This document shows positions 1 through 64,000 of a stretch of DNA of 64,000 bases, piece after piece. The notes below the pieces were generated by a model. That model was given only the letters and a program-made list of their open reading frames with translations, had not been told where the DNA came from and did not search any database. Made by a program: the position numbers and the translations under genes. Source of the DNA: Phenylobacterium sp. (GTDB lineage Bacteria; Pseudomonadota; Alphaproteobacteria; Caulobacterales; Caulobacteraceae); assembly GCF_030646615.1 (NCBI RefSeq), contig NZ_JAUSLG010000014.1:54404-118403 (forward strand), in the 5' to 3' direction. Numbering within the stretch: the first letter of the stretch is position 1; each line of letters starts with the position of its first letter.

Positions 1-120
1 CACCTTCGCCGTGGCCTTGAGACGCCTGAGCAAGGCAGGCGTCGGCTGGTTGTCCAGGCCGCGCTGCTGGGTGGCGATCATTTCCTCCAGGGAAAAGTGC
101 GCCGAAAGCCATGTGGTCAT
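1..120 (-). CDS. Peptidase M15-type endolysin, N-terminal part
   Basis: The gene is cut by the window start. The 40 visible residues, beginning MTTWLSAHFSLEEMIATQQR, match the N-terminus of phage and Gram-negative M15 D,D-carboxypeptidase-like endolysins, which cleave peptidoglycan cross-links at lysis. The catalytic zinc-binding residues lie outside the window. It is the last gene seen in the minus-strand late cluster and follows two small membrane proteins, as expected for a lysis cassette. The frame was read directly from the sequence because it is too short for the ORF track. The family call rests only on the N-terminal motif and position. Confidence 0.65.
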   Translation of the reverse strand, partial: MTTWLSAHFSLEEMIATQQRGLDNQPTPALLRRLKATAKV

Positions 121-156
121 GGCCGACCTCCAGTTCATCGATCGATGGGAGAGGGC

Positions 157-405
157 TCAGGGCCGGTCGCGGCGCCCGGCGGCCACCAGCTTGGCCCAGT
201 CGGTCACCGTAGCCCCGGCGAGATAGAGCGTGCCCAGCACCACATTGGCGCCGATCAGGGCCAGGCCCAGCCACTTCAGGGCGACGGGGTCGTCCAGCCG
301 CAGGATGATCGCCGCAAGGCCGGCGAAATTGGCCCCACAGGCGCAGTAGGTGAAGATGCGGCGATAGAGCCACCGCACCTCGATGGGCGGCCGCGGCTCG
401 CTCAC
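157..405 (-). CDS. Small phage membrane protein, candidate holin
   Basis: This is an 82-residue protein with two hydrophobic segments (about residues 16-34 and 44-62) and charged ends, the usual shape of a class II holin. The GTG start at 405 makes a GTGA overlap with the stop of the upstream gene, which is why the longer ORF-track start at 468 was rejected. It lies directly before the M15 endolysin. Holin function is inferred from topology and position only; a general phage membrane protein is equally compatible. Confidence 0.5.
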   Translation of the reverse strand: MSEPRPPIEVRWLYRRIFTYCACGANFAGLAAIILRLDDPVALKWLGLALIGANVVLGTLYLAGATVTDWAKLVAAGRRDRP

Positions 406-749
406 GGGCTGCTCGCCGGCTTCAGGCCCAGCCCCGCCAGAAAGGCGATCAGGCCGGTGGCCAGCCACGGCATGCTGCGGGCCAGCCAGGTCCAGAAGTC
501 GGCGGCCCCCGCGACCCGGTCACGCTGGCTTTCCAGCTGGTCGATGCGGCCCAGGGCCCCCTTCAGCTCGCCGCGTAGGCCCTCCACCAGCTTACCGGCC
601 TCCAGGGCCTCCAGCCGCGCCAGCCGCTCGCGCACATCGTCCATCTTGGCGGCCAGCCCTTCCAGCCGGGCGGTCTGGGCGGCCACATGTTCGCCGATCT
701 GCCGCAAGGCGACGATCTGGGCGTCTGCCATTTCCAACGCGCCAGTCAT
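402..749 (-). CDS. Phage coiled-coil membrane protein, lysis-cassette accessory candidate
   Basis: The 115-residue product has a long charged amphipathic stretch (about residues 10-80, heptad-like, likely coiled coil) and one hydrophobic segment near the C-terminus (about 94-110). The ATG at 749 overlaps the upstream stop in ATGA, supporting this start and translational coupling. Sitting between virion genes and the holin/endolysin pair, it could be a spanin-like or holin-associated protein, or a small virion membrane protein. No family is recognised with certainty. Confidence 0.5.
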   Translation of the reverse strand: MTGALEMADAQIVALRQIGEHVAAQTARLEGLAAKMDDVRERLARLEALEAGKLVEGLRGELKGALGRIDQLESQRDRVAGAADFWTWLARSMPWLATGLIAFLAGLGLKPASSP

Positions 750-1696
750 CCGGTCCCCGTCTTCGTAGGAAACATCGCTTTGCCCAAGCTGAAGATGTCG
801 CCCGCGATCCCGGTGGCCTGCGCCAGATTGTCGAGGAAGCTCGGCGTATCTGTCCGCGTCCCCGTCGTGCTGGACGTTCCCTCGGTCGTGGACCCGCGGA
901 ACAGCTCCAGGGGCAGCTTGGCCATGATGTCGGCCTGGCTGTTCAGGGCCGTATAGGGCGCCATCCGATAGGCCTGATCCACGCTCCGCGCCTGCGCGCC
1001 GATCGCCGCCTGGGTCGCCACGTCGTCCCGGTCGCTGGCCGCCCGGGATCCGGCCAGGCCGGCAAGACTGTTGGCCGCCTGCAGGCGCAGCGCGGCGTTC
1101 TGGGCGGCCAGCTGCGCATTCTGAGTCGAGGCCTGCTGCCGGCGATCGGCGTCCTGGCTGGCCAGAGCAGCGCTGGTGTTGAACATGCCGGCGAAGAGGT
1201 TGGACACCTGGGCGTTCCGCGCTCGGGCCAGCTCGCCTTCGGTGAGCGAGCGGGTGAGCGCCGCGCCGGAGCCGCCAAACGCGCCCTGCCCGGCCAGATC
1301 TAGCGCCTGGCTGGCCCGCGTGCGCCCGGCTTCAGCGTCGAAATCAGCGGTGGCCGCATCCACCACCTGGTTCCGATAGGGATTGTAATAGGCCTCGATC
1401 CCGTCCAGCAGGCTGGCGGACTGGACGCTGGGCGTTTCCTGCGCGGCCACGCCCCGCACCCAGTCGGCGGCCTCGTCATAGGCGAAGCCATAGCCGTTCA
1501 GACCAGCCGCGCCCCGCATCGCCTGCTGCTCCAGCCCGCTCAGGGGCGCGACCAGGCTATAGGGGTCCACTTGGCCCAGCTGGCTGACCCGGGCGCTCAG
1601 GCCCTGGACGCCATCGGTCACCCATTGGGGGTTGGTCGGCGTCACGGTCGCCCGTTCCGTCGTACTCGAACTCGTCTTCGTCTTCTTCTTGCCCAT
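746..1696 (-). CDS. Phage virion-associated protein, possible ejection protein
   Basis: This is a 316-residue protein starting MGKKKTKTSSST, rich in Ala, Gln and Ser with a long predicted helical middle and a low-complexity Thr/Ser C-terminus. The ORF track extends it to 2092 but those residues are an out-of-context extension; the ATG at 1696 shares one base with the upstream stop (TGATG). Its place after the gp10-like protein and before the lysis genes fits internal or ejection proteins of podoviruses, and the Ala/Gln-rich helical composition is compatible. There is no diagnostic motif, so the role is inferred from position. Confidence 0.5.
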   Translation of the reverse strand: MGKKKTKTSSSTTERATVTPTNPQWVTDGVQGLSARVSQLGQVDPYSLVAPLSGLEQQAMRGAAGLNGYGFAYDEAADWVRGVAAQETPSVQSASLLDGIEAYYNPYRNQVVDAATADFDAEAGRTRASQALDLAGQGAFGGSGAALTRSLTEGELARARNAQVSNLFAGMFNTSAALASQDADRRQQASTQNAQLAAQNAALRLQAANSLAGLAGSRAASDRDDVATQAAIGAQARSVDQAYRMAPYTALNSQADIMAKLPLELFRGSTTEGTSSTTGTRTDTPSFLDNLAQATGIAGDIFSLGKAMFPTKTGTG

Positions 1697-2052
1697 CACA
1701 GGCTCCTTCTCAGAATCTCGCCATGCCGCCGGTAGCCCAGGGCGCTCAGCACCCGCGCCCAGCCCGATCGGCCTTCGATGGTGACGCACACGCATCCCAG
1801 GCCCCGCGCCCAGGCCTCGACGCCCGGCCGCAGGGCCAGGATCGTGTCCAGCCGGCCCCCCGCCAGCCAGACGTGCAGGCTGCGGCCCTCTGGCCCCTCG
1901 ACGCATTGGGTGACCAGAGCCCCGCCCTCGCCAGCCCAGAGCTGCGCGTCTCCCGCCAGAATCTCGTCTCGCAGGGTCGCCTCGTCCCCATCCTCGGGGC
2001 GCAGGGCTGGCAGCAGCCAGCTGCGGCACGCCGCCCAGGTCTCCGCCCTCAC
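1696..2052 (-). CDS. Phage GNAT-like protein of unknown role
   Basis: A 118-residue protein starting at GTG 2052, which forms a GTGA overlap with the stop of the gp10-like gene. Its C-terminal half has the pattern hydrophobic strand, ALRPGVEAWARGLGC, then TIEGRSGWARVLSALGY, as in GNAT-fold proteins common in tails of short-tailed prophages of alphaproteobacteria. The acetyl-CoA loop is not clearly canonical, so catalysis is uncertain. It sits in the tail part of the late operon. The GNAT-like call comes from motif recall and needs a profile search. Confidence 0.5.
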   Translation of the reverse strand: MRAETWAACRSWLLPALRPEDGDEATLRDEILAGDAQLWAGEGGALVTQCVEGPEGRSLHVWLAGGRLDTILALRPGVEAWARGLGCVCVTIEGRSGWARVLSALGYRRHGEILRRSL

Positions 2053-3827
2053 CGCATGCCCGCCGGCGCGACATCGAACACCGGGCGGCCAATCCGCCCG
2101 CCGGTCGGCGAGCCCTGGCCGCTCAGCCGGACGCGGAACAGCCGACCGCTCGCGCGCACGTCCACCCGCTCGACGCCTGGCGCCAAGGGATAGGGGCCAT
2201 AGGTCCGGCTCTCCCCCTGGGGCTTCAGCCGAGTGCTCAGGCGCAGCGCGGCCGGCCCCGCCTGCCCAACCATGTCCGGCCACAACCCCCGCACCATCAG
2301 GGTCTGGTCCTCGCTCAGAAGCTGGTCGGCGCTCTCGATGAACCAGGTGAAGGCCCCGCCATCAGCCGAGCGGCCCCGTTCGTGCCAGAACACCTGGCCC
2401 CCGGGGGTCACGCCGATCGGATCCTGCTGCGGGCCGGCGTCCACAAAGGCGGTGCGGGCCATGACCCCCTTGGACCAGGACCCATCACCCAGGCAGACCG
2501 CCAAGTATCGGCTGTTCTCATTGCCATCACGGGCGTCGGGATAGTCGAAACGGATCTCGTCATAGATGCTGATGGAGGTCGCCGTGATCTTGTCACCCTG
2601 GGCGCTGGCCAGGTTCTGGGCCATCTCGTCACGGATCGGGCACGGGATGATCTGCACAGCTCCACCCAAGGCGTAGCTGCGAAACTGCAGGTCCGGCGCC
2701 AGCCACACCGCCTGCGAGCCGGCGACCGCAAAGGCGTTCGGCCCGATCAGGCCGCAATGCTCACCCACCGGATCGAACCGCCAGGGCTGGTTCAGCGCGC
2801 CAACGAAGGTTCCGACGAACAGCCGGTCCGAGGTCCAGACCAGGATGAACTGTCCGGCCACACTAGCCCCGACGATGCGCCCGCCGCCGGCCAGGACATA
2901 TTCCCGCGCTGTGGTGTGGCCCGCGGTGATCCACTCATCGGCCCGCCTCACCCCGCTATGGCGAATGCACAGCGGGTTGAAGACACCGGAAACTTCCTCG
3001 TTACAGCCCAGGGCGAAAATTTGGTCGGTGTGCGAGACCAGCGACGCGGTGATTTGAGCCGGCGCATTCGCCAGCGGCGCGGCTGCAGCGTCCGTGTCAT
3101 TGGCCCACGCATAGAGGGCTCCGCCCCGGGGACTGGCGATCAGCCGCTCACCGAAGGCCGAAAGACTCCAGGTCCGCGGGAAATAGTCCGCCGACGAGGG
3201 CGAGGAGTAGGCGCCGGTTGAATAGGCCCCGGTGCCGTATCCCTGGCCCCCCGTGCCGTCGATCGCCCCGGCCCCGAAGGGCGCCTGGGGCGCGACAACC
3301 ACGGCCGGGCCACCACCGGTCGCGCTCGATGCGGCCGCCGACATGGCGTCATAGGTGAAGTGATCGGCGTCGATCACCGTGACCGACGCCTCTTCGATGT
3401 TCGGCGTCATCCCGCCCAGGTTCGCTGCGCCGGACACATCGACCAGATCGCCGTCGGCCAGCCCGTGCCCAGCCATGGTGACGCTCACCGTGGCCTCGCC
3501 CTCGCCGACCGACAGGGGGTCGACGCCCAGGGCCCGGGCCGGCTGCGCCAGTTCCGGCGTGATGTCGTGCAGGCCCCCGCCGATCCAAACCTGCAAGGCG
3601 TTGTGAGCGCCGAATGCGACGTTCAGCACCGCGGCGTTGTCCGTCCAGGCGAAGACCTTGCGGCAGACACCGGCCAGCAGCTCGCTGGTCAGGCCCTCCC
3701 AACCCCCGACGACTTGGGGTCGCCCCCGCCAGAACCGCACATTGGAGCCGTCCGCCCAGCGGCCCGCGACCGCGAACGAGGTATCGTCCCCCACCAGCCC
3801 CGGCGGAATATCGAGAGGTATTCTCAT
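2049..3827 (-). CDS. gp10-like phage stabilisation (tail hub) protein
   Basis: This 592-residue protein starts MRIPLDIPPGLVGDDTSF and carries the N-terminal pattern FAVAGRWADGSNVRFWRGRP, typical of P22 gp10-like packaged-DNA stabilisation proteins and tubular tail protein B. These form the beta-propeller hub under the portal that seals packaged DNA. The length agrees with the family. ATG 3827 is preferred over GTG 3830 because AGGGG lies 8 nt upstream of it. Downstream frames overlap by 3-4 nt. It is the first tail gene below the fibre and hydrolase-remnant region. Confidence 0.7.
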   Translation of the reverse strand: MRIPLDIPPGLVGDDTSFAVAGRWADGSNVRFWRGRPQVVGGWEGLTSELLAGVCRKVFAWTDNAAVLNVAFGAHNALQVWIGGGLHDITPELAQPARALGVDPLSVGEGEATVSVTMAGHGLADGDLVDVSGAANLGGMTPNIEEASVTVIDADHFTYDAMSAAASSATGGGPAVVVAPQAPFGAGAIDGTGGQGYGTGAYSTGAYSSPSSADYFPRTWSLSAFGERLIASPRGGALYAWANDTDAAAAPLANAPAQITASLVSHTDQIFALGCNEEVSGVFNPLCIRHSGVRRADEWITAGHTTAREYVLAGGGRIVGASVAGQFILVWTSDRLFVGTFVGALNQPWRFDPVGEHCGLIGPNAFAVAGSQAVWLAPDLQFRSYALGGAVQIIPCPIRDEMAQNLASAQGDKITATSISIYDEIRFDYPDARDGNENSRYLAVCLGDGSWSKGVMARTAFVDAGPQQDPIGVTPGGQVFWHERGRSADGGAFTWFIESADQLLSEDQTLMVRGLWPDMVGQAGPAALRLSTRLKPQGESRTYGPYPLAPGVERVDVRASGRLFRVRLSGQGSPTGGRIGRPVFDVAPAGMR

Positions 3828-3843
3828 CACATTTTCCCCTGGC

Positions 3844-3849
3844 TAGAAT
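3844..3849 (+). promoter_or_regulatory. -10-like box of plus-strand cargo gene (leaderless type)
   Basis: TAGAAT lies exactly 6 nt before the ATG at 3856, so transcription would begin at or next to the start codon. No Shine-Dalgarno precedes that ATG. The same geometry recurs before the plus-strand genes at 4255 and 9346. A -35 element is not obvious. Confidence 0.4.
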
Positions 3850-3855
3850 TGGGCC

Positions 3856-4179
3856 ATGGAAGCCAAGCGCTATTTCGTGCCGACGCCCTACGGTGAGGTG
3901 TCCTTGGTCTTCGCGCCAAAACCGCGCGAAGAGGTTGTCGTGATCATCCACGGCGCAGGCCGCCGTGCGTTCCAGCTACGGTCCTGGCTCGCCTACGACG
4001 CGGTGCGGGCGGAACTCCCTGGCCATGACCAGGGCCCTGAAATGGCTGGCCTTGGGAACACTCTGCGGCACACGCCGGACAGGGCGGCTCAGTCTGACGC
4101 TCACCCGCTGATGGTCTGGGCAATGCCGCGCCATAACCCGCCGTTGGACTCGTCACGCCACCGACCAGCGGAGACGTAG
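3856..4179 (+). pseudogene. Truncated alpha/beta-hydrolase remnant (copy 1)
   Basis: The first 60 or so residues read as the start of an alpha/beta hydrolase: a beta-strand pair, an oxyanion segment VVVIIHGAGRRA and an AELPGHDQGPE loop equivalent to HLPGHGVSE of the next gene. After about residue 62 the frame no longer resembles a hydrolase and has neither nucleophile elbow nor catalytic His. It lies on the plus strand within a minus-strand late operon and directly before a second, longer copy. It is probably the leftover of a duplicated or replaced cargo gene. The first part is well supported; the end coordinate is simply the ORF end. Confidence 0.55.
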
Positions 4180-4242
4180 GATGTGTCATCGCCAATCAGG
4201 CCGGGCGGATTTTGGGATATCCTAATCGGTCGCCCTCCAAGC

Positions 4243-4248
4243 TATAGT
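4243..4248 (+). promoter_or_regulatory. -10-like box of hydrolase cargo gene (leaderless type)
   Basis: TATAGT stands 6 nt before ATG 4255. There is no Shine-Dalgarno, so a leaderless transcript is expected. This matches the arrangement at 3844 and 9333. Confidence 0.4.
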
Positions 4249-4254
4249 GCGGCG

Positions 4255-4932
4255 ATGGACGCTCTGCGACACACCGCTGTGGAGACCCGGCTAGGGCCGG
4301 TATGGTTTTCGGCTGGCCCGATGCAGGCGGGGCCTGCAGTATTTCTGCTCCACGGCGCCATTAGGTCGGCGGCGACTGTTCAGCACATGATGGATCTCGT
4401 GCCGAACTGCGTTCTAGGCCATCTACCGGGACACGGCGTATCTGAACTTGCCGATCAGAGCGTTGACGGATGGTCGAAGGCGTTCGCGGTCGCCGCGGCC
4501 ACCTATTTTAAGGGCCGATCCGTGGTTCTCGCTGGCGAATCGCTGGATGCTATCATTTCCCTTGGCATGGGCCGCTTCCGCCTGCCCCCGTTTCGCTGCG
4601 TTGTGGCGATTGCCCCCCCTCGCCCCGGCATGGCCGGTTCGACGAGCCGCCATCGCAGAACCCATGGCCACCATGATGAAGGCGCCACTACATCACATCT
4701 TTGAGGCCCCCAATTGCCGGTGACGCTTCTAGTGGGAAGCGAGCCGTTGGAGCCTGAGCGGGTCGTCGCACGGACGCCTTCCGTGGTGTCGGCGGCCGAT
4801 AGGGCAACCCTGTACCCTCTCGTCATCGACGGCGGCCATGACCTGTTGTCACAAAAACCAGAGGCGTGTGCTCGCGTGCTACGCCAGACGACTGAGAACA
4901 TAGATCAGCCGACCTACGCCACCAATGCCTGA
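4255..4932 (+). pseudogene. Alpha/beta hydrolase with two compensating frameshifts (copy 2)
   Basis: ATG 4255 opens a hydrolase with the oxyanion motif LLHG (residues 31-34), a LPGHG loop and a nucleophile elbow GESLD near Ser96, in which the usual final Gly is Asp. At about 4612-4625, next to a C7 run, the coherent reading moves to frame +2 (RAAIAEPMATMMKAP). At about 4705-4711, next to a C5 run, it returns to frame +1 (LPVTLLVGSEPLE), ending with the catalytic-His region GGHDLLSQKP. The original frame hits TGA at 4702. Both shifts sit at homopolymers, so assembly error is possible; otherwise the gene is broken. The 3' end overlaps the convergent fibre gene by 54 nt. Confidence 0.6.
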
Positions 4933-5514
4933 CGGGCCACCGCCGTCACTACCGCCCGCCCCGGCGCCGGGTGCGCCGCCAGCGCCCGACCCGGTTCCAT
5001 AAGCCGACCCGGCGCCGCCAACGAAATCGGTGAAGTTGCTGTACTCGCTGAGCGAAGGCGCTGGGGCGCCGGCGCTATTGTTTGTCCCGGAGGCAGTGCC
5101 ATGCTTGTTGATAAGGCCGCCCGACGCCAGGCCGCCAGCCCCCGTAGCTTTCCCGCCGCCGGCCGTGACAATTAGCCCCGTTGGAAGCCTTACCCAGGTG
5201 TCGCCACCATCGGAACCGGGGTTTGGAGCCGCAGTCTGTGAACTCCCTCCAGCCCCAACCACATACGGCACACGCTGGCCGGGTCGCAGCTTAGCGATCG
5301 CCACCGATGCCGCGCCAGAGCCGCCGCCCCGGTTGCTGTTGGCCTGGACGGAGCCAGAAGCGCCGGCACCCCAAAGAAACGCCTGAAGCACACAGCCTTC
5401 GGTAGCCAGAATTTCCCCGGTGCCCGCGCTGGTTACGCGCTTAATGGACAAGACCTCGAAACGCGCGCCCCCCTCGCGCCGAGGCTGCTCGCCCCTCGGT
5501 CCGTACGCCGCCAT
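4879..5514 (-). CDS. Glycine-rich phage tail fibre/tip protein
   Basis: The N-terminal 70 residues are a short beta-rich adaptor; the remainder is dominated by Gly, Ser and Ala, with segments such as GGAGSAYGTGSGAGGAPGAG. Such glycine-rich blocks form the receptor-facing tip of some phage fibres. ATG 5514 shares a base with the upstream stop (TGATG); GTG 5517 would give a GTGA overlap and is an alternative. It lies with the tail genes and probably belongs to the host-recognition apparatus. Receptor binding is inferred from composition and context. Confidence 0.6.
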   Translation of the reverse strand: MAAYGPRGEQPRREGGARFEVLSIKRVTSAGTGEILATEGCVLQAFLWGAGASGSVQANSNRGGGSGAASVAIAKLRPGQRVPYVVGAGGSSQTAAPNPGSDGGDTWVRLPTGLIVTAGGGKATGAGGLASGGLINKHGTASGTNNSAGAPAPSLSEYSNFTDFVGGAGSAYGTGSGAGGAPGAGAGGSDGGGPSGIGGVGRLIYVLSRLA

Positions 5515-5942
5515 CACGGCAACGGGGAGTAGGAGCCGCCCGAGGCGCGGCAGACGATCCCGTCGGCGACCGTGACGCCGATGGCGAAGGACAGGCCCTC
5601 GCCTGGATGCAGGAACAGCGGGTCCTCCTCACTGAGGCTGAACGGCGTGCGGGCGTTCGCTACGGTTCCGCTCGCCGCCACATCCGGCAACAGGACGCTG
5701 TCGATCAGCACGTGAACCGCGCCGACCGTCCGGTACAGCTGACAGTTCACCGCCGAGGTCGGATCGGCCCGGGCGATGGCGTAGATCCGGGTCAGCCGCA
5801 TCCCCTGGGGGTTGTCCCCCGGCGGGATCAGTTCGACCGCCTGGGTCGGGGTGTCGAAGTCCGTGTTGGCCGCCGTCGCGACGGCCGTATAGGCCACCGG
5901 ACTCTGCACGGCGATGTAGGCGTTGGTGGCGATGGCGCTCAT
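5514..5942 (-). CDS. Phage tail-associated protein, unknown
   Basis: This is a 142-residue, mostly beta protein with no transmembrane segment, located between two tail-associated genes. GGAG 7 nt before ATG 5942 supports the start, and its stop overlaps the start of the glycine-rich fibre. The segment LFLHPGEGLSFAIGVTVADG resembles small beta-sandwich accessory proteins of fibres. No Pfam-level family was recognised. A fibre base or chaperone-like role is possible from position only. Confidence 0.5.
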   Translation of the reverse strand: MSAIATNAYIAVQSPVAYTAVATAANTDFDTPTQAVELIPPGDNPQGMRLTRIYAIARADPTSAVNCQLYRTVGAVHVLIDSVLLPDVAASGTVANARTPFSLSEEDPLFLHPGEGLSFAIGVTVADGIVCRASGGSYSPLP

Positions 5943-5951
5943 GGGCTCTCC

Positions 5952-6557
5952 TCAACCGAAATAGGTCAGGCCGGCCGCGCGCCAGTCGGCCGCGGCGGCG
6001 CGTTGGATCTGATCGTGGGCGTAGTCGGGAAGGCTGGTGACCAGGCTCCAGCCGGCGTCGTCGCCGTTGGTGGCCACCACCTTGCCGGCGTTGCCGGTCT
6101 GGGCCGGCAGGGCGCCGGCGTTGTAGCTCCAGGCCACGGCCTCCACATAGGCCTTCAGGGTCAGGCCGCCGACGCCCAAGGTGAAGACATTGGTCCCGTC
6201 GCAGGCGGCCAGGGTCACGTCCTGGCTGTCGACCACAGCCGTGATTCCCGCCCCCGTGGTCAGGGTCACCGGTCCGCTGGCGGCGTTGCGCACCAGGTAG
6301 ATCTTGCTGGCCGCAGGCAGGGTCACTGTGGCTGGGCCGGCGCCGGAAAAGTCCAGCATGGCCCGCCCGGCCTCGTCGTCGCCGACATTGGCGCTGGTCA
6401 GCACATGATCGCCTTCCAGCACGATGGCGCTGCGCCCGGCGATCGCCTGGTCCAACCGGTCGATGACCGCGTTCAGCCGCGGCGCGCCCCAGGTGTTCAG
6501 GTTCTCCCCGGCCGCCTGCATCTCCAGGCGCAGGGAGGGGGTGTAGGTCGAAGGCAT
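5952..6557 (-). CDS. Phage tail fibre-like structural protein
   Basis: A 201-residue protein starting MPSTYTPSLRLEMQAAGENL, an N-terminal signature seen in fibre or appendage proteins of many alphaproteobacterial prophages (recalled, not searched). The middle is a beta-rich repetitive region and the C-terminus, PDYAHDQIQRAAAADWRAAG, is helical. ATG 6557 shares a base with the stop of the preceding small gene, so the genes are translationally coupled. It probably links the tail hub with the fibre genes just downstream. Confidence 0.6.
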   Translation of the reverse strand: MPSTYTPSLRLEMQAAGENLNTWGAPRLNAVIDRLDQAIAGRSAIVLEGDHVLTSANVGDDEAGRAMLDFSGAGPATVTLPAASKIYLVRNAASGPVTLTTGAGITAVVDSQDVTLAACDGTNVFTLGVGGLTLKAYVEAVAWSYNAGALPAQTGNAGKVVATNGDDAGWSLVTSLPDYAHDQIQRAAAADWRAAGLTYFG

Positions 6558-6796
6558 CAGAGGATAGCTCCCGTGTCTTGCCGCACCCAGGCGCTCCCGT
6601 TCGAGACCGCCAGGGTCGAAAGGTCGGCCACCAGGACCAGGGTCTGCGGCCAGGCCTTGGCCGGCGGCAGATCGGCGGCGTCGCAGGCGAAGATCCGCGT
6701 CGGCGCCCCGGGCTCACGCAGGACTCGCACCGCCTCCACCAGTTCGCCCACCAACGGCCGCAAGGCCGGTGGAACATCCGGGCCTACGGTCAGCAT
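6557..6796 (-). CDS. Small phage protein, unknown
   Basis: The 79-residue product, beginning MLTVGPDVPPALRPLVGELV, has a helical first half and a beta-rich second half ending SNGSAWVRQDTGAIL. That ending recalls the short beta segment often found at fibre attachment points. ATG 6796 overlaps the stop of the adaptor gene by 7 nt. Its place between adaptor and fibre genes makes a tail-assembly role likely, but no family is recognised. Confidence 0.5.
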   Translation of the reverse strand: MLTVGPDVPPALRPLVGELVEAVRVLREPGAPTRIFACDAADLPPAKAWPQTLVLVADLSTLAVSNGSAWVRQDTGAIL

Positions 6797-7413
6797 GTGA
6801 TCGCCTCCCGCCGCGGCAGGTCCGTGACCAGGGTCGCCATTCCGTGCCGCCGGGCGTCGGCGGCGCGGGCCTGGGCCAGCGCCATCTCAAACCGGGCGTT
6901 GAAGTGGCCGGCCATCTCCCCGTCCCGCAGATAGGGGCAGGCCTCGGCCAGGGCGGCGAACAGATAGAGGTCCGGGTGCTCGGCCAGGACCGCATTGCTC
7001 GGCGCCTCGGCGCCGAGCGCCAGCCGCCCCACCTGCCGCAACACGAAACTGGTCTCCTGATCGCAGGGCCGCTCCAGCACGATCGCTCGACCCTCCAGGC
7101 TCCAATAGTTTGGCCGGCCGCCCACATCGCTCCGCGGCAGCAGGCCGGCCGGGCGGTAGCGCATGGGCGCGCGCAACGCTCCGTCCTCCCGCCACAGGCC
7201 GAGCGCCTCGCGGCAGTCGGCCGGCAGGTCCAGGCTCCTCGCCCCGGGAGGCGCCACCAGACTGGCCTCGGACTCCATCACCGCCAGCCGTAGCTCGCGG
7301 TTCATCCGCGCCTCGGCCAGGGTGATGAAGTCGCCCGCCCGCCCGGCCAGGTCGCTCCGCTCCAGCCAGTCGGCCACGGCGGTCTTCAGGTCGTCATAGG
7401 TCATGAGCGCCAT
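6790..7413 (-). CDS. Phage head-tail adaptor (gp4/tail tubular A type)
   Basis: The 207-residue product, starting MALMTYDDLKTAVADWLERSD, has the helical N-terminus (GDFITLAEARMNRELRL) and central loop typical of podoviral adaptors that plug under the portal. The C-terminal helix carries many Ala, Arg and Glu residues. GGAGGAGGG just upstream of ATG 7413 is a strong Shine-Dalgarno. Position directly after the coat protein is as expected. Family assignment is from pattern recognition and order. Confidence 0.65.
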   Translation of the reverse strand: MALMTYDDLKTAVADWLERSDLAGRAGDFITLAEARMNRELRLAVMESEASLVAPPGARSLDLPADCREALGLWREDGALRAPMRYRPAGLLPRSDVGGRPNYWSLEGRAIVLERPCDQETSFVLRQVGRLALGAEAPSNAVLAEHPDLYLFAALAEACPYLRDGEMAGHFNARFEMALAQARAADARRHGMATLVTDLPRREAITC

Positions 7414-7434
7414 GCGCCCTCCTCCCTGCCAGAC

Positions 7435-7465
7435 GGGCGGCGGCGGGCCAGGCCCCCGCCGCCCC
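7435..7465 (-). terminator. GC-rich hairpin between coat and adaptor genes
   Basis: GGGCGGCGGCGGGCC and GGCCCCCGCCGCCCC form a long imperfect inverted repeat downstream of the coat gene. No T-tract follows on the minus strand. It could attenuate transcription or protect the 3' end of the coat message, allowing coat protein to be made in excess over tail proteins. Confidence 0.4.
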
Positions 7466-7505
7466 GGTTCGTGTCACCCCCATTCTCGTCGAACGGCGGG
7501 TGGGC

Positions 7506-8702
7506 CTAGTTGTTGGCCAGGCGGCAGGCGAGCTGCGGGCGCAGGGTCTGGAAGCCATAGAGGACGTCCAGGCGGCAGGGGAACTTGTCGTTGTTGATGT
7601 CGTACTGCCGCACGATCCGCATCGACACGCCGTCGAAGACCTCACGGGCGGCGAAGTCCACCCCCCGCGGCATCACCATGTCGGCGGTGGCGAAGGCGAA
7701 GGCGCCCTTGTGATAGGCCATGGAGATCCCGTGTGCGGCCGCGCCGGTGCCGGCCACCTGGATCTGCATATTGTCCCCCGGCGCGTTCGACACGTTCTGC
7801 GCGGCGCCCGTGGTGATGATGGCCGGCGAGATCTGCAGGCTCGCCACCCCCGACCCATTGGAGCTGGCGTCGGCCCGAACCACGAACTGCTGCTGCACGC
7901 CCGTGGACTGCTTGGTCTCCGGATGCACCCGGAAGACGCCGGTGATGGTGAAGACGTCGCCGGCCTTCAGGATCGCGGAGCTGTTGGACCAGCCGTCGGT
8001 GGCCAGCGTCCCGCCGGTCTGACCGGCGCCGTTCACAAGCGGCGAGCCGGCCTTGGTCCCCACCGTGTGCGAGGGCCACAGCGTATTCTCCATGAAGTCG
8101 AAGCCGGCGCTGCGGCCCATGAAGCCTTCGCGGTACTGCTTGGAGATGCTGGCCTTGTCGTTGAACAGGCCCTTCAGGGCGTCCACCAGGTCCACATTGT
8201 CCTGGGTGTTCAGGTTGCAGGTCCGGCCGGCCAGGGGCGCCAGATTGTCCACCTGGATCTTCCGGCCCTGCAGGATCTTGGCGAAGCTGGCGGCCGCGCC
8301 CTGGTTGTTCACCTGGTTGTAGACGTCCTTGTACATGCCCATGGCGTCGGCCTCGATATTGGCCGCCAGCACGCTCATGGCCGGTTCGATGATCCGCTCG
8401 GAGAAGTCGTCCAGCGACAGCGTCAGGTCCACCGAGGTGAAGTTCAGGTCCACCCCCTTCTGGGTCTGCACCTTCAGCTCGACGCTGGTCTCGGTGGTGT
8501 CCTGGGCGTCGAGGGTCGGCCCGGTGCGCACCACATACTGGTTGGGCAGGCGCACCTTCAGGGTGTCGCCCACCTTGGCGCCCTGGCGTGCGAAGCTGTC
8601 GTCATACTCCCGCGTGATCGAGCCCACGAAGTTCAGCTTCTGGTGCAGCACACGCAGGGCCTCGCGGGTGACCGCGGTCGGGGAAAGCAGCGAATTGGCC
8701 AT
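7506..8702 (-). CDS. P22-type major coat protein
   Basis: This 398-residue protein begins MANSLLSPTAVTREALRVLHQ and continues GDTLKVRLPNQYVVRTG, the N-terminal pattern of the P22 coat protein (gene 5) family with the HK97 fold. Length is close to that of P22 gp5. It forms the icosahedral shell, assembled with the scaffold encoded upstream. Its codon use is well optimised and regular, as expected for a highly expressed virion gene. Hairpins stand on both sides of the gene, so it may be an independently regulated transcript segment. The cargo module at 8.9-10.3 kb separates it from the scaffold. Confidence 0.85.
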   Translation of the reverse strand: MANSLLSPTAVTREALRVLHQKLNFVGSITREYDDSFARQGAKVGDTLKVRLPNQYVVRTGPTLDAQDTTETSVELKVQTQKGVDLNFTSVDLTLSLDDFSERIIEPAMSVLAANIEADAMGMYKDVYNQVNNQGAAASFAKILQGRKIQVDNLAPLAGRTCNLNTQDNVDLVDALKGLFNDKASISKQYREGFMGRSAGFDFMENTLWPSHTVGTKAGSPLVNGAGQTGGTLATDGWSNSSAILKAGDVFTITGVFRVHPETKQSTGVQQQFVVRADASSNGSGVASLQISPAIITTGAAQNVSNAPGDNMQIQVAGTGAAAHGISMAYHKGAFAFATADMVMPRGVDFAAREVFDGVSMRIVRQYDINNDKFPCRLDVLYGFQTLRPQLACRLANN

Positions 8703-8861
8703 GAGGTCTCGTCTTCCTTGAGGATGGAATGCGGGTCGGCGCAGCTGCGCCGTTCGGGTTGTCGGATAGGGATCAGGCGCGCACGTGCGCCCGGAGGGTC
8801 GCTCCGGGGGCTGCCGCGCCTACGATTTCAGAATGCGGCCCGGCGCGCGGCGCCGGAGCCC
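8703..8861 (-). promoter_or_regulatory. Intergenic hairpin cluster before coat gene
   Basis: This 159-nt gap holds two perfect inverted repeats: CCGGCGC-GCG-GCGCCGG (8840-8856, just after the stop of the preceding minus-strand gene) and CCGGAG-GGTCG-CTCCGG (8791-8807). The palindrome GCGCACGTGCGC lies close by. The first could terminate the cargo gene, leaving room for a coat-gene promoter, but no convincing -10/-35 pair was found. Confidence 0.35.
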
Positions 8862-9272
8862 TTAGTCGACGAAGGTCACGCCACGCTCCGGCGCCAGGCG
8901 AACGCTGACAATATCCTTGAGCGCCAGCTCGCCGTCGAAGTCCTGGCCAGGGGCCGGGATGAACATGTTGACCACGTCCGGCCAGGTCCTGGGATCGATG
9001 CCCAGGGCGTCGCCCGCATAGCGTGGGCCGACCGCCACCATTTTCAGATCCTCGGGCGGCAGGCCGTCATAGAGGATCGGCGGATCCATCTCCATCAGCC
9101 ACCGCCCGCCATTCAGAGGCCGCACCAGCTCGCCGGGCCAGTCCTGCTCATCGCGATTGTCAACCTTGCGCAAGGTCAGGCAGGCCCGCCCCCAGACAGA
9201 CATCGGGACAGGCGTGTGAGGCGCCGGCTCACTCGGCTTCGAACGCCCGAACAGGCGACGGAACAGTTCCAA
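8862..9272 (-). CDS. Hypothetical protein in scaffold-coat cargo module
   Basis: A 136-residue soluble protein starting at TTG 9272. The start is chosen because GGAGG lies 5 nt upstream; the first ATG is 23 codons later and has no comparable site. The N-terminus (ELFRRLFGRSKPSEP) is basic and Pro-rich, followed by an apparently globular domain containing GGRWLMEMDPPILYDGLP. No family is recognised. It sits between the immunity-like gene and the coat gene, where P22-like phages normally have nothing, so it is probably part of an acquired cassette. It could be a second immunity protein or a virion decoration protein. Confidence 0.5.
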   Translation of the reverse strand: MELFRRLFGRSKPSEPAPHTPVPMSVWGRACLTLRKVDNRDEQDWPGELVRPLNGGRWLMEMDPPILYDGLPPEDLKMVAVGPRYAGDALGIDPRTWPDVVNMFIPAPGQDFDGELALKDIVSVRLAPERGVTFVD

Positions 9273-9310
9273 CCTGACCTCCTTGGAAACGGGTCGGCGA
9301 AGCTTCAGAC

Positions 9311-9338
9311 TTGCCTCGGGTGGAGACGCAGCTAAACT
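9311..9338 (+). promoter_or_regulatory. Candidate leaderless promoter of immunity-like gene
   Basis: TTGCCT (9311-9316) and TAAACT (9333-9338) are separated by 16 nt, and ATG 9346 lies 7 nt after the -10 box. Transcription would start at or next to the A of the ATG, with no room for a ribosome binding site. The promoter opposes the late operon, so the gene could be expressed in the lysogen. Confidence 0.45.
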
Positions 9339-9345
9339 AGAACAA

Positions 9346-9705
9346 ATGACGAACTACGGCAAACTTTCGGTTCAAGACGAGGGCTTCGTCTTCCAGGCGC
9401 CAAAGCGAGGCTGGTTCTGGCAGAAGCCGCCACCTCCCTTCTCCGCGGCCTTCGCGGCGATCGAAGAGATCGTCGCCCTCAAGCTCGACCTCATCACCAC
9501 CGACGAGGTGGTCTTCGACATCTGGCTCGACGACGGCCGCAGCGTGAGGCTTTGGGAAAGTGTTGAAGGCTTCGTCGAGCTGGACGCCGCCCTCGCCAAC
9601 CACCTGCCCCATTACTTCCGCGACTGGCGGGGGGTCGTGATTTTTCCGGCCTTCGAAGAAAACCGGACGATCATCTTTCGGCGGGAGACTGAGAATGCCA
9701 ACTAG
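9346..9705 (+). CDS. Immunity-protein-like gene, convergent with toxin-like gene
   Basis: The 119-residue protein has the run TTDEVVFDIWLDDGRSVRLW, a helix with VELDAALANHLP, then a Trp and a VIFPAFEENRTIIFRRE ending. This order resembles small immunity proteins found beside polymorphic toxins (recalled, not searched). It is on the opposite strand to the phage late genes and ends 15 nt from the end of the toxin-like gene. Start ATG 9346 is chosen over 9283 because the protein pattern begins at MTNYGKLSV and a promoter-like box ends just before it. Constitutive expression in the lysogen would protect the host; this is inference. Confidence 0.5.
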   Translation: MTNYGKLSVQDEGFVFQAPKRGWFWQKPPPPFSAAFAAIEEIVALKLDLITTDEVVFDIWLDDGRSVRLWESVEGFVELDAALANHLPHYFRDWRGVVIFPAFEENRTIIFRRETENAN

Positions 9706-9719
9706 TGGGCGCCCCCAAC

Positions 9720-10253
9720 TCAGAACTCGGGATTTACCCCCGACACGCGTGTGGTCCGCAACTGAGACGTCGGGTCTGGCACGATGACTTCGTCCCAACC
9801 GCCACGATTGGGACCAAGCGGCTGTGCAGGCCGAGTTTTGAAGTTCGTCAAATCGTGTGTGCGCCCTTGGATGACAAATCGTCCGCTGTTCTGAGGGGGC
9901 AGACCCGCATCGTCACGAAAATCAGGTGACCCGTCGGGCCTACGTCGCGTCCACGAATGGCCGTAAGGCAGAGCCTCATCACCGAAGACGCGATAGAGAG
10001 TTTGACCAATATAGGGCTCTCCACGCACCCGGCGGCCAGCGTTGATCAGACCGGCTGCCACGCGCGGAGCTGCGACCGCTGCGCCGCGGATAGCGGCCAC
10101 TCCACCACTGATGAAGTCGGCGGGTGAAGGGGCTTCGTCCACCTTCCCAGTGGCGATCCACCGGGCGGAATGCACAGCGCCATCGCTTTGGAATCGGGTC
10201 ACGGAGAAGGCTTCAGCGCCGTTGTTCCGGGTCTGTACGATCTGGGTCGTCAT
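9720..10253 (-). CDS. Polymorphic-toxin-like protein in phage late operon
   Basis: The C-terminal 90 residues carry LYRVFGDEALPYGHSWT, DFRDDAGLPPQNSGRFVIQG, GGWDEVIVPDP and a terminal RVSGVNPEF. This layout is seen at the C-terminus of large secreted or contact-dependent toxins. Arg, Ser-Trp-Thr and Glu could be an R-S-E ADP-ribosyltransferase triad, but that is only a hypothesis. The N-terminal 90 residues are Ala-rich and could be a packaging or adaptor segment. ATG 10253 has GGAG 3 nt upstream; ATG 10316 (TGATG overlap with the scaffold stop) is an alternative giving 21 more residues. An immunity-like gene converges on it. Confidence 0.55.
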   Translation of the reverse strand: MTTQIVQTRNNGAEAFSVTRFQSDGAVHSARWIATGKVDEAPSPADFISGGVAAIRGAAVAAPRVAAGLINAGRRVRGEPYIGQTLYRVFGDEALPYGHSWTRRRPDGSPDFRDDAGLPPQNSGRFVIQGRTHDLTNFKTRPAQPLGPNRGGWDEVIVPDPTSQLRTTRVSGVNPEF

Positions 10254-10315
10254 CGGCTCCAGAGATGCGCCCGGCGAACGTCGCCCCTGGGCGACGGGGT
10301 AAGCATGCCCCACCA

Positions 10316-11131
10316 TCACCGCCCCGCCATGGCCTGAGCATTCCTGCGACGCATCCATTCGGCCGCGCCCATGTCGTCGCGCACGGCGCTGGCCGGAGCC
10401 GAGCCGCCGCCCACCTGCACGGCGGGGCGCACCTGCATGGCCGGCGCCCGGGCCGGCGCACCGCCCATCTGCGGCGCCTGCGTCTGCGCCTGCAGCGCCG
10501 CCTCACCCTGCTGGGCCCGGTGCAGGATCATCCATAGCCGCGGATCGGCCACCTCGCGCAGCTCCTCCAGGGTGACGCCGAAGGCCTGGGCGTATTCCAC
10601 CAGCTTGGCCGCCACCTCCGGCGACCAGCCCTCGATCTGGCCGGCCAGGACCCGGCCGGTCTCTTCCAGCTCGATCCGCGCCCGCTCGCCGGCCGCAGCC
10701 CGGGCCATCTCGTCCTGCTGGGCCAGGGCCTGGCCATAGGCCTCGCGGGCCTGGGCGACGTCGTTCGCCTGCCCCCACAGCGCCTGGGCCAGCTGCGGGT
10801 CCTGCTGGCTCAGCGCCTGCCAGTCGACGCCCTCGAACTGCGCCAGCTGCTGCTCAAGCGCGATCAGCACCGCCCGGTCCTGCGCGCTGGCGCCGGCGAG
10901 CTCGGCCTCCAGCTCCATCATCTTCGCCCGCTCGGCCAAGGCCCGGCGCTCGGCCGCCACCGCCTGGGCGGCGCTCTCATGATCGATATTGGCCATCAGC
11001 TGCGCCTTCAGCGCCCGCGGCAGGCGGTAGAACTGCCCGCCGTGCTCGATCTCGTCGATGGCGTCAGCGTCCGCGCCGGGGCCAGACAGGCGCGGGTCGG
11101 CGCCGCCCAGATAGGTCGGGTCTTGCATCAT
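10316..11131 (-). CDS. Phage scaffolding protein
   Basis: A 271-residue, strongly helical protein rich in Ala, Gln and Glu, starting MMQDPTYLGGADPRL; the longer ORF-track extension is an artefact of the open frame. Regions such as AAQAVAAERRALAERAKMMELEAELA give the extended helix expected of a scaffold, and the basic C-terminus (EWMRRRNAQAMAGR) would be the coat-binding end, as in P22 gp8. It normally lies just before the coat gene; here a toxin-like cassette has been inserted between the two. The call is based on composition, length and position. Confidence 0.7.
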   Translation of the reverse strand: MMQDPTYLGGADPRLSGPGADADAIDEIEHGGQFYRLPRALKAQLMANIDHESAAQAVAAERRALAERAKMMELEAELAGASAQDRAVLIALEQQLAQFEGVDWQALSQQDPQLAQALWGQANDVAQAREAYGQALAQQDEMARAAAGERARIELEETGRVLAGQIEGWSPEVAAKLVEYAQAFGVTLEELREVADPRLWMILHRAQQGEAALQAQTQAPQMGGAPARAPAMQVRPAVQVGGGSAPASAVRDDMGAAEWMRRRNAQAMAGR

Positions 11132-11184
11132 GGGGTCGTGTCCTTGGATGTCATGGCGCTCAGCGCCGTCAGGGGGCGCCTGGC

Positions 11185-11403
11185 TCAGTCGAAGTCCGGC
11201 CAGGCCAGGTCCGGGTCGATCTCGATCACGGGGGAGTCGGCCAGCCGCGCGTGCGCCTCCCGGTGGGTGGGGTCTTCCCGCACCGCCAGGGCCAAGGCAT
11301 AGCCCCCCGCCAGCGGGCCGGCGGCGATCGCCCGCGGCTTCAGTCGCGGCCCCGCCACCGCGATCACGGTGGCTTCGTCCAGCAGCATCACGCTCACGCC
11401 CAT
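11185..11403 (-). CDS. Small phage protein, unknown
   Basis: The 72-residue product starts MGVSVMLLDEATVIAVAG and ends SPVIEIDPDLAWPDFD. ATG 11403 is preferred because GGGGAG lies 7 nt upstream; GTG 11397 would make a GTGA overlap and is possible. The gene overlaps the end of the LamG-like gene by 10 nt and precedes the scaffold. There are no motifs and no transmembrane segment. A minor head protein is a reasonable guess from position. Confidence 0.45.
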   Translation of the reverse strand: MGVSVMLLDEATVIAVAGPRLKPRAIAAGPLAGGYALALAVREDPTHREAHARLADSPVIEIDPDLAWPDFD

Positions 11404-12194
11404 GCGCCCACTCCCCGCAGATAGGTCGCCAGGGCGGCATGGGTCAGCGCCATCTGGGTCGGGCTCAAGCCGGCGCCGAAATGCGCCGCCCCCAACCGCC
11501 AGGCGGCGAGGCCGCTGGGATTCCCTGTCGTCCCGTAACCCAGCAGGATCAGGGGATGGCCGGCCAGGGTGGTGTTGGCGATGTCCGGTTCGCCCAACAG
11601 CGCCCCGTCCTTGACCACGTGATAGCGCTCGGTCTCCGTCCGGCTCATGGCGGAATGGCCAAGCCCCGAGTCCACCGGGCTCTGATCGCTGATGGTGCTG
11701 TTGGACCGGGTCAGGATCTGGCCGGCGCTGGTCCAGGGCTGCAGTCGGTTGCGGCTGTTGCCGAACACGATCCCCGTCCCGCCGCCGTCGACGACGAAGA
11801 CTCCGGCATGGTGGTCGGCGATCTTGTACTTCATCGCCGATGACTGGACGAAACCGGTCTCCAGATAGCTCGTCGCCCCATCGCCCTGATAGCCGAGGTC
11901 GGGCGCGAAGTCGGGGCTGTTCACGGGCGTCAGGGACGCCCCCCCCGGCGCGGCCCAGTTCAGCCCCGCCGCCTGGGCGTCCGCCGCCGCCATGACAAAC
12001 AGTGCGTCCAGCCGCGCCCAAACCCCGGCCGCCTTGAGGGCCGAGACCAGGTTGTCCATCAAGGCCGCCCGGCGGCCATCCGGGCTGATGGCCATCGCGG
12101 CCGCCACGGCCTCGGTCTCCGAGTGCAGCGCGCGATCGCCGCGCACCGGCACCCCGGCGGCCAGGCCCCGCGCGGTCCTGCAGGCCGGCGTCAT
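11394..12194 (-). CDS. Phage minor structural protein (LamG-like pattern)
   Basis: This 266-residue protein has a helical N-terminus (about 1-65) and then a beta-rich domain with GYQGDGATSYLETGF, HHAGVFVVDGGGTG and ERYHVVKDGALLGEP. This ordering is typical of concanavalin/LamG-like surface domains in virion proteins. It sits between the small accessory gene and the scaffold. The 4-nt overlap with the upstream gene (12191-12194) indicates coupling. It may be a decoration or fibre-like head protein; the carbohydrate-binding suggestion is inference. Confidence 0.5.
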   Translation of the reverse strand: MTPACRTARGLAAGVPVRGDRALHSETEAVAAAMAISPDGRRAALMDNLVSALKAAGVWARLDALFVMAAADAQAAGLNWAAPGGASLTPVNSPDFAPDLGYQGDGATSYLETGFVQSSAMKYKIADHHAGVFVVDGGGTGIVFGNSRNRLQPWTSAGQILTRSNSTISDQSPVDSGLGHSAMSRTETERYHVVKDGALLGEPDIANTTLAGHPLILLGYGTTGNPSGLAAWRLGAAHFGAGLSPTQMALTHAALATYLRGVGAWA

Positions 12195-12505
12195 TGGCTC
12201 AATCGGTAGCTCACCGCCCCTGAGCTGAGCGTGGAACAGTTCAGGCGGTACAGGACCCCGGCCTCCGGCTCCTCCAGGACCAGCGACACCGGTGTGGAAT
12301 AGACGGCCGGGGTCCCGGCGCCATCCCGGGAGCAGCCGATCCAGCTGGCGCCGCGGTCAAACGACCGCTCCACCCCCACCACACCGGTGAAACTCCCCCA
12401 TAGCGACAGGTTGAACCTGCGCGGCGCGCCCGGCCTGGAATCGGGCGCGAAGCTCTCACTCGGGCCCGTCTGCGAAAACGCGCCCGTCACCTTGCCGGTG
12501 GCCAT
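12191..12505 (-). CDS. Small phage virion protein, beta-rich
   Basis: The 104-residue protein starts MATGKVTGAFSQTGPSESF and has alternating strands with WGSFTGVVGVERSFDRGASW and a C-terminal VSYRLSQ. Such small proteins next to portal genes of podovirus-like prophages are usually annotated hypothetical and may decorate the head. GAGGAG 7 nt before ATG 12505 is a strong ribosome site. It lies directly downstream of the portal gene and is coupled to the next gene by a 4-nt overlap. Confidence 0.55.
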   Translation of the reverse strand: MATGKVTGAFSQTGPSESFAPDSRPGAPRRFNLSLWGSFTGVVGVERSFDRGASWIGCSRDGAGTPAVYSTPVSLVLEEPEAGVLYRLNCSTLSSGAVSYRLSQ

Positions 12506-12532
12506 GTCTTGCTCCTCTCAAGCTCTCAGGGT

Positions 12533-14434
12533 TCACTCGGGCGCGCGCCCGGCGGCCAGGGCGCGCATCCGCTGCGTCTCGGCCTCGAAGGCGGCGATCT
12601 CCAGCTTCCGCAGCTCCAGCGCCTGGTCGCGCCCCATGGCCTCCAGCTTCTGATTGGCGCCCGCCAGGGCCTGGGACAGCTTCTCGATGGCCGCCCGGGC
12701 CTCGCCCAGCTCCGGCGCCTCGCCGCGCACCTGAGCCGGCAAAAGGCTCGAGAGCCGCTGGGCGATCTCATCGGCGCCGGGCCAATCCAGATTGCGCGCC
12801 AGCAGGTCCCCGATCACCGGCGCTGCGGCCGGATAGGCCTGGATCAGCTGGATCATCTGGGTCGCCGCCTCTTCCCGGCGGCTGGTGAAGCTGGGGCCGG
12901 CCCGCACCGTCAGGTCATACTTGCCGACGCTCAGATCATAGATCCGCCGCACCTCGCGCACCTGGCCCTGCGCATCGGCCTCGCGCACCGCCACGGGCTG
13001 GTTCACCTGCGCCAGCCTCGCCTCCCCGCTCGGCCCCAGCACGCGGACCACCCGCGGCGCAGCATAGACCTTGGGGATCAGGTCGATCAGGATTCGACCG
13101 GCGTGCCGGATCGCCCGGCTCAGATTGTCGATATAGTGGAAGGTGGAGACGTCCCCCTCCCGCTGGCGCGCCATGATCGCCCGGCCGCTGGTTTCATTCG
13201 ACCGCGCCCCCAGGCTGGCGTCATGCAGGCCCATGATGGCCTTCATGTCGTCGCTGGCGTTCAGCGCCTCCTGCAGCGCCCCGGCCGGCACCCCGGCGAA
13301 GGGCTGGCGCATGGGCGGCTCGGGGCCGTCATATTCCAGATAGGCGTGGGTCTGAACATTCGCGCTCGCCCACTTCTCCGCATCGGTCTCGAAGGCGCCC
13401 TTGCGCCCGATGAAGGGCGCCTTGGGCGCCAGCGCCACCAGCTCGGTGGTCGTGGTCCGCCAGTAGTTGAACATCCGCTGCGGGTCCTTGGCGTCGCGGA
13501 CCAGGCTGCGCAGCCGCCGCCGGCCATCGATCCGCAGTTCCTCGCCATAGACCGGCACGATGGGGATGAACCGCCCGGCCCATTCCACGGTCTCCAGCAC
13601 CTCCGCGCCGGTGACCACATGCTGCACCACGCGGTGGCTCGCCACCTCCCGCGGCGCGCCCACAATGCTGATGCCAAGCGCATCGAACAGACCCTTCTGC
13701 GCCTCATAGGCGGCAAGCTCGATCACCTGCCCGTCGCTCAGGGCCACGATCTTCCGGCGCACCGCCTCGCGCCGCCAGAACTCGGCCACGGTCACCCGAT
13801 CGCCGTCGCCCCAGGCCTCGGCCAGACCGCCATAGGCCGCCCCCGACCAGTCCACCGCTTCGGCGCCTTTCCAGCGCGCCTGGAAGGCGGCCCGCGGCAA
13901 GCTGTCGACCACAAACGCGGTGTTCCAGTCCGAGGAGTCGGCCGCCGTGGAGTCCGGGTCCCCATAGACGCTGAACGGATCGGCCACCCGCTCGATGACG
14001 ATGTCCTGCTCGAAACTGTCGTCCCGGGCATAGCGGGTGTTGATCCGGAAATAGCCGAAGCCGCAGGTGACGGCGAAATCCAGCGCCGTGTCATAGGCCA
14101 CCTCGGCGTCGCTCGACTGCTCGATATGGCGGATCAGCCCGTTGAAGATCTCAGCCGTCTGCGGGTCGGCGCCGTCGTCCACCGGATGGCAGGCGATGGC
14201 GGGCTTGTTCAGCCGCGCATCGTTGACCACCTGGCGGATGAAGGCCGGCAGCCGGTTGATGGTCAGGCAGGGCCGCCCGTCCAGCTCCCGGTCGCGCCGC
14301 ACCTTCTCGGGCCACTGTTCGCCCAGCCTGGCGAACCGGAGGTCATCGCGGGCCTCCTCGCGGATCTCGGCCTCCTGGGCCTGCACACGCTCGAACGCGT
14401 CGCGGGCGTCCCGCAGGATGTCGTCATGGGTCAT
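12533..14434 (-). CDS. P22-type portal protein
   Basis: This 633-residue protein starts MTHDDILRDARDAFERVQAQ and has the family hallmarks RLPAFIRQVVNDARLNKPAI, FAVTCGFGYFRI and FNYWRTTTTELVALAPKAPF. These match P22 gp1-like portals, which form the dodecameric DNA channel at one capsid vertex and dock the terminase. The length is near that of P22 gp1 without the long barrel extension. The C-terminal 100 residues are a long Ala/Glu/Gln-rich helix. It stands between the first cargo module and the small virion gene, on the late strand. Confidence 0.85.
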   Translation of the reverse strand: MTHDDILRDARDAFERVQAQEAEIREEARDDLRFARLGEQWPEKVRRDRELDGRPCLTINRLPAFIRQVVNDARLNKPAIACHPVDDGADPQTAEIFNGLIRHIEQSSDAEVAYDTALDFAVTCGFGYFRINTRYARDDSFEQDIVIERVADPFSVYGDPDSTAADSSDWNTAFVVDSLPRAAFQARWKGAEAVDWSGAAYGGLAEAWGDGDRVTVAEFWRREAVRRKIVALSDGQVIELAAYEAQKGLFDALGISIVGAPREVASHRVVQHVVTGAEVLETVEWAGRFIPIVPVYGEELRIDGRRRLRSLVRDAKDPQRMFNYWRTTTTELVALAPKAPFIGRKGAFETDAEKWASANVQTHAYLEYDGPEPPMRQPFAGVPAGALQEALNASDDMKAIMGLHDASLGARSNETSGRAIMARQREGDVSTFHYIDNLSRAIRHAGRILIDLIPKVYAAPRVVRVLGPSGEARLAQVNQPVAVREADAQGQVREVRRIYDLSVGKYDLTVRAGPSFTSRREEAATQMIQLIQAYPAAAPVIGDLLARNLDWPGADEIAQRLSSLLPAQVRGEAPELGEARAAIEKLSQALAGANQKLEAMGRDQALELRKLEIAAFEAETQRMRALAAGRAPE

Positions 14435-14447
14435 GCAAACGCCCTTT

Positions 14448-14469
14448 AGCGTCCCAAGCCGGGGACGCT
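14448..14469 (-). terminator. Hairpin between cargo module and portal gene
   Basis: AGCGTCCC and GGGACGCT form a perfect 8-bp stem with a 6-nt loop, just upstream of the portal gene and downstream of the lipoprotein gene ending at 14510. There is no T-run, so it may be an attenuator or processing site rather than a full terminator. Confidence 0.4.
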
Positions 14470-14509
14470 GTGTCAGAGAAATCCGATTTTCTTTAGGTCC
14501 GGCGGGCGC

Positions 14510-15082
14510 TTAGTCCGCCGTCTTCACGAACGCTGCACCATCCCAGGCGAAGGCCTCGTCCTCGCCGTCCGCGGCCTTCACCACCAGGGATGGCGGGCTA
14601 TTGGCCTCAGCCTCATGCACCGCCAGGGACCTCCCGGGCAGCGCCGTCATCGGCCGGCCCGGCGCCAGCATCACTGGCTCGCGGCCCGCCGGAAACGCAT
14701 AGATCGCGAAACTCTCATAGGCTTCGTCCAACAGGATGGCCGCCTGGTCCTCACGCCCGTCGCCATCGAAGTCCGCCCGCACCGCCAGCCGCTGATAGTG
14801 GTCGAGCGCCTTCATCCAGGGAGGATCGTCTCCATAGATCGGCATCAGGTCCGCCGTCGTCCGGAAGACCCAACCGTCCGGCGGGATCACTGTCAGGCGC
14901 GGCATGTGACAGTCCAGTCGGCTCCGAACGCCACCATGGTCGCGGCAGCGCTCCCCGTACTCGAAAGCGCGGCCATTGCAGCCGACAACACAGGAGCCCA
15001 TCAGCAAAACGACCATCACGACTGACGCGAGCAGGCCTCTCAGCAGCCGCCAAGTGGGAAAGGGAGGCGGCTCGATCGTCAT
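14510..15082 (-). CDS. Predicted lipoprotein with FG-GAP-like motif, cargo module 1
   Basis: A 190-residue protein with a hydrophobic N-terminal segment (LLRGLLASVVMVVLLMGSC) followed by VVGC, a lipobox. The mature part contains DFDGDGREDQAAILLDE, a DxDGDGxxD calcium-loop/FG-GAP-like motif, then a strand FAIYAF. It shares this motif order with the adjacent gene at 15079-15633, so the two look like diverged duplicates. ATG 15082 overlaps the previous stop in ATGA. Lying downstream of a toxin-like gene, it may be a periplasmic immunity protein; a surface-exclusion lipoprotein is another possibility. Confidence 0.5.
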   Translation of the reverse strand: MTIEPPPFPTWRLLRGLLASVVMVVLLMGSCVVGCNGRAFEYGERCRDHGGVRSRLDCHMPRLTVIPPDGWVFRTTADLMPIYGDDPPWMKALDHYQRLAVRADFDGDGREDQAAILLDEAYESFAIYAFPAGREPVMLAPGRPMTALPGRSLAVHEAEANSPPSLVVKAADGEDEAFAWDGAAFVKTAD

Positions 15083-15633
15083 GACGCCACCTCGACCAGG
15101 CGGCCTTCCGCCCAGGTGTAAGTGGTGTCCTGGGCCCTCCAGTCGATCCTCTGCCGCAAAGTGAAGCTCGCCGCCGCAGCGGAGGACGGCGCCGGCTTGT
15201 TAAATTCCACGGACACCTCATCCACCTCAGCGATGGGCCGCGCCTCGGTCAGCGCACGGGCCGCATCCCCGGAGAAATCATCCTTGGCGAAGAAGGCGAA
15301 GACACGGAACTGGGTCAGCGTCGGGTCCACAAGGACCGCGACCGCATCGCCTTCGCCGTCGCCGTCGAGATCGGCCCCGGACGCTGTGAGCCGCCCCCAG
15401 TCATGAGCCACGTCCTTGACCGCCGCCAACTCCGCGGCCTGCACGCTCTGCCAGCCGCGCGGCGTGCTCTGGCGCGCGCCGATGATGTAGCAGAGGCCAT
15501 CTTCCCAATAGCCAGCCTGGTCATTGCAGCCGTCACCGATCCAGAAGCCGCCGGTGGCGTAGCCGCAGCTGCCGGCGCTCAGCATCGCCGCCCCTGCCGC
15601 CACCCATCGCCACTGCCGCCACGTCCAAGCCAT
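15079..15633 (-). CDS. Exported protein with FG-GAP-like motif, paralogue of neighbour
   Basis: The 184-residue product begins MAWTWRQWRWVAAGAAMLSAGSC: a basic/aromatic start and hydrophobic stretch ending at a Cys, so an exported, perhaps lipidated protein. The mature region carries GADLDGDGEGDAVAVLVD followed by FRVFAFF, the same layout as the product of 14510-15082. ATG 15633 was chosen over the upstream TTG 15657, though its ribosome site is weak. It lies between the toxin-like gene and its paralogue, which fits a toxin plus duplicated immunity arrangement; this is inferred from order and export only. Confidence 0.5.
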   Translation of the reverse strand: MAWTWRQWRWVAAGAAMLSAGSCGYATGGFWIGDGCNDQAGYWEDGLCYIIGARQSTPRGWQSVQAAELAAVKDVAHDWGRLTASGADLDGDGEGDAVAVLVDPTLTQFRVFAFFAKDDFSGDAARALTEARPIAEVDEVSVEFNKPAPSSAAAASFTLRQRIDWRAQDTTYTWAEGRLVEVAS

Positions 15634-15717
15634 ATCGATTAGCACCCGCAAACTCAAAATAAACCAATGGCCAAGCCCAGGAACATAGCGAGAACACGAA
15701 GCTATTGAAAAGGCAAC

Positions 15718-16293
15718 CTATCGGTAGCGCTGCGGGAGAACGACCCAGCTTTTCATCAAGTCCTTACAGCCCTCGTAGCACTGGCCGCCGGCGCTACCCA
15801 CTCGCCGTCCCTGGCGGTTTGCCTCTCGGTCGGCCTCTTCGGCGCCGCCCTTTGTCGTGTACTCGTCGATAAACTCCTTCGCGTTGTCACTTGCCCAGCC
15901 GGCGGTTGCCTCCGCGACAGGCCCCGCCTGAGCGGCCTGGCAGTTGGCTCGACAATGAAAGTACTTATCCCGGTCTGAGTATTCCGTTTTTGGAACCGTC
16001 GGCGGTCGACTGGCCTCGACGGCTGCCTTCGAAGCCGGAACATTCGCCCAGTTCCCCGCCAAGGCCGCGAAGGCGACACCTAATTGGGCCGCCGCCGGCA
16101 TGCCACCTCGGCCGTAGCCGGGTCGCAGGCCCTGCGCGGGCTCGCCGTATCCGTCGGTCGCGAGACCCGAGGCGCCGTTTAGCCGCTGCACCTCCGCGTC
16201 CGTTCCCAGAACGCGTCGCAGCCCATCGCTCACCCACCCCGGCAGGCCAAGATCGTCGAAACGCTTCGCCATCTTCTTCTCCGTCTCCATCAT
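15718..16293 (-). CDS. Toxin-like protein with Cys-rich C-terminal domain, cargo module 1
   Basis: This 191-residue protein follows the large terminase with a TGATG overlap. The C-terminal 85 residues contain DKYFHCRANCQAAQAGP, an acidic helix, then a REANRQGRRVGSAGG segment and two further cysteines (QCYEGC). A YFHCxANC beginning with a distal Cys pair resembles a C-terminal domain found on RHS/contact-dependent polymorphic toxins; its activity is not known to me. The first 100 residues are Gly/Ala-rich. GTG 16296 or ATG 16269 are other possible starts. Two exported proteins follow and are immunity candidates. Confidence 0.5.
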   Translation of the reverse strand: MMETEKKMAKRFDDLGLPGWVSDGLRRVLGTDAEVQRLNGASGLATDGYGEPAQGLRPGYGRGGMPAAAQLGVAFAALAGNWANVPASKAAVEASRPPTVPKTEYSDRDKYFHCRANCQAAQAGPVAEATAGWASDNAKEFIDEYTTKGGAEEADREANRQGRRVGSAGGQCYEGCKDLMKSWVVLPQRYR

Positions 16294-17630
16294 CACCCCA
16301 TCCAGCTCCCGCTCGCCCCGCCGGCCCCACGCCGCCCGGCCCTCCGCGCCCCCGCCCCGCGGCGGTTAAGGGCGAATTCGCCGAAGGCGTCGGCGCCGTG
16401 GCTGGCGGCGTCGTGCAGCGGTCCGCCATAGGCCCGCGTCGCCGCATTCCAGCGCTTGCGATAGGTCCGCAGCCGGTCGAGCCCCAGCGCGCAGGCCTCA
16501 CCGTCGAACCAGGTCATGGGGATCATCAGCCGCGCGGCGTTGATCCGCTCCTCCGGATGGGTCGCCTGGCCCACCTCAATGGGTGAGACGCCCAGGCCGC
16601 CCAGGGTCTCGAACCGCGACCGCCCTCCAGCGCCCAGCTCGCGCACCATCACGTCGTGCGGCAGGTGGTGGGCGCCATAGACGTAGGGTTTCGCCGCGAT
16701 CGCCTCGCGCACGATGGCCTGCAGCCCCTCGCCGCTGGTTTCGAAATAGTCGATGGCCCGCACCTCAGGCCCCACCTGCTGGAAGAACCAGACGGCCGTA
16801 TAGTCGTCGATGCCCAGGTCCCAGGCCGTATGCACCGCCAGGGCCGGGTCGTGCGGAACACGTCCGATCCGCCCGGCGCCCTGCGCCTCCCCCAGCTGCC
16901 CGGCATAGTAGGCGCCTGGCGCAGCCGCATCGAAGTCCACCAGATATTCCGAGGCGAACCGGGCCTCCCCCTCCTCCTTCGACCCGGTCTCGGCCACCAG
17001 CTCGGCCCGTTCCCGGGCCAGCTGGGCCGGCGTGAAAACCCCTGTCTCCGTGGCCGGCGAGCGCTGGGTGAACCAGGCCGCGTCCCGCGCTCTCGCCTCA
17101 AAGGCGCGCACCGCGTGGTTGCGTCCCCGCGGCGTCCACAGAAACAGCGCCCAGCCGCCATTCTCCGCCAGGATCGGCCGGATGTAGGTCCAGGCCTCAG
17201 GTTTGGCGAGCGCCCATTCAGAGAACACCACGCCGACCGGCGGCGCCCCCACCAGGCTGTCATAATTGTCCGAGCCCAGCACCTGCCAGACCGCGCCATT
17301 GGCCAGGCGGATGCTCATGTCGCCGTCGCGGGTGGCGCTGCGGATCTGCGGCGGGAAGGCCTCGTCGATCCGCCGCCTGCCCGTGTGCGGGTTCACCGCC
17401 TCCCAGATCGCCTTGCGCCCCTGGGCGCTCTCCGGCAGCAGGTGCCAGTAGACGCCGGGCTTCTGCACCGCGCTCACCGCGGTCCAGTTCAGCGCCACAT
17501 CGTCCTTGCCCCAGCGCCGGTGGGCGGCCACGTCGGCCCTCAGGCCCCCGCCCTCCAGATAGCGCCAGAGGCTCGCCTGATAGTCCCGCGGGCGCCAGCC
17601 ATGGGGCAGCTCGATCTCGGCGCCCTTCAT
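16293..17630 (-). CDS. Phage terminase large subunit
   Basis: The 445-residue product starts MKGAEIELPHGWRPRDYQ. It has an N-terminal ATPase with a divergent Walker A (AAHRRWGKDD), a Walker B-like strand VGVVFSEWALAKPEAW and a coupling motif region LFLWTPRGRN. The C-terminal RNase H-like nuclease includes AWDLGIDDYTAVWFFQ and a terminal DALDR-type helix region. It packages DNA into the prohead through the portal. ATG 17630 overlaps the small terminase stop (ATGA); the ORF-track extension to 18014 is antisense noise. Length is typical for a P22-like or related terminase. Confidence 0.85.
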   Translation of the reverse strand: MKGAEIELPHGWRPRDYQASLWRYLEGGGLRADVAAHRRWGKDDVALNWTAVSAVQKPGVYWHLLPESAQGRKAIWEAVNPHTGRRRIDEAFPPQIRSATRDGDMSIRLANGAVWQVLGSDNYDSLVGAPPVGVVFSEWALAKPEAWTYIRPILAENGGWALFLWTPRGRNHAVRAFEARARDAAWFTQRSPATETGVFTPAQLARERAELVAETGSKEEGEARFASEYLVDFDAAAPGAYYAGQLGEAQGAGRIGRVPHDPALAVHTAWDLGIDDYTAVWFFQQVGPEVRAIDYFETSGEGLQAIVREAIAAKPYVYGAHHLPHDVMVRELGAGGRSRFETLGGLGVSPIEVGQATHPEERINAARLMIPMTWFDGEACALGLDRLRTYRKRWNAATRAYGGPLHDAASHGADAFGEFALNRRGAGARRAGRRGAGGASGSWMG

Positions 17631-17875
17631 TCGGCCGGGCCAGGCTCGGCGTCCCCGGGGTCGGAAAACCGCCGCACCACGATGGTCAGCCCGCCCTCGC
17701 CCTCGGCGGGCTTGCCCTTGGCGTGGGCGCGGTCCAGCACCTCCCGGGCCGCGGCGATGCGCGCAGTGTCGCTGCCGGCCCCGCGCATGATCTCCGCCAG
17801 GGTCTCCACCGCCAGCGGCGCCAGGGCCAGCACCGCCTCGCGCGGATCCTTCCGCCGCCGCACCGCCCGCGCCAT
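17627..17875 (-). CDS. Phage terminase small subunit (short)
   Basis: An 82-residue basic protein starting MARAVRRRKDPREAVLAL with a helical centre (TLAEIMRGAGSDTARIAAAREVLDRA) resembling the helix-turn-helix and oligomerisation region of small terminases. GAGG 6 nt before ATG 17875 supports the start over ATG 17887. It overlaps the large terminase by 4 nt. It is shorter than most TerS proteins (usually 100-200 residues), so it may be a minimal form. It is the first gene of the late cluster in this window. Confidence 0.6.
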   Translation of the reverse strand: MARAVRRRKDPREAVLALAPLAVETLAEIMRGAGSDTARIAAAREVLDRAHAKGKPAEGEGGLTIVVRRFSDPGDAEPGPAE

Positions 17876-18318
17876 GGCTGACCTCATACTCAGGAAACAG
17901 GTTGGGCCGTCCGCCCCGCGCCCGCTCCGCGCCCCACGAGAGGCGCGCACATGGCTCCTGGAGCCGGGCGCGGGGCTCCTGCTGCGCCTGACAACGCCGC
18001 CTCGCACACACCACCTCAGGGCGCGCCGCCGCCCCGGGGGAGGGACAGGGGGCGGCTTCAGCCCAGCCACGCGCCAGGCCGGCCGCCGAAAGGCCGCCGG
18101 CTCAACGCTTCGCCAGGAGAGATGTCATGCCAGTGCGGGGCCTCGCCCGCCGCGGCGTCGTCAGCGCCTCAGACGCAAGAACGACCCATACACAGAACCT
18201 ACCAAAATCCCGCGGGAACGCAAGAACAAAATAGGAACAACTAGGGGTTCGCCCTCAATTGGCAACCGCGGCGCCCCGCGGCACGTTCAAGCGATCCTGC
18301 AACAATCGGAGCTTCCAG
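17876..18318. other. Intergenic region at prophage right edge
   Basis: No convincing gene is present in these 443 bases. ORFs here are antisense or low-quality. The region has a GCCGCCCC/GGGGCGGC stem (18028-18056), a second imperfect GC-rich hairpin (about 18084-18106) and, at its right end, a run of GAAC half-sites described separately. A possible minus-strand promoter (TTGCGT, 16 nt, TAGGTT) lies in about 18194-18221, next to the GAAC sites. No attachment-site duplication could be identified. Confidence 0.4.
18179..18238. promoter_or_regulatory. GAAC cluster with LexA-type direct repeat GAACN7GAAC
   Basis: GAAC occurs at 18179, 18195, 18216, 18224 and 18235. The last two are spaced exactly N7 (AAAATAG), the reverse complement of GTTCN7GTTC, the known alphaproteobacterial LexA operator. 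The site is upstream of the late operon on the minus strand (terminase start 17875) and about 80 nt upstream of ATG 18319 on the plus strand. SOS control of either transcript is inferred from the motif. Confidence 0.45.
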
Positions 18319-18717
18319 ATGATACTTCCCAATGGCGCCCATGTGGCTGTCGTCGATGGCGAAAAGCTGGCGCTCTTCCAGAATGTCGGCCACACCGACA
18401 TCGACCTGAAGGCCCTGTCGACGCCCGAGATCGAGGATCGCGCCTCCGGGGCCGCCGGCCGCATTTCCAGCGACGCCAATCCCGACAATGACACCCAGGC
18501 CGAGGACGGCTTCGCCATGGGCGTCGCCGACGTCCTGAACCACATGATCCTGACCCACCGCGCCGAGAAGCTGCTGGTCATCGCCGCCCCCAAGACCCTG
18601 GGTCAGCTCCGCAAGGGCTGGCACAAGGAGACGGAGTCCCGTCTGGTCGGCGAGATCGCCAAGGACCTCACCGGCCACACCACCGACGAGATCGCCGCGG
18701 CCATTCAAAAGGCCTGA
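18319..18717 (+). CDS. Host-attachment-like protein (baeRF-type)
   Basis: The 132-residue protein starts MILPNGAHVAVVDGEKLALF and has AEKLLVIAAPKTLGQLRKGW and AKDLTGHTTDEIAAAI, which match the small family annotated as protein required for attachment to host cells. That family belongs to the bacterial release-factor-like (baeRF) superfamily. GGAG 8 nt before ATG 18319 fixes the start; the ORF-track extension to 18259 has no ribosome site. The molecular role is unknown; the name comes from plant-associated bacteria. It is transcribed away from the prophage and ends at a strong terminator. Confidence 0.75.
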   Translation: MILPNGAHVAVVDGEKLALFQNVGHTDIDLKALSTPEIEDRASGAAGRISSDANPDNDTQAEDGFAMGVADVLNHMILTHRAEKLLVIAAPKTLGQLRKGWHKETESRLVGEIAKDLTGHTTDEIAAAIQKA

Positions 18718-18731
18718 GCCCTAACGACAAC

Positions 18732-18757
18732 AGGCGGGGCGATCCTTCGCTCCGCCT
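18732..18757. terminator. Bidirectional terminator hairpin
   Basis: AGGCGGGGCGA and TCGCTCCGCCT form an 11-bp stem with one G-U pair and a TCCT loop, between the convergent genes ending at 18717 and 18770. It can serve both strands. Confidence 0.65.
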
Positions 18758-18769
18758 CCCACACTCGCC

Positions 18770-19222
18770 TCAGTCCGCCGACCGCGCCGCATAGGCGCCC
18801 ATCAGCCGCCCGAAGTCCGCCGGCTGCGGAAAGCCCTCGAACCCCTCCACCGCCGGCGTGCTCACCCAGGGCAGCTTTTCCGCCGTCATGGTCTCCATGA
18901 AGGGCTCCAGCCCTGACGGGTCATCGAACAGGGTCGAGCGCACATTGACGAACCGGTCGGCCCCCTCCGGCCGCGTGAAAATCCAGCTCATGCAATACGG
19001 ACAGAAGAAGTGCCGCGTCGGGCCATGCAAGCCCCCGATCGCCGGCTCGCCGGCCGTCACCTCGAAGTCGTCCGAAGCAAACAGCGCGCTCAGCGAGAAC
19101 GCGCTGGCCGTCATCTGCTGACAGCCCCGACAGTGGCAGGCCATGGTCACCTTCGGCGCCGCCGTCACCCGGAACCGCACCTGCCCGCACCGGCACCCGC
19201 CGTCTCTGGTCTTGTCGCCCAT
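18770..19222 (-). CDS. GFA-family zinc protein
   Basis: A 150-residue protein with cysteine pairs CRCGQVRF, MACHCRGCQQM and FFCPYCMSWIF, the zinc-binding set of the glutathione-dependent formaldehyde-activating (GFA/Gfa-like) fold. All expected cysteines are present. True formaldehyde-glutathione activity is not implied by the family. ATG 19222 is the first in-frame ATG with the family N-terminus (MGDKTRDGGCRCGQ); the upstream extension to 19393 lies in the intergenic region. Its last 40 codons are duplicated as a fragment at 22893-23006. Confidence 0.8.
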   Translation of the reverse strand: MGDKTRDGGCRCGQVRFRVTAAPKVTMACHCRGCQQMTASAFSLSALFASDDFEVTAGEPAIGGLHGPTRHFFCPYCMSWIFTRPEGADRFVNVRSTLFDDPSGLEPFMETMTAEKLPWVSTPAVEGFEGFPQPADFGRLMGAYAARSAD

Positions 19223-19408
19223 GGTCACCTCCCCTGCCTGGAACCGGTAAGCTGCGCAGGACGGGCCGGCGCCGTCCAGACCGCAGGACCGAGGATGTAC
19301 CACCACGCGTTCATGAGCGTGAGAATCCGCTCCTGCGCCGGGGATGGCCTCGCTATCCTCATTCGTAGACCGGGGCTCCCGATGAGCCCCCACAGGCGGC
19401 CCACGCTC

Positions 19409-19861
19409 ATGACCCTACCCGACCGGATCGTCCTCTCCAGCGACCACACCGCCATCCCGCTGCGCCAGGCCATCGCCGCCCACCTCGCGGCCAGGGGCTG
19501 GACGGTCCTCGACATCGGTCCGACCACGGCCGAGAGCACAGACTATCCGCGCCACGGCGAGGCCGCCGCCCGCCGCGTGGCTTCCGGCGACTGCCGCTTC
19601 GGGATCGTGCTCTGCGGGACCGGCCAAGGGATCATGATGGCCGCCAACAAGGTGAAGGGCGTCCGCTGCGGCGTCTGCGCCGAGCCCTATTCCGCGGCCA
19701 TGATCCGCGCCCACAACGACGCCAACATGCTGGCGCTCGGCGCCCGCGTGGTTGGAGAAGGCCTGGCCCTCGCCATCATTGACGCCTTCCTCACCACCGA
19801 CTTCGAAGCCGGCCGCCACGCCCCCCGCGTGGCGATGATCCAGGCGCTAGAGAGCGAGTGA
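19409..19861 (+). CDS. rpiB: Ribose-5-phosphate isomerase B
   Basis: This 150-residue protein belongs to the RpiB/LacAB family, which interconverts ribose 5-phosphate and ribulose 5-phosphate. It shows the N-terminal SSDHTAIPLR, the active-site cysteine segment VLCGTGQGIMMAANKVKG and the RAHNDANMLALGAR loop. Length is normal. ATG 19409 gives the family N-terminus; ATG 19382 would add nine residues. It is divergent from the GFA gene and convergent with nuoF. The pentose-phosphate role is well established for the family; related allose or lactose-type isomerases cannot be excluded. Confidence 0.88.
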   Translation: MTLPDRIVLSSDHTAIPLRQAIAAHLAARGWTVLDIGPTTAESTDYPRHGEAAARRVASGDCRFGIVLCGTGQGIMMAANKVKGVRCGVCAEPYSAAMIRAHNDANMLALGARVVGEGLALAIIDAFLTTDFEAGRHAPRVAMIQALESE

Positions 19862-19870
19862 CGCCGGCTC

Positions 19871-21181
19871 CTACGCCGCAGCCAAGGATGCGCCCTGCAC
19901 CTGGATCCGGCGTGCGCGGTACCTGACGATCCGCGCCTCAACCTCAGGGCGGAAATGACGGAAGAGCCCCTGGATCGGCCAGGCGGCCGCATCGCCCAGG
20001 CCGCAGATGGTGTGGCCTTCCACCTGCGAGGCGACGTCGAGCAGCAGGTCGATCTCGGCCATCTCGGCCTCGCCGGTCGCCATCCGCTCCATCACCCGCC
20101 ACATCCAGCCGGTGCCTTCGCGGCAGGGCGTGCACTGGCCACAGCTCTCGTGCTTGAAGAAGCGGGCGATGCGCGCCACGGCGGCGACAAGGTCGGCCTC
20201 CTTGTCGAACACGATCATGGTCGCTGTGCCCAGGCCTGAACGCATGGCCCGCAACGCGTCGTAGTCCATGACGGCCTCTTCGGCCATTTCGGCCGGGATC
20301 ATGGCCATGGACACGCCCCCAGGCATGACCGCCTTCAGATTGCCCCAGCCGCCCCGCACCCCGCCAAAGTGTGCGTCGATCAGGGTGCGCATCGGCACGC
20401 CCATGGTCTCTTCCACCACGCCCGGCCGGTTCACATGGCCAGAGCCGGCCATCAGCTTCACGCCGACATTGTTGGGCCGGCCAAAGCCTGCGAACCACTG
20501 CGCCCCGCGACGCAGGATGCTGCCGACCACGGCGATGGTCTCGACATTGTTGATGGTGGTGGGCGCGCCCCAGATGCCGGCGCCGGCCGGGAACGGGGGC
20601 TTCAGCCGCGGCTGGCCCTTCTTGCCCTCGAGGCTCTCCATCAGGGCGGTCTCGTCGCCGCAGATATAGGCCCCGCCTCCATGGGTCACGTAGAGGTCGA
20701 AGTCCCAGCCGTGGATGTTGTCCTTGCCGATCAGCCGGGCCTCATAGGCTTGGCGGATGGCGGCTTCGAGTCGCGCGCGCTCGGCGACATATTCACCGCG
20801 GATATAGATGTAGCCGGTATGGGCGCGGATCGCGTAGCTGGCGATCATGCAGCCCTCGATCAGCAGGTGCGGGTCGTTGCGCAGGATCTCGCGGTCCTTG
20901 CACGCGCCGGGCTCGGACTCATCGGCATTGACCACCAGATAGTGCGGCCGCGCGCTAGGCGGCGGCATCAGGCTCCACTTCAATCCGGTCGAAAAGCCGC
21001 CGCCGCCTCGTCCCCGCAGGCCCGAAGCCTTGATCTGGTCGCAGATCCATTCCGGGGTCTGGGCCAGGATATCGGCCGTGCCGTTCCAGGCGCCGCGCCG
21101 CTGGGCGCCCTCGAGGCCAAAGTCGTGCAGGCCATAGAGGTTGGTGAATATCCGGTCCCTGTCTTCCAGAATCCCGACCAC
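19871..21181 (-). CDS. nuoF: NADH-quinone oxidoreductase subunit F, solitary copy
   Basis: The 436-residue protein has the FMN site [16 protein letters not shown], the NADH-binding [18 protein letters not shown] and the 4Fe-4S (N3) ligands [12 protein letters not shown] with a distal Cys in [13 protein letters not shown]. All cofactor residues expected of complex I NuoF are present. The start is GTG 21181. It is unusual that neither nuoE nor nuoG is adjacent; the neighbours are rpiB (convergent) and a sulfotransferase. It may be a second copy or a NuoF-like diaphorase subunit. Complete motifs suggest a functional protein. Confidence 0.88.
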
Positions 21182-21261
21182 GACCGTCTCCTCTGAGGAC
21201 TTCGGCTCAACCTATCCTGCGCCCATGACAGATCTGCGCCAAGACCCGCCAAGGCGATAGA

Positions 21262-22023
21262 TCAGGCCAGGCCCGCCTCGGCTCGAAACCGCGCCGCCCA
21301 GTCCCGGTTGGTGTCGTCCGCCATCTTCCGCACGCTGGGCGAAACTCGGTCGGCCGCCGCGGGGTCCAGCCCCAGCGCGCCCAAGACGCGGCGCACGGTT
21401 CCTGTCGGATCGGCCGACAGGTCATCATAGGCGATGCGGACCGGCGTGATGGCCTCAGCGGCGAACCATGCGGTCCAGTCCCGGTCATAGCCGACCATGG
21501 CCTCGACCCAGGCCTGCAGCTTCTGGCCGTCATATTCCGGCTCACGAGGCGGCCCGACGCGCTCCAGGTCCGAACCGTCGGCCGCCACGTGCCAAAGCCC
21601 GGTCTGCTCGGCCTTCAGGCAGGACACCGCCTGCTCGACCTTGTCGGCCCTGGACAGGTGAATGAACAGGGTGCGCCCGAAGACACCCTCAAACCGCGCC
21701 CGCTCCGACCCTCCATCGGCATGGACCACCGCCAATCTGGAAAAGAAGAAGTCGAAGCTGGGCCGCTGCAGCCGCAGGCCGAACACCCCGTTGTCGCTGC
21801 GCCCCCGCGCCAGGGCCGCCTGGATGCAGGCCTCGACGATCTCGCCTTCCGAGGCGCCGGCCCCTGGATCGAGGCCGAGCCGCCGCGTCCATTCGGCCAG
21901 CGAGGGCTCGTGGAAATGCGAAGCGGGCCGCCCCGCCACCCCCGTTTCGGCCAACAGTCGGCACAACAGGGTGCTCCCGCTGCGCGGGGCGGTGCAGATC
22001 ATATACGAGGCGTAATCTGTCAT
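21262..22023 (-). CDS. Stf0-type sulfotransferase
   Basis: A 253-residue protein with the 5'-phosphosulfate-binding loop near the N-terminus (YMICTAPRSGSTLLCRLL) and the continuation GVAGRPASHFHEP, typical of the Stf0 sulfotransferase family that moves sulfate from PAPS to a sugar or lipid hydroxyl. The 3'-phosphate region is represented by LFIHLSRADKVEQAVS. ATG 22023 is chosen because the conserved start MTDYASYMICTAP begins there; the upstream 13 codons lie in the promoter region shared with the divergent gene at 22080. The acceptor is unknown. Confidence 0.8.
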   Translation of the reverse strand: MTDYASYMICTAPRSGSTLLCRLLAETGVAGRPASHFHEPSLAEWTRRLGLDPGAGASEGEIVEACIQAALARGRSDNGVFGLRLQRPSFDFFFSRLAVVHADGGSERARFEGVFGRTLFIHLSRADKVEQAVSCLKAEQTGLWHVAADGSDLERVGPPREPEYDGQKLQAWVEAMVGYDRDWTAWFAAEAITPVRIAYDDLSADPTGTVRRVLGALGLDPAAADRVSPSVRKMADDTNRDWAARFRAEAGLA

Positions 22024-22079
22024 GATCGATCTGCTAGATGGCCGGGTACATTTCATGAACACTCTAGCGGGGCAAGGCG

Positions 22080-22766
22080 ATGGCGCACAACTGGATGATC
22101 GCTGAGCGGGAGTATCTTCGCCAGGAAACCCGCCGCGGACGACGCCATGCCTATGAGCGTCTCGACCCAGCGACCACGGCCCTCGTCGTCATCGACATGG
22201 TCCCCTTCTTCGCGCAGGCCAATGTCCACTGCCGCGACGCCATTGCGCCCATCAACCGCCTGGCCGCCGCCCTGCGCGAGGCCGGCGGCCTGGTCGCCTG
22301 GGTCCTGCCCGCCGACGCTGGGCCGCCCAACCCCCGCGCCGTCGAATTCTATGGAGAACAGATCGCCCAGGCCTATGGCTCCTCCGGCGGCCAGGGCGCG
22401 CCCCGCGACCGGCTCTGCCCGGAACTCGACTTCATCGAGGGCGAGATCGTCGCCGAGAAGTCCGCCGCCAGCGCCTTCTTCCCCGGCCGCTGCGACCTGC
22501 ATGACCGCCTCGCCGCCCGCGGGATCGAGACGGTGATCATCACCGGCACAGTGACCAATGTGTGCTGCGAAAGCTCGGCCCGCGACGCCTCGACCCTGGG
22601 CTACCGGGTCATCTTCGTCGCCGACGCCACCGCCACGGTCACCGACGCCGCCCACAACGCCGCCCTCTACACCATCTACCGCTCGTTCGGAGACGTCCGC
22701 CCCACCGCCGAAATCCTTGAGCTCATCGCCGCCGGCGCCCCCCACCCCGACCTGGCCTATGGCTGA
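22080..22766 (+). CDS. Isochorismatase-family cysteine hydrolase
   Basis: The 228-residue product has the three catalytic elements of the family: Asp in ALVVIDMVPFF, Lys in VAEKSAASAFFPG and Cys in TGTVTNVCCESSARDA, with the cis-peptide region around it. The substrate could be an N-carbamoyl compound, nicotinamide or related amide; nothing in the sequence decides. Start ATG 22080 has AAGG 4 nt upstream. It is divergent from the sulfotransferase with a 56-nt gap. Downstream lies degraded DNA with a GFA fragment. Confidence 0.82.
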   Translation: MAHNWMIAEREYLRQETRRGRRHAYERLDPATTALVVIDMVPFFAQANVHCRDAIAPINRLAAALREAGGLVAWVLPADAGPPNPRAVEFYGEQIAQAYGSSGGQGAPRDRLCPELDFIEGEIVAEKSAASAFFPGRCDLHDRLAARGIETVIITGTVTNVCCESSARDASTLGYRVIFVADATATVTDAAHNAALYTIYRSFGDVRPTAEILELIAAGAPHPDLAYG

Positions 22767-22892
22767 TCTGGGCGGCGGGCCGTCCCTGCGGGCCCAACTC
22801 GTCGCCACGGCCACCCGCCTTCGTCGCTTCATGGGGCCGGTGTGGGACGACTGGCTGGCCGCCGAGCCGTGGCGCCGCGGCGCGACGCCGTC

Positions 22893-23006
22893 TGCCGGCC
22901 AAAATCCGCAAGCTGCGGAAATCCCTCGAACCCCTCCACCGCCGGCGTGCTCACCCAGGGCAGCTTCTCGGCCGTCATCGTCTCCATTAACGGCTCTAGG
23001 CCCGAC
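22893..23006 (-). pseudogene. Duplicated 3' fragment of a GFA-family gene
   Basis: Read on the minus strand this stretch encodes GLEPLMETMTAEKLPWVSTP and then AVEGFEGFPQLADFGRQ, nearly identical to the C-terminal 40 residues of the GFA protein at 18770-19222. By eye the DNA is about 90% identical over some 95 bases. No N-terminal part or cysteine motifs are present, so it is a fragment. It marks a direct repeat flanking the 4-kb rpiB-nuoF-sulfotransferase-isochorismatase block. It may result from an unequal exchange or from replacement of a second full GFA gene. Confidence 0.75.
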
Positions 23007-23011
23007 GTGGC

Positions 23012-23158
23012 TTACTCCGGCTTGGGCGGGGGCTTCGGCTCGCGCCCCTTCTTCATCCACGGCGGCGGCGCCCCCAGCGTCCGCTTGGTTACCTCGTCCC
23101 GGCAACTCGCGGCTTCTATCAGGCGAAAATCATCCTCAGGGCATCCAATCTTCGTCAC
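23012..23158 (-). CDS. Short ORF overlapping the 3' end of the RelA/SpoT gene
   Basis: Too short for the ORF track. GTG 23158 opens 48 codons, with EDDFRLIEAASCRDEVTKRT, then LGAPPPWMKKGREPKPPPKP, and a TAA stop. It overlaps the last 23 nt of the RelA/SpoT gene in another frame, so it could be translationally coupled. The Pro/Lys-rich tail looks like a genuine protein end rather than random sequence. It could be a small partner, or the surviving 3' end of a host gene interrupted by the island. No family is recognised. Confidence 0.35.
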   Translation of the reverse strand: MTKIGCPEDDFRLIEAASCRDEVTKRTLGAPPPWMKKGREPKPPPKPE

Positions 23159-24218
23159 CAAAATCCGTCTTGGCCCCATCACTCATATGCAAAATCCTGT
23201 GACCGGCAAGCTTCTCACACCCGCTCTCAACCAGATGAATGAACTCTCTTGCATCCGAAAAGTAGTTTCGGAATGCAATTCTCACGTCATCAGTTGTGTC
23301 TCCGCGAACCAATACAATGTCCTTACCTGGGTTAGACTGTTCTAGTTCAAATAACACTCTTAGCGCTTCGGTCGCGCTGGCAAAACTGCGAGTTTCCAAT
23401 TCATCCTTGTCAGAAAATATCAATATAACATTGCGGTTAGCGCTCACATCTGCGTCAGCGGCATTCAGGCTCCGCAGTAGATTCATCAGCCCCAACTCAT
23501 GATCGAGATTAACAAAGGACTGTAGAACATCCTCGTCTTCCATCGACGGTAGAAATCCATGCGTACCTTCATGCGCGCGCGCGATGATCTCGCTCGCAAA
23601 CAGCATGGCATTCTCGTACCGCTGATCGCCCTCTTGGAACTTTGGTTGACTAGACGTGATGAAACCAATCACTTCAACCGCCGTAGCCCAAGCGTGCTGA
23701 ACCGAGGTGCGATACTGCAGCTCGATTAGAAGGCCTTTGCTGCCTACCCCGCTCTCGGACTGGACGTCGTACTCGTAGACATCATGGATGCCGCGATAGC
23801 CCGTGCTCTTCGGGCACTTGATGTAGTCGTACTTATCGACCTCGTTCTTACGCTTGTGGTTGAACTTCGCCAGGTGAAGTCGATCGCGAAATTCGTAAAG
23901 GTCACTGATCGTCGGAAAAATGAGTCGGCACCCCGCCACATCATCCATCCGAGCAAGCTCCATCCCAGGAAAGCGAAGGAGCTTCCCGAAGATTGTCCGC
24001 TTTCGCTTGTGGCGCTGAGCGACAACGACATCAGTGCCCCGCGTTCGATTGCGTAGGATGGCCTGAAAGGTGTTCAGCACGGGCTTGTGGGCTGCCCGCC
24101 AGACGTTGATGACGATCAGGTCGTCTAAGTCTTCGGTACCACTGCGAACGGCAGCGCCCGCTTTCGTAACGCGCTTCTTTGAGCCGCCCGGGTAGTCAGA
24201 AGCTGGTGCCCTGCCCAA
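23136..24218 (-). CDS. Stand-alone RelA/SpoT-domain protein, possible toxSAS
   Basis: This 360-residue protein contains a (p)ppGpp-synthetase-like domain at about residues 45-190: RMDDVAGCRLIFPTISDLYE, TGYRGIHDVYEYDVQ and LLIELQYRTSVQHAWATAVE. There is no HD hydrolase domain and no TGS/ACT regulatory domain. The C-terminal 170 residues are of unknown type. The start is TTG 24218, supported by AGGAG 6 nt upstream. Base composition is visibly more AT-rich than its neighbours, so it was probably acquired. Stand-alone members include alarmone synthetases, toxSAS and CapRel-type antiphage proteins; which type this is cannot be told. Confidence 0.75.
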   Translation of the reverse strand: MGRAPASDYPGGSKKRVTKAGAAVRSGTEDLDDLIVINVWRAAHKPVLNTFQAILRNRTRGTDVVVAQRHKRKRTIFGKLLRFPGMELARMDDVAGCRLIFPTISDLYEFRDRLHLAKFNHKRKNEVDKYDYIKCPKSTGYRGIHDVYEYDVQSESGVGSKGLLIELQYRTSVQHAWATAVEVIGFITSSQPKFQEGDQRYENAMLFASEIIARAHEGTHGFLPSMEDEDVLQSFVNLDHELGLMNLLRSLNAADADVSANRNVILIFSDKDELETRSFASATEALRVLFELEQSNPGKDIVLVRGDTTDDVRIAFRNYFSDAREFIHLVESGCEKLAGHRILHMSDGAKTDFGDEDWMP

Positions 24219-24346
24219 TGCCGTCTCCTACGGAGCAGTCTAGCAACGTCGCCCCTCGTCCAAGCGTCATACAACCTTGGAGGGGAGTCGCGAAATCCCA
24301 ACGCCGGCCTATCAGTTGACACCGGAGATCCGTTCTTGGCTGGGGC

Positions 24347-24487
24347 CTAGCAAGTCTGGTGCCTCAAGCGCTCAAGCTCATCCTTCAACCGCTGTGCGGC
24401 GTCGGGATTGTCGTCGGATATGTAGTCCAGGATCTCGAGCAGGTCAGCGCGCGCCGCCTCTCGCCATTCAATCGACCAGGCGGTCAC
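24347..24487 (-). pseudogene. Truncated ParE/RelE-type toxin
   Basis: Not in the ORF track. GTG 24487 opens 46 codons, MTAWSIEWREAARADLLEIL then DYISDDNPDAAQRLKDEL, the first two helices of ParE/RelE toxins. The frame then ends at TAG after ERLRHQTC. Normal family members have 90-100 residues, with the catalytic or gyrase-binding strands missing here, so the toxin is presumably dead. It overlaps the end of the antitoxin gene by 20 nt, as in intact parDE/relBE operons. Confidence 0.7.
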
Positions 24488-24773
24488 GGCGCTTCCGGTC
24501 GATCCGCGCCTGGGCTTCGTCCATCATCTGCCGATGGGGCGCTGCTGGGCTTGTATCAGCGAGCGCCTCCTGCACCTTGGCGCGGAACCAGGCGTCGTGG
24601 GCTTCCGGATCGGACGTAAGTCCGGCCGGCAGCCCCCCCTCCCTGGCGATGCGGGTCAGCAGGATGCGAACAGCGTCAGAGACCGTGAGGCCGACACGGG
24701 CGAGCTTCTCCGAGGCGTCGGCCTTGAGCTGCTCGTCCACGCGCACATGGAGCATTGAGGTTTGCACGGCCAT
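24468..24773 (-). CDS. RelB/DinJ-type antitoxin
   Basis: The 101-residue protein starts MAVQTSMLHVRVDEQLKADA and has a ribbon-helix-helix N-terminus (about 5-50, with LARVGLTVSDAVRILLTRIA) and an acidic, helical C-terminal arm that would wrap the toxin. GGAGG 7 nt before ATG 24773 fixes the start; the ORF-track start at 24827 lies in the operator region. The partner toxin downstream is truncated, so this is an orphaned antitoxin. It probably still autoregulates through the palindrome at 24807-24818. Confidence 0.8.
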   Translation of the reverse strand: MAVQTSMLHVRVDEQLKADASEKLARVGLTVSDAVRILLTRIAREGGLPAGLTSDPEAHDAWFRAKVQEALADTSPAAPHRQMMDEAQARIDRKRRDRLVD

Positions 24774-24806
24774 AGCTGTTCCTCCTGGAGGCGCCGTTAA
24801 TTTGCA

Positions 24807-24818
24807 TCTCAATTGAGA
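24807..24818. promoter_or_regulatory. Palindromic operator of antitoxin gene
   Basis: TCTCAATTGAGA is a perfect 12-bp palindrome 33 nt upstream of the antitoxin start, in an AT-rich stretch suitable for a promoter. Ribbon-helix-helix antitoxins bind such sites. The assignment is inferred from position and symmetry. Confidence 0.5.
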
Positions 24819-24909
24819 GACGATCAAGCTTGGTCAGAAGCTAGCCCTGCGCGCGAGCCGGTGTCAGAGCTAAGCTGAAGCTGCTTGAGCACCTTAGGGG
24901 TGAGGCCCA

Positions 24910-25569
24910 ATGATCTTCTGGAGCGCTTCTCTGGCTGGTTGGCTAGCGGCCTACCTCCTCGGGTCCATCCCGACGGCCTATCTGATCGGCCGGCTTTATC
25001 AGCTGGACATCCGCAATCATGGATCAGGATCGGTTGGCGCAACGAATGCGCTGAGAGTGCTCGGCAAGGGACCCGCCCTAGGCGTGCTGATGGTGGATGT
25101 CCTGAAGGGCGTGGCGGCCGTCATCCTGGTTCGTTGGCTCAGCGCCTGGCTCTTTGAGTCATCGATCTCCCTGCCGGTCGTCCTCGATGAGCAAGTCTGG
25201 ACCCCCTGGGCCGCCAGCCTGGCGGCGGCCGCCGCCTTGCTTGGGCACAGCCGCTCGATCTGGCTCGGTTTTGGTGGCGGAAAGTCCGTGGCGACGGGTC
25301 TGGGCGTCGTATTGGCGCTTGCATGGCCTGTCGCCATCGGTGCGCTGGCCGTCTTCGCAATCGCGCTGGCCGTCACCCGGATTGTCTCTCTCGGTTCCAT
25401 ATTGGCCGCGCTGACGGCGATGCTTCTCGTCGTCATCCTGGAGCAGCCCCTGCCTTACCAATTGGTGGTCTGGGCGGGTGGCGTCTATGTTGTTGTCCGC
25501 CATCGCGCCAATGCAAAGCGGCTACTGAACGGGACCGAACCTCGGATCGGGCAAGTCGCAGGCGACTGA
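24910..25569 (+). CDS. plsY: Glycerol-3-phosphate acyltransferase PlsY, unusual type
   Basis: This 219-residue membrane protein has the three PlsY motifs: GSIPTAYLIGRLY, HGSGSVGATNALRVLGKGPA and LGHSRSIWLGFGGGKSVATG. It acylates glycerol 3-phosphate from acyl-phosphate in the inner membrane, the first phospholipid step. GAGG 5 nt before ATG 24910 supports the start. The wording of motifs 2 and 3 (GSGSVGATNALR, GGKSVATGLG) is closer to cyanobacterial PlsY than to the GSGNIGATNVLR/GGKGVATG form usual in proteobacteria, so this may be an acquired second copy. It stands alone beside accessory genes. Confidence 0.85.
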   Translation: MIFWSASLAGWLAAYLLGSIPTAYLIGRLYQLDIRNHGSGSVGATNALRVLGKGPALGVLMVDVLKGVAAVILVRWLSAWLFESSISLPVVLDEQVWTPWAASLAAAAALLGHSRSIWLGFGGGKSVATGLGVVLALAWPVAIGALAVFAIALAVTRIVSLGSILAALTAMLLVVILEQPLPYQLVVWAGGVYVVVRHRANAKRLLNGTEPRIGQVAGD

Positions 25570-25579
25570 ACATTTGCCC

Positions 25580-26158
25580 TCACCCCCGCCCACCCGCCAG
25601 CACATCCAGCGCCACGCCGAGCAACGCCTCGATGCGCCCGACCTCCCGCTCGCTGGCCACGGCCTCGCGGGGCGCCAGCTCCTGGCCGCAGACCAGGTCG
25701 CAGGCGCTCACCAGATCGGCCTGATCCCACAGCCTCGCCCGCATCGCCGCCAGCCGCGCGGCTGCCTGGGCCGAGCCTTCGGCGGCCATCAGCAGCACCT
25801 CTTCCCGGGCGCCCGGACCCGCCGGGCCGCCGCCGCCGGGCCGCACGTCCAGGGTCGAGCGGATGGCGCCCTCCCGCGCAGCCCGGCGATAGAGGGCGCC
25901 GTAGCGCTCGCCGGCGCTCTTCTGGGCCGCGGTGATCTTTCCTTTACGCGCCAGCCAGTCCAGCCCCGCCTGCCGGCGATAGGGCCGGCCGGGCGAGGCC
26001 GGCCCCTCGAACGCCGCCCCGCGGGCCTCCGACAGACCGACCGTCTCGGCCACGCCCCCCGTAACCGCCTCGGCCTCCGCCCGCGCCTTGGCCCGGCTCT
26101 CAAGCGCCCGCAGCCGCGCCCGGGTCCGGGCTGCGGGGTCAAAGATCTGTCCCCTCAT
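25580..26158 (-). CDS. DUF6456-like protein of phage-type control locus
   Basis: A 192-residue protein starting MRGQIFDPAARTRARLRALE. It has GLDWLARKGKITAAQKSAGERY and, near the end, a helix pair with DLVCGQELAPREAVASEREVGRIEALLGVAL. These two blocks match the layout of DUF6456 proteins of alphaproteobacteria. It is the last gene of a three-gene operon divergent from an S24 repressor, with an ATGA overlap to the preceding gene. A role as transcription activator or antiterminator (compare GafA/GafYZ of gene transfer agents) is a hypothesis based on layout. Confidence 0.55.
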   Translation of the reverse strand: MRGQIFDPAARTRARLRALESRAKARAEAEAVTGGVAETVGLSEARGAAFEGPASPGRPYRRQAGLDWLARKGKITAAQKSAGERYGALYRRAAREGAIRSTLDVRPGGGGPAGPGAREEVLLMAAEGSAQAAARLAAMRARLWDQADLVSACDLVCGQELAPREAVASEREVGRIEALLGVALDVLAGGRG

Positions 26159-26352
26159 GGCCGCCCCCGCGACACCACCGCATCGGCCAGGCGATAGACC
26201 GCCTCGCTGGCGGCCCGCTCCCCCTCCAGGATCACCAGGCCAGCCGCCGTATGGGCCAGCAGCTCCTTCAGGAACTGAGCCCGATCCCCCGGCGTCCGAT
26301 GACCCAGGGCCTGGGCCACCAGGCTGCCGGCGTCCCCCGGCGCGCCGCTCAT
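26155..26352 (-). CDS. Small protein in repressor-divergent operon
   Basis: The 65-residue product starts MSGAPGDAGSLVAQALGHRT and is helical, with KELLAHTAAGLVILEGERAA in its second half. Overlaps of 4 nt on both sides place it firmly in the operon. There are no transmembrane segments or cysteines. It could be a small regulator or assembly partner. The start is fixed by the ATGA overlap at 26349-26352; the ORF-track start at 26370 would run into the previous gene. No family recognised. Confidence 0.5.
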   Translation of the reverse strand: MSGAPGDAGSLVAQALGHRTPGDRAQFLKELLAHTAAGLVILEGERAASEAVYRLADAVVSRGRP

Positions 26353-26675
26353 CGTCCGCCCTCCGGCCACACCAGCGGCAGGCCCACATGGACGCCGTTG
26401 CGCCCCACCCGCGTCTCGGTCAGGGCCGGAAAGCCGCCCTGCCCCATCACCTTGGCCACGTGGCGGTCATGGTGGGCGAAGCGCGGCTGGGCCTCGCCCG
26501 CCCCGCGGGCCACCTGGCCCCGGAAGGCCCGCTCCAGCCGGGCGAGCTCGCGCTCCTCCAGCCGCAGCAGCGCCCGGGCCCTGCCCGGCGATGTCCCACC
26601 GCGGCGGAGATTGGCGTAGTCCCCCAGGCTGGTGGGGCTTCGGGCCGGGGCCCGGACGGGATGTGTCTGTTGCAT
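26349..26675 (-). CDS. First gene of repressor-divergent operon, unknown
   Basis: A 108-residue basic protein starting MQQTHPVRAPARSPTSLGDY, with an Arg/Glu-rich helix (RARALLRLEERELARLERAF) and a C-terminal part containing HHDRHVAKVMGQGGFPAL. ATG 26675 and ATG 26699 are both possible and neither has a Shine-Dalgarno; the operator at 26683-26699 would overlap the second. It is transcribed divergently from the repressor gene and is presumably repressed by it. The basic helical nature allows a nucleic-acid-binding role; this is inference. Confidence 0.5.
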   Translation of the reverse strand: MQQTHPVRAPARSPTSLGDYANLRRGGTSPGRARALLRLEERELARLERAFRGQVARGAGEAQPRFAHHDRHVAKVMGQGGFPALTETRVGRNGVHVGLPLVWPEGGR

Positions 26676-26682
26676 GGGCAGA

Positions 26683-26699
26683 CTGTATTTTTCATACAT
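26683..26699. promoter_or_regulatory. Repressor operator O1 (CTGTAT-N5-ATACAT)
   Basis: CTGTAT-TTTTC-ATACAT differs from the perfect copy at 27432 by one base in the right arm. It lies immediately before the first gene of the leftward operon, where bound repressor would block its promoter. Confidence 0.55.
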
Positions 26700-26717
26700 A
26701 CAATCGGCAAGCAGAAA

Positions 26718-26734
26718 CTGTAGGCTATGTACAG
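26718..26734. promoter_or_regulatory. Repressor operator O2 (CTGTAG-N5-GTACAG)
   Basis: CTGTAG-GCTAT-GTACAG is a perfect inverted repeat in itself and matches the operator with one change per arm. It lies 28 nt upstream of the repressor start, so it may mediate autoregulation. O1 and O2 are 35 nt apart centre to centre. Confidence 0.5.
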
Positions 26735-26762
26735 TTATCCCAAGTTGCGCTAGACCACCGCC

Positions 26763-27407
26763 ATGAACGAGCGCTCCGACCGCCTCCGCCAGGCCCGCCT
26801 CGACGCCGGCCATGAAACCGCCGCCGCCGCGGCCGAGGCCTTCGGCTGGAACCGCAACACCTACGCTTCCAACGAGAACGGCAACGCCCCCTTCTCCTAT
26901 CGCAAGGCCAAGGAGTACGCCGCCGCCTTCGGGGTCAGCGCCGAATGGCTCTATGACGCCGCCGGCCCCATCCGCGCCTCGGCGCTGGCCGGCTACGTCC
27001 CGATCCTCGGCCGGGTCGGCGCCAATCCCGACGGGGTCGTCCTGTTCGCCACCGGCCAGGATGCGGGGGATCTGGCCCCCATCCCCCCAGGCGGCACGGA
27101 CAAGGCCGCCGCCCTGCGGGTGGTCGGCCATTCCATGCGCGGCCTCGCCGACGACGGGGCCCTGATCTATTTCGAGGACCAGCGCACCCCGCCGACGCCC
27201 GACATGCTGGGCCATGTGGTGGTGGTCGAGGTCGACACCGACGAGGTGCTGGTCAAGCGCCTGCTGCGCGGCTCCCGCTCGGGCCTGTTCGACCTGGAGA
27301 GCGTGGCTGGCCCCACCCGCCAGGACGCCCGCCTGCGCTGGGCGGCCCATATCACCGCCATCATCCCGCCCTTCCAGGCCCGACGGATCATTCAGTCCGC
27401 CATCTGA
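26763..27407 (+). CDS. Phage-type XRE/S24 repressor (CI-like)
   Basis: This 214-residue protein has an N-terminal helix-turn-helix (about 5-60, ending AFGVSAEWLYDAAG) and a LexA/CI-like S24 domain with Ser124 in VVGHSMRGLADDG and Lys165 in EVLVKRLLRG. An Ala-Gly pair (SALAGYVPIL, about 76-77) is the likely self-cleavage site. It would therefore be inactivated by RecA on DNA damage. There is no Shine-Dalgarno; TAGACC ends 6 nt before the ATG, so the message may be leaderless. Operators lie on both sides of the gene. The target is the divergent operon and the gene at 27456. Confidence 0.85.
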   Translation: MNERSDRLRQARLDAGHETAAAAAEAFGWNRNTYASNENGNAPFSYRKAKEYAAAFGVSAEWLYDAAGPIRASALAGYVPILGRVGANPDGVVLFATGQDAGDLAPIPPGGTDKAAALRVVGHSMRGLADDGALIYFEDQRTPPTPDMLGHVVVVEVDTDEVLVKRLLRGSRSGLFDLESVAGPTRQDARLRWAAHITAIIPPFQARRIIQSAI

Positions 27408-27431
27408 GCCTGCACTTCTGGTTGCGCAATT

Positions 27432-27448
27432 CTGTATCTATTATACAG
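27432..27448. promoter_or_regulatory. Repressor operator O3 (perfect CTGTAT-N5-ATACAG)
   Basis: CTGTAT-CTATT-ATACAG is a perfect 6-bp inverted repeat 7 nt before the ATG of the gene at 27456. The overlapping TATACA can serve as -10 box with a leaderless start, so repressor binding would directly cover the promoter. Confidence 0.6.
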
Positions 27449-27455
27449 TTTTCCC

Positions 27456-27875
27456 ATGCCGCAATCCGCCACCGATGCTGAGCTCCCTGCCGCCTGCGCC
27501 GCCCTCGACCGCGCCGATGAGCAGGTCTGGCGTCACGGCCAGGCGAACCGCGCCTGGGGCGTCGCCTGGGCAGGGTTGGCCCCTGAGCCGCCCCGTCGCC
27601 GCAGCCCCGACCAGATCCGCCACCTCACCCAGAGCCGTCTGGCGAGCGCCCGCGCCTGGGCCCAGTCCCCCGAGGGTCGCCTGAAATCGGCGCTGACCGA
27701 TCTCCAGCGCGCCGCCCGCGCCCTTGATCAGCAGGCCGAAGCCCTCCGCGAAGCCGCCTCCCGCGGCCTGGCCGACCCGGCCTCGCCCGCCGCCCGTCGT
27801 CGACTGGCCCAGTTGTCGCACGAAGCCCGCGCCGCCCTCTGCGCCCTGCGCGCCGTCCGTAGCGCCCTGCCTTAA
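27456..27875 (+). CDS. Repressor-controlled hypothetical helical protein
   Basis: A 139-residue protein, Ala/Arg-rich and almost wholly helical (LTQSRLASARAWAQSPEGRL; ARALDQQAEALREAASRGLA), with no membrane segment. The perfect operator copy overlaps its promoter, so it is probably the most tightly controlled target of the S24 repressor. The function is unknown; small helical proteins in this position in phages include antirepressors and early regulators. The gene has no Shine-Dalgarno, consistent with a leaderless transcript. Confidence 0.55.
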   Translation: MPQSATDAELPAACAALDRADEQVWRHGQANRAWGVAWAGLAPEPPRRRSPDQIRHLTQSRLASARAWAQSPEGRLKSALTDLQRAARALDQQAEALREAASRGLADPASPAARRRLAQLSHEARAALCALRAVRSALP

Positions 27876-27933
27876 GCCGGGTCTATGCTGCCCCCACGCG
27901 CCCGTCAGAGGCGCGAGACGTTGGGAGCACGCC

Positions 27934-28767
27934 ATGGACCTGCCGACCGCGACCTTCGACGTGGAAGCCCATGCCGCACGCATGGCCCAGGACGGCTACA
28001 CCCGCCTGGACAACCTGCTGGATGAGGCGGCGCTGGCCCAGGTGCGCGAAGACCTCGCGCCGCACCTGGGCGGCCACCGCGGCCGCAACGCCTTCGAAGG
28101 CTTCGACACCGAGCGGGTCTACACCCTGGTGGCCCGGGGCAAGGTGTTCGAAGACCTGACCGAGGATCCCCGTATCCTCGCCCTCCTCGACCGCTTCCTG
28201 CTGCCCGGCTATCTGCTCACCGCCAGCCAGGCCATCGCCATCCAGCCCGGCGAGGCCGCCCAGGGCCTCCACTATGACGACAGCTTCTACCGCCTGCCGC
28301 GCCCGAGGCCGCCCGTCAGCCTCAGCGTCATTGTCGCCATCGATCCCTTCACCGACCAGAACGGCGCCACCGACATCCTGCCGGGCAGTCATCTGTGGAG
28401 CGACGATGAGGTGGCGGCCTTCAGCCAGGACCCTGACGCCGCCAGCCGCTTGGAGCCGGTGGTGATGCCGGCCGGCTCGGCCATCGTCTTCCAGGGCCAC
28501 ATGCTGCACCGGGGCGGCGCCAACCGTTCATCGGCCCCCCGCCTGGCCCTGACCAACCAGTATTGCCAACCCTGGGCTCGCACCCAGGAGAATTTCTATC
28601 TTGGCGTTCCTCGGGAGCAGGTGCGCGCCATGAGCCCCAGGCTGCAGACCCTGCTGGGCTATGACATCTGGCCCTCGTTCATGGGGCACGTCACCGCCTC
28701 CCATCCCCGCAAGGCCCTGGAGGAGGGTTGGATTCCGCCGGTCCTGCGCCCGCCGCAACCCGCCTGA
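27934..28767 (+). CDS. Phytanoyl-CoA dioxygenase-like (PhyH) protein
   Basis: This 277-residue protein is an Fe(II)/2-oxoglutarate oxygenase of the PhyH family. The metal-binding HxD is in GLHYDDSFYRLP, the distal His in FQGHMLHRGGANRSS and the 2OG-binding Arg follows it. The natural substrate is unknown; family members hydroxylate fatty acyl chains, ectoine precursors or secondary metabolites. GGGAG 6-7 nt before ATG 27934 supports this start over the ORF-track start at 27724, which overlaps the previous gene. A CGCGCC/GGCGCG stem lies just before it (27898-27915). Confidence 0.8.
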   Translation: MDLPTATFDVEAHAARMAQDGYTRLDNLLDEAALAQVREDLAPHLGGHRGRNAFEGFDTERVYTLVARGKVFEDLTEDPRILALLDRFLLPGYLLTASQAIAIQPGEAAQGLHYDDSFYRLPRPRPPVSLSVIVAIDPFTDQNGATDILPGSHLWSDDEVAAFSQDPDAASRLEPVVMPAGSAIVFQGHMLHRGGANRSSAPRLALTNQYCQPWARTQENFYLGVPREQVRAMSPRLQTLLGYDIWPSFMGHVTASHPRKALEEGWIPPVLRPPQPA

Positions 28768-28832
28768 ACGGCTGCTGCCACGTCGCTGTCAGCAGCCTCG
28801 GCCTATAGGGTCGCACACAACAGGAGCTGACC

Positions 28833-29465
28833 ATGACCAACCTCGTTTTCTACACCAACCCCATGTCGCGTGGCCGCATCATCCGCTGGATGCTCGAAGA
28901 GGTCGGCCAGCCCTATGAGACCAAGGTCCTGCGCTGGGAAACCGGCGACGCCAAGGCGGCCGACTACCTGGCCATCAATCCCATGGGCAAGGTCCCGGCC
29001 ATCGTCCATGACGGGGTGGTCGTCACCGAATGCGCCGCCATCTGCGCCTACCTCGCTGATATCTTCCCCGACGCCGGCCTCGCGCCGCCGGCGCACAGCC
29101 CGCTCCGCGGACCCTATTATCGCTGGCTGTTCTTCGGGGCCGGCCCCATCGAGCAGGCCGTCGGCGCCAAGGCGGTGAACTTCGAACCCACGGCCGAGCA
29201 GAGCCGCATGCTGGGCTTCGGCCGCCTCGAGGATGTGCTGGACGCGGTCGAAGGCGCGGTCAAAGGCCGCGCCTATCTCGTGGGGGACCGCTTTACGGCC
29301 GCCGACCTCTACCTCGCCTCGCACCTGTCCTGGGGGATGAACTTCAACACGATCGAAAAGCGCCCGGCCTTCGAGGCCTATGTCGAGCGCCACCTCCAGC
29401 GCCCCGCCGCCCAACGCGCGGACGAGATCGACAACGCGCTTCTGGAAGCCCAGCCGGCATCCTGA
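28833..29465 (+). CDS. Glutathione S-transferase family protein
   Basis: The 210-residue product has the thioredoxin-like N-terminal domain with LVFYTNPMSRGRIIRWMLEE, the cis-Pro element NPMGKVPAIVHDG and the glutathione-binding TECAAICAYLAD. A helical C-terminal domain contains FTAADLYLASHLSWG. The catalytic residue is likely the Ser of NPMSRGR. GGAG precedes ATG 28833. It stands alone and ends at a strong hairpin. Detoxification or stress function is inferred from the family. Confidence 0.88.
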   Translation: MTNLVFYTNPMSRGRIIRWMLEEVGQPYETKVLRWETGDAKAADYLAINPMGKVPAIVHDGVVVTECAAICAYLADIFPDAGLAPPAHSPLRGPYYRWLFFGAGPIEQAVGAKAVNFEPTAEQSRMLGFGRLEDVLDAVEGAVKGRAYLVGDRFTAADLYLASHLSWGMNFNTIEKRPAFEAYVERHLQRPAAQRADEIDNALLEAQPAS

Positions 29466-29477
29466 GTCCCAGGCGTC

Positions 29478-29513
29478 CGAGCGCGTTCCGTCACTACGAA
29501 CGGAACGCGCTCG
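29478..29513 (+). terminator. Strong 14-bp hairpin after GST gene
   Basis: CGAGCGCGTTCCGT and ACGGAACGCGCTCG form a perfect 14-bp stem around an 8-nt loop, 13 nt after the GST stop. There is no T-tract, but the stem is strong enough to suggest a terminator or 3' stabiliser. Confidence 0.6.
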
Positions 29514-29587
29514 ATCCTTGGGCGCCGAACCACAACACGCCCCCGACAATAGGGCCGGCCGGCGCCCTTGACCTGAGGCGTCAGGGG

Positions 29588-29605
29588 TCTATCTACCCAG
29601 ATAGA
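29588..29605. promoter_or_regulatory. MarR-type operator upstream of marR-MFS operon
   Basis: TCTATCT-ACCC-AGATAGA is a perfect 7-bp inverted repeat 28 nt before the MarR gene. Further TAGATAG and TAACTAGAT repeats follow. MarR proteins bind such 16-20 bp palindromes, so this is the likely autoregulatory site. Confidence 0.6.
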
Positions 29606-29633
29606 TAGTTCACCTACTTAACTAGATCGCCTC

Positions 29634-30077
29634 ATGTCCCCCGAGCCCGCCCTCGACCCCGACCAGCTCGCCGAGCTGCTTCGCCCCGCCCTGCTGCGGG
29701 TGTCGCGTCGCCTGCGGCAGGAGGCGTCCAAGGCCGGCCTCTCGGCCCTCGACGTCCTGCTGCTGGTGGAGATCAAGCGCCAGCCCGGCGTCGGCGTGTC
29801 CGACCTGGCCGACGCCGAGCAGATGTCGCGCCCGGCCATGAGCACCCACATCAAGCGCCTGGAGAGCGCCGGCTGGATCAGCCGCCTCAGCCACGCCTCC
29901 GACGGCCGTCGCTCCGGCCTGACCATCACCCCGGCCGGCATGGCCGCCCTGGCCGAGACCCGGCGGCGGCGCAACGACTGGCTGGCCGCCCGGCTCAGCG
30001 CCCTTGATCCCGACGCCCGCATGGCCTTGCACGCCGCCGCCGGCCCGCTCATGGCCCTGGTGGAGGCCCAGCCATGA
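29634..30077 (+). CDS. MarR-family regulator
   Basis: A 147-residue winged-helix protein with the recognition-helix region MSRPAMSTHIKRLESAGWIS and wing RLSHASDGRRSGLTITPAG, both typical of MarR. It overlaps the MFS efflux gene by 4 nt (ATGA), so regulator and pump are one operon. It probably represses this operon through the palindrome at 29588-29605 and is relieved by an aromatic or lipophilic ligand. The ligand is unknown. Confidence 0.88.
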   Translation: MSPEPALDPDQLAELLRPALLRVSRRLRQEASKAGLSALDVLLLVEIKRQPGVGVSDLADAEQMSRPAMSTHIKRLESAGWISRLSHASDGRRSGLTITPAGMAALAETRRRRNDWLAARLSALDPDARMALHAAAGPLMALVEAQP

Positions 30078-31537
30078 CCGAGGTCTCCGCCATCGACACC
30101 CCCGCCGACCCCGACAAGCCCGTCGTCGCGACGCCTGAGGAACGGGCCGCAGCGCTGAGCCGCGGCTGGATCGTGCCCGCCGTCATCGGCTCGGCCCTGA
30201 TGATGCAGACGCTGAACGCCACGGTGCTGTCCAACGCCCTGCCCGCGATGGCGAGGGACATGGGCGAGGACCCTCTGCGCCTGAACCTGGCCATCACCAT
30301 GTATCTGCTGGCTGCGGCGGTCTTCCTGCCGATCAGCGGCTGGGCGGCCGACAAGTTCGGGGCCAAGCGGATCTTCGTCCTGGCCATGGCCCTCTACGCC
30401 GTCTCCTCGGCCCTGTGCGGCTTCGCCGACACCCTGATGGAGCTGGTCGGGGCGCGGCTCCTGCAAGGGGCGGCGGGCGCCATGATGGCGCCGGTGGGCC
30501 GCCTCGTCCTCCTGCGGACCACGCCCAAGAACGAGCTGGTCGGGGCCATGTCGGTCCTGACCATGCCGGCCCTCCTGGGTCCGGTGATCGGCCCGCCCGT
30601 GGGCGGCTTCATCGTCACCTTCTGGGACTGGCCATGGATCTTCTTCATGAACCTGCCCATCGCTGCGGTGGGCCTGCTGCTGGTCCTGCGCTTCGTGCCC
30701 AATGTCGCCCTCCAGGACGCCAAGCGCCTGGACTGGAAGGGCATGCTGCTCACCGGGGTGGGCCTGGCCTGCGTGATCTTCGGCTTCGAGAATCTGGGCC
30801 GCGATTTCCTCCCCGCCGCCGCCGTGGCCGGCCTGTTCTTCGGCGGGCTGGCCATGCTCTGGCTCTATGCCTGGCACGCCAGGCGAACGCCCCACGCCAT
30901 CCTGGACCTCTCCCTCTTCCGGCTGCCCACCTTCCAGGCCTCGGTGGTCGGCGGCGCCTTCATGCGCATCGCCATGGGCGCCACGCCCTTCATGCTGGCC
31001 ATGCTGCTGCAGGTGGCGTTCGGCATGACGGCGCTGGCGGCGGGCCTGCTCACCTTCGTCGGCGCCGCCGGCGCCCTGATCATGAAGACCACCGCACCGC
31101 CGATCCTGCGCCGCTTCGGCTTTCGCCGCGTGCTGATCGTCAACGCCGTCGTCACCGGCGTCTTCTTCCTGGCCTATGCCGGCTTCCGGGTCGACACCCC
31201 CCACTGGGTGATCATGCTGGTGCTGCTGGCTGGCGGCTTCTTCCGGTCCCTGCAGTTCACCAGCCTGAACGGCCTGGCCTATGCCGAGATCGAGCAGGAC
31301 CGGATGAGCCGCGCCTCCACCATGTCGGCCATGGCCCAGCAGCTGATCCAGTCGGTGGGCATCGGCCTGGCCGCCACCCTGATCCACGTCTTCACCCGGA
31401 TGGCGGGCGAGGCCGAAATGACCGCCGCCACCATCTCGCCGGCCTTCCTGGTGATCGGGGCCATCACCTTCGTGTCGCTGATTTTCTACGTCCGCCTGCC
31501 CCGCGATGCGGGCGACGAGATGAACAGCCGAAGCTGA
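30074..31537 (+). CDS. DHA2-type MFS multidrug efflux transporter
   Basis: This 487-residue protein has about 14 hydrophobic segments and the MFS loop motifs GWAADKFGAKRIF (motif A) and LGPVIGPPVGGFIV (motif C), characteristic of EmrB/QacA-like drug:H+ antiporters. N- and C-termini are short and cytosolic. It is co-transcribed with the MarR regulator, a standard drug-sensing pair. Substrates cannot be predicted. No membrane-fusion partner (EmrA type) is next to it, so it may work alone in the inner membrane. Confidence 0.85.
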   Translation: MTEVSAIDTPADPDKPVVATPEERAAALSRGWIVPAVIGSALMMQTLNATVLSNALPAMARDMGEDPLRLNLAITMYLLAAAVFLPISGWAADKFGAKRIFVLAMALYAVSSALCGFADTLMELVGARLLQGAAGAMMAPVGRLVLLRTTPKNELVGAMSVLTMPALLGPVIGPPVGGFIVTFWDWPWIFFMNLPIAAVGLLLVLRFVPNVALQDAKRLDWKGMLLTGVGLACVIFGFENLGRDFLPAAAVAGLFFGGLAMLWLYAWHARRTPHAILDLSLFRLPTFQASVVGGAFMRIAMGATPFMLAMLLQVAFGMTALAAGLLTFVGAAGALIMKTTAPPILRRFGFRRVLIVNAVVTGVFFLAYAGFRVDTPHWVIMLVLLAGGFFRSLQFTSLNGLAYAEIEQDRMSRASTMSAMAQQLIQSVGIGLAATLIHVFTRMAGEAEMTAATISPAFLVIGAITFVSLIFYVRLPRDAGDEMNSRS

Positions 31538-31596
31538 CATCCCAGCCTTGACGCCGCCCTTCCCCTGCCCCCTATGGCGGGGAAAGGAGCCTCCCC

Positions 31597-32121
31597 ATGA
31601 AGTTCGTCTCCGGGACCGCCGTCGCTGCGGCCCTGGCGCTTTGCGCCTGCTCACCGGCCGAAGAGCCCGCCGCCCCGCCGCCGGCGCCCGGGGCTGAGGC
31701 TGAGGCTCCTGCGCCGGCCGCCATCGAGCCTGGCCTGTCCTGGGGCACGGCCTCCACCGGCGAAGGAATCGCCCTGATCCTCAGCGACGCCGCGGGCGCG
31801 CCCATCCTGCGGCTGGGCTGCATCCGCAACCCGGCCATCATGACCCTGGCGGTTGAAGGCTTCACCCCCATCGGCAGCGAAGAGCGCCTGACCGTCGGCC
31901 TCGATGACGATCTGTTCGTCTTTGTCGCCAGCGCCAGCGGCCGAGAGCCCGGGGTGCGGGCCCAGGCCGACATTTCCGCCGATTTCCTCGATCGCCTGGA
32001 AGACGCCACGGCGATCAGCGCGGTCTATGGCAGCCAGACCGTCGGCCCGCACATGGTCCCGCCCGCGGGCCTCTCCGCGGGTTTCGCCGCCGAGTGCCGC
32101 CGCGCCGTCAGCGTCTCATAA
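31597..32121 (+). CDS. Predicted lipoprotein, unknown function
   Basis: The 174-residue precursor has a lipoprotein signal ALALCAC (lipobox LCAC), an Ala/Pro/Glu-rich linker (about 20-42) and a beta-rich globular domain. GGAG lies shortly before ATG 31597. The motif LSWGTASTGEGIALILSDAA opens the domain. It resembles short hypothetical lipoproteins of Caulobacterales, but no named family was recognised. It is convergent with the thioesterase gene, with a 4-nt gap. Confidence 0.65.
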   Translation: MKFVSGTAVAAALALCACSPAEEPAAPPPAPGAEAEAPAPAAIEPGLSWGTASTGEGIALILSDAAGAPILRLGCIRNPAIMTLAVEGFTPIGSEERLTVGLDDDLFVFVASASGREPGVRAQADISADFLDRLEDATAISAVYGSQTVGPHMVPPAGLSAGFAAECRRAVSVS

Positions 32122-32125
32122 CGAG

Positions 32126-32905
32126 TCAGCGCTTCATCACCTGGGCCAGCGCCGTACAGGCGGCCGAGCCGATCGGCCCCTGTTCGTCATAGAGGAAGCA
32201 CTCCCCCACCGCGACGCCGTCGCTGGCGCCGTGATTGACCACCTCGAAGCCGATCCATTCCGTGGCCGGCAACCGGTGCAGATAGACCGTCACGTCGCTG
32301 TTGATATAGGCCAGTCCCTTGTCGCCGGCATTGGCGAAGGGGCTGGCGAAGTCGGCCGCCACCGCCACCCGGGTGAAGGGCGTCAGCGCCTCCCCACCCA
32401 CCAGCTCGCGCACCTCGCTCATCCAGGTGCGCTTGACGCCCACCTCGCCGAAATCGCCGGTGATCCGCCGCATGGCCCACATGCCGCCCATGCCCATGCG
32501 CTTGTCCTCCGGCGGCGGGATGTCGGCAGGCGCCGGCACGTCCCAGTTCCCCGGCGTCCAGACCGTTCCCTCAGGGTTCTCCGTGCGACGCAGGAACTGG
32601 CAGCTCGCCCGTCCCATGCTGACCCCGCCGCTGATGAACTCGGCGTCCACCACCTTGATGCGCTTGCCCGCCCGCACCACTCGCGTGGTCACCTCGACGA
32701 CTGAGAAGTCCGGCAGGCGGTACATGTCCACCGTCAGCCGGGCGGGGATGAAGTCGGGGTCCCCGTGCTCGGCTTCCAGCACATGGCCCAGCAGGCCGAC
32801 GATCACCCGCCCATGCAGGGACTGCGGATTCCACGGGCCTCGGCTGGCCGGTGTCGGCAGGAAGCGGCCATCGTCTTGCCGCTGGAAGAAGGGGTCATTT
32901 GTCAT
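32126..32905 (-). CDS. Acyl-CoA thioesterase-like double-hotdog protein
   Basis: The 259-residue protein starts MTNDPFFQRQDDGRFLPTPA, with SLHGRVIVGLLGHVLEAEHG and IPARLTVDMYRLPDFSVVEV, which match TesB-like/4HBT_3 thioesterases containing two hotdog repeats. The C-terminal hotdog has AYINSDVTVYLHRLPATEW. It probably hydrolyses acyl-CoAs; chain length is not evident. It is transcribed in the same direction as the antiporter operon downstream, but with 41 nt between them and no clear link in function. Confidence 0.75.
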   Translation of the reverse strand: MTNDPFFQRQDDGRFLPTPASRGPWNPQSLHGRVIVGLLGHVLEAEHGDPDFIPARLTVDMYRLPDFSVVEVTTRVVRAGKRIKVVDAEFISGGVSMGRASCQFLRRTENPEGTVWTPGNWDVPAPADIPPPEDKRMGMGGMWAMRRITGDFGEVGVKRTWMSEVRELVGGEALTPFTRVAVAADFASPFANAGDKGLAYINSDVTVYLHRLPATEWIGFEVVNHGASDGVAVGECFLYDEQGPIGSAACTALAQVMKR

Positions 32906-32946
32906 CGGCGCGATCCATCATGGATTCCCGCCTACGGAGCAAGGCC

Positions 32947-33363
32947 TCAGCGCGGGATGTTGAGCTGATCGGTGTCCAGGCCCTGGAAGGTCGCCCATCC
33001 CGTCCCCAGCCCCGTGTCGGGAAGCCCCTCGGCGATATCATCCATCGGATTAGGATCGATGTGCCGCCCCTGCCGATGCAGATGCGCCTTGGCGATCATG
33101 TTGGCCGAGATGGGCGCGGTCAGGAACAGGAACAGGGTGATCAGCAGCTCATGGGCCGAATAGGTCCCCTGGATCGCCGGGAAGAAGATCATTGAGGCCA
33201 CCAGCAGGGAGCCGACGCCCAGGGTCGTCACCTTGGTCGGCCCATGCAGGCGCGTCATCAGGGACGGCATCCGCGCCAGGCCCCAGGAGCCCACCAGGGC
33301 GAAGACGCCGCCAATGACCAGCAAGGCCGAGATCAGGATTTCGAAGGGTCCGACGTCCATCAT
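32947..33363 (-). CDS. mnhG: Mrp-type cation/H+ antiporter subunit G
   Basis: A 138-residue protein with three hydrophobic segments and the MnhG/PhaG signature GVFALVGSWGLARMPSLMTR followed by LHGPTKVTTLGVG. It is the last gene of a six-gene Mrp operon. GGAG 5 nt before ATG 33363 is preferred over GTG 33369, which would overlap the upstream stop. The Mrp complex exports Na+ or K+ in exchange for protons and helps in alkaline and salt stress. Subunit G is required for complex assembly. Confidence 0.88.
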   Translation of the reverse strand: MMDVGPFEILISALLVIGGVFALVGSWGLARMPSLMTRLHGPTKVTTLGVGSLLVASMIFFPAIQGTYSAHELLITLFLFLTAPISANMIAKAHLHRQGRHIDPNPMDDIAEGLPDTGLGTGWATFQGLDTDQLNIPR

Positions 33364-33365
33364 CG

Positions 33366-33635
33366 TCACTCCACGATATCGCCGCGCAGCAGGAACTTGC
33401 AGTAGGCCACCGTGCCGACGAAGCCGACCATGGCCAACAGCAGGGCGGCCTCGAAATAGACCGCCGAGCCCTGCTGAATCTGCATCAGCACGATCAGGGC
33501 GATGGCGTTGATGGTCAGGGTGTCCAGCGCCAGGATGCGGTCGGCCGTAGTCGGGCCGCGCGCCAGCCGCCAGAGGTTCATGGTCATGGCCAGCCCCACG
33601 CAGGAGATGGCGAACAGTACGGCGATCCCGATCAT
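33366..33635 (-). CDS. mnhF: Mrp-type cation/H+ antiporter subunit F
   Basis: The 89-residue product has three hydrophobic helices and the MnhF/PhaF core RLARGPTTADRILALDTLTI. Size is standard for the family. Its start overlaps mnhE by 4 nt and its stop abuts mnhG. MnhF is a small membrane subunit of the complex; the conserved Asp in ADRILALD is typical of the family and may take part in ion handling. Confidence 0.9.
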   Translation of the reverse strand: MIGIAVLFAISCVGLAMTMNLWRLARGPTTADRILALDTLTINAIALIVLMQIQQGSAVYFEAALLLAMVGFVGTVAYCKFLLRGDIVE

Positions 33636-34123
33636 GCGAAGATCCTTTTCAGCCGGGCCTCATAGCGGCGCTTGATCCGGGCGACCTCGGCCCCAGGATC
33701 AGGGGTGTCCAGGGCGTGGACCAGCAGGGCGCGCCCGCAGGACGAGACGTCACAGGACACGGTCCCCGGCGTCATGCTGATCGTGCCGGCCAGCATGGTG
33801 ATGGCCTCCGGCGAGCGCAGGTCCAGCGGCACCACGAGCCAGGCCGAGCGCAGATCCTCGGATTTCTTGAACAGCACGATCATGGCGATCTGGAAGCTGG
33901 CCGTGACGATGTCCCACAGCACCAGGCCCAGATAGCCCCAGGTCGCCGGGCCAAAGCGCACCTTTGGCCGATCGGGCCAGAAGGGGCTGGTCAGGATCGG
34001 CACGACCACGCCGATCACGACGCCGAGCACCAGCCCTCCGACCGTCAGGCGGTTGGCCAGCAGCATCCAGACGAGGATCAGGGTGACGGTGAGCGCCGGG
34101 TGCGGCAGCAGCTTCTTGATCAT
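33632..34123 (-). CDS. mnhE: Mrp-type cation/H+ antiporter subunit E
   Basis: This 163-residue protein has an N-terminal pair of membrane helices (ALTVTLILVWMLLANRLTVG) and a soluble part with the family pattern TMLAGTISMTPGTVSCDVSS, then HALDTPDPG. It links the large antiporter subunits to the small ones. It overlaps mnhD by 4 nt. The Cys residues in VSCDVSSCG are a local variation without known meaning. Confidence 0.88.
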   Translation of the reverse strand: MIKKLLPHPALTVTLILVWMLLANRLTVGGLVLGVVIGVVVPILTSPFWPDRPKVRFGPATWGYLGLVLWDIVTASFQIAMIVLFKKSEDLRSAWLVVPLDLRSPEAITMLAGTISMTPGTVSCDVSSCGRALLVHALDTPDPGAEVARIKRRYEARLKRIFA

Positions 34124-35646
34124 CGCGCGGCCCTCGACTCGTCCAGGACGGCGTCCGGATAGGCCTGCACATCATAGATCTGCGCCGCGGTGGCGTTGAG
34201 ATAGCCCGTCACCGGCCCACCGGCGATGGTCAGGGCCGCCAGGGCCGCTAGCAGCGCCGCGACGATCGCCGCCGAGGCCTGCGGCGCCACCGGCGCGCTG
34301 GCCTTCACCTCGCCCTCGGTGACCACGCTCTTCCAGAAGATGGCGCTGCCCGCCCGGGCGAAGGCCAGCAGGCTGATCACCGTGGTCCCCAGGATGAAGC
34401 CCCAGACCCACCAGCCTCCGGTCGTTCCCCGCACGGCGTCGAGGATGAGCAGCTTGCCGGGAAAGCCCGACAGCGGCGGCAGGCCGACCACGGCGATGGC
34501 GGTCAGGAAGAACAGGCCCGACAGCACCCCGGCCTGCGCAAAGGGCGGGCTCGGCGCCAGCGTGTCCCCATAGTCCCCCCGTCGCGCGGCGATCATGTCC
34601 GCCAGCAGGAACAGGGCCGCAGCCGACAGGGTCGAGTGCGGCAGGTAGTAGAGCGCCGCGGCCGTGGATTCCGGCGTGAACATGGCCAGGGCGCAGAGCA
34701 GCGTGCCCATGGAGCCGACCACCGCATAGGCGGCCATCTTGCGCAGGCGCCGCGCGCCCAGGACCCCGATGAAGCCCAGCAGCAGCGTGGCCAGCGCCGC
34801 CGGCAGCAGCCAGGGGCCCGGCGCCCAGGCGAGCTCCCCCGCACCCTCCCCGAAGACCGTCGTCGTAAAGCGCAGGATGCAGTAGGCGCCGACCTTGGTC
34901 ATAATCGCAAACAGCGCCGCCGTCGGGGCCGAGGTCGAGGCATAGGTGCGCGGCAGCCAGAAGTGCAGCGGCACAAGCGCGGCCTTCAGGCCGAACACCG
35001 CCACCATCAACAGGCCGCCGGCCAGGATCAGGGCATGGTCGCCCGCCGGCGCCTGCGCCACCCGCTCGCCCATATGGGCCATGTTGAGGGTGCCCGTGGC
35101 GCCGTACAGCAGGCCAACGGCCACCAGGAACAGGGTCGACCCGACCAGGTTCACCACGACGTATTGGACGCCCGCCTTCAGCCGCGCCGCCCCGCCCCCG
35201 TGCAGCATCAGGCCGTAGGAGGCGATCAGCAGGACCTCGAAGAAGACGAACAGGTTGAACAGGTCGCCGGTCAGGAACGCCCCGTTCAGCCCCAGCAGCT
35301 GAAACTGGAACAGGGGATGGAAGTGCCAGCCCTTGCGGTCCAGGCCGCTGGCGATCGCATAGGCCATCACGGGCAAGGCCAGCACCGCCGTGGTCACCAG
35401 CATGAGGGCCGAGAGCCGGTCCAGCACCAGGACGATGCCAAACGGCGCCATCCAGTCGCCCATGGCGTAGACATCGATCTGACCGCTGGCGGCCTGGGCC
35501 ATCAGGCCGCAGCCGACCGCCAGCATGGCCAGGCATGCGCCCACCGACAGGGTTCGCGAAATCACGAGCCGGTGCCGCAGGAACAGCAGCATCAGCGGCG
35601 CCAGCAGCGCCGGGATCAGGATTGGGGCGACCAGCCAGGGGTTCAT
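34120..35646 (-). CDS. mnhD: Mrp-type cation/H+ antiporter subunit D
   Basis: A 508-residue polytopic protein of the proton-translocating NuoN/MrpD family. It contains the conserved Lys/His channel region ALVPLHFWLPRTYASTSAPT and GDLFNLFVFFEVLLIASYGL. Together with subunit A it forms the ion-translocating core of the complex. The start overlaps mnhC by 4 nt. Length is normal for the family (about 500). Relation to complex I subunits is by ancestry; the context shows it belongs to Mrp. Confidence 0.9.
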   Translation of the reverse strand: MNPWLVAPILIPALLAPLMLLFLRHRLVISRTLSVGACLAMLAVGCGLMAQAASGQIDVYAMGDWMAPFGIVLVLDRLSALMLVTTAVLALPVMAYAIASGLDRKGWHFHPLFQFQLLGLNGAFLTGDLFNLFVFFEVLLIASYGLMLHGGGAARLKAGVQYVVVNLVGSTLFLVAVGLLYGATGTLNMAHMGERVAQAPAGDHALILAGGLLMVAVFGLKAALVPLHFWLPRTYASTSAPTAALFAIMTKVGAYCILRFTTTVFGEGAGELAWAPGPWLLPAALATLLLGFIGVLGARRLRKMAAYAVVGSMGTLLCALAMFTPESTAAALYYLPHSTLSAAALFLLADMIAARRGDYGDTLAPSPPFAQAGVLSGLFFLTAIAVVGLPPLSGFPGKLLILDAVRGTTGGWWVWGFILGTTVISLLAFARAGSAIFWKSVVTEGEVKASAPVAPQASAAIVAALLAALAALTIAGGPVTGYLNATAAQIYDVQAYPDAVLDESRAAR

Positions 35647-36053
35647 GGCCGGGCCTCCACGTCGCTGCGCACCTGCGCCTCGGAGGCGGACGTCTCGGCC
35701 AGGGTCTCCAGCTCGGCCGGCGTCTCGCCCAGTCCGTCCACCTGATCGGTGCCGGCTTCGAGGAAGGTGCGCAGGGCCAGGACCACCACCAGGGCGGTCA
35801 TGCCAAAGGCGATGACGATGGCCGTCAGCACCAGGGCCTGGGGCAGAGGGTCGCTATAGGCCGCGACGTCCTGGCCGTAGATCGGCGGTTCATTGACCAC
35901 CAGCCGGCCCGACGAGAACAGGAAGACATTGATGGCGTAGGACATGAAGGCCAGCCCCAGCACCACGGGGAAGGTCCTGGCCCTCAGCACCAGATAGATG
36001 CCGGCGGCCGAAAGCACGCCCACCGCCGAGGCCACAAGGAATTCAATGCTCAT
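35643..36053 (-). CDS. mnhC: Mrp-type cation/H+ antiporter subunit C
   Basis: The 136-residue product has three membrane helices and the NuoK-like motif PLPQALVLTAIVIAFGMTAL with upstream LGLAFMSYAINVFLFSSG. The C-terminal 35 residues are a hydrophilic Glu/Ala-rich tail (ELETLAETSASEAQVRSDVE), longer than in many MnhC proteins. It overlaps both neighbours by 4 nt. It is placed between the fused AB subunit and D, as in group 2 Mrp (Pha) operons. Confidence 0.9.
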   Translation of the reverse strand: MSIEFLVASAVGVLSAAGIYLVLRARTFPVVLGLAFMSYAINVFLFSSGRLVVNEPPIYGQDVAAYSDPLPQALVLTAIVIAFGMTALVVVLALRTFLEAGTDQVDGLGETPAELETLAETSASEAQVRSDVEARP

Positions 36054-38926
36054 GCCCCTGCGCCTCCCGCAGGCGGGGTCGGGCCGACAGCCGGGGCCCG
36101 GCTGGGATCGACATCCATAGGCAGGTCGCTGGGCGGCAGCTTCTCGGCGCGCCCGGCCACCCCCGACAGGTGGTGCAGGGCCAGCATCACCGCGCCGACC
36201 ACCGTAAAGGCCACGCCGATGTCGAAGGCCAGCGCGCTGGACAGGCCCACATCGCCGATCAGCGGGATGGAGACATACTCATAGGCGCTCTTCAGGAACG
36301 GCGCCCCCAGCATCATGGCCACCACCCCGGTCAGGGCCGCCACCGTCACGCCAAAGCCGATCAGGGCGTGGTGATCGGTGGGCAGCCGGCGGTTCGACCA
36401 GGCATAGCCCGAGGCCATGTACTGCATGAGCAGGGCGATGGAGACCACTAGGCCGGCGATGAAGCCGCCGCCAGGTTCGTTGTGGCCGCGCAGGAAGATG
36501 TACAACCCCACCACCGAGGCGAGCGGCAGCAACAGGCGCGTGGCCACCACCAGCATCATCGGGTGGCGCTCGGGGCTGCGACGCTGATCTGGCATCCAGT
36601 TGGCCAGCCGCTGGCCCGAGGCCCCGCGGTCGGCGGTCTCCAGCAGGGCGAAGATGGTCAGGGCGGCAATGCCCAGCACGATGATCTCGCCGAAGGTGTC
36701 GAAGCCCCGGAAGTCCACCAGGATCACATTGACCACATTGGTGCCGCCGCCGCCGGAATAGGAATTGGCCCAGTGGAACTCCGAGATCGAAGGCGGCCCG
36801 TCCCGGCGCAGCAGCGCCCAGGTGGCGCCGGCCATACCCAGGCCGCCGAGACTCGCCAGCACCCCGTCGCGGGTCCGCCGGGCGCGACTGCTCTCCACCG
36901 GGCTGGTCTTCGGCATCAGATTGAGCGCCAGCAGCAGCAGCAGGATGGTGACCACCTCCACCGAGATCTGGGTCAGGGCGAGGTCTGGCGCCGACAGATA
37001 GACAAAGCCCAGCGAGACGACGAGGCCGATGACGCTGATGAAGATCAGCGCCAGGTAACGCTGCCGATGGCCCAGCACCACCGCAGCGGTCCCGCCCATC
37101 AGCAACAGCCAGGCCACGATCGCCGCCCCGGGCGCGGCCAGCGTCGGGCGCAGGCCCTCCACATGCGGCGCGCTCAGGAAGCCGCCCGCCGCCGCCAGGA
37201 TGGCCGCGCCCAGGATCATGGCCAGGTAGCGCTGCAGCGAGCCGTTATGCACCAGCTCGGTGGTCTTGCGCGCGGCGCCGGCGCCGGCGGCCACGGTCCT
37301 GTCGAACAGGGTCTTGGCGTCGGGCAGGCCAAGGGCGGTCCAGATCCGCGCCGCCGGACGATGCAGCGACAACAGGATGGCGCCGCCGATCACGGCGCCC
37401 AGGCTCATGGCCAGGGGCAGGTTGAAGCCGTGCCAGAGCGCCAGGTGCTTTTCCCCGGCCGCCCCGCCCGTCACCGCCGCCGCCACGGCGTTGACCAGCG
37501 GCCCGGCCACCAGGGCCGGCGCCAGGCCAATGGCCACCGCCAGGATCACGAGCAGGGCCGAGGGCGCCCACATGCCGAACGGCGCGTCATGGGGCTTGGA
37601 GGGATAACTCTCGCGCTTGGGCCCGAAATAGACGCCAACCACATAGCGGAAGGCGTAGGCCGCCGAGAACAGGATGCCGACCATCACCATCACGGGGATC
37701 AGCCACGGCAGGCCGAAGGCCGAGGCCTGCACCGCCTCCTCCAGCATCATCTCCTTGGAGATGAAGCCGTTCAGCGGCGGAATCCCCGCCATGGCCGCCC
37801 CGGCCAGCACCGCCAGCGTCGCGGCGATGGGCATCAGCGTATAGAGGCCGCCCAGCTTGCGCAGGTCCCGGGTGCCGGCCTCGTGGTCGACAATGCCGGC
37901 GTTCATGAACAGGGCGGCCTTGAAGGTCGCGTGGTTGATGATGTGGAAGACGCCCGCCACCGCCGCAGCCGGCGTGCCGAGCCCGAACAGGAAAGTCAGC
38001 ATGCCCAGATGGCTGATGGTCGAATAGGCCAGCAGCCCCTTCAGGTCGTCCTTGAACAGGGCGACCACGGCGGCGAACACCATTGTGAACAGGCCGACCC
38101 CGCCCACCAGATAGAACCAGGCCTCGGTCCCCGACAGGGCCGGCCACAGGCGGGCCAGCAGAAAGACCCCGGCCTTCACCATGGTCGCCGAATGCAGATA
38201 GGCGCTGACCGGGGTCGGCGCGGCCATGGCGTGAGGCAGCCAGAAGTGGAACGGGAACTGGGCCGACTTGGTGAAGCAGCCGCCGAGGATCAGCAGCAGG
38301 GCCGGCAGGTACAGGGGCGAGGCCTGGATCGCCTCCCCGCTCTGCAGGATGACGCTCAGATCATAGGAGCCGGCGATCTGGCCCAGGATCAGCAGCCCGC
38401 CGATCAGCGACAGCCCGCCCATGCCGGTGATGGTCAGGGCCATCCGCGCGCCCTGCCGCCCCTCGGGCAGGTGGCGCCAATAGCCGATCAGCAGGAAGGA
38501 CGAGAGGCTGGTCAGCTCCCAGAAGATCAGCAAAAGCAGGATGTTGTCCGACAGGACGATGCCGACCATCGCCCCCTGGAACAGCAGCAAGAAGGCGAAG
38601 AAGCGGCCCATCGGGTCGGTCTTGTTCAGATAGAACCGGGCGTAGATGATCACCAGCAGGCCGATGCCCAGGATCATCCCGGCGAACATCAGGCCGAGCG
38701 CGTCGAGGAAGAAGTTGAGGTTCAGGCCGAGCGTCGGGAACCAGGCGATCCTGGTGGTCACCACCTCCCCGGCCATGACCTGCGGGGCGAGGCTCAGCAG
38801 TAGGACCAGGGCGGTCGCGGTCACGAGCCCCGTGGCCAGCGCGCAGGCATTGCGGCCCAGGCGGATGGTCAGCGCCGGCGCTAACGCGCCGAGAAACGGC
38901 AGTAAGGCGATCCACGCCAGGGTCAA
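36050..38926 (-). CDS. mnhA: Fused Mrp antiporter subunits A and B
   Basis: This 958-residue protein is a PhaAB-type fusion. The first 600 or so residues are NuoL-like, with SATMVKAGVFLLARLWPALS and FHIINHATFKAALFMNAGIV. A hinge with NuoJ-like helices follows (LTQISVEVVTILLLLLALNL), and the end is MnhB-like, with SVVGLYIFLRGHNEPGGGFI. The fusion and the order AB-C-D-E-F-G define a group 2 Mrp operon, as in Sinorhizobium pha. It is the first gene of the operon. The ion (Na+ or K+) cannot be read from the sequence. Confidence 0.92.
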   Translation of the reverse strand: MTLAWIALLPFLGALAPALTIRLGRNACALATGLVTATALVLLLSLAPQVMAGEVVTTRIAWFPTLGLNLNFFLDALGLMFAGMILGIGLLVIIYARFYLNKTDPMGRFFAFLLLFQGAMVGIVLSDNILLLLIFWELTSLSSFLLIGYWRHLPEGRQGARMALTITGMGGLSLIGGLLILGQIAGSYDLSVILQSGEAIQASPLYLPALLLILGGCFTKSAQFPFHFWLPHAMAAPTPVSAYLHSATMVKAGVFLLARLWPALSGTEAWFYLVGGVGLFTMVFAAVVALFKDDLKGLLAYSTISHLGMLTFLFGLGTPAAAVAGVFHIINHATFKAALFMNAGIVDHEAGTRDLRKLGGLYTLMPIAATLAVLAGAAMAGIPPLNGFISKEMMLEEAVQASAFGLPWLIPVMVMVGILFSAAYAFRYVVGVYFGPKRESYPSKPHDAPFGMWAPSALLVILAVAIGLAPALVAGPLVNAVAAAVTGGAAGEKHLALWHGFNLPLAMSLGAVIGGAILLSLHRPAARIWTALGLPDAKTLFDRTVAAGAGAARKTTELVHNGSLQRYLAMILGAAILAAAGGFLSAPHVEGLRPTLAAPGAAIVAWLLLMGGTAAVVLGHRQRYLALIFISVIGLVVSLGFVYLSAPDLALTQISVEVVTILLLLLALNLMPKTSPVESSRARRTRDGVLASLGGLGMAGATWALLRRDGPPSISEFHWANSYSGGGGTNVVNVILVDFRGFDTFGEIIVLGIAALTIFALLETADRGASGQRLANWMPDQRRSPERHPMMLVVATRLLLPLASVVGLYIFLRGHNEPGGGFIAGLVVSIALLMQYMASGYAWSNRRLPTDHHALIGFGVTVAALTGVVAMMLGAPFLKSAYEYVSIPLIGDVGLSSALAFDIGVAFTVVGAVMLALHHLSGVAGRAEKLPPSDLPMDVDPSRAPAVGPTPPAGGAGA

Positions 38927-39045
38927 AATGGCCCTCGAGCTGAAGTCGTCGATAGGGGAAGGCGCCCATCAATAGCGGCGCCGCGCCGCAGCCCCAATGA
39001 ATTTCGCGTTATTGCGGAGCTATCGGCTCCGCCTCGCGCCCCGCC

Positions 39046-39315
39046 TTAGCGGCGACGGAACTGCGGACGCTGGCCGCCGCCCATGCGCGGGCCTTCGGTC
39101 TTGTGGCGATAGGTGATGCGACCCTTTTCCAGGTCATAGGGCGTCATCTCCACCGTGACCCGGTCGCCGACCAGCGAGCGGATGCGGTTCCGCTTCATGC
39201 GGCCGGCGGTATAGGCGAGAATGGTGTGTTCATTGTCCAGCTGCACCCGGAACCGGCCCTCGGGCAGCAGTTCGGTGATCACGCCTTCGAACTCGATGAA
39301 CTCTTCTTTGGACAT
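39046..39315 (-). CDS. infA: Translation initiation factor IF-1
   Basis: The 89-residue protein is an S1/OB-fold IF-1: [20 protein letters not shown], then [20 protein letters not shown] and [20 protein letters not shown]. It binds the ribosomal A site during initiation. A basic Gly/Arg-rich tail ([15 protein letters not shown]) extends beyond the E. coli length of 72 and is common in alphaproteobacteria. ATG 39315 gives the conserved start; the ORF-track start at 39375 is upstream noise. GGAG lies 10 nt before the ATG. Confidence 0.93.
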
Positions 39316-39644
39316 ACGTATCGTCTCCTGCTGGCCGCCGACGCCCGGCGTGTTGGCCCACAGGCCGCGCCCCAACCTGCAGAAGGGGCTGATTTAGGTC
39401 TGCGCCCCAAAAAGCGGCGCCGTGCGGTCCAGACGCGCCAACGGCCCCGCTCTGCCCCGGCGAACCGATGCATCTGAGGGGCGCTTGTGAGGCGAGCTTT
39501 GATCGAACCGCGCAGATGAAAGACCTAGGTCGAGCGTCGCGCGACGAAATGTCGAGACTTGATAGGTAGGCTTACAGGGCCCAAATGTCCAGCCAGCACC
39601 GCTCCCCCGCCCCCTGCCCGCGATTCTCCGGTAGAGAGGCGCCC
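39316..39644. other. Divergent intergenic region infA/flavoprotein
   Basis: These 329 bases hold no supported gene. They must contain the promoters of infA (minus) and of the flavoprotein gene (plus). No clear -10/-35 pair, terminator or repeat could be picked out, and no tRNA-like fold was seen. Confidence 0.4.
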
Positions 39645-40826
39645 ATGGAACCCAACTACGATGTGGTGGTGGCCGGCGCCGGCGCGGCTGGCATGATGTG
39701 CGCCGCCCAGGCCGGCCAGCGCGGCCGCAGGGTGCTGATCCTCGACCACGCCAAAGCGCCCGGCGAGAAGATCCGTATCTCCGGCGGCGGCCGCTGCAAC
39801 TTCACCAACATCAACACCACGCCCAACAACTTCCTGTCGGAAAACCCGCGCTTCTGCATCTCCGCCCTGCGCCGCTATCGGCCCAAGGACTTCATCGCGC
39901 TGGTGGACCGCTATGGAATCGCCCATCACGAAAAGACCCTGGGCCAGCTCTTCTGCGACGGTTCGGCCCGGCAGATCATCGACATGCTGCTGGCCGAAAT
40001 GGCCAAGGGCGGGGTCGAGCTTCGCCTGCAGACCACGATCGACTCTATCGCCCGCACCGAATCCGGCTTCGCCCTGTCCATCGGCGGCCAGGCGGTCACC
40101 TGCCAGAGCCTGGTCATCGCCACCGGCGGCAAGTCGATCCCGAAGATGGGGGCCACCGGCTTCGGCTACGACGTCGCCCGGCGGTTTGGCCTGCGGGTCA
40201 CCGAGACGCGACCAGCCCTCGTCCCCCTGACCTTCGACGTCTCCCTGCTGGAGCGCACCGCGCCCCTGGCCGGGGTGGCCGTGGAGGCGACCGTGGCGGC
40301 CGGCAAGACCCGGTTCAATGAGGCCCTGCTCTTCACCCACCGGGGCCTGAGCGGCCCGGCCATCCTCCAGGCCTCATCCTACTGGCGCGAGGGCCAGGAG
40401 ATCGCGGTCGACCTGGCGCCGGGCCAGGATGTCTACGCCCACCTCCGCGCCGCCCGCACCAGCCGCGCCAAGGCCGCGCCGGCCACCATCCTGGCCGAAA
40501 TCCTGCCCAAGCGTCTGGCCCAGTTCCTCACCGACACCCACGCGCCCAAGGGCAATATGGCCGACCAGTCCGACAAGGTCCTGCGCCCCCTGGCCGAGGC
40601 GGTGAACGCCTGGCGGGTCAAGCCCGTCGGCTCCGAGGGCTACCGCACCGCCGAGGTCACCCTGGGCGGCGTCGACACCGCCGAGCTCGAATCGCGCACC
40701 CTGGCCGCCAAGCAGGTCCCCGGCCTCTACTTCATCGGCGAAGTGGTCGACGTCACCGGCTGGCTGGGCGGCTACAACTTCCAATGGGCCTGGGCCTCAG
40801 GCTGGAGCGCCGGGCAGTCGGTTTAG
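39645..40826 (+). CDS. HI0933-family FAD-dependent oxidoreductase
   Basis: A 393-residue flavoprotein with an N-terminal dinucleotide fold VVVAGAGAAGMMCAAQAGQR, the family motif KIRISGGGRCNFTNINTTP and the C-terminal TGWLGGYNFQWAWASGWSAG, all diagnostic of the HI0933/BaiN-like group. The physiological substrate is unknown for most members. GAGAGG before ATG 39645 supports this start; the ORF-track start at 39585 adds 20 unlikely residues. It is transcribed alone. Confidence 0.88.
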   Translation: MEPNYDVVVAGAGAAGMMCAAQAGQRGRRVLILDHAKAPGEKIRISGGGRCNFTNINTTPNNFLSENPRFCISALRRYRPKDFIALVDRYGIAHHEKTLGQLFCDGSARQIIDMLLAEMAKGGVELRLQTTIDSIARTESGFALSIGGQAVTCQSLVIATGGKSIPKMGATGFGYDVARRFGLRVTETRPALVPLTFDVSLLERTAPLAGVAVEATVAAGKTRFNEALLFTHRGLSGPAILQASSYWREGQEIAVDLAPGQDVYAHLRAARTSRAKAAPATILAEILPKRLAQFLTDTHAPKGNMADQSDKVLRPLAEAVNAWRVKPVGSEGYRTAEVTLGGVDTAELESRTLAAKQVPGLYFIGEVVDVTGWLGGYNFQWAWASGWSAGQSV

Positions 40827-40956
40827 GGGGCGGCCTCATGGCTATATGAGTGGCTGCTGATCAAGCTGGATCAGCAAGGTCGGGTTTCGGCCTACAGGGT
40901 CGCGTCGGACTAAAGTCCGTCTTCCACCCTCTCGGCGGTTCAAGGCAGCTTGGACG

Positions 40957-41586
40957 CTAGATGCGGGCTGCGACGAGATAGGCGTGGCAAGCCCGCGGAA
41001 GCTCAATACGCAACCGCTCCAGATTGCCATCGGATGGATCCGCCTCCATCACCATCCGCACCGATCCACCCAGCAAGGCGGCCAGCATGAAGGCCACTGA
41101 CGCCCGATCGGCAAATCGGGCGTCGGGCGCATTGGCCAGCAATGCGTCGAACAGCTCCGTCATCACTGTTGCCGCCCGCCCCATCGCGGCCGAAAGATCG
41201 AACTCGGAGGCGATCCCGTAGATCGCCCTCGACGACACAATGTCGGCCGTCTTGGCGTCGAGCCAAGCTGCCGCCAGCCCCTCCGCGAGGGTCTTGAGGT
41301 CCTCCCCCATCAGGCGGTCGGAGGCGGCGCACATCGCTTCTTCGATCAGAAGCAGTTGCTTCTCCACGATCCCGAACAGCAGGGCCTGCTTGTGCGGGTA
41401 GTACTGATACATCGTGCCAACCGAAACGCCCGCCCGCTCGGCGACGCGCGTTGTTGTGAGACGCCCCACACCTTCGACCAGCAAAACCTGAATGGTCGCC
41501 TGCCGGATCGCTTCGATCGTGGCGGCGGAGCGGGCCTGTTGCGGCGTTTTGCGGGGCTGCAGCAGCGTTGGATTAGGCCGGTTCAA
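40957..41586 (-). CDS. TetR-family regulator, divergent from SDR
   Basis: This 209-residue protein has a TetR N-terminal helix-turn-helix at about residues 20-68 (LTTTRVAERAGVSVGTMYQY, then YPHKQALL). The C-terminal ligand domain is helical. The start is TTG 41586, with no in-frame ATG for 60 codons and no clear Shine-Dalgarno, so translation is probably low. The gene is divergent from an SDR gene, with 70 nt between them containing an inverted repeat, the usual layout for a TetR repressor controlling its neighbour. Confidence 0.85.
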   Translation of the reverse strand: MNRPNPTLLQPRKTPQQARSAATIEAIRQATIQVLLVEGVGRLTTTRVAERAGVSVGTMYQYYPHKQALLFGIVEKQLLLIEEAMCAASDRLMGEDLKTLAEGLAAAWLDAKTADIVSSRAIYGIASEFDLSAAMGRAATVMTELFDALLANAPDARFADRASVAFMLAALLGGSVRMVMEADPSDGNLERLRIELPRACHAYLVAARI

Positions 41587-41602
41587 ATGCGAATTCCGAA
41601 AC

Positions 41603-41616
41603 TGAATGATACTTCA
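41603..41616. promoter_or_regulatory. Candidate TetR operator in TetR/SDR intergenic region
   Basis: TGAATGATACTTCA (arms TGAA/TTCA, with AATGA/TCATA slightly offset) sits between the divergent start codons 41586 and 41657. The symmetry is modest. TetR proteins usually bind 14-20 bp palindromes in such gaps. Confidence 0.35.
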
Positions 41617-41656
41617 TATTTTGAAACCTCACGTCGTCCCCCGCAAGGAGTTTCCC

Positions 41657-42412
41657 ATGCAAACCGTGCTCATCACCGGCTGTTCGACCGGCTTCGGCCG
41701 CGAGACCGCGCTAGAGTTTCTCGACAAGGGCTGGAACGTCGTCGCCACCATGCGCGACCCGTCCGCCAGCACCCTGCCCGCCGCTGGGCGTCTACGGGTG
41801 CTCCCTCTGGACGTCACCGATCCTGACAGCATCGCTGCGGCGGTCGCCGCTGCAGGTCCCGTCGACGTTCTTGTCAACAACGCCGGCATCGGCTGGCTGA
41901 ACGCCATCGAAGGCACGCCGATGGAGACGGCACGGCGCATCTTCGACGCCAATCTGTTCGGGGCCGTCGCGATGATGCAGGCGGTGCTGCCGGATATGCG
42001 CGAACGGCGAACCGGCGCCATCGTCAACGTCGGGTCCAGCTCGACCTACAAGCCTCTGCCCTTGCTGTCGGTCTATCGCGCCAGCAAGGCCGCCCTGAAC
42101 GCCCTGACCGAATCCGCCGATCTCGAGTTGGCCAGGTTCGGCATCCGCGCCCGTGTCGTCCTGCCGGGCAGGGCGCCCTCGACGGCATTCGGCGACAGCG
42201 CTCGAAGCCAGGTCATGGGTAGCGGCGGCTTCCCCGAGCCCTACGCCGATTTCGCGCATGAGGTTATGACCACCATGATGGCCGCCGACGACGAACCGCT
42301 AACAACGGCCCGCGATGTCGCCGAGGCGATCTATCGCGCCGCCACGGACCCCGACTGCCCGATGATGCTTCCGGCCGGGCCGGACGCCATTGCTTGGGCC
42401 ACTGAGAAGTAG
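41657..42412 (+). CDS. Short-chain dehydrogenase/reductase
   Basis: The 251-residue protein is a classical SDR: the cofactor motif TGCSTGFGRETA (NADP-preferring type), NNAGIGW, the catalytic Ser in NVGSSSTYK and the YRASK catalytic pair. AAGGAG 6 nt before ATG 41657 is an excellent ribosome site; the longer ORF start was rejected. The substrate is unknown. Expression is likely controlled by the divergent TetR regulator. Confidence 0.88.
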   Translation: MQTVLITGCSTGFGRETALEFLDKGWNVVATMRDPSASTLPAAGRLRVLPLDVTDPDSIAAAVAAAGPVDVLVNNAGIGWLNAIEGTPMETARRIFDANLFGAVAMMQAVLPDMRERRTGAIVNVGSSSTYKPLPLLSVYRASKAALNALTESADLELARFGIRARVVLPGRAPSTAFGDSARSQVMGSGGFPEPYADFAHEVMTTMMAADDEPLTTARDVAEAIYRAATDPDCPMMLPAGPDAIAWATEK

Positions 42413-42571
42413 CCGGTCGCACCACAGCCCGCGGCGAGGGATCTGGCGGCGTCGGTCGAATGATGGACCAGGGGCGAAGAAGACGTCTGTCGGGCTGACG
42501 ATCCGACGCCGGCCAAGGTGCGCGGCGACGCCTTATCCAGTCACGCGCCAAGACCGGTCCCGTCGGCTGGC

Positions 42572-43084
42572 TCACGCCACAAACCCCACCTTCGCCACCG
42601 CCGCCCACGGCCCGCCGAGATAGCGCCAGACCAGCAGCCCCTCGGCCGTGATGTCGAACGGTTCGAACTCCAGCTGCAGCCGCTCGCACAGCGCCCTCGC
42701 CTCGGCCGGCTCGGCCTTGTTCTGGATGGTGATGTGCGGGCGGAAGGGGGCGCGGTCCTGGGACGTCAGCCAGGGCGCGAAGGCCTGCGCCAGTTCGGCG
42801 CGAAGGGCCTCCAGTTCGGCAGAAGCGATGCGATAGGCCACCCCGCGGCCGATGAACCAGGGACCGCGCACCGCCAGGGTCATGGGCGCGCGGCGCGCAC
42901 ACGCCGCCCTCAGCGTCTCGGCGATAAAGGGCTCCTGGTCGCCCGGCAGGGCGTGGAACAGGGTCAGGTGGGCGGGGACCACGTTGCGCGCCTTCGGGAA
43001 GTGCGTCCGGCGCAGGTCATCGAACCAGTCGAAGGCGCCCTCGTCCAAGGCGGCCGTGAGGATCAGGGGCCGACTCGCGCTCAT
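42572..43084 (-). CDS. 2'-5' RNA ligase-family (2H phosphoesterase) protein
   Basis: A 170-residue protein with the two HxT/S motifs of the 2H phosphoesterase family, HLTLFHAL near residue 39 and HITIQNK near residue 116. Such proteins ligate or hydrolyse 2',3'-cyclic phosphates of RNA or nucleotides. Length is normal for ThpR/LigT-like members. It stands alone with no RNA-processing neighbours, so the substrate is open. The gene before it on the plus strand (SDR) ends 160 nt away; the gap contains nothing recognisable. Confidence 0.8.
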   Translation of the reverse strand: MSASRPLILTAALDEGAFDWFDDLRRTHFPKARNVVPAHLTLFHALPGDQEPFIAETLRAACARRAPMTLAVRGPWFIGRGVAYRIASAELEALRAELAQAFAPWLTSQDRAPFRPHITIQNKAEPAEARALCERLQLEFEPFDITAEGLLVWRYLGGPWAAVAKVGFVA

Positions 43085-43238
43085 ATCGATTCAACCCATT
43101 CCAAGCCCCATCCCCTCTTCTCTTGTCTAGCTTCCGGTATGCTGGTCACCCAGTTGACGTGCGGGGCAAGCTCGGGCTTGTTCTGCCGACAGAGATGCGC
43201 CGATCCATTTTAAGAGCGTGCTCGGGGAGGATTTGAAA

Positions 43239-44768
43239 GTGGCCCAGAATTCATCGGGCGTCAGCGAGCGGCTGCCGTTCAAGACCAAACTGGCCTTCGG
43301 GGTCGGCAGCGGCGCGGAGTCCATCGCGCTGTTCTCCGTCGGCTCCTACGCCATGCTCTATTACAATCAGGTCCTGGGCCTGGAGGCCCACCTGGCGGGC
43401 CTGGCCATCTCGGCCAGCCTGTTCCTGGACGGGATTTCCGATCCCCTGGTGGGCTCGCTGTCGGACCGCACCAAGTCGCGCTGGGGCCGGCGCCACATCT
43501 ACATGTTCTTCGCCCCCATCCCCATCGTCCTGTCCCTGTGGGCGGTGTTCAATCCGCCGGACGGCCTGGGGACCTGGGCGCTGTTCTCCTGGTTCGCCGT
43601 GACCGTGGTCATGCTGCGCCAGTCGATGACCTTTTATCACACGCCCCACCTGGCCTTGGGCAGCGAGCTCAGTCGCGACTACACCGAACGCTCCAAGGTG
43701 ATGTCCTATAACAGCTTCTTCACCTGGGCAGGCGCAGCGGCCACCACCTGGATCGCGCTCTCCTACTTCTTCCAGGCGACGCCGGAATACCCCCGCGGCC
43801 TGCTCAACCCTGAGCCCTACGGCCCCTTCTCCTTCATCATGGGCGGCATCGCCCTCGCCCTGCTGGCGGCCTCGGCCTGGTTCACCCGCGACCGCATCCC
43901 CTACCTGCCCAAGCCGCCGGAGAACCTGCCGAAATACAGCCCCTTCGAGTTCTTCAAGGACATCAGCAAGGCGTTCAACAACGTCAACTATATCTGGCTG
44001 CTGGTGGCCTACTTCTTCCTCAGCATGATGATCGGCCTGCGCGGCGGCCTGCACCTCTATACGAACACCTACTATTGGGGCCTGGGGTCGGAGCAGATCC
44101 GCTTCTTCGTCATCGGCTCATTCGCCGGCTACCTCTCGGCCTTTCTGTTCGCCGCCATGCTGCACGGGCGGTTCGACAAGAAGGCGACCATCATCGTCTC
44201 GGCCATCGTCTACGCTCTCGCCCCCTCGATCCCGATCCTGATGGGCTTTGCTGGGGCGCTGACCCAGGACACGCCCAACCTGCTGGCCATCCTCATCGCG
44301 TTCTCGGTGCTCAGCTATGGGGCCGCCAGCGTGCTGTCGATCAGCATCATGTCGGCCCTGGCCGACATCGCCGACGAGAATGAGCTGAAGTTCGGCCTGC
44401 GACAGGAGGGCGTGCTCTATTCCACCCGCGCCCTGTTCGCCAAGGTCGACCAGGCGATCGGCGCGGCCTTGGCGGGCTTCGTCCTGACCCTGATCTCCTT
44501 CCCGGTCCGGGCCCAGGTCGGGGAGGTGCCGGCCCAGGTGATCTGGAACCTGGCCCTGTGGGACGGCGTCCTGGCCGGCGTCCCCGGCTTCATCGCCGTC
44601 TTCTTCTACGCCCGCTACAAGATCACGAGGGCGTCCTACGAAGAGACCAAGGCCGCCCTCGCGGCGCGCCGGGCCGAAACCCTCGCGCCCCAGGCCGTTG
44701 CGGCCTCCGCGGCGATCGACGTGCCCGAACCTCTGATCCCCCCCGTCGCCCCCCGGCCGGCGGAATAG
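43239..44768 (+). CDS. GPH-type MFS sugar/cation symporter-like protein
   Basis: This 509-residue membrane protein has about 12 hydrophobic segments. The motif SLFLDGISDPLVGSLSDRTK with RWGRRHIYMF is typical of the glycoside-pentoside-hexuronide (MelB-like, MFS_2) family. GTG 43239 is chosen because GGGGAGG lies 8 nt before it; the ORF-track GTG 43218 would place that site inside the gene. The C-terminal tail after the last helix is Ala/Pro-rich. The substrate is unknown; no glycosidase genes are adjacent. Confidence 0.82.
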   Translation: MAQNSSGVSERLPFKTKLAFGVGSGAESIALFSVGSYAMLYYNQVLGLEAHLAGLAISASLFLDGISDPLVGSLSDRTKSRWGRRHIYMFFAPIPIVLSLWAVFNPPDGLGTWALFSWFAVTVVMLRQSMTFYHTPHLALGSELSRDYTERSKVMSYNSFFTWAGAAATTWIALSYFFQATPEYPRGLLNPEPYGPFSFIMGGIALALLAASAWFTRDRIPYLPKPPENLPKYSPFEFFKDISKAFNNVNYIWLLVAYFFLSMMIGLRGGLHLYTNTYYWGLGSEQIRFFVIGSFAGYLSAFLFAAMLHGRFDKKATIIVSAIVYALAPSIPILMGFAGALTQDTPNLLAILIAFSVLSYGAASVLSISIMSALADIADENELKFGLRQEGVLYSTRALFAKVDQAIGAALAGFVLTLISFPVRAQVGEVPAQVIWNLALWDGVLAGVPGFIAVFFYARYKITRASYEETKAALAARRAETLAPQAVAASAAIDVPEPLIPPVAPRPAE

Positions 44769-44781
44769 TCCAGACATAGAA

Positions 44782-44809
44782 AAGGCCCCTGCCTCACGGC
44801 GGGGGCCTT
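44782..44809 (-). terminator. Terminator between MFS and fasciclin genes
   Basis: AAGGCCCCTGCC and GGCGGGGGCCTT form a strong stem with a TCAC loop. On the minus strand it is followed by TTTTC, a typical intrinsic terminator for the fasciclin gene; it can also stop the convergent MFS transcript. Confidence 0.7.
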
Positions 44810-44840
44810 CTCCAGGCGGGTCGAAAGCTAGGCTAAGGGC

Positions 44841-45428
44841 CTATTCGGCCGGCATCAGGACGGTGTCGACCACGTGGATCACGCCGTTGGACTGGTCGAG
44901 GTCGGTCGCCGTCACCATGGCTGTGCCACCGCGGGCGTCGGTCAGCTGGACGGCGCCATTGACCACCGTGGCGGTCAGATTGTCGCCCTCGACCGTGGTC
45001 AGGGTGGCCGTGCCGCCGCCAGCTTCGATGGCGGCCATCAGGTCAGCCGCTTTCATTTCGCCAGCCACCACATGATAGGTCAGGACCGAGGTCAGCATGT
45101 CCTTGGAGTCGGGCTGCATCAGCGTGTCCACCGTGCCGGCCGGCAGCTTTTCAAAGGCGGCGTTGGTCGGCGCGAAGACGGTGAACGGACCCGGACCCGA
45201 CAGGGTCTCCACCAGGCCGGCGGTCTGGATGGCGGTCACCAGGGTGGTGTGGTCGGGCGAGGCCTGGGCGCCGGCGACAATATTGGTCTCCATGGCGGCA
45301 GGTTCGGCGGTGGCCATCGGCGCGGCGTCCGGCGCGGCGGGCTCTTCCGGCTGCGAGCAGGCGGCCAGGGTGAAGGCCATGGCGATGGCGGAGGCGCCGG
45401 CGAGAATGCGGATTTTCGGGTCGATCAT
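44841..45428 (-). CDS. Fasciclin-domain lipoprotein
   Basis: The 195-residue precursor has a lipoprotein signal (FTLAACSQPEEP; lipobox LAAC), an Ala/Pro-rich linker and one FAS1 domain. The FAS1 domain is marked by GPFTVFAPTNAAFEKLPAG (H1 motif region) and DLDQSNGVIHVVDTVLMP (H2 region), with the central YH in VLTYHVVAGEM. FAS1 proteins act in adhesion at the cell surface or in the periplasm. It ends at a good terminator. Divergent from the ABC exporter genes, with a 193-nt gap in which no motif was recognised. Confidence 0.9.
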   Translation of the reverse strand: MIDPKIRILAGASAIAMAFTLAACSQPEEPAAPDAAPMATAEPAAMETNIVAGAQASPDHTTLVTAIQTAGLVETLSGPGPFTVFAPTNAAFEKLPAGTVDTLMQPDSKDMLTSVLTYHVVAGEMKAADLMAAIEAGGGTATLTTVEGDNLTATVVNGAVQLTDARGGTAMVTATDLDQSNGVIHVVDTVLMPAE

Positions 45429-45621
45429 AGCTAGTCCCTCGTAGTCAGGCGCGGCCGCGATCGGCGCGACGGCTAAGGTGAATACGCGCCGGACCCCTTC
45501 ACGGATGCGTCATCGCCACTTTCTTTTCGCGTTTGCCGTGTAGGCAAGCTCCGCCATTGCCACAGCGTGCAGCGCCTTCTAGGGTCCCAGCCCTTCTCAT
45601 TTTCATCACGGGCGTCCGCCC

Positions 45622-46614
45622 ATGCCACAGATCCTCGTCGAGGACCTGGCCAAGACCTATCGCGTCGCCGAGCGCGATCCCGGCCTGCTGGGCGCGGTCA
45701 AGGGTCTGGTCCATCGCCGCCACCGCACGGTCCAGGCCCTGCGGGACGTCTCCTTTTCCCTGGAGGCGGGCGAACTGCTGGGCTTCATCGGTCCCAATGG
45801 GGCCGGCAAGTCCACCACCATCAAGATCCTGTCGGGCATTCTGAAGCCGGATGCCGGGACGGTGCTGGTGAACGGCCGCGTCCCCTTCACCGACCGCATC
45901 GCCCATGTGTCGAAGATCGGCGTGGTGTTCGGCCAGCGCACCCAGCTCTGGTGGGACCTGCCGGTATCCGAAGGCTTCGACCTGCTGGCCGACATCTATC
46001 GCGTCGAGCCGGCCCGCTATCGCGCCAACCGCGATGAGTTGGTCGCCCTGTTGCGGCTGGAGCGGGTGCTGGACCAGCCGGTGCGCCAGCTGTCGCTGGG
46101 CCAGCGGATGCGCGCCGAGATCGCCGCGGCCCTGTTGCACGAGCCTGACATCCTGTTCCTGGACGAGCCGACCATCGGCCTGGACGCCCCGTCCAAGCTC
46201 GCCGTCCGTGAGGTGGTCCGTCGCCTGAACCGCGAGCGCGGCGTCACCGTCCTGCTCACCACCCACGACATGCACGACATCGAGGCCCTGGCCCAGCGGG
46301 TCATCGTCATCGGCCACGGCCAGGTGCTGGCCGACAGCCCCTTCGAGACGTTGCGCGCCAACGTCCTGGCCGAGCGGCGGCTGGTGGTCGACTTCGCCCA
46401 TGAGGCGCCAGAGATCGTCATGGCCGGCGTCGAGGTGCGCCGCCGCCAGGGCCAGACCCTGGAGCTCGCCTTCGATCCGGCCCGGACGCCGACGCCCAAC
46501 CTCATCGCCGCCCTCGCCGCAGCCCACGAGGTGGTCGATATCCATGTGGGCGAGCCGGCCATCGAAGAGGTCATCGCCCGCTTCTACGACCTGCATGGCG
46601 CGGGCGAGGCCTGA
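45622..46614 (+). CDS. ABC exporter ATP-binding protein
   Basis: A 330-residue ATPase with Walker A GPNGAGKSTT, signature LSLGQRMRAE, Walker B ILFLDEPTIGLD and the switch His in TTHDMHD. The C-terminal extension is typical of ABC-2 exporter ATPases. It forms an operon with two permease genes, 8 and 4 nt apart. The arrangement matches the viologen/multidrug-like exporter trio of actinobacteria and proteobacteria. The exported substrate is unknown. Confidence 0.88.
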   Translation: MPQILVEDLAKTYRVAERDPGLLGAVKGLVHRRHRTVQALRDVSFSLEAGELLGFIGPNGAGKSTTIKILSGILKPDAGTVLVNGRVPFTDRIAHVSKIGVVFGQRTQLWWDLPVSEGFDLLADIYRVEPARYRANRDELVALLRLERVLDQPVRQLSLGQRMRAEIAAALLHEPDILFLDEPTIGLDAPSKLAVREVVRRLNRERGVTVLLTTHDMHDIEALAQRVIVIGHGQVLADSPFETLRANVLAERRLVVDFAHEAPEIVMAGVEVRRRQGQTLELAFDPARTPTPNLIAALAAAHEVVDIHVGEPAIEEVIARFYDLHGAGEA

Positions 46615-46622
46615 GTCCTCCC

Positions 46623-47456
46623 ATGGACGCCGCCCGCCCCTATCTGGCCGCCTTTTCCAGCCGCTTCCTGCTGATGCTGCAGTATCGCGCCGCGGCCATC
46701 GCGGGCTTCGCCACCCAATGCTGGTGGGGCGGCATCAAGGTGATGATCTACGCCGCCTTCTTCGCCGCGGCGCCGGCCGCCGCAGCGGCCTCCCCCATGA
46801 CGCTCGCCCAGGTCATCACCTACACCTGGCTCGCCCAGGCCCTGCTGGCGCTCACGCCATGGAGCGCCGATCCCGAGGTGGCCCTGTCGGTGCGCACGGG
46901 CTCTGTCGCCTTTGACCGCCTGCGGCCGGTGGACACCTACAGCCTCTGGTATGTGCGGGGCGCCGCCTGGATGGCTTCGCGGGCGCTCCCTCGGGCGGCC
47001 CTGATGCTGGTGGGAGCAGGCCTGGTCCTGCCTCTGGTCGGCCTGTCTGACTGGGCCTGGAAGCCGCCGCCGACCCTGGCCGCGGCCGCCGCCTTCGCTA
47101 TCTCCCTGCCCCTGGCCCTGGCCCTGTCCTCGGCCTTCCTGATGATCGTCAACATCATCGTCGCCGCCACCCTCACCGACCGCGGCGTCAATGTGCTGTT
47201 CAACAGCCTGATCATCGTCTTCTCCGGCAACCTCCTGCCGCTCGCCCTCTATCCGGACTGGGCGCGCACGGCCCTACTGGTCCAGCCCTTCGCCGGCATG
47301 ATGGACATTCCCCTGCGCCTCTATGTGGGCCAGCTGAGCGGAACCGGCGCCCTGCTCGGCCTGGGACTGCAGGCCTTTTGGACCGTGACGCTGATCCTCC
47401 TCGGCCGCTGGGCCATGGCCCGCGTCATGCGCCGCCTGGAAGTCCAGGGGGGCTGA
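46623..47456 (+). CDS. ABC-2 family permease, first of pair
   Basis: The 277-residue membrane protein has about six hydrophobic segments. It belongs to the ABC2_membrane_6 type, recognised by the N-terminal AFSSRFLLMLQYRAAAIAGF and its pairing with a second permease of similar length. It begins 8 nt after the ATPase gene. The two permeases probably form the heterodimeric membrane part of one exporter. Confidence 0.8.
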   Translation: MDAARPYLAAFSSRFLLMLQYRAAAIAGFATQCWWGGIKVMIYAAFFAAAPAAAAASPMTLAQVITYTWLAQALLALTPWSADPEVALSVRTGSVAFDRLRPVDTYSLWYVRGAAWMASRALPRAALMLVGAGLVLPLVGLSDWAWKPPPTLAAAAAFAISLPLALALSSAFLMIVNIIVAATLTDRGVNVLFNSLIIVFSGNLLPLALYPDWARTALLVQPFAGMMDIPLRLYVGQLSGTGALLGLGLQAFWTVTLILLGRWAMARVMRRLEVQGG

Positions 47457-47460
47457 TGCG

Positions 47461-48264
47461 ATGAACAGCTTCCACCTGATCCTCCGCTACTTCAGCGCCT
47501 CCCTGCGCAGCCAGCTGCAATATCCCGGCTCGGCCATCATGCTCGGGATCGGCGCCTTCCTGACCACCATCATCGACATGCTGGCCGCCTGGGCGCTGTT
47601 CGATCGTTTCGGCCAGGTCCAGGGTTGGAGCCTGGGGCACATCGCCGTCTTCTACGGCGTGGTCTCCACCAGCTTCGCCCTGACCGACTTCTTCACCCGC
47701 GGCTTCGACGTCTTCGGCGGCGAATGCGTCAAGACCGGCGCCTTCGACCGCATCCTGCTGCGGCCACGCTCGCCGGCCCTGCAACTGGTTGGCTACGAGT
47801 TTCGCCTCAGCCGCTTTGGCCGTCTGGCCCAGGCCCTGCTGGTGCTCTTCGTGGGCGCCGCCGTCGTCGGGGTGGCCTGGTCTCCGGACAAGGCTCTACT
47901 GCTCGTCTGGACTATCGCCGGCGGCGTCGCCCTGTTCACCGGCCTCCTGGTCCTGCAGGCCAGCTTCGCCTTCTGGACCACCGAGAGCCTGGAGGTGTTC
48001 AACGTCCTGACCTATGGCGGCATCCAGGCCGCCCAGTTTCCCCTGAGCCTCTACGCCGCCTGGTTCCGCAACTTCCTGATCTTCGTCGTGCCGCTGGGCT
48101 GCGTGGCCTACTATCCGGTCCTGGCCATCCTCGAGCAGCCCGACCCCCTGGGCGCCCCGGACTGGTGGCTGCCCACGGCGCCGGCCATGGGCTTCCTTTT
48201 CCTGGCCGCCTCCTTCCTCGCCTGGCGCGCCGGCATCGCCCGCTACACCTCGACGGGGAGCTGA
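47461..48264 (+). CDS. ABC-2 family permease, second of pair
   Basis: This 267-residue membrane protein is similar in size and topology to its upstream partner, with FHLILRYFSASLRSQLQYPG at the N-terminus and FAFWTTESLEVFNVLTYGGI in the middle; the latter resembles the EcsB/DUF990-like core. It starts 4 nt after the first permease stop. It completes the exporter operon and is followed by an intergenic repeat. The substrate is unknown. Confidence 0.8.
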   Translation: MNSFHLILRYFSASLRSQLQYPGSAIMLGIGAFLTTIIDMLAAWALFDRFGQVQGWSLGHIAVFYGVVSTSFALTDFFTRGFDVFGGECVKTGAFDRILLRPRSPALQLVGYEFRLSRFGRLAQALLVLFVGAAVVGVAWSPDKALLLVWTIAGGVALFTGLLVLQASFAFWTTESLEVFNVLTYGGIQAAQFPLSLYAAWFRNFLIFVVPLGCVAYYPVLAILEQPDPLGAPDWWLPTAPAMGFLFLAASFLAWRAGIARYTSTGS

Positions 48265-48287
48265 ACCGCCGCCAAGCGTAAAGAAGG

Positions 48288-48338
48288 CCACCACAAAGCC
48301 CACGAAGAGCACAGAGGCGTTCGAGTCCTTCGTGGTTC
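48288..48338. repeat. Intergenic CCACGAAG-type repeat, copy 1
   Basis: CACCACAAAGCCCACGAAGAG and TCCTTCGTGGTTCG flank a short centre, giving an inverted repeat. A longer relative lies at 48827-48908. Such CACGAAG palindromes are common intergenic repeats in many bacteria. The element lies just after the ABC exporter operon. Confidence 0.55.
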
Positions 48339-48419
48339 GAGCTTCTGTACGGGCCCGCGAGTTGGCTAAACTAATCTTCGCCCGCTACATGATGACCATT
48401 CACTGGTCTGGAGTGACCC

Positions 48420-48689
48420 ATGAGCGCCGTGGACCTCGCTGAAGCGAAGGCTAGGCTGAGCGAGCTCATCGACCGAGCGGAAACCGGCGAGGCCATCGAG
48501 ATCACCCGCGGCGGAAAGCGCGTCGCATGGCTCACCACGGATGACCGCCCCCGCAGGCCTGTCCGCCTGGCCGATCTGCAGGCGCTAACGCGCTCGCTGC
48601 CGCCCTCCACCGAAACCGCGGCCGACCTCGTGCGCGCCATGCGCGACAGCAATTGCGCCCTCGGCTTCTCGACGCAGCTTCCAGCCTGA
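48420..48689 (+). CDS. Phd/YefM-type antitoxin, orphan
   Basis: The 89-residue product has the Phd core AEAKARLSELIDRAETGEAI followed by EITRGGKRVAWL. GGAG 6 nt before ATG 48420 supports the start. Family members usually end in a motif like MRDEDRY that binds the toxin; here MRDS is followed by NCALGFSTQLPA, an unrelated tail. No VapC/Doc/YoeB gene follows; repeats occupy the next 200 bases. It looks like an antitoxin left after loss of its toxin. It may still bind DNA. Confidence 0.75.
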   Translation: MSAVDLAEAKARLSELIDRAETGEAIEITRGGKRVAWLTTDDRPRRPVRLADLQALTRSLPPSTETAADLVRAMRDSNCALGFSTQLPA

Positions 48690-48701
48690 GCCCCCTCCTC
48701 C

Positions 48702-48787
48702 GTCATTCTCGGCCTTGTGCCGAGAATCCCTCTCGAAGCTCGCACCGGCCGCGAACAGGGATGCTCGCCACAAGGGCGAGCATGACG
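48702..48787. repeat. Composite palindromic (REP-like) element
   Basis: Two hairpins, ATTCTCGGC-CTTG-TGCCGAGAAT and ATGCTCGCC-ACAA-GGGCGAGCAT, lie head to head between GTCAT and ATGAC ends. This nested structure is a known style of alphaproteobacterial intergenic repeats. It directly follows the truncated Phd gene. Confidence 0.65.
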
Positions 48788-48826
48788 AAGAGGTCTATAA
48801 GCCCGCGCCGTCTGACGCCGCGGGAT

Positions 48827-48908
48827 TTCACCAAAAAGCACACGAAGAACGCCAAGGCGCCGCAGCCCCCACAGCCTCTTCGTGGCCTTCGTGCGCTTCG
48901 TGGTTGAA
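48827..48908. repeat. Intergenic CCACGAAG-type repeat, copy 2
   Basis: TTCACCAAAAAGCACACGAAG on one side and CTTCGTGGCCTTCGTGCGCTTCGTGGTTGAA on the other form a long inverted repeat related to the copy at 48288-48338. The two copies flank the orphan antitoxin gene. Confidence 0.6.
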
Positions 48909-48915
48909 CCTATCC

Positions 48916-49920
48916 CTACTCGGCCGCCATCAGCACGCGGCCGGCGGTGAACGAGGTCTTCTCCGCCAGCGACGCCTTGGCCGCCTCGTATTCCGCGGCC
49001 AGGCGGGCCACCAGGTCGCCGGCGCCGAGGATTTCCTCCACCGCGCCGATGCCCTGGCCGCAGCCCCAGATGTCCTTCCAGGCCTTGGCCTTGGTGTTGC
49101 CGCCCGAACCGAAGTTCATCTTCGACGGGTCGGCCTCCGGCAGATTGTCGGGGTCCAGGCCCGCCGCCAGGATCGAGGGCCGCAGATAGTTGCCGTGCAC
49201 CCCGGTGAAGAGGTTCGAATAGACGATGTCCTCGCCCGAGCTCTCGACGATCATGTCCTTGTAGCCCTGGGCCGCATTGGCCTCCTTGGTCGCGATGAAG
49301 GCCGAGCCGATATAGGCCAGGTCCGCCCCCATGGCCTGGGCGCCCAGGATGGCCGCGCCGTTGGCGATGGCGCCCGAGAGCGCGATGGGCCCGTCGAACC
49401 AAGTCCGCAGCTCCTGGATCAGCGCAAACGGCGACAGCGCCCCGGCATGGCCGCCGGCCCCGGCCGCCACCGGGATCAGGCCGTCAGCGCCCTTCTCCAC
49501 CGCCTTGCGGGCGAAGCGGTCATTGATGATGTCGTGCAGGACGATGCCGCCATAGGCGTGCACCGACTGGTTCACATCCTCCCGCGCGCCGAGCGAGGTG
49601 ATGATGATCGGGACCTTGTACTTGGCCGCCATCTCCACATCGTGCTCCAGCCGGTCATTGGTCCTGTGCACGATCTGGTTCACGGCAAAGGGGGCCGAGG
49701 GCAGGTCCGGATTCTTGGCGTCCCAGGCGGCCAGCTCCTCGGTGATCTGGGCCAGCCACTCGTCCAGCTGGCTCGCCGGCCGGGCGTTCAGCGCCGGGAA
49801 GGAGCCGACGATGCCGGCCTTGCACTGGGCGATCACCAGCTCCGGGTTCGAGATGATGAACAGGGGCGAGGCGATGACCGGCAGGCGCAGGCGGTCACGG
49901 AGGATGGGCGGCAGGGCCAT
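48916..49920 (-). CDS. Nitronate monooxygenase (NMO/2-nitropropane dioxygenase family)
   Basis: A 334-residue TIM-barrel FMN protein starting [20 protein letters not shown]. It has [20 protein letters not shown] (FMN phosphate region with the catalytic His) and [20 protein letters not shown]. It oxidises alkyl nitronates; many members protect against propionate 3-nitronate. ATG 49920 matches the usual N-terminus; ATG 49938 or 49941 would add a few residues. It is a stand-alone gene with repeats downstream. Confidence 0.87.
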
Positions 49921-50096
49921 GGGAGTCGTTTCCTTCATCATCGAGCGTTCTGATTTACGATGTAAGCGAAAACCAGCGTCCAGCGCAAGAAGCCTCACAC
50001 GCGCCGGAGGCGCGGCCGCTCGGACCCAAAATCCGCAGGCAGGCGCCGTGGCGGCGCCCTTGACGCTCCCCGCGCCTGCGGCTCATCACAGGGGTG

Positions 50097-51538
50097 ATGG
50101 TCCAGATCGCTTCCCCCGCCGTGGAATTTCCGCCGGCCAGCGCCGAAGACTGGCGCGCCCTCGTCCTCAAGACCCTGGGCGACAAGCCCCCGGAGGGTCT
50201 GACCACCACCACGGCTGGAGGCCTGACCATCGCCCCGCTCTATGGGCCGATGGACGCACAGCCGGTCCCCACCCGGCCCTTCGACCCCGAGCGCGCCTGG
50301 GACCTGCGCGGCGTCACCCGCCATCCGGACCCGGCCCGGGCCAATGCCGACCTCCTGGCCGACCTGGAGGGCGGCGCGGCCTCGGTGCTGGTGGCCCTCG
50401 ATCCTCAAGGCCAGGCCGGCTGCGCCGTCGGATCGGCCGACGACCTCGCCCGGGTCCTCAATGGTGTCATCCTCGAGCTGGCGCCGGTCGCCCTGGACGC
50501 GGGCTTCCAGGGGACCATCGCCTCGGACTGGCTGAGCGCCGTCGCCAAGACCGCCCCGGCCGCCCAGCTCCTGTTCCACCTCGATCCGCTCAGCGCCTTC
50601 GCCGCCACGGGCCAGAGCCCCGGCCCCATCGAGGCGCACCTCTTCGCCGCCGCCGGCGCGGCCGCCCGCCACGCTCAGACCTATCCCCAGGCCCAGCTGT
50701 TTCTCGCCTCCGGCGCCGTGGTTCACGAGGCTGGCGGCGGCGAGGCCTGCGAGATCGCCTTCGCCGCCGCCAGCGCGCTCGCCTACGCCAAGGCCATGGT
50801 CCGCGCCGGCATGGGCATGGACCAGGCGTTTTCCCGCATCACCCTGGGCCTCACCGCCGAGGCCGACTACTTCCTGACCATCGCCAAGCTGCGCGCCGCC
50901 CGGCTGGTCTGGGCGAGGCTCGTCGGCGCCTGCGGCCTGGACGTTCCGGCCCGCATCGAGGCCCGCTCCTCCCGGCGCATGCTCACCCGCCGCGATCCCT
51001 GGACCAATATGCTGCGCCTGACCTCTGCCGGCTTCGGGGCCGCGGTCGGCGGGGCCGACGCCGTCGTCCTGGGCGCCTTCACCGACGCGCTCGGCCTGCC
51101 CTCAGCCCTGGCCCGTCGCCAGAGCCGCAACACCCAGCTGGTCCTGATGGAGGAGGCCCATATCGGCCGCGTCGCCGATCCGGCCCCGGGCTCGGGCTAT
51201 GTGGAGGCTCTCACCGACCAGATCGCCCGGGCCGCCTGGTCGGCCTTCCAGGTCACCGAAGGCCTGGGCGGCGTGGTCTCGGCCCTGACCGCTGGCCATA
51301 TCGCCGCCGAGGTGGAGACCACCTGCGCGGCCCGCGCCGATCTCGGCCAGCCGGCCATCGTCGGCGTCACCGCCTTCCCGCCTTCAAAGGACGAGCCCGT
51401 GGAGATCGACACCCCGGCGCCCCGCAGCGTCCAGGCGCCCTCGCCCCGCCTGCCAGGTCCCGATGGCCGCTGTCCGCCGCTCGCCCCCGTTCGCCTCGCC
51501 CAGCCCTTCGAGACCCCCAGTGTCGCGGAGGCCGCCCG

Positions 51539-51542
<4 letters not shown>
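50097..51542 (+). CDS. mutA: Methylmalonyl-CoA mutase small subunit
   Basis: The 481-residue protein is homologous to the MutB barrel ([40 protein letters not shown]) but lacks key catalytic residues and has no C-terminal cobalamin domain. It ends soon after the barrel with a Pro-rich tail, so it is shorter than the 600-plus residue MutA of actinobacteria. The small subunit stabilises the heterodimer. AGGGG just before ATG 50097 supports the start. It overlaps mutB by 4 nt. Confidence 0.87.
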
Positions 51543-53701
<2,159 letters not shown>

Positions 53702-53705
53702 CGCC

Positions 53706-54137
53706 TCATAGCCCCGGAAGGTTGGCGGCGAGCCCCAGCCCCCAGCGCCCATCATAGGCCCGCCAGGCCAGGGTGACGAACACGGCCCAGAGGACGCTGA
53801 ACAGCGAGCCGACGAGGAAGTATTCGGCGTTCAGCTTCTCTTCCAGGTCCTTGAACCGGGCCACGCTCTTGAGGGCGACCACCGCCACCAGCACCTCCCA
53901 GGCGCCCAGCAGCAGGCCGGTGGCGATGGCCAACCGCTCCAGATCGCCGATCACCCGGCCGACCCTGGGCTCGTTGACGGGCGGAGCTGTTTCCGTCAGC
54001 GGCGCATCGGCGGCGAGGCGGGCGGCGCTCAGACCGCTCCACCGCAGGAGCAGCTTGCAGGCCAGATTGCCGCCCCAGGTCAGCAGCAGCAGGGCCGCCA
54101 CGGCGCCGCCAAGGCTATGGAGAAGGGCTGCGCTCAT
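53706..54137 (-). CDS. Membrane protein paired with SatD
   Basis: A 143-residue protein with an N-terminal hydrophobic segment (LLHSLGGAVAALLLLTWGGN), a central pair (IATGLLLGAWEVLVAVVALK) and a C-terminal one (LVGSLFSVLWAVFVTLAWRA), so three or four membrane helices. ATG 54137 overlaps the SatD stop by 4 nt, so the two are translated together. In streptococci satD is also followed by a membrane protein gene. The function is unknown. Confidence 0.65.
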   Translation of the reverse strand: MSAALLHSLGGAVAALLLLTWGGNLACKLLLRWSGLSAARLAADAPLTETAPPVNEPRVGRVIGDLERLAIATGLLLGAWEVLVAVVALKSVARFKDLEEKLNAEYFLVGSLFSVLWAVFVTLAWRAYDGRWGLGLAANLPGL

Positions 54138-54820
54138 CTGAGGCCCAGCGCCCGGTCGAGCCGCCCGGCCATGGCCTCGAGCGCCGCCCACTGGCGTTCA
54201 TAGAGGTCGAACCGGCCCGCGCGCCGGATCTTGTAGAGGGTCTGGGCCGACATCCCCAGCCGCTCGGCCAGCGGGGCGGCGGACTCGGCCCGCAGGGCCA
54301 GCACCACTTCCCGCTGGCGGTCCGTCCAGCTGTCCTCGATCTGCGTCAGGCTGGCGCCCACCGCTTCCATCAGGGCTTGAAGCTCCGGTTCTCCGCGCAG
54401 TTCGAAACGATAGGCGTTGACGTCGCGCTTGTCCCCCAGTCGCTGGCGGCTGCCGGCGAGCCCCGGCCCCATCATGTTCCAGGCCCGCGCCCGGTTCACC
54501 GGCGTCTCCAGCCGCACCGCCCCCAGCACGAACCGGCAGCCGATTCCGTCGGCGAGGAGTTGCGCCCGCAGGTCGCGCACCACCCCCAGCCCCCCCTTCA
54601 GGCTGGCGCAGAGGCCTTGGAACTCGTCCCCCAGGGTGATGGTCAGGGGCGAGACGATGCTGGGCCCATGCGCCTCATTGGCCCACTGGACCGCGGCATT
54701 GAATCGGCTGTGCAAGGCCTCCACCGAGGCCGTATCCTCGCTTGATACGAGGTCGCCCATGACCACCGCATGGGTGGCGGCAGGCAAGGTCTCGATCAGG
54801 GGGGCGGCATGAGCAAGCAT
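54134..54820 (-). CDS. SatD-family protein with helix-turn-helix
   Basis: The 228-residue product starts MLAHAAPLIETLPAATHAVV and has GDLVSSEDTASVEALHSRFN and LTITLGDEFQGLCASLKGGL, the SatD family core. The C-terminal 60 residues hold a helix-turn-helix (LAERLGMSAQTLYKIRRAGR). SatD was named from acid tolerance in streptococci; its activity is unclear. A perfect TATCCC-N6-GGGATA repeat lies 33 nt upstream, and TATAGG ends 7 nt before the ATG, suggesting an autoregulated leaderless promoter. Confidence 0.75.
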   Translation of the reverse strand: MLAHAAPLIETLPAATHAVVMGDLVSSEDTASVEALHSRFNAAVQWANEAHGPSIVSPLTITLGDEFQGLCASLKGGLGVVRDLRAQLLADGIGCRFVLGAVRLETPVNRARAWNMMGPGLAGSRQRLGDKRDVNAYRFELRGEPELQALMEAVGASLTQIEDSWTDRQREVVLALRAESAAPLAERLGMSAQTLYKIRRAGRFDLYERQWAALEAMAGRLDRALGLR

Positions 54821-54827
54821 GCCCTAT

Positions 54828-54870
54828 CCTATACCGGGCTATGCGGAAAAAATATCCCATTTTCGGGATA
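54828..54870 (-). promoter_or_regulatory. satD promoter with palindromic operator
   Basis: On the minus strand TATAGG (54833-54828) ends 7 nt before ATG 54820. The perfect repeat TATCCC-ATTTTC-GGGATA (54853-54870) covers the expected -35 position, so a bound regulator, perhaps SatD itself, would block the promoter. Confidence 0.5.
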
Positions 54871-54896
54871 CTTCATTTGATTAGCCCACATCCGGA

Positions 54897-56165
54897 TTAC
54901 CGGCGGCGACGAACCAGCGCCAGCCCCGCCGCCAGGGCGCAGCCCGCCCCGATGCCGGCGATCAGGTCATGGGCGAGCGTCAGGGCCAGCGTCACCGCCA
55001 TCACCGCTGCGCCCCCACGGTTCTCCCGCACCAGATGGGCGATCTCGGCCTTCTCCACCATGTTCCAGGCCACCACCGCCAGCAGGCCGGCCAGGGCGGC
55101 CAGGGGCACATAGGCCGCCAGCGGGGCGGCGATCAGCATGAAGGCCAGCAGGTAGAGGCTGTGCAACATGCCCGCCACCGGGGTGCGGGCGCCGGCGCGC
55201 ACATTGGTGGCGGTCCGGGCGATGGTGCCGGTCACCGGCATCCCGCCGAACAGGGCGGCGCCGGAATTGGCCACCCCTTGCGCCACCAGCTCCATGTTCG
55301 AGCGATGGCGTCGGCCGCTCATCCCATCGGCCACCACCGCCGACAGCAGGCTCTCGATCGAGCCCAGCAGGGTGAAGGCCGCCGCCGCCGGCAGCACGGC
55401 CAGCACCTTGGCCAGGGCGAGGTCCGGCAGATGCGGCATGGGCAGGCGGTTGGGGACGCCGCCGAACTTGGAGCCGATGGTCTCCACCGGCAGGTGGAGC
55501 AGCACGGCCGCGACGGAGGCCAGGGCGACGGCGATCAGCAGGGCCGGCCAGGCCGGTCGCCAGCGGCGCACCGCCAGGATCAGGCCGATCACCCCGAAGG
55601 CCAGAGCCGCCGCCGGCGCGCTGAGGCTCGGCAGGGCCTGGACCAGGGCCGCCACCTTGGGTCCGAACTCGGCCGGCTCTCCGCCCGCCAGGGTCAGGCC
55701 CAGCAGGTCGCGCACCTGACTCACCAGGATGATCACCGCGATGCCGGCGGTGAAGCCCACCGTCACCGGCGCTGGAATGAGACGGATCAGATTGCCCAGG
55801 CGCAGCACGCCGCCAGCCGCCAGCATCAATCCCGACAGGAAGGTCGCCAGGACCAGCCCCTCGATCCCGTGCAGATGGACCGTGCTGGCCACCAGCACGA
55901 TGAAGGCGCCGGCCGGCCCGCCGATCTGGAACCGGCTGCCCCCCAGCATGGAGACCAGGAAGCCGCCGACAATGGCCGTATAGAGCCCCCGCTCCGGCCC
56001 CACGCCGGAGGCTATGGCGATGGCCATGGAGAGTGGCAGGGCGACGATGGCCACGGTCAGGCCGGCCACGGCGTCGGCCCGCAGATCGCCCAGCCCATAG
56101 CCCGCCCGCAACAGGGTCGCGAGCTTGGGCATGTAGAGGTTCGAGGCCTTGGCGGCGTCGGTCAT
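54897..56165 (-). CDS. SulP-family anion transporter without STAS domain
   Basis: This 422-residue protein has about 11-12 membrane segments and the SulP pattern DAVAGLTVAIVALPLSMAIA followed by GVGPERGLYTAIVGGFLVSM and GGSRFQIGGPAGAFIVLVAS. It ends soon after the last helix (ALVRRRR), so the cytosolic STAS domain found in most SulP proteins is missing. STAS-less members exist and may carry sulfate, bicarbonate or other anions. ATG 56165 is chosen; upstream TTG 56234 and ATG 56222 are possible but lack ribosome sites. Confidence 0.87.
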   Translation of the reverse strand: MTDAAKASNLYMPKLATLLRAGYGLGDLRADAVAGLTVAIVALPLSMAIAIASGVGPERGLYTAIVGGFLVSMLGGSRFQIGGPAGAFIVLVASTVHLHGIEGLVLATFLSGLMLAAGGVLRLGNLIRLIPAPVTVGFTAGIAVIILVSQVRDLLGLTLAGGEPAEFGPKVAALVQALPSLSAPAAALAFGVIGLILAVRRWRPAWPALLIAVALASVAAVLLHLPVETIGSKFGGVPNRLPMPHLPDLALAKVLAVLPAAAAFTLLGSIESLLSAVVADGMSGRRHRSNMELVAQGVANSGAALFGGMPVTGTIARTATNVRAGARTPVAGMLHSLYLLAFMLIAAPLAAYVPLAALAGLLAVVAWNMVEKAEIAHLVRENRGGAAVMAVTLALTLAHDLIAGIGAGCALAAGLALVRRRR

Positions 56166-56255
56166 GGGGATCTGCTGACGGATGAGACCGCCATCATCCT
56201 CCGCGGCGCAGCAGGTGTCCATGATCTGGCGCAAGCCCGTCGATCAGACCTGATG

Positions 56256-56678
56256 TCAGATCTTTACACCCCGCCGGCCGGGGCGGGCCTTGCGTTTCCG
56301 ATCCCAACTCGCGGGCAGGACCGAGGGGCCGTGGCGGGCCTCGATGTCCTTCTGCAGCGCGTTGGCCGCCATCAGGTGGCCCGGGAACAGGGTGTCCACC
56401 GTCCAGCCGATGAAAGGCACGGTGGACGAGGCGGTGTCGACGAACAGATAGGCGGCCATCCGTCCCAGGGTGATGACCGAGACCCCGCCCCGGAAGCCGG
56501 CGACCACCAGCAGCGCCCCAGCCCCGACGCTGTAGACCGTGCCGGCCACCGGCACCCAGGCCAGGATACCGTCCAGGCCAAGACCGATCGGGCCGACCCC
56601 CACCAACCGGTCGGAGAGCCGCTTGATCCGCTCGGCCGCCCGCCAGGCGCGGTGGGCCTTGTCCTGGGTCGTCGCCAT
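56256..56678 (-). CDS. DUF4112 membrane protein, copy A
   Basis: A 140-residue protein with the DUF4112 core RIKRLSDRLVGVGPIGLGLD followed by GILAWVPVAGTVYSVGAGAL, and two or three membrane segments. The C-terminus is basic (SWDRKRKARPGRRGVKI). The family has no known function. It is followed upstream by a second DUF4112 gene in the same orientation, 65 nt away. ATG 56678 is the family start; the long ORF-track extension is noise. Confidence 0.8.
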   Translation of the reverse strand: MATTQDKAHRAWRAAERIKRLSDRLVGVGPIGLGLDGILAWVPVAGTVYSVGAGALLVVAGFRGGVSVITLGRMAAYLFVDTASSTVPFIGWTVDTLFPGHLMAANALQKDIEARHGPSVLPASWDRKRKARPGRRGVKI

Positions 56679-56743
56679 GGGCGCCCTAAAGCTGAAGGTT
56701 GGCGGAAAGCGCCACCCCGGGGGAGTAAGGCGCGAGCCGGAAT

Positions 56744-57214
56744 CTAGCTCAGAAAGACCACGCGCCGCCGCTCCTTGCCATCCTTGATACGGGCCAGGAT
56801 CTCCCGGTACTCCGGCGTATTGACCACATCCTTGCGGGCGCCCTCGAAATAGATGGTCTCTTCCATGTGCTTGAGCATCAGATCGGCCGCCCACTTGTGG
56901 CCGGAAAACAGCATGTCGGCCAGCTTCCCAAGCCCGCCCGGCACGGGCGCGATGCCGATAGCCAGGTCGGCCAGCAGCACCATGGTCGCCTCCAGCAACA
57001 CCATCGGCGCGCAGCGACCGCGCACCCCGTCGCTCAGCAGCACGATCCCCGCCCCGAAGCTGTAGAGACCGCCGGCCCACGGGATCCAGGTGAGCAGGCC
57101 ATCCAGGCCCACCCCGAGCGGGCCAATCTTGATGATGTTGTCCGACAGCCGTTTGGTGCGTTCGATGCTGGCGCGGACATTGTGCAGATCGATGTGCGAT
57201 CGGGCGAAGAACAT
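56744..57214 (-). CDS. DUF4112 membrane protein, copy B
   Basis: The 156-residue protein shares with its neighbour the pattern RTKRLSDNIIKIGPLGVGLD then GLLTWIPWAGGLYSFGAGIV and GLGKLADMLFSGHKWAADLM, so they are tandem paralogues of DUF4112. It has an additional C-terminal soluble helix (EYREILARIKDGKERRRVVF). The two may form a hetero-oligomer in the inner membrane. No function is known. Confidence 0.8.
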   Translation of the reverse strand: MFFARSHIDLHNVRASIERTKRLSDNIIKIGPLGVGLDGLLTWIPWAGGLYSFGAGIVLLSDGVRGRCAPMVLLEATMVLLADLAIGIAPVPGGLGKLADMLFSGHKWAADLMLKHMEETIYFEGARKDVVNTPEYREILARIKDGKERRRVVFLS

Positions 57215-57376
57215 GCGCGCGCCTCCGGCAAGCTTGACCAGTCTGGACCAAACAAGCGCTGCCTTGAAGACATTCGGCAGGTTTTCGCGCCATCAGCGAC
57301 CGACGTTCGATAACAGCTCTCCCGACGCGCGATTCCACATCGCAAACACCCCGGCCAGGCCTTAGAAAGTGGGACC

Positions 57377-57712
57377 ATGGCGCGCGACCACGACATCCTC
57401 ATCGTCACCACCGACTTCATTGAGGGCCGCCCGGCGCGCCAGCACCTGGGCATGGTCTCGGCCCAGGCGATCCTCGGGGCCAATGTGGTGCTGGACCTGA
57501 TGTCCGCGATCCGGGACTTCTTCGGCGGCCGCTCCAAGGGCTATGAGCGGGTGCTGGCCCGCGCCCGCCAGGACGCCCTGGCGGCCCTCGCCAAGGAGGC
57601 CGAGGCCGTGGGCGCCAATGCGGTGCTGGGCGTCGACCTCGACTATCACGCCATCGGCCCCAACGGTCAGATGCTGATGGTGGCCGTCAACGGCTCGGCA
57701 GTGGTCATCTAG
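57377..57712 (+). CDS. YbjQ/UPF0145-family protein
   Basis: A 111-residue protein with the YbjQ pattern: TDFIEGRPARQHLGMVSAQA, NVVLDLMSAIRDFFGGRSKG and AVGANAVLGVDLDYHAIGPN. The family forms pentameric rings; the function is unknown, though heavy-metal binding has been suggested. It is complete and of normal length. Its 3' end overlaps the convergent thioesterase gene by 4 nt. Confidence 0.85.
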   Translation: MARDHDILIVTTDFIEGRPARQHLGMVSAQAILGANVVLDLMSAIRDFFGGRSKGYERVLARARQDALAALAKEAEAVGANAVLGVDLDYHAIGPNGQMLMVAVNGSAVVI

Positions 57713-58134
57713 GCTGCGGCCAGTACGATCTGTTGTGCGCTGGCCTCGGCGATCAGACGGTCCTCGGCCTGCGTGAAACTCGCCCGGACGGTGATCATCT
57801 GGCGGGTGGCGGCGACCACCTGGGCGTGGATCTCCACCGGCGCGTTGCGGCCGATCCGCAGGAAGCTCACCTGGAGCTGGGTGGTGCGATAGTGACGGTC
57901 GGCGGGGATCACCGTCATGGTGGCGAAGGCCAGGGCCTGATCGGCCAGGGCGGCGATATAGCCCCCGAACAGCGAGCCGTCGGCGGTGTCCAGGCTGGGG
58001 TGCGGCGTCCAGGTCTTGCGCGCCCAGCCCTCGCCCCAGGCGTCCAGGCGCCCCAGCCGCAGTTGTTCGACGATCGGCGGGAGGTCCCCCTCCCCCGAAC
58101 AGATCGCCTCAAGTCGTTCGATGGCCCATGTCAT
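57709..58134 (-). CDS. PaaI-type hotdog thioesterase
   Basis: This 141-residue hotdog-fold protein has TADGSLFGGYIAALADQALA, the PaaI motif with Gly-Gly at the helix start, and HYRTTQLQVSFLRIGRNAP, the strand region. It probably hydrolyses an aromatic or short-chain acyl-CoA. Complete and of typical length. It is divergent from the TetR gene at 58238, with about 100 nt between them, so that regulator may control it. Confidence 0.8.
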   Translation of the reverse strand: MTWAIERLEAICSGEGDLPPIVEQLRLGRLDAWGEGWARKTWTPHPSLDTADGSLFGGYIAALADQALAFATMTVIPADRHYRTTQLQVSFLRIGRNAPVEIHAQVVAATRQMITVRASFTQAEDRLIAEASAQQIVLAAA

Positions 58135-58237
58135 TCGGCGCCCTTTCGCGGTGGAATGCGGCTAGGCTAGCCAGGCGGCGGCCTGCGCCCTACTCGCCTT
58201 CGGCGCGGCGGCCCAACCCCAGGCGGCGGAGCCTCAA

Positions 58238-58846
58238 CTGTCTGACGCAATACGGAAAATTCCCCGCCAGAAGCGCGCCGCCGAGACCGTGGACGTCATC
58301 CTGGAAGCGGCGGCTCAGCTTTTGGAGCGCGATGGGCTCGAGGGCTTCACCACCAACGCCGTGGCCGAGCGCGCCGGAGTCAGTATCGGCGCCGTCTATC
58401 GCTACTTCCCCAACAAGCGCGCCCTGATGCACGCCCTCGCCGAGCGCGAGAGCGCCCTGCATGGGGCGGAGATGCAGCGGCTGCTCCAGGCGGGCGGGGC
58501 CGGTCTGGCCCCCGACCGCGCGCTCGTGCGCGCCTTCATCGGCGCCTTTCAGGGCCGCGCCCGCGCCCGGCGCATCGCCATGGGGCTCTGGTTCGAGATG
58601 ACGCCCGCAGAGGCCCTGGCGCTCCGGTTCGACGCCTTCACCCAGACCCTGAACCAGACGCAAGGGGCCCTTGAGCCGATCAGCGCCTTCGTGCTCACCC
58701 GCGCCCTGCACGGCGCCCTGCGCTCAGCGGTTCTGGAAGGGGTCGACTTCTTCCACGACCAGGCCTTCGAGGACGAACTGGTCCGCCTGTCGCGGGCCTA
58801 TCTCGCCCAGGTCCGCGCGCGGGCCGAAGGTCAGGACGAGGCCTGA
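58238..58846 (+). CDS. TetR-family regulator, possible CTG start
   Basis: The helix-turn-helix reads FTTNAVAERAGVSIGAVYRY with FPNKRALMHALAE after it, a clear TetR N-terminus. The ORF track starts at GTG 58289, which would cut into the first helix (DVILEAAAQLLERDG). Upstream in the same frame lie SDAIRKIPRQKRAAETV, a normal basic lead for TetR, and CTG 58238 with GGAG 6 nt before it. No ATG/GTG/TTG exists between the in-frame TAG at 58163 and 58289. With CTG the protein has 202 residues. Ligand unknown; divergent from the thioesterase. Confidence 0.75.
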   Translation: MSDAIRKIPRQKRAAETVDVILEAAAQLLERDGLEGFTTNAVAERAGVSIGAVYRYFPNKRALMHALAERESALHGAEMQRLLQAGGAGLAPDRALVRAFIGAFQGRARARRIAMGLWFEMTPAEALALRFDAFTQTLNQTQGALEPISAFVLTRALHGALRSAVLEGVDFFHDQAFEDELVRLSRAYLAQVRARAEGQDEA

Positions 58847-58862
58847 GCCTTCCCCCTCGTCC

Positions 58863-61601
58863 TCACATCATGTCGCCGGCGGCGGCGTCGAGCAGCAGGA
58901 AGACCCGGCCGGCGTCGGAGGCCAGCAGGGTGGCGACCATGAAGCCCTCGTGGTCGCGGGCCACCGTCTCCTCCAGCATGCCGCGATAGCGCCGCACATA
59001 GGCGCTGGCCTCGCCCTTCAGGGCGTCGTCGGTGAACAGCCGCCGCGTCAGGCGTCGGGTGGCCGCCGGCGCCAGGCGTCGGACCACCTGGCGGGCGCCC
59101 TCGGCGTCGCCGGTCTGGACCGCAGCGCCGATCTCCTCGATCCGCGTCCGCGGCAGCAGGGCCGAGGGATCGATACCCATGTCGACGATATCCGCCAGCA
59201 GCTGAGCCTCGCGGCGCTCGTCCGTCGGCCTCGGCGGCGGCTCGTCGATCGCCGCCAGCAGGTCCTTCCAGGTCAGGCCGTCGCCGTCGTCGCCTTCACC
59301 CTGGGGCGCGGGCGGCCCGCCGGCCGACTCGAACAGGTTGGAGAACTCCTCGTCCGTCGCCGTCGGCGTCAGGCGCAGGCGCGGGCGCAGGCCGGCCTCC
59401 TCGGCGGTCTGGCGGCGGGGTTCGCGGCCCGGCCGCGGGGCGGGCTCGTTCAGCTCCAGCGGCTCCTCGGCGCGCGGTGACGGCCGCGGGCGCTCCTCCC
59501 GGACGAACGGCCGACGCTCCCGGACCGGCGGCAAGCCCGAGCCCAGCCCCGCCCCCGGGGCGAGGCCCGCACTGGCCGAACTGGCCACCGAGCCCATGAG
59601 GCGCACGGCCTCGCTCAGCATTTCGTAGTTGCGGCTCACCCGCTCCTGGAAGGCCGCATCGATGGCCTGGGTTTCCTCAGCGGTCCGCCTCGCCTGATCC
59701 ATCAGGTCCTCGATGCTCTCGCCCACCGCCTGGCGGACATCCTGCGCCTGGCGCCGGGCGCTGGCCGGGATATCGGCGGCCCGGGTGTCGAGATCGGCCA
59801 TCAGGGTCTGCAACTCGTTGAGGGTCTGGCGGGCGGCCGCGGCGCCGGCCTCCAGCTTGCGCGCGGTCTGGGCGCCGGCCTCGTCCACCAGGCTGGCCGA
59901 CTGCTCGATCAGGGCGCGGGCCTCTTCGAGCCGGCCTTCGAACACCTGGTCGGCCTTCTGGCCGGCGGCGAAGGCGGCCTCGGACAGCTGGTCCACCTGC
60001 TGGCGGGCGGCCTCGGCGTGGCGGGCGGCGGCCAGGCGGGTCTCTTCGGCGGCGTCCGACAGGGCCGCGATCGCCTGCCGGGTCTGGGCCTCCAGCTGCG
60101 ACCGCTCGCCCGACGCCGTCTCCGAAAGGCTGCGCCAGGACTGGCGGATGCTCTCGCCGAAGGCGTCGCGCTCGCCCTGGGCGGCGTCAGCCAGATCGCC
60201 GAACTGGTCGGCCGCCTGGGCCACCAGCTCGCGCAGCATCTGGGCGCCCTTGATGGCCCGATCGCCCATCTCCACCGCCGACAACCGGGCTTCGGACAGG
60301 TATTCGGCCAGCTTGGCGGTGTGGGTCTCGGCTTCGGCGGCGAAGGACTCCTGGTCGGCGCGCAGGCCGTGGGCCACGGCCACCAGGGCCGCGCGCTGCT
60401 CCGACAGGCCCACCTCGGCTGCGCCCACCTGATCGGCGACGCCGGCGCCGGCGCTTTCCAGGCGGGCGATGTGGCGGGTCAGGTCTTCGCCGACGATGCG
60501 GGCGACATCGCTGGTTTCGCCGGCCGCGGCGGCGAGGTCGGCGGCCCGGGCGGCCAGGGAGGCTTCGGCTTCGCGCAGCTGGGTCTCGGCCAGGTCGGAG
60601 GCCTCGGCGACCATGCGCGCCTGGCTGGTGATGGCGTCCATCACGGCGGTGGACTGCGCATCAAGGCGGCCCGCCAGAATGGTCATCTCCGACCGCTCGT
60701 GGGACAGGGCTCGCGTCAGGTTTTCCGCCGTGCGGGCCGAGGCCTGGGCCGCATTGACCAATTGCTCGGTCTCCGCCGCCAGGGCCGCACGCAGGGCCGA
60801 GAGGGTCTCGCGGGCGTCGTGGGCGGCCTCGCCGGCGCGGACGATCTCCTCGCGGACATTCTGCACCACCTCGCCGGCCCGACCGGCCGCGACCATGGCC
60901 GGCGAGACCAGCTCGTCGGCCAGGCGCTGGGTGCGGCGGGCCTCCAGGGCCAGCTTCTGACCCTGCCGCAGGGCGTAGGCGACCACCCAGACCAGCACCG
61001 CCGGCGCCAGGGCCAGCAGGGCGAAGACCGCCAGGGCGAAGGCGTCATTCTGGAAGGGCACCACGTCCCCGCGATAGCCCCAGGCATAGGCGATCGGCGC
61101 CAGCGACCAGAGCGCGGAGATGGCGGCCGCCCCGGCATAGATCGGCCAGGCGGGCGGCATCTCGCCCGAGCCGGCTTCAGCGCCCCGCGAGGCTGTCAGG
61201 GCGCCGCCGCCGGCGCTGCTGAGGCTCGTCCTGGCCCCGGTCCTAGTTAAGTCGCCGCTCGCCGCCGGATCGGCCAGGCGGAAGGGCTCTTCGGTGGAGG
61301 CGTCCTGCGGTCGGGACGTCGCCGGCTCGAACAGCTCGGCGTCGGCCGCATCGGCCTCGGCCCCGGGAACCGGAGCCTCATAGGCCTGGGCGCCGAAAGA
61401 CTGGGCGCTCGAGATCGGGGCGTCCTGATAGGCCGGCGTCTCAGGCGCGCCATAATCCTCGCTCTCTTCGGGCGCGGCGGTAAGGTCCAGGTCGTGGTCG
61501 GGACCCGCATCGGGCGCATCGGACTCCGGACGCGCGGCCGAATCCGGCTCTGTGAGGCTTTGGAAATCCAGCGGTTGATGTCGCCGGTTCTTGATCTTCA
61601 T
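58863..61601 (-). CDS. tipN: TipN-like polarity protein
   Basis: A 912-residue protein with a Pro/Ala/Glu-rich cytosolic N-terminus (1-150), two membrane helices (about 152-174 and 187-211), a very long coiled coil (about 215-650), a disordered Pro/Arg linker and a C-terminal helical domain (TWKDLLAAIDEPPPR onward). This layout and size agree with TipN, the new-pole marker of Caulobacter (888 residues), which positions flagellar and ParA machinery. ATG 61601 (MKIKNRRHQPLDFQ) is the likely start. Assignment is by architecture; another large coiled-coil membrane protein is possible. Confidence 0.6.
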   Translation of the reverse strand: MKIKNRRHQPLDFQSLTEPDSAARPESDAPDAGPDHDLDLTAAPEESEDYGAPETPAYQDAPISSAQSFGAQAYEAPVPGAEADAADAELFEPATSRPQDASTEEPFRLADPAASGDLTRTGARTSLSSAGGGALTASRGAEAGSGEMPPAWPIYAGAAAISALWSLAPIAYAWGYRGDVVPFQNDAFALAVFALLALAPAVLVWVVAYALRQGQKLALEARRTQRLADELVSPAMVAAGRAGEVVQNVREEIVRAGEAAHDARETLSALRAALAAETEQLVNAAQASARTAENLTRALSHERSEMTILAGRLDAQSTAVMDAITSQARMVAEASDLAETQLREAEASLAARAADLAAAAGETSDVARIVGEDLTRHIARLESAGAGVADQVGAAEVGLSEQRAALVAVAHGLRADQESFAAEAETHTAKLAEYLSEARLSAVEMGDRAIKGAQMLRELVAQAADQFGDLADAAQGERDAFGESIRQSWRSLSETASGERSQLEAQTRQAIAALSDAAEETRLAAARHAEAARQQVDQLSEAAFAAGQKADQVFEGRLEEARALIEQSASLVDEAGAQTARKLEAGAAAARQTLNELQTLMADLDTRAADIPASARRQAQDVRQAVGESIEDLMDQARRTAEETQAIDAAFQERVSRNYEMLSEAVRLMGSVASSASAGLAPGAGLGSGLPPVRERRPFVREERPRPSPRAEEPLELNEPAPRPGREPRRQTAEEAGLRPRLRLTPTATDEEFSNLFESAGGPPAPQGEGDDGDGLTWKDLLAAIDEPPPRPTDERREAQLLADIVDMGIDPSALLPRTRIEEIGAAVQTGDAEGARQVVRRLAPAATRRLTRRLFTDDALKGEASAYVRRYRGMLEETVARDHEGFMVATLLASDAGRVFLLLDAAAGDMM

Positions 61602-61765
61602 CTGCGGCCCGTTACTGGCGGCCAACACGCCCCGCGCGCGTCGGGCGCTCGTCAGCTGGCCCGCGCGCCCCAAGTCTCAAGGATTATCTTTGATCGGCCC
61701 GCGCGCAAAGCGCCATGCGGCCAATTTGCGCCGTGACCGGCATATTTACGGATGTGCGGAGGGCC

Positions 61766-62029
61766 TTATGCCGCGCTGATGGCCGTCGGGCCGTGATGGC
61801 AGGGGCCCTCTGCGGTCCGCGCCGCGATGGGCGCCGCCTTCAAGGGCGAGCCCAAAGGCGTTGCGACCGGCATGTTCACAGACCGGGCGGCGGTCGAGCG
61901 GGCCACCTTCCGCGCCGCAGCCACCGGCCGCTCAGGTTGGTGAGGCTCGATGGTCACCCCGAAGTGCGAATAGGCCACGGCCGAGGAATGCACGACCACG
62001 GCGGCGACGAGTTCGGTCAAGGTTTGCAT
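61766..62029 (-). CDS. Small exported or membrane-linked hypothetical protein
   Basis: The 87-residue product starts MQTLTELVAAVVVHSSAVAY with a hydrophobic N-terminal segment and continues as a basic, Ala/Pro-rich chain ending with His/Cys residues (GPCHHGPTAISAA). GGAG 7 nt before ATG 62029 is a strong ribosome site, which argues that the gene is real. Similar short proteins with VVVH near the start occur in Caulobacter relatives (recalled, not searched). Function unknown. Confidence 0.55.
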   Translation of the reverse strand: MQTLTELVAAVVVHSSAVAYSHFGVTIEPHQPERPVAAARKVARSTAARSVNMPVATPLGSPLKAAPIAARTAEGPCHHGPTAISAA

Positions 62030-62145
62030 CGGATCTCTCCCGTCTCCGATACGAGTCTGCGAACCGGGTTATGAGCGAAGCGCCACCGCCGGGCAACCGA
62101 GCGTCACATGAAGTTTCGTTCATGTGACGCCCTTTGCAGACGTGC

Positions 62146-62796
62146 TCAGTAGCGTCGGCAGACCAGGTCGCGCAGGACGCTGGACGGACCCGTATAGCGC
62201 CCCTCGCCGTCGATGGCCTGCTGGGCCCGCTGGCTGGAGTCGTAATAGGCTGACGCGCCGAGGCCCTGGGACCGGCAGAAGGCGTTGGCCGAGGCCGAGC
62301 CGGCGGCGATGTCGTAGCCTTCCATCGTCGGATAAGGGAAGAACACGCTGCGCGTGCCCTCATAGGGTCGGTACTGCCCCGGCCCGCTCCAGGAGCCCCC
62401 GGGACCCCAGGAGGCGCCGCCGCCCGGGGGACGATAGCCACCGCCGCCACCGCCAGCGCCCGCATAGCCCTGCAGGGAGGTGATCCGCTCGGCCATGCCC
62501 AGGCGATTGAGGTCCGGCACGTCGCCGGTCACATCCTGGCACCGGCCGCGGAAATCGGAATCCTCGCAGATCCGCCAGCGCCCCTGGAAGCGGGCGCTGA
62601 GCGCCTTGTCGTTCCAGTCCCGCGGCAGATTGGTGGCCATGCCGTAGATGGTGGTCTGACGGCCCTGGAAATTCGGTTGATCGAATAGGATGGCCGAAGG
62701 CTGGCGGCCACCGCCGCCATAGGATTGGGCCACGGCCGCGCCCGCGGCCACGCCCAGGGTGGCGATCGCCGCCACCGCGGCCAGTATCGTTTTCAT
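62146..62796 (-). CDS. Secreted beta/gamma-crystallin-like protein
   Basis: This 216-residue precursor has a Sec signal peptide (MKTILAAVAAIATLGVAAGA, cleavage near AVAQS). The mature part shows AILFDQPNFQGRQTTIYG and WRICEDSDFRGRCQDVTGDV, two Greek-key crystallin-like motifs. A Gly-rich linker leads to a second region with two Cys (NAFCRSQG; DLVCRRY). Such proteins are periplasmic or secreted and may bind calcium. Function unknown. ATG 62796 gives the signal peptide. Confidence 0.75.
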   Translation of the reverse strand: MKTILAAVAAIATLGVAAGAAVAQSYGGGGRQPSAILFDQPNFQGRQTTIYGMATNLPRDWNDKALSARFQGRWRICEDSDFRGRCQDVTGDVPDLNRLGMAERITSLQGYAGAGGGGGGYRPPGGGASWGPGGSWSGPGQYRPYEGTRSVFFPYPTMEGYDIAAGSASANAFCRSQGLGASAYYDSSQRAQQAIDGEGRYTGPSSVLRDLVCRRY

Positions 62797-62862
62797 CGCG
62801 CGTCTTCCCCTGTCGTCCCTCAACCTTGACCCTAGACCGGCGACGGCCAGGGCGGAAGCCGG

Positions 62863-63429
62863 TTAAGACGCGGTCGAAAACAGGTCTGGCGCCGGGGCCC
62901 GGAAGGTCGCGCCCTCATGGCGCAGCAGCCACTGCTTGCGGTCCAGGCCGCCGCCATAGCCGGTCAGGGCGCCGGTCGCCCCGATCACCCGGTGGCAGGG
63001 CGCCACCAGGCCCACGGGGTTGGACCCGTTGGCCAGGCCCACGGCCCGCACCGCCTTGGGCGCCCCCACATGGGCGGCGAGCTGGCCATAGGACCAGGTC
63101 TGGCCGGCAGGAATCTCGCACAGCGCCCGCCAGACCGCCTGTTGGAAGGCGGTTCCCCCCGTGGCCCAGGGCACGGCGGCCAGGGCGTCGGTCTCGCCTT
63201 CGAAATAGGCTGCGAACGGGCGCGCCAGAGCCGGCGGCGGCGGGGCGCCGTCCACCCCGGCGGCCGCGGCTGCGCCATAGTGGCGGGTGAGCAGGCGGAC
63301 CATGCGCGCCTCATGGCTTTCCCAGTCGAAGGCCCGCAGCACCCCCTCGCCGTCGAACACGATCCGGGCCAGTCCGAGCGGGGTGGGGATATCGGCCTGG
63401 AACAGGCGTTCAGGCGGCGGTCTGATCAT
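62863..63429 (-). CDS. ogt: Methylated-DNA-cysteine S-methyltransferase
   Basis: A 188-residue O6-alkylguanine repair protein with the acceptor Cys in VAPCHRVIGATGALTGYGGG, the helix-turn-helix IPAGQTWSYGQLAAHVGAPK and the Asn hinge ANGSNPVG. It removes alkyl groups from O6-guanine in a suicidal reaction. The N-terminal domain is standard for Ogt. It overlaps the preceding alkA-like gene by 20 nt, so both repair genes are translated from one message. Confidence 0.92.
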   Translation of the reverse strand: MIRPPPERLFQADIPTPLGLARIVFDGEGVLRAFDWESHEARMVRLLTRHYGAAAAAGVDGAPPPPALARPFAAYFEGETDALAAVPWATGGTAFQQAVWRALCEIPAGQTWSYGQLAAHVGAPKAVRAVGLANGSNPVGLVAPCHRVIGATGALTGYGGGLDRKQWLLRHEGATFRAPAPDLFSTAS

Positions 63430-64000
63430 GGCGAGGCTCTTTTCGAATGGGCGTGGGCCTTGCTGGGGCCATCCCCTCCGAGGCCCAGAGATGCAGGGCG
63501 GCATAGGCCCGCCAGGGTCGCCAGGACTCGGCCCGCGCGGCCAGTTGCTGCGCCGTCGGGCGCACCCCGTCCGGGCCGGTCAGGGCGCGCATCAGGCCGA
63601 TATCCCCATGGGGGAAGGCGTCAGGCTCGCGCATCTGGCGCAGGGCGATGTACTGCGCCGTCCACTCGCCAATGCCGGGCAGGGCTTTCAGACGCGCCAC
63701 GGCGTCTTCCAGGTTTCCGCGCGGCGCAAACAGCTGCGGATCGGCCGCCGCGGCGGCGGCCAGGGCCACCAGGGCGCGGGCTCGCGCCTGGGGCATGGGC
63801 AGGCTCGCAGGATCGATCCGCGCCAGCGCCTCGGGGGTCGGGAACAGGTGGGTCAGGCCGGGCGAAGCCAGGCGTTCCGGCAGGGCTTCCCCATGCTCAG
63901 CGGCCAGGCGGCCGGCGATGCTGCGGGCCCCGACCACGGTGATCTGCTGGCCAAGCACCGCGCGCACCGCCAGCTCGAAGCCGTCCCAGGCGCCGGGCGC
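63410..64000 (-). CDS. alkA: DNA-3-methyladenine glycosylase II, C-terminal part
   Basis: The gene runs off the window; about 196 codons are visible. It has the HhH-GPD motif KALPGIGEWTAQYIALRQMR and the catalytic Asp in DAFPHGDIGLMRAL. The preceding ELAVRAVLGQQITVVGARSI is the AlkA core helix. It excises alkylated bases. In this family the N-terminal part may be an Ada-like domain (Ada-AlkA fusion), which cannot be seen here. It overlaps ogt by 20 nt, forming an alkylation-repair operon. The frame is open to the window edge; the ORF-track GTG at 63967 is internal. Confidence 0.88.
   Translation of the reverse strand, partial: APGAWDGFELAVRAVLGQQITVVGARSIAGRLAAEHGEALPERLASPGLTHLFPTPEALARIDPASLPMPQARARALVALAAAAAADPQLFAPRGNLEDAVARLKALPGIGEWTAQYIALRQMREPDAFPHGDIGLMRALTGPDGVRPTAQQLAARAESWRPWRAYAALHLWASEGMAPARPTPIRKEPRHDQTAA

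What the first reader, a model, noticed from the sequence alone, without database searches (positions are those of the whole stretch)
9272..10316. Toxin-like gene with opposite-strand immunity-like gene inserted between scaffold and coat genes of a P22-like prophage
Scaffold and coat genes are normally adjacent. Here a minus-strand protein with a polymorphic-toxin-like C-terminus (YRVFG, SWT, DEVIVPDP, terminal SGVNPEF) follows the scaffold, and a plus-strand immunity-like gene converges on it with its own promoter-like box. The toxin would be made with late genes, the immunity protein all the time in the lysogen. This may be virion-delivered or lysis-released antibacterial cargo. Seen: gene positions, orientation and motifs. 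Known: toxin/immunity logic. Inferred: function.
Basis: partly seen in the sequence, partly recalled or inferred. Interest (0 to 1): 0.75.

Follow-up and report, generated by a model that had tools for sequence, protein, structure and literature searches.

The report
Swappable toxin cargo in P22-like prophages
A bacterial virus sleeping in a Phenylobacterium-type genome carries, wedged between two capsid genes, a probable antibacterial toxin with one or two possible antidote genes, and its relatives carry many different toxin and partner pairs in the same place, suggesting a previously undescribed family of phages with exchangeable weapons.

Summary
Between the scaffold and coat genes of a P22-like prophage lies a minus-strand gene (9720-10316). 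Its last ~100 residues match the C-terminal tips of RHS polymorphic toxins (43% identity, 2e-14). A plus-strand gene (F2, 9346-9705) converges on it. I surveyed 114 related scaffold-coat junctions: about half are empty and 57 hold 300-3100 bp. The cargo is mostly toxin-like genes whose start codons touch the scaffold stop, followed by type-specific partners: DUF6973-like with F1 (13/13), Ntox44 with F6 (3/3), a YDDG type with a convergent membrane protein, glycine-zipper with F2. Many share a short N-terminal motif; the window toxin does not. Some partners outlive deleted or broken toxins, as toxin/immunity logic predicts. F2's family otherwise sits beside glycine-zipper toxins (4/4 good matches) or alone in chromosomes. 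The same-strand gene F5 (8862-9272) accompanies this toxin, or its deletion remnant, in both known cases and is my preferred cognate immunity gene. ADP-ribosyltransferase activity, toxicity and delivery are unproven. A second toxin-like module (SAA-like) sits between terminase and portal. Closest known kind: MuF toxins of temperate phages; the MuF domain is absent here.

The parts
9720..10316 (-). Polymorphic-toxin-like gene (198 aa from the ATG overlapping the scaffold stop; 177 aa from the ATG at 10253)
   Evidence: tblastn/BLASTP to the C-terminus of an RHS protein on an Aliiroseovarius plasmid, 43% identity, 2e-14; further RHS-tail homologs in two alphaproteobacterial genomes; start-stop overlap shared with about 30 related loci
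9720..10016 (-). C-terminal toxin-tip domain (YR..G, G.SW, LP..N.GRF, GG..E, GVNPEF)
   Evidence: alignment A4 of four proteins, 23 invariant columns; no Pfam or PDB family assigned
9346..9705 (+). F2: convergent 119-aa partner gene with a predicted PH-like fold; probably an immunity protein of the glycine-zipper toxin type that is retained or added here
   Evidence: homologs beside glycine-zipper toxins in 4 relatives; dN/dS 0.20 against L010; AlphaFold pLDDT 86, weak PH-domain matches
8862..9272 (-). F5: 136-aa gene on the toxin strand, TTG start behind AGGAGGT; preferred candidate for the cognate immunity gene
   Evidence: found only with the ART-like toxin (window) or its deletion remnant (L003) among the loci surveyed; dN/dS 0.26 against L003
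10316..11131 (-). P22-type scaffolding protein
   Evidence: PHROG head scaffolding protein 1.9e-22
7506..8702 (-). P22-type coat protein
   Evidence: Pfam P22_CoatProtein 5.7e-36
15718..16293 (-). Second toxin-like gene (191 aa, SAA-like domain) whose start overlaps the stop of the upstream terminase-like ORF
   Evidence: Pfam SAA 1.9e-9, over cut-off; TGATG overlap; homologs in L012 and L013
15079..15585 (-). Lipoprotein-like partner A of the second module
   Evidence: conserved in L010, L011, L012, L013, L059
14510..15082 (-). Lipoprotein-like partner B of the second module (DFDGDGREDQA)
   Evidence: 30% identity, 8e-9 to a scaffold-coat slot protein of L016; conserved in relatives

Best explanation
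The region is one allele of a hypervariable cargo slot in P22-like prophages of Phenylobacterium and other Caulobacteraceae. The cargo is a polymorphic toxin tip, made late in the phage cycle and probably translationally coupled to the scaffolding protein (shown: homology, position, start-stop overlap; inferred: late expression). It most likely acts as an antibacterial effector that is released at lysis or carried by the virion into a neighbouring cell (inferred), while partner genes protect lysogens and sister cells (inferred from type-specific pairing and from partners that outlive their toxins). The toxin domain may be ADP-ribosyltransferase-like (weak inference from the spacing of YR, SW and E). 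Of the two partners here, the same-strand gene 8862-9272 (F5) is the more likely cognate immunity gene. The convergent gene 9346-9705 (F2) is more likely an extra or retained immunity gene against the glycine-zipper toxins carried by related phages.
For: RHS-tip homology. 57 of 114 junctions hold 300 bp or more between scaffold and coat and the rest are short. Even with coats at least 96% identical the slot may hold this toxin, a glycine-zipper toxin, a deletion remnant or nothing. Toxin and partner types are nearly block-diagonal: DUF6973-F1 13/13, Ntox44-F6 3/3, glycine-zipper-F2 4/5, ART-F5 2/2; every scaffold-coat YDDG toxin checked (13 loci) has a convergent multi-TM protein. Ntox44 is over the Pfam cut-off in two slots. 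About 30 slot proteins start within -4 to +2 nt of the scaffold stop. A shared N-terminal motif occurs 21 times in slots against 3 elsewhere; shuffles give about 2 over all frames. Toxins are broken while partners persist: L003 keeps F5 after deletion of the toxin core; L027, L060 and L063 keep partners without an intact toxin; L010 has an in-frame stop in the toxin. F2 and F5 show dN/dS of 0.20 and 0.26.
Against: No functional data. The window toxin lacks the shared N-terminal motif. No Pfam, NCBIfam, PHROG, PADLOC or PDB family recognises the toxin, F2 or F5, and the toxin model failed (pLDDT 33). F5 is known from only two loci and is not recognisably related to the immunity proteins beside the RHS homologs. 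Partners A/B of the second module accompany two different toxins, so a partner need not be specific. F2 homologs also occur as chromosomal genes without a toxin. HMM types and the motif were defined from the same loci they were counted in.
Confidence: 0.7

Rival explanations
1. One reading: the convergent plus-strand gene F2 is the dedicated immunity gene of this toxin, expressed in the lysogen from its own promoter, and F5 is an unrelated phage gene.
For: Convergent neighbour 15 bp away; the same convergent arrangement holds for glycine-zipper/F2 and YDDG/membrane-protein pairs; F2 is intact and under purifying selection; the upstream region is partly conserved with L005/L010.
Against: A homolog 75-78% identical pairs with an unrelated glycine-zipper protein in a phage with a 97% identical coat; F2 also occurs as a chromosomal gene without a toxin; F2 is absent from L003, which keeps F5; no promoter above chance.
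Confidence: 0.25
2. Both F5 and F2 are immunity proteins of this one toxin, acting by different mechanisms, as reported for the prophage toxin Bxa with Bsi and BAH.
For: Two small intact genes directly follow the toxin; [quoted passage not shown]
Against: F2 pairs with another toxin type elsewhere; neither shows a recognisable hydrolase domain.
Confidence: 0.15
3. The slot cargo acts on the infected cell itself (superinfection exclusion, lysis-lysogeny control or a toxin-antitoxin stabiliser) rather than on competitors.
For: MuF toxins have been proposed to act on the lysis-lysogeny decision (PMC5576092).
Against: Position among late structural genes and coupling to the scaffold imply expression when the cell is about to lyse; toxin tips are shared with exported RHS proteins.
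Confidence: 0.2
4. The toxin-like gene is a non-functional passenger or a decaying moron with no present role.
For: Related copies are often broken or deleted (L003, L010, L087, L099).
Against: Intact frame whose C-terminal domain remains 40-47% identical to distant homologs with 23 invariant columns; many unrelated toxin types keep returning to the same slot.
Confidence: 0.1

Closest known systems
MuF polymorphic toxins of temperate phages (Jamet et al. 2017, PMC5576092)
   Same: Toxin domains in the structural/packaging module of temperate tailed phages, variable C-terminal domains including ADP-ribosyltransferases, small ORF downstream as presumed immunity gene, proposed virion delivery
   Different: No MuF domain; cargo sits after scaffold, coat or terminase in P22-like phages of Caulobacteraceae; MuF toxins with known domains are mainly in phages of Firmicutes
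Bxa with Bsi and BAH (Bacteroides prophage; Alexei et al. 2024, PMC11699363)
   Same: Prophage-encoded toxin with two adjacent small partner genes; conserved N-terminus with exchangeable toxin domains
   Different: MuF-type N-terminus, proven ADP-ribosyltransferase and proven immunity; none of these is shown here
RHS and other polymorphic toxin tips (Zhang et al. 2012, PMC3482391)
   Same: The C-terminal 100 residues are homologous to RHS C-termini; Ntox44 and RHS-type tails occur in sibling slots
   Different: Short phage-borne protein without RHS repeats or a secretion signal; partner genes unrelated to those next to the RHS homologs
APSE phages of Hamiltonella (PMC8579659)
   Same: P22-like structural genes and a haplotype-specific toxin module
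   Different: APSE toxins lie in a lysis module away from the virion genes, where scaffold and capsid genes are adjacent; those toxins are linked to protection of aphids against parasitoid wasps

Membership tests
Polymorphic toxin system | C-terminal domain homologous to tips of known polymorphic toxins | tested here: met
   43% identity to an RHS C-terminus, 2e-14
Polymorphic toxin system | Shared N-terminal part with exchangeable C-terminal domains | tested here: inconclusive
   Met for sibling slots through the motif [LMI][STKP]..[DEA]...[LV]..AP[RKT]; the window toxin itself lacks it
Polymorphic toxin system | Adjacent immunity gene that neutralises the toxin | not testable with these tools
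   Two candidates (F2, F5) by position and co-occurrence only
MuF polymorphic toxins | N-terminal MuF domain | tested here: not met
   No Pfam match to the window toxin and no MuF match to the slot toxins scanned
MuF polymorphic toxins | Encoded in the structural module of a temperate phage with a small ORF next to it | tested here: met
   Scaffold-coat slot with F2 and F5
ADP-ribosyltransferase toxins | ART fold or recognised ART family | tested here: inconclusive
   No Pfam or PDB match; single-sequence model unusable
ADP-ribosyltransferase toxins | R-S-E type catalytic residues | tested here: inconclusive
   Invariant R in YRV, S in SW and E in GG..E in four sequences; roles inferred only
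P22-like phage | P22-type portal, scaffold and coat genes in order | tested here: met
   Pfam and PHROG matches
Ntox44 toxins (sibling slots, not the window) | Match to PF15607 over cut-off | tested here: met
   L076 1.9e-12 and L088 2e-7
F2 as a toxin-specific immunity family | Occurs only next to one toxin type | tested here: not met
   Next to glycine-zipper toxins in 4 loci, next to the ART-like toxin in the window, and alone in chromosomes

The most novel reading that the evidence does not exclude
P22-like prophages of Caulobacteraceae run a capsid-cargo delivery system: toxins translated from the scaffold stop codon carry a short N-terminal tag (L[ST]xx[DE]xxxLxxAP[RK]) that loads them into the procapsid with or in place of scaffold, and the phage swaps toxin/immunity modules at several junctions of its late operon while keeping old immunity genes as shields.
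Probability: 0.3. Interest if true: 0.87.

Novelty: new variant of a known kind. Interest (0 to 1): 0.65.

Why it matters
If true, a group of temperate podoviruses that is common in Phenylobacterium genomes carries a large pool of exchangeable antibacterial effectors with immunity genes, placed where they could be packaged with the capsid. That would extend phage-encoded polymorphic toxins beyond the MuF family, give a natural experiment in toxin/immunity co-evolution (13/13, 3/3 and 4/5 type-specific pairs, plus partners that outlive their toxins), and offer a short candidate packaging tag that can be tested directly in P22-type particles.

Tried and rejected
Single-sequence AlphaFold of the toxin: pLDDT 33, discarded. 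Profile comparison of F5 and of F2 with the immunity proteins beside the RHS homologs: no relation, so an apparent similarity of F5 seen by eye was dropped. F5 matches in other same-genus genomes (E 1e-4 to 1e-5) are short stretches inside unrelated longer proteins. Foldseek of the F2 model: only weak PH-domain-like matches (TM about 0.45, E > 0.02). Viral-contig scans with the toxin tip (A3, A4) and with F2 found nothing; the first genome-contig scan with the toxin tip also found none. No toxin-tip match among phage records and none for the YDDG toxin among phages or plasmids. Promoter consensus not above chance. The idea that the F2 N-terminus in the window mimics the cargo motif was set aside: one regex hit, not shared by other F2 proteins. 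The glycine-zipper match in L057 upstream of scaffold was not pursued.

Full report
WHAT IS THERE. The window contains a P22-like prophage: portal 12533-14434, scaffold 10316-11131 (ORF to 11440), coat 7506-8702 and an adaptor 6790-7413, all on the minus strand, with strong Pfam and PHROG matches. Between scaffold and coat lie three genes: a toxin-like gene on the minus strand (9720-10316), a convergent plus-strand gene (9346-9705, called F2) and a further minus-strand gene (8862-9272, called F5). G+C drops to about 60% across the insert against about 70% around it. The toxin start is better placed at the ATG at 10316, which overlaps the scaffold stop (TGATG) and gives 198 aa; the same overlap recurs in about 30 related loci.

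THE TOXIN DOMAIN. The window's toxin, F2 and F5 hit no profile in Pfam, NCBIfam or PADLOC and nothing significant in PHROGs, and nothing of note in the PDB. Residues 80-177 of the toxin (177-aa numbering) match the C-terminus of an RHS protein on an Aliiroseovarius crassostreae plasmid, 43% identity, 2e-14. Two further alphaproteobacterial genomes carry the domain, one at the end of an RHS core, the other as a 115-aa ORF followed by a small gene. The alignment has 23 invariant columns, among them Y-R, S-W, N and E. This resembles the residue order of R-S-E ADP-ribosyltransferases, but no family match and no usable model supports it, so ART activity is a weak inference; "ART-like" below is only a label.

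THE SLOT IS HYPERVARIABLE. With an alignment of coat proteins I fetched 48 genome loci and 80 viral-contig loci. In 114 loci with both scaffold and coat detected (a few are duplicates), 57 have 300-3100 bp between them and the rest are short. Among phages with coats at least 96% identical the slot holds the ART-like toxin (window), a glycine-zipper protein (L010/L005), a deletion remnant of the ART-like toxin (L003), or only about 100-150 bp (L011, L012, L013, L059). In L003 the first 9 codons and the last ~27 codons of the toxin remain, the core and F2 are missing, and F5 is kept.

TYPES OF CARGO AND THEIR PARTNERS. The slot proteins fall into unrelated toxin-like types: Ntox44 (over the Pfam cut-off in L076 and L088), DUF6973-like (6e-6, just below the cut-off), a YDDG/SNSN type, a glycine-zipper type and several RHS-like tails. 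HMMs for types and partners, searched over every reading frame, gave a nearly block-diagonal table: DUF6973-F1 13/13, glycine-zipper-F2 4/5, Ntox44-F6 3/3, ART-F5 2/2, YDDG-F4 7/18; the single YDDG-F6 entry (L060) is two neighbouring modules on either side of the scaffold gene. All YDDG toxins checked in the scaffold-coat slot (13 loci) are followed by a convergent multi-TM protein even where the F4 HMM misses it. Partners without an intact toxin are seen in L003, L027, L060, L063 and L078. The same modules occur at other junctions: after coat (L018, L031, L035) and before scaffold (L016, L062, L065, L095). Caveat: types and HMMs were derived from the same loci.

AN N-TERMINAL MOTIF. Many slot toxins share [LMI][STKP]..[DEA]...[LV]..AP[RKT] near the start. 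It occurs 21 times in slots, 20 of them within 164 bp of the scaffold stop, and 3 times elsewhere in about 1.8 million residues of all-frame translation; shuffled sequences give about 2. The pattern was written from these sequences, but two of the three outside hits (L018, L031) turned out to be DUF6973-like toxins behind the coat gene, an independent confirmation. The window toxin lacks the motif. A packaging or scaffold-mimic role is my inference only.

WHICH GENE IS THE IMMUNITY GENE. F2 in the window is 75-78% identical to the F2 next to a glycine-zipper gene in L005/L010, and about 30% identical to three more, all convergent to glycine-zipper genes. Its relatives also stand among housekeeping genes, for example next to a serine-acetyltransferase-like gene in Niveispirillum. 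F2 folds confidently (pLDDT 86) into a small beta-rich domain with weak PH-domain matches. F5 is found only with the ART-like toxin or its remnant. dN/dS is 0.20 for F2 (against L010) and 0.26 for F5 (against L003), against 0.07-0.09 for coat, so both are kept by selection although the toxin they would pair with is absent or interrupted in the other phage. I therefore favour F5 as cognate and F2 as an extra or retained immunity gene. Two cognate immunity proteins are a real alternative, with Bxa as precedent (PMC11699363). A caution: the lipoprotein-like partners of the second module accompany an SAA-like toxin in the window and a different RHS-like nuclease-type tail in L011, so partners are not always toxin-specific.

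COMPARISON WITH KNOWN SYSTEMS. The closest known kind is the MuF toxin family of temperate phages (PMC5576092): toxin domains in the structural module, small ORFs behind them, suggested virion delivery. The defining MuF domain is absent here, the phages are P22-like, and the host group is Caulobacteraceae. APSE is also P22-like with variable toxins, but its scaffold and capsid genes are adjacent and the toxin lies in a lysis module (PMC8579659). Cultured phages with similar coats are at most 43% identical, and the phage collection holds no match to the window toxin or to the YDDG toxin. Literature searches found no description of this slot; only open-licence papers were searchable.

VERDICT. 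A real and well-supported toxin-like gene in a hypervariable cargo slot: a new variant of phage-encoded polymorphic toxins. Shown by sequence: homology, slot variability, type-specific pairing, start-stop overlap, decay with partner retention. Inferred: toxicity, late expression, immunity function, delivery.

Noticed in passing
window 15718-16293, 15079-15585, 14510-15082 (minus strand): A second toxin-like module between terminase and portal: an SAA-like protein whose ATG overlaps the stop of the upstream ORF, followed by two lipoprotein-like partners; L012 and L013 carry the same set, L011 has a different toxin tail with the same partners.
   Followed up: partly
L018:4280-4849, L031:7177-7710, L035:7259-7522: A further cargo slot right after the coat gene, holding DUF6973-like toxins with F1 partners.
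   Followed up: partly
L016:2386-3655, L062:3000-4222, L065:460-1927, L095:1-818: Further toxin/partner modules upstream of the scaffold gene (Ntox44 with F6, DUF6973-like with F1, YDDG with F4).
   Followed up: no
L152, L153, L154: F2 homologs as single chromosomal genes among housekeeping genes in other Alphaproteobacteria; function unknown, possibly shields against phage-borne toxins.
   Followed up: partly
L002:1928-8680: A tandem array of orphan RHS tips and small genes on an Aliiroseovarius plasmid, including a HYD1-signature ADP-ribosyltransferase and the relative of the window toxin.
   Followed up: no
L108:5488-5856 and L090:4598-4870: Two slots hold other mobile genes, an HNH-like protein and a transposase-like fragment, so the junction also attracts unrelated insertions.
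   Followed up: no
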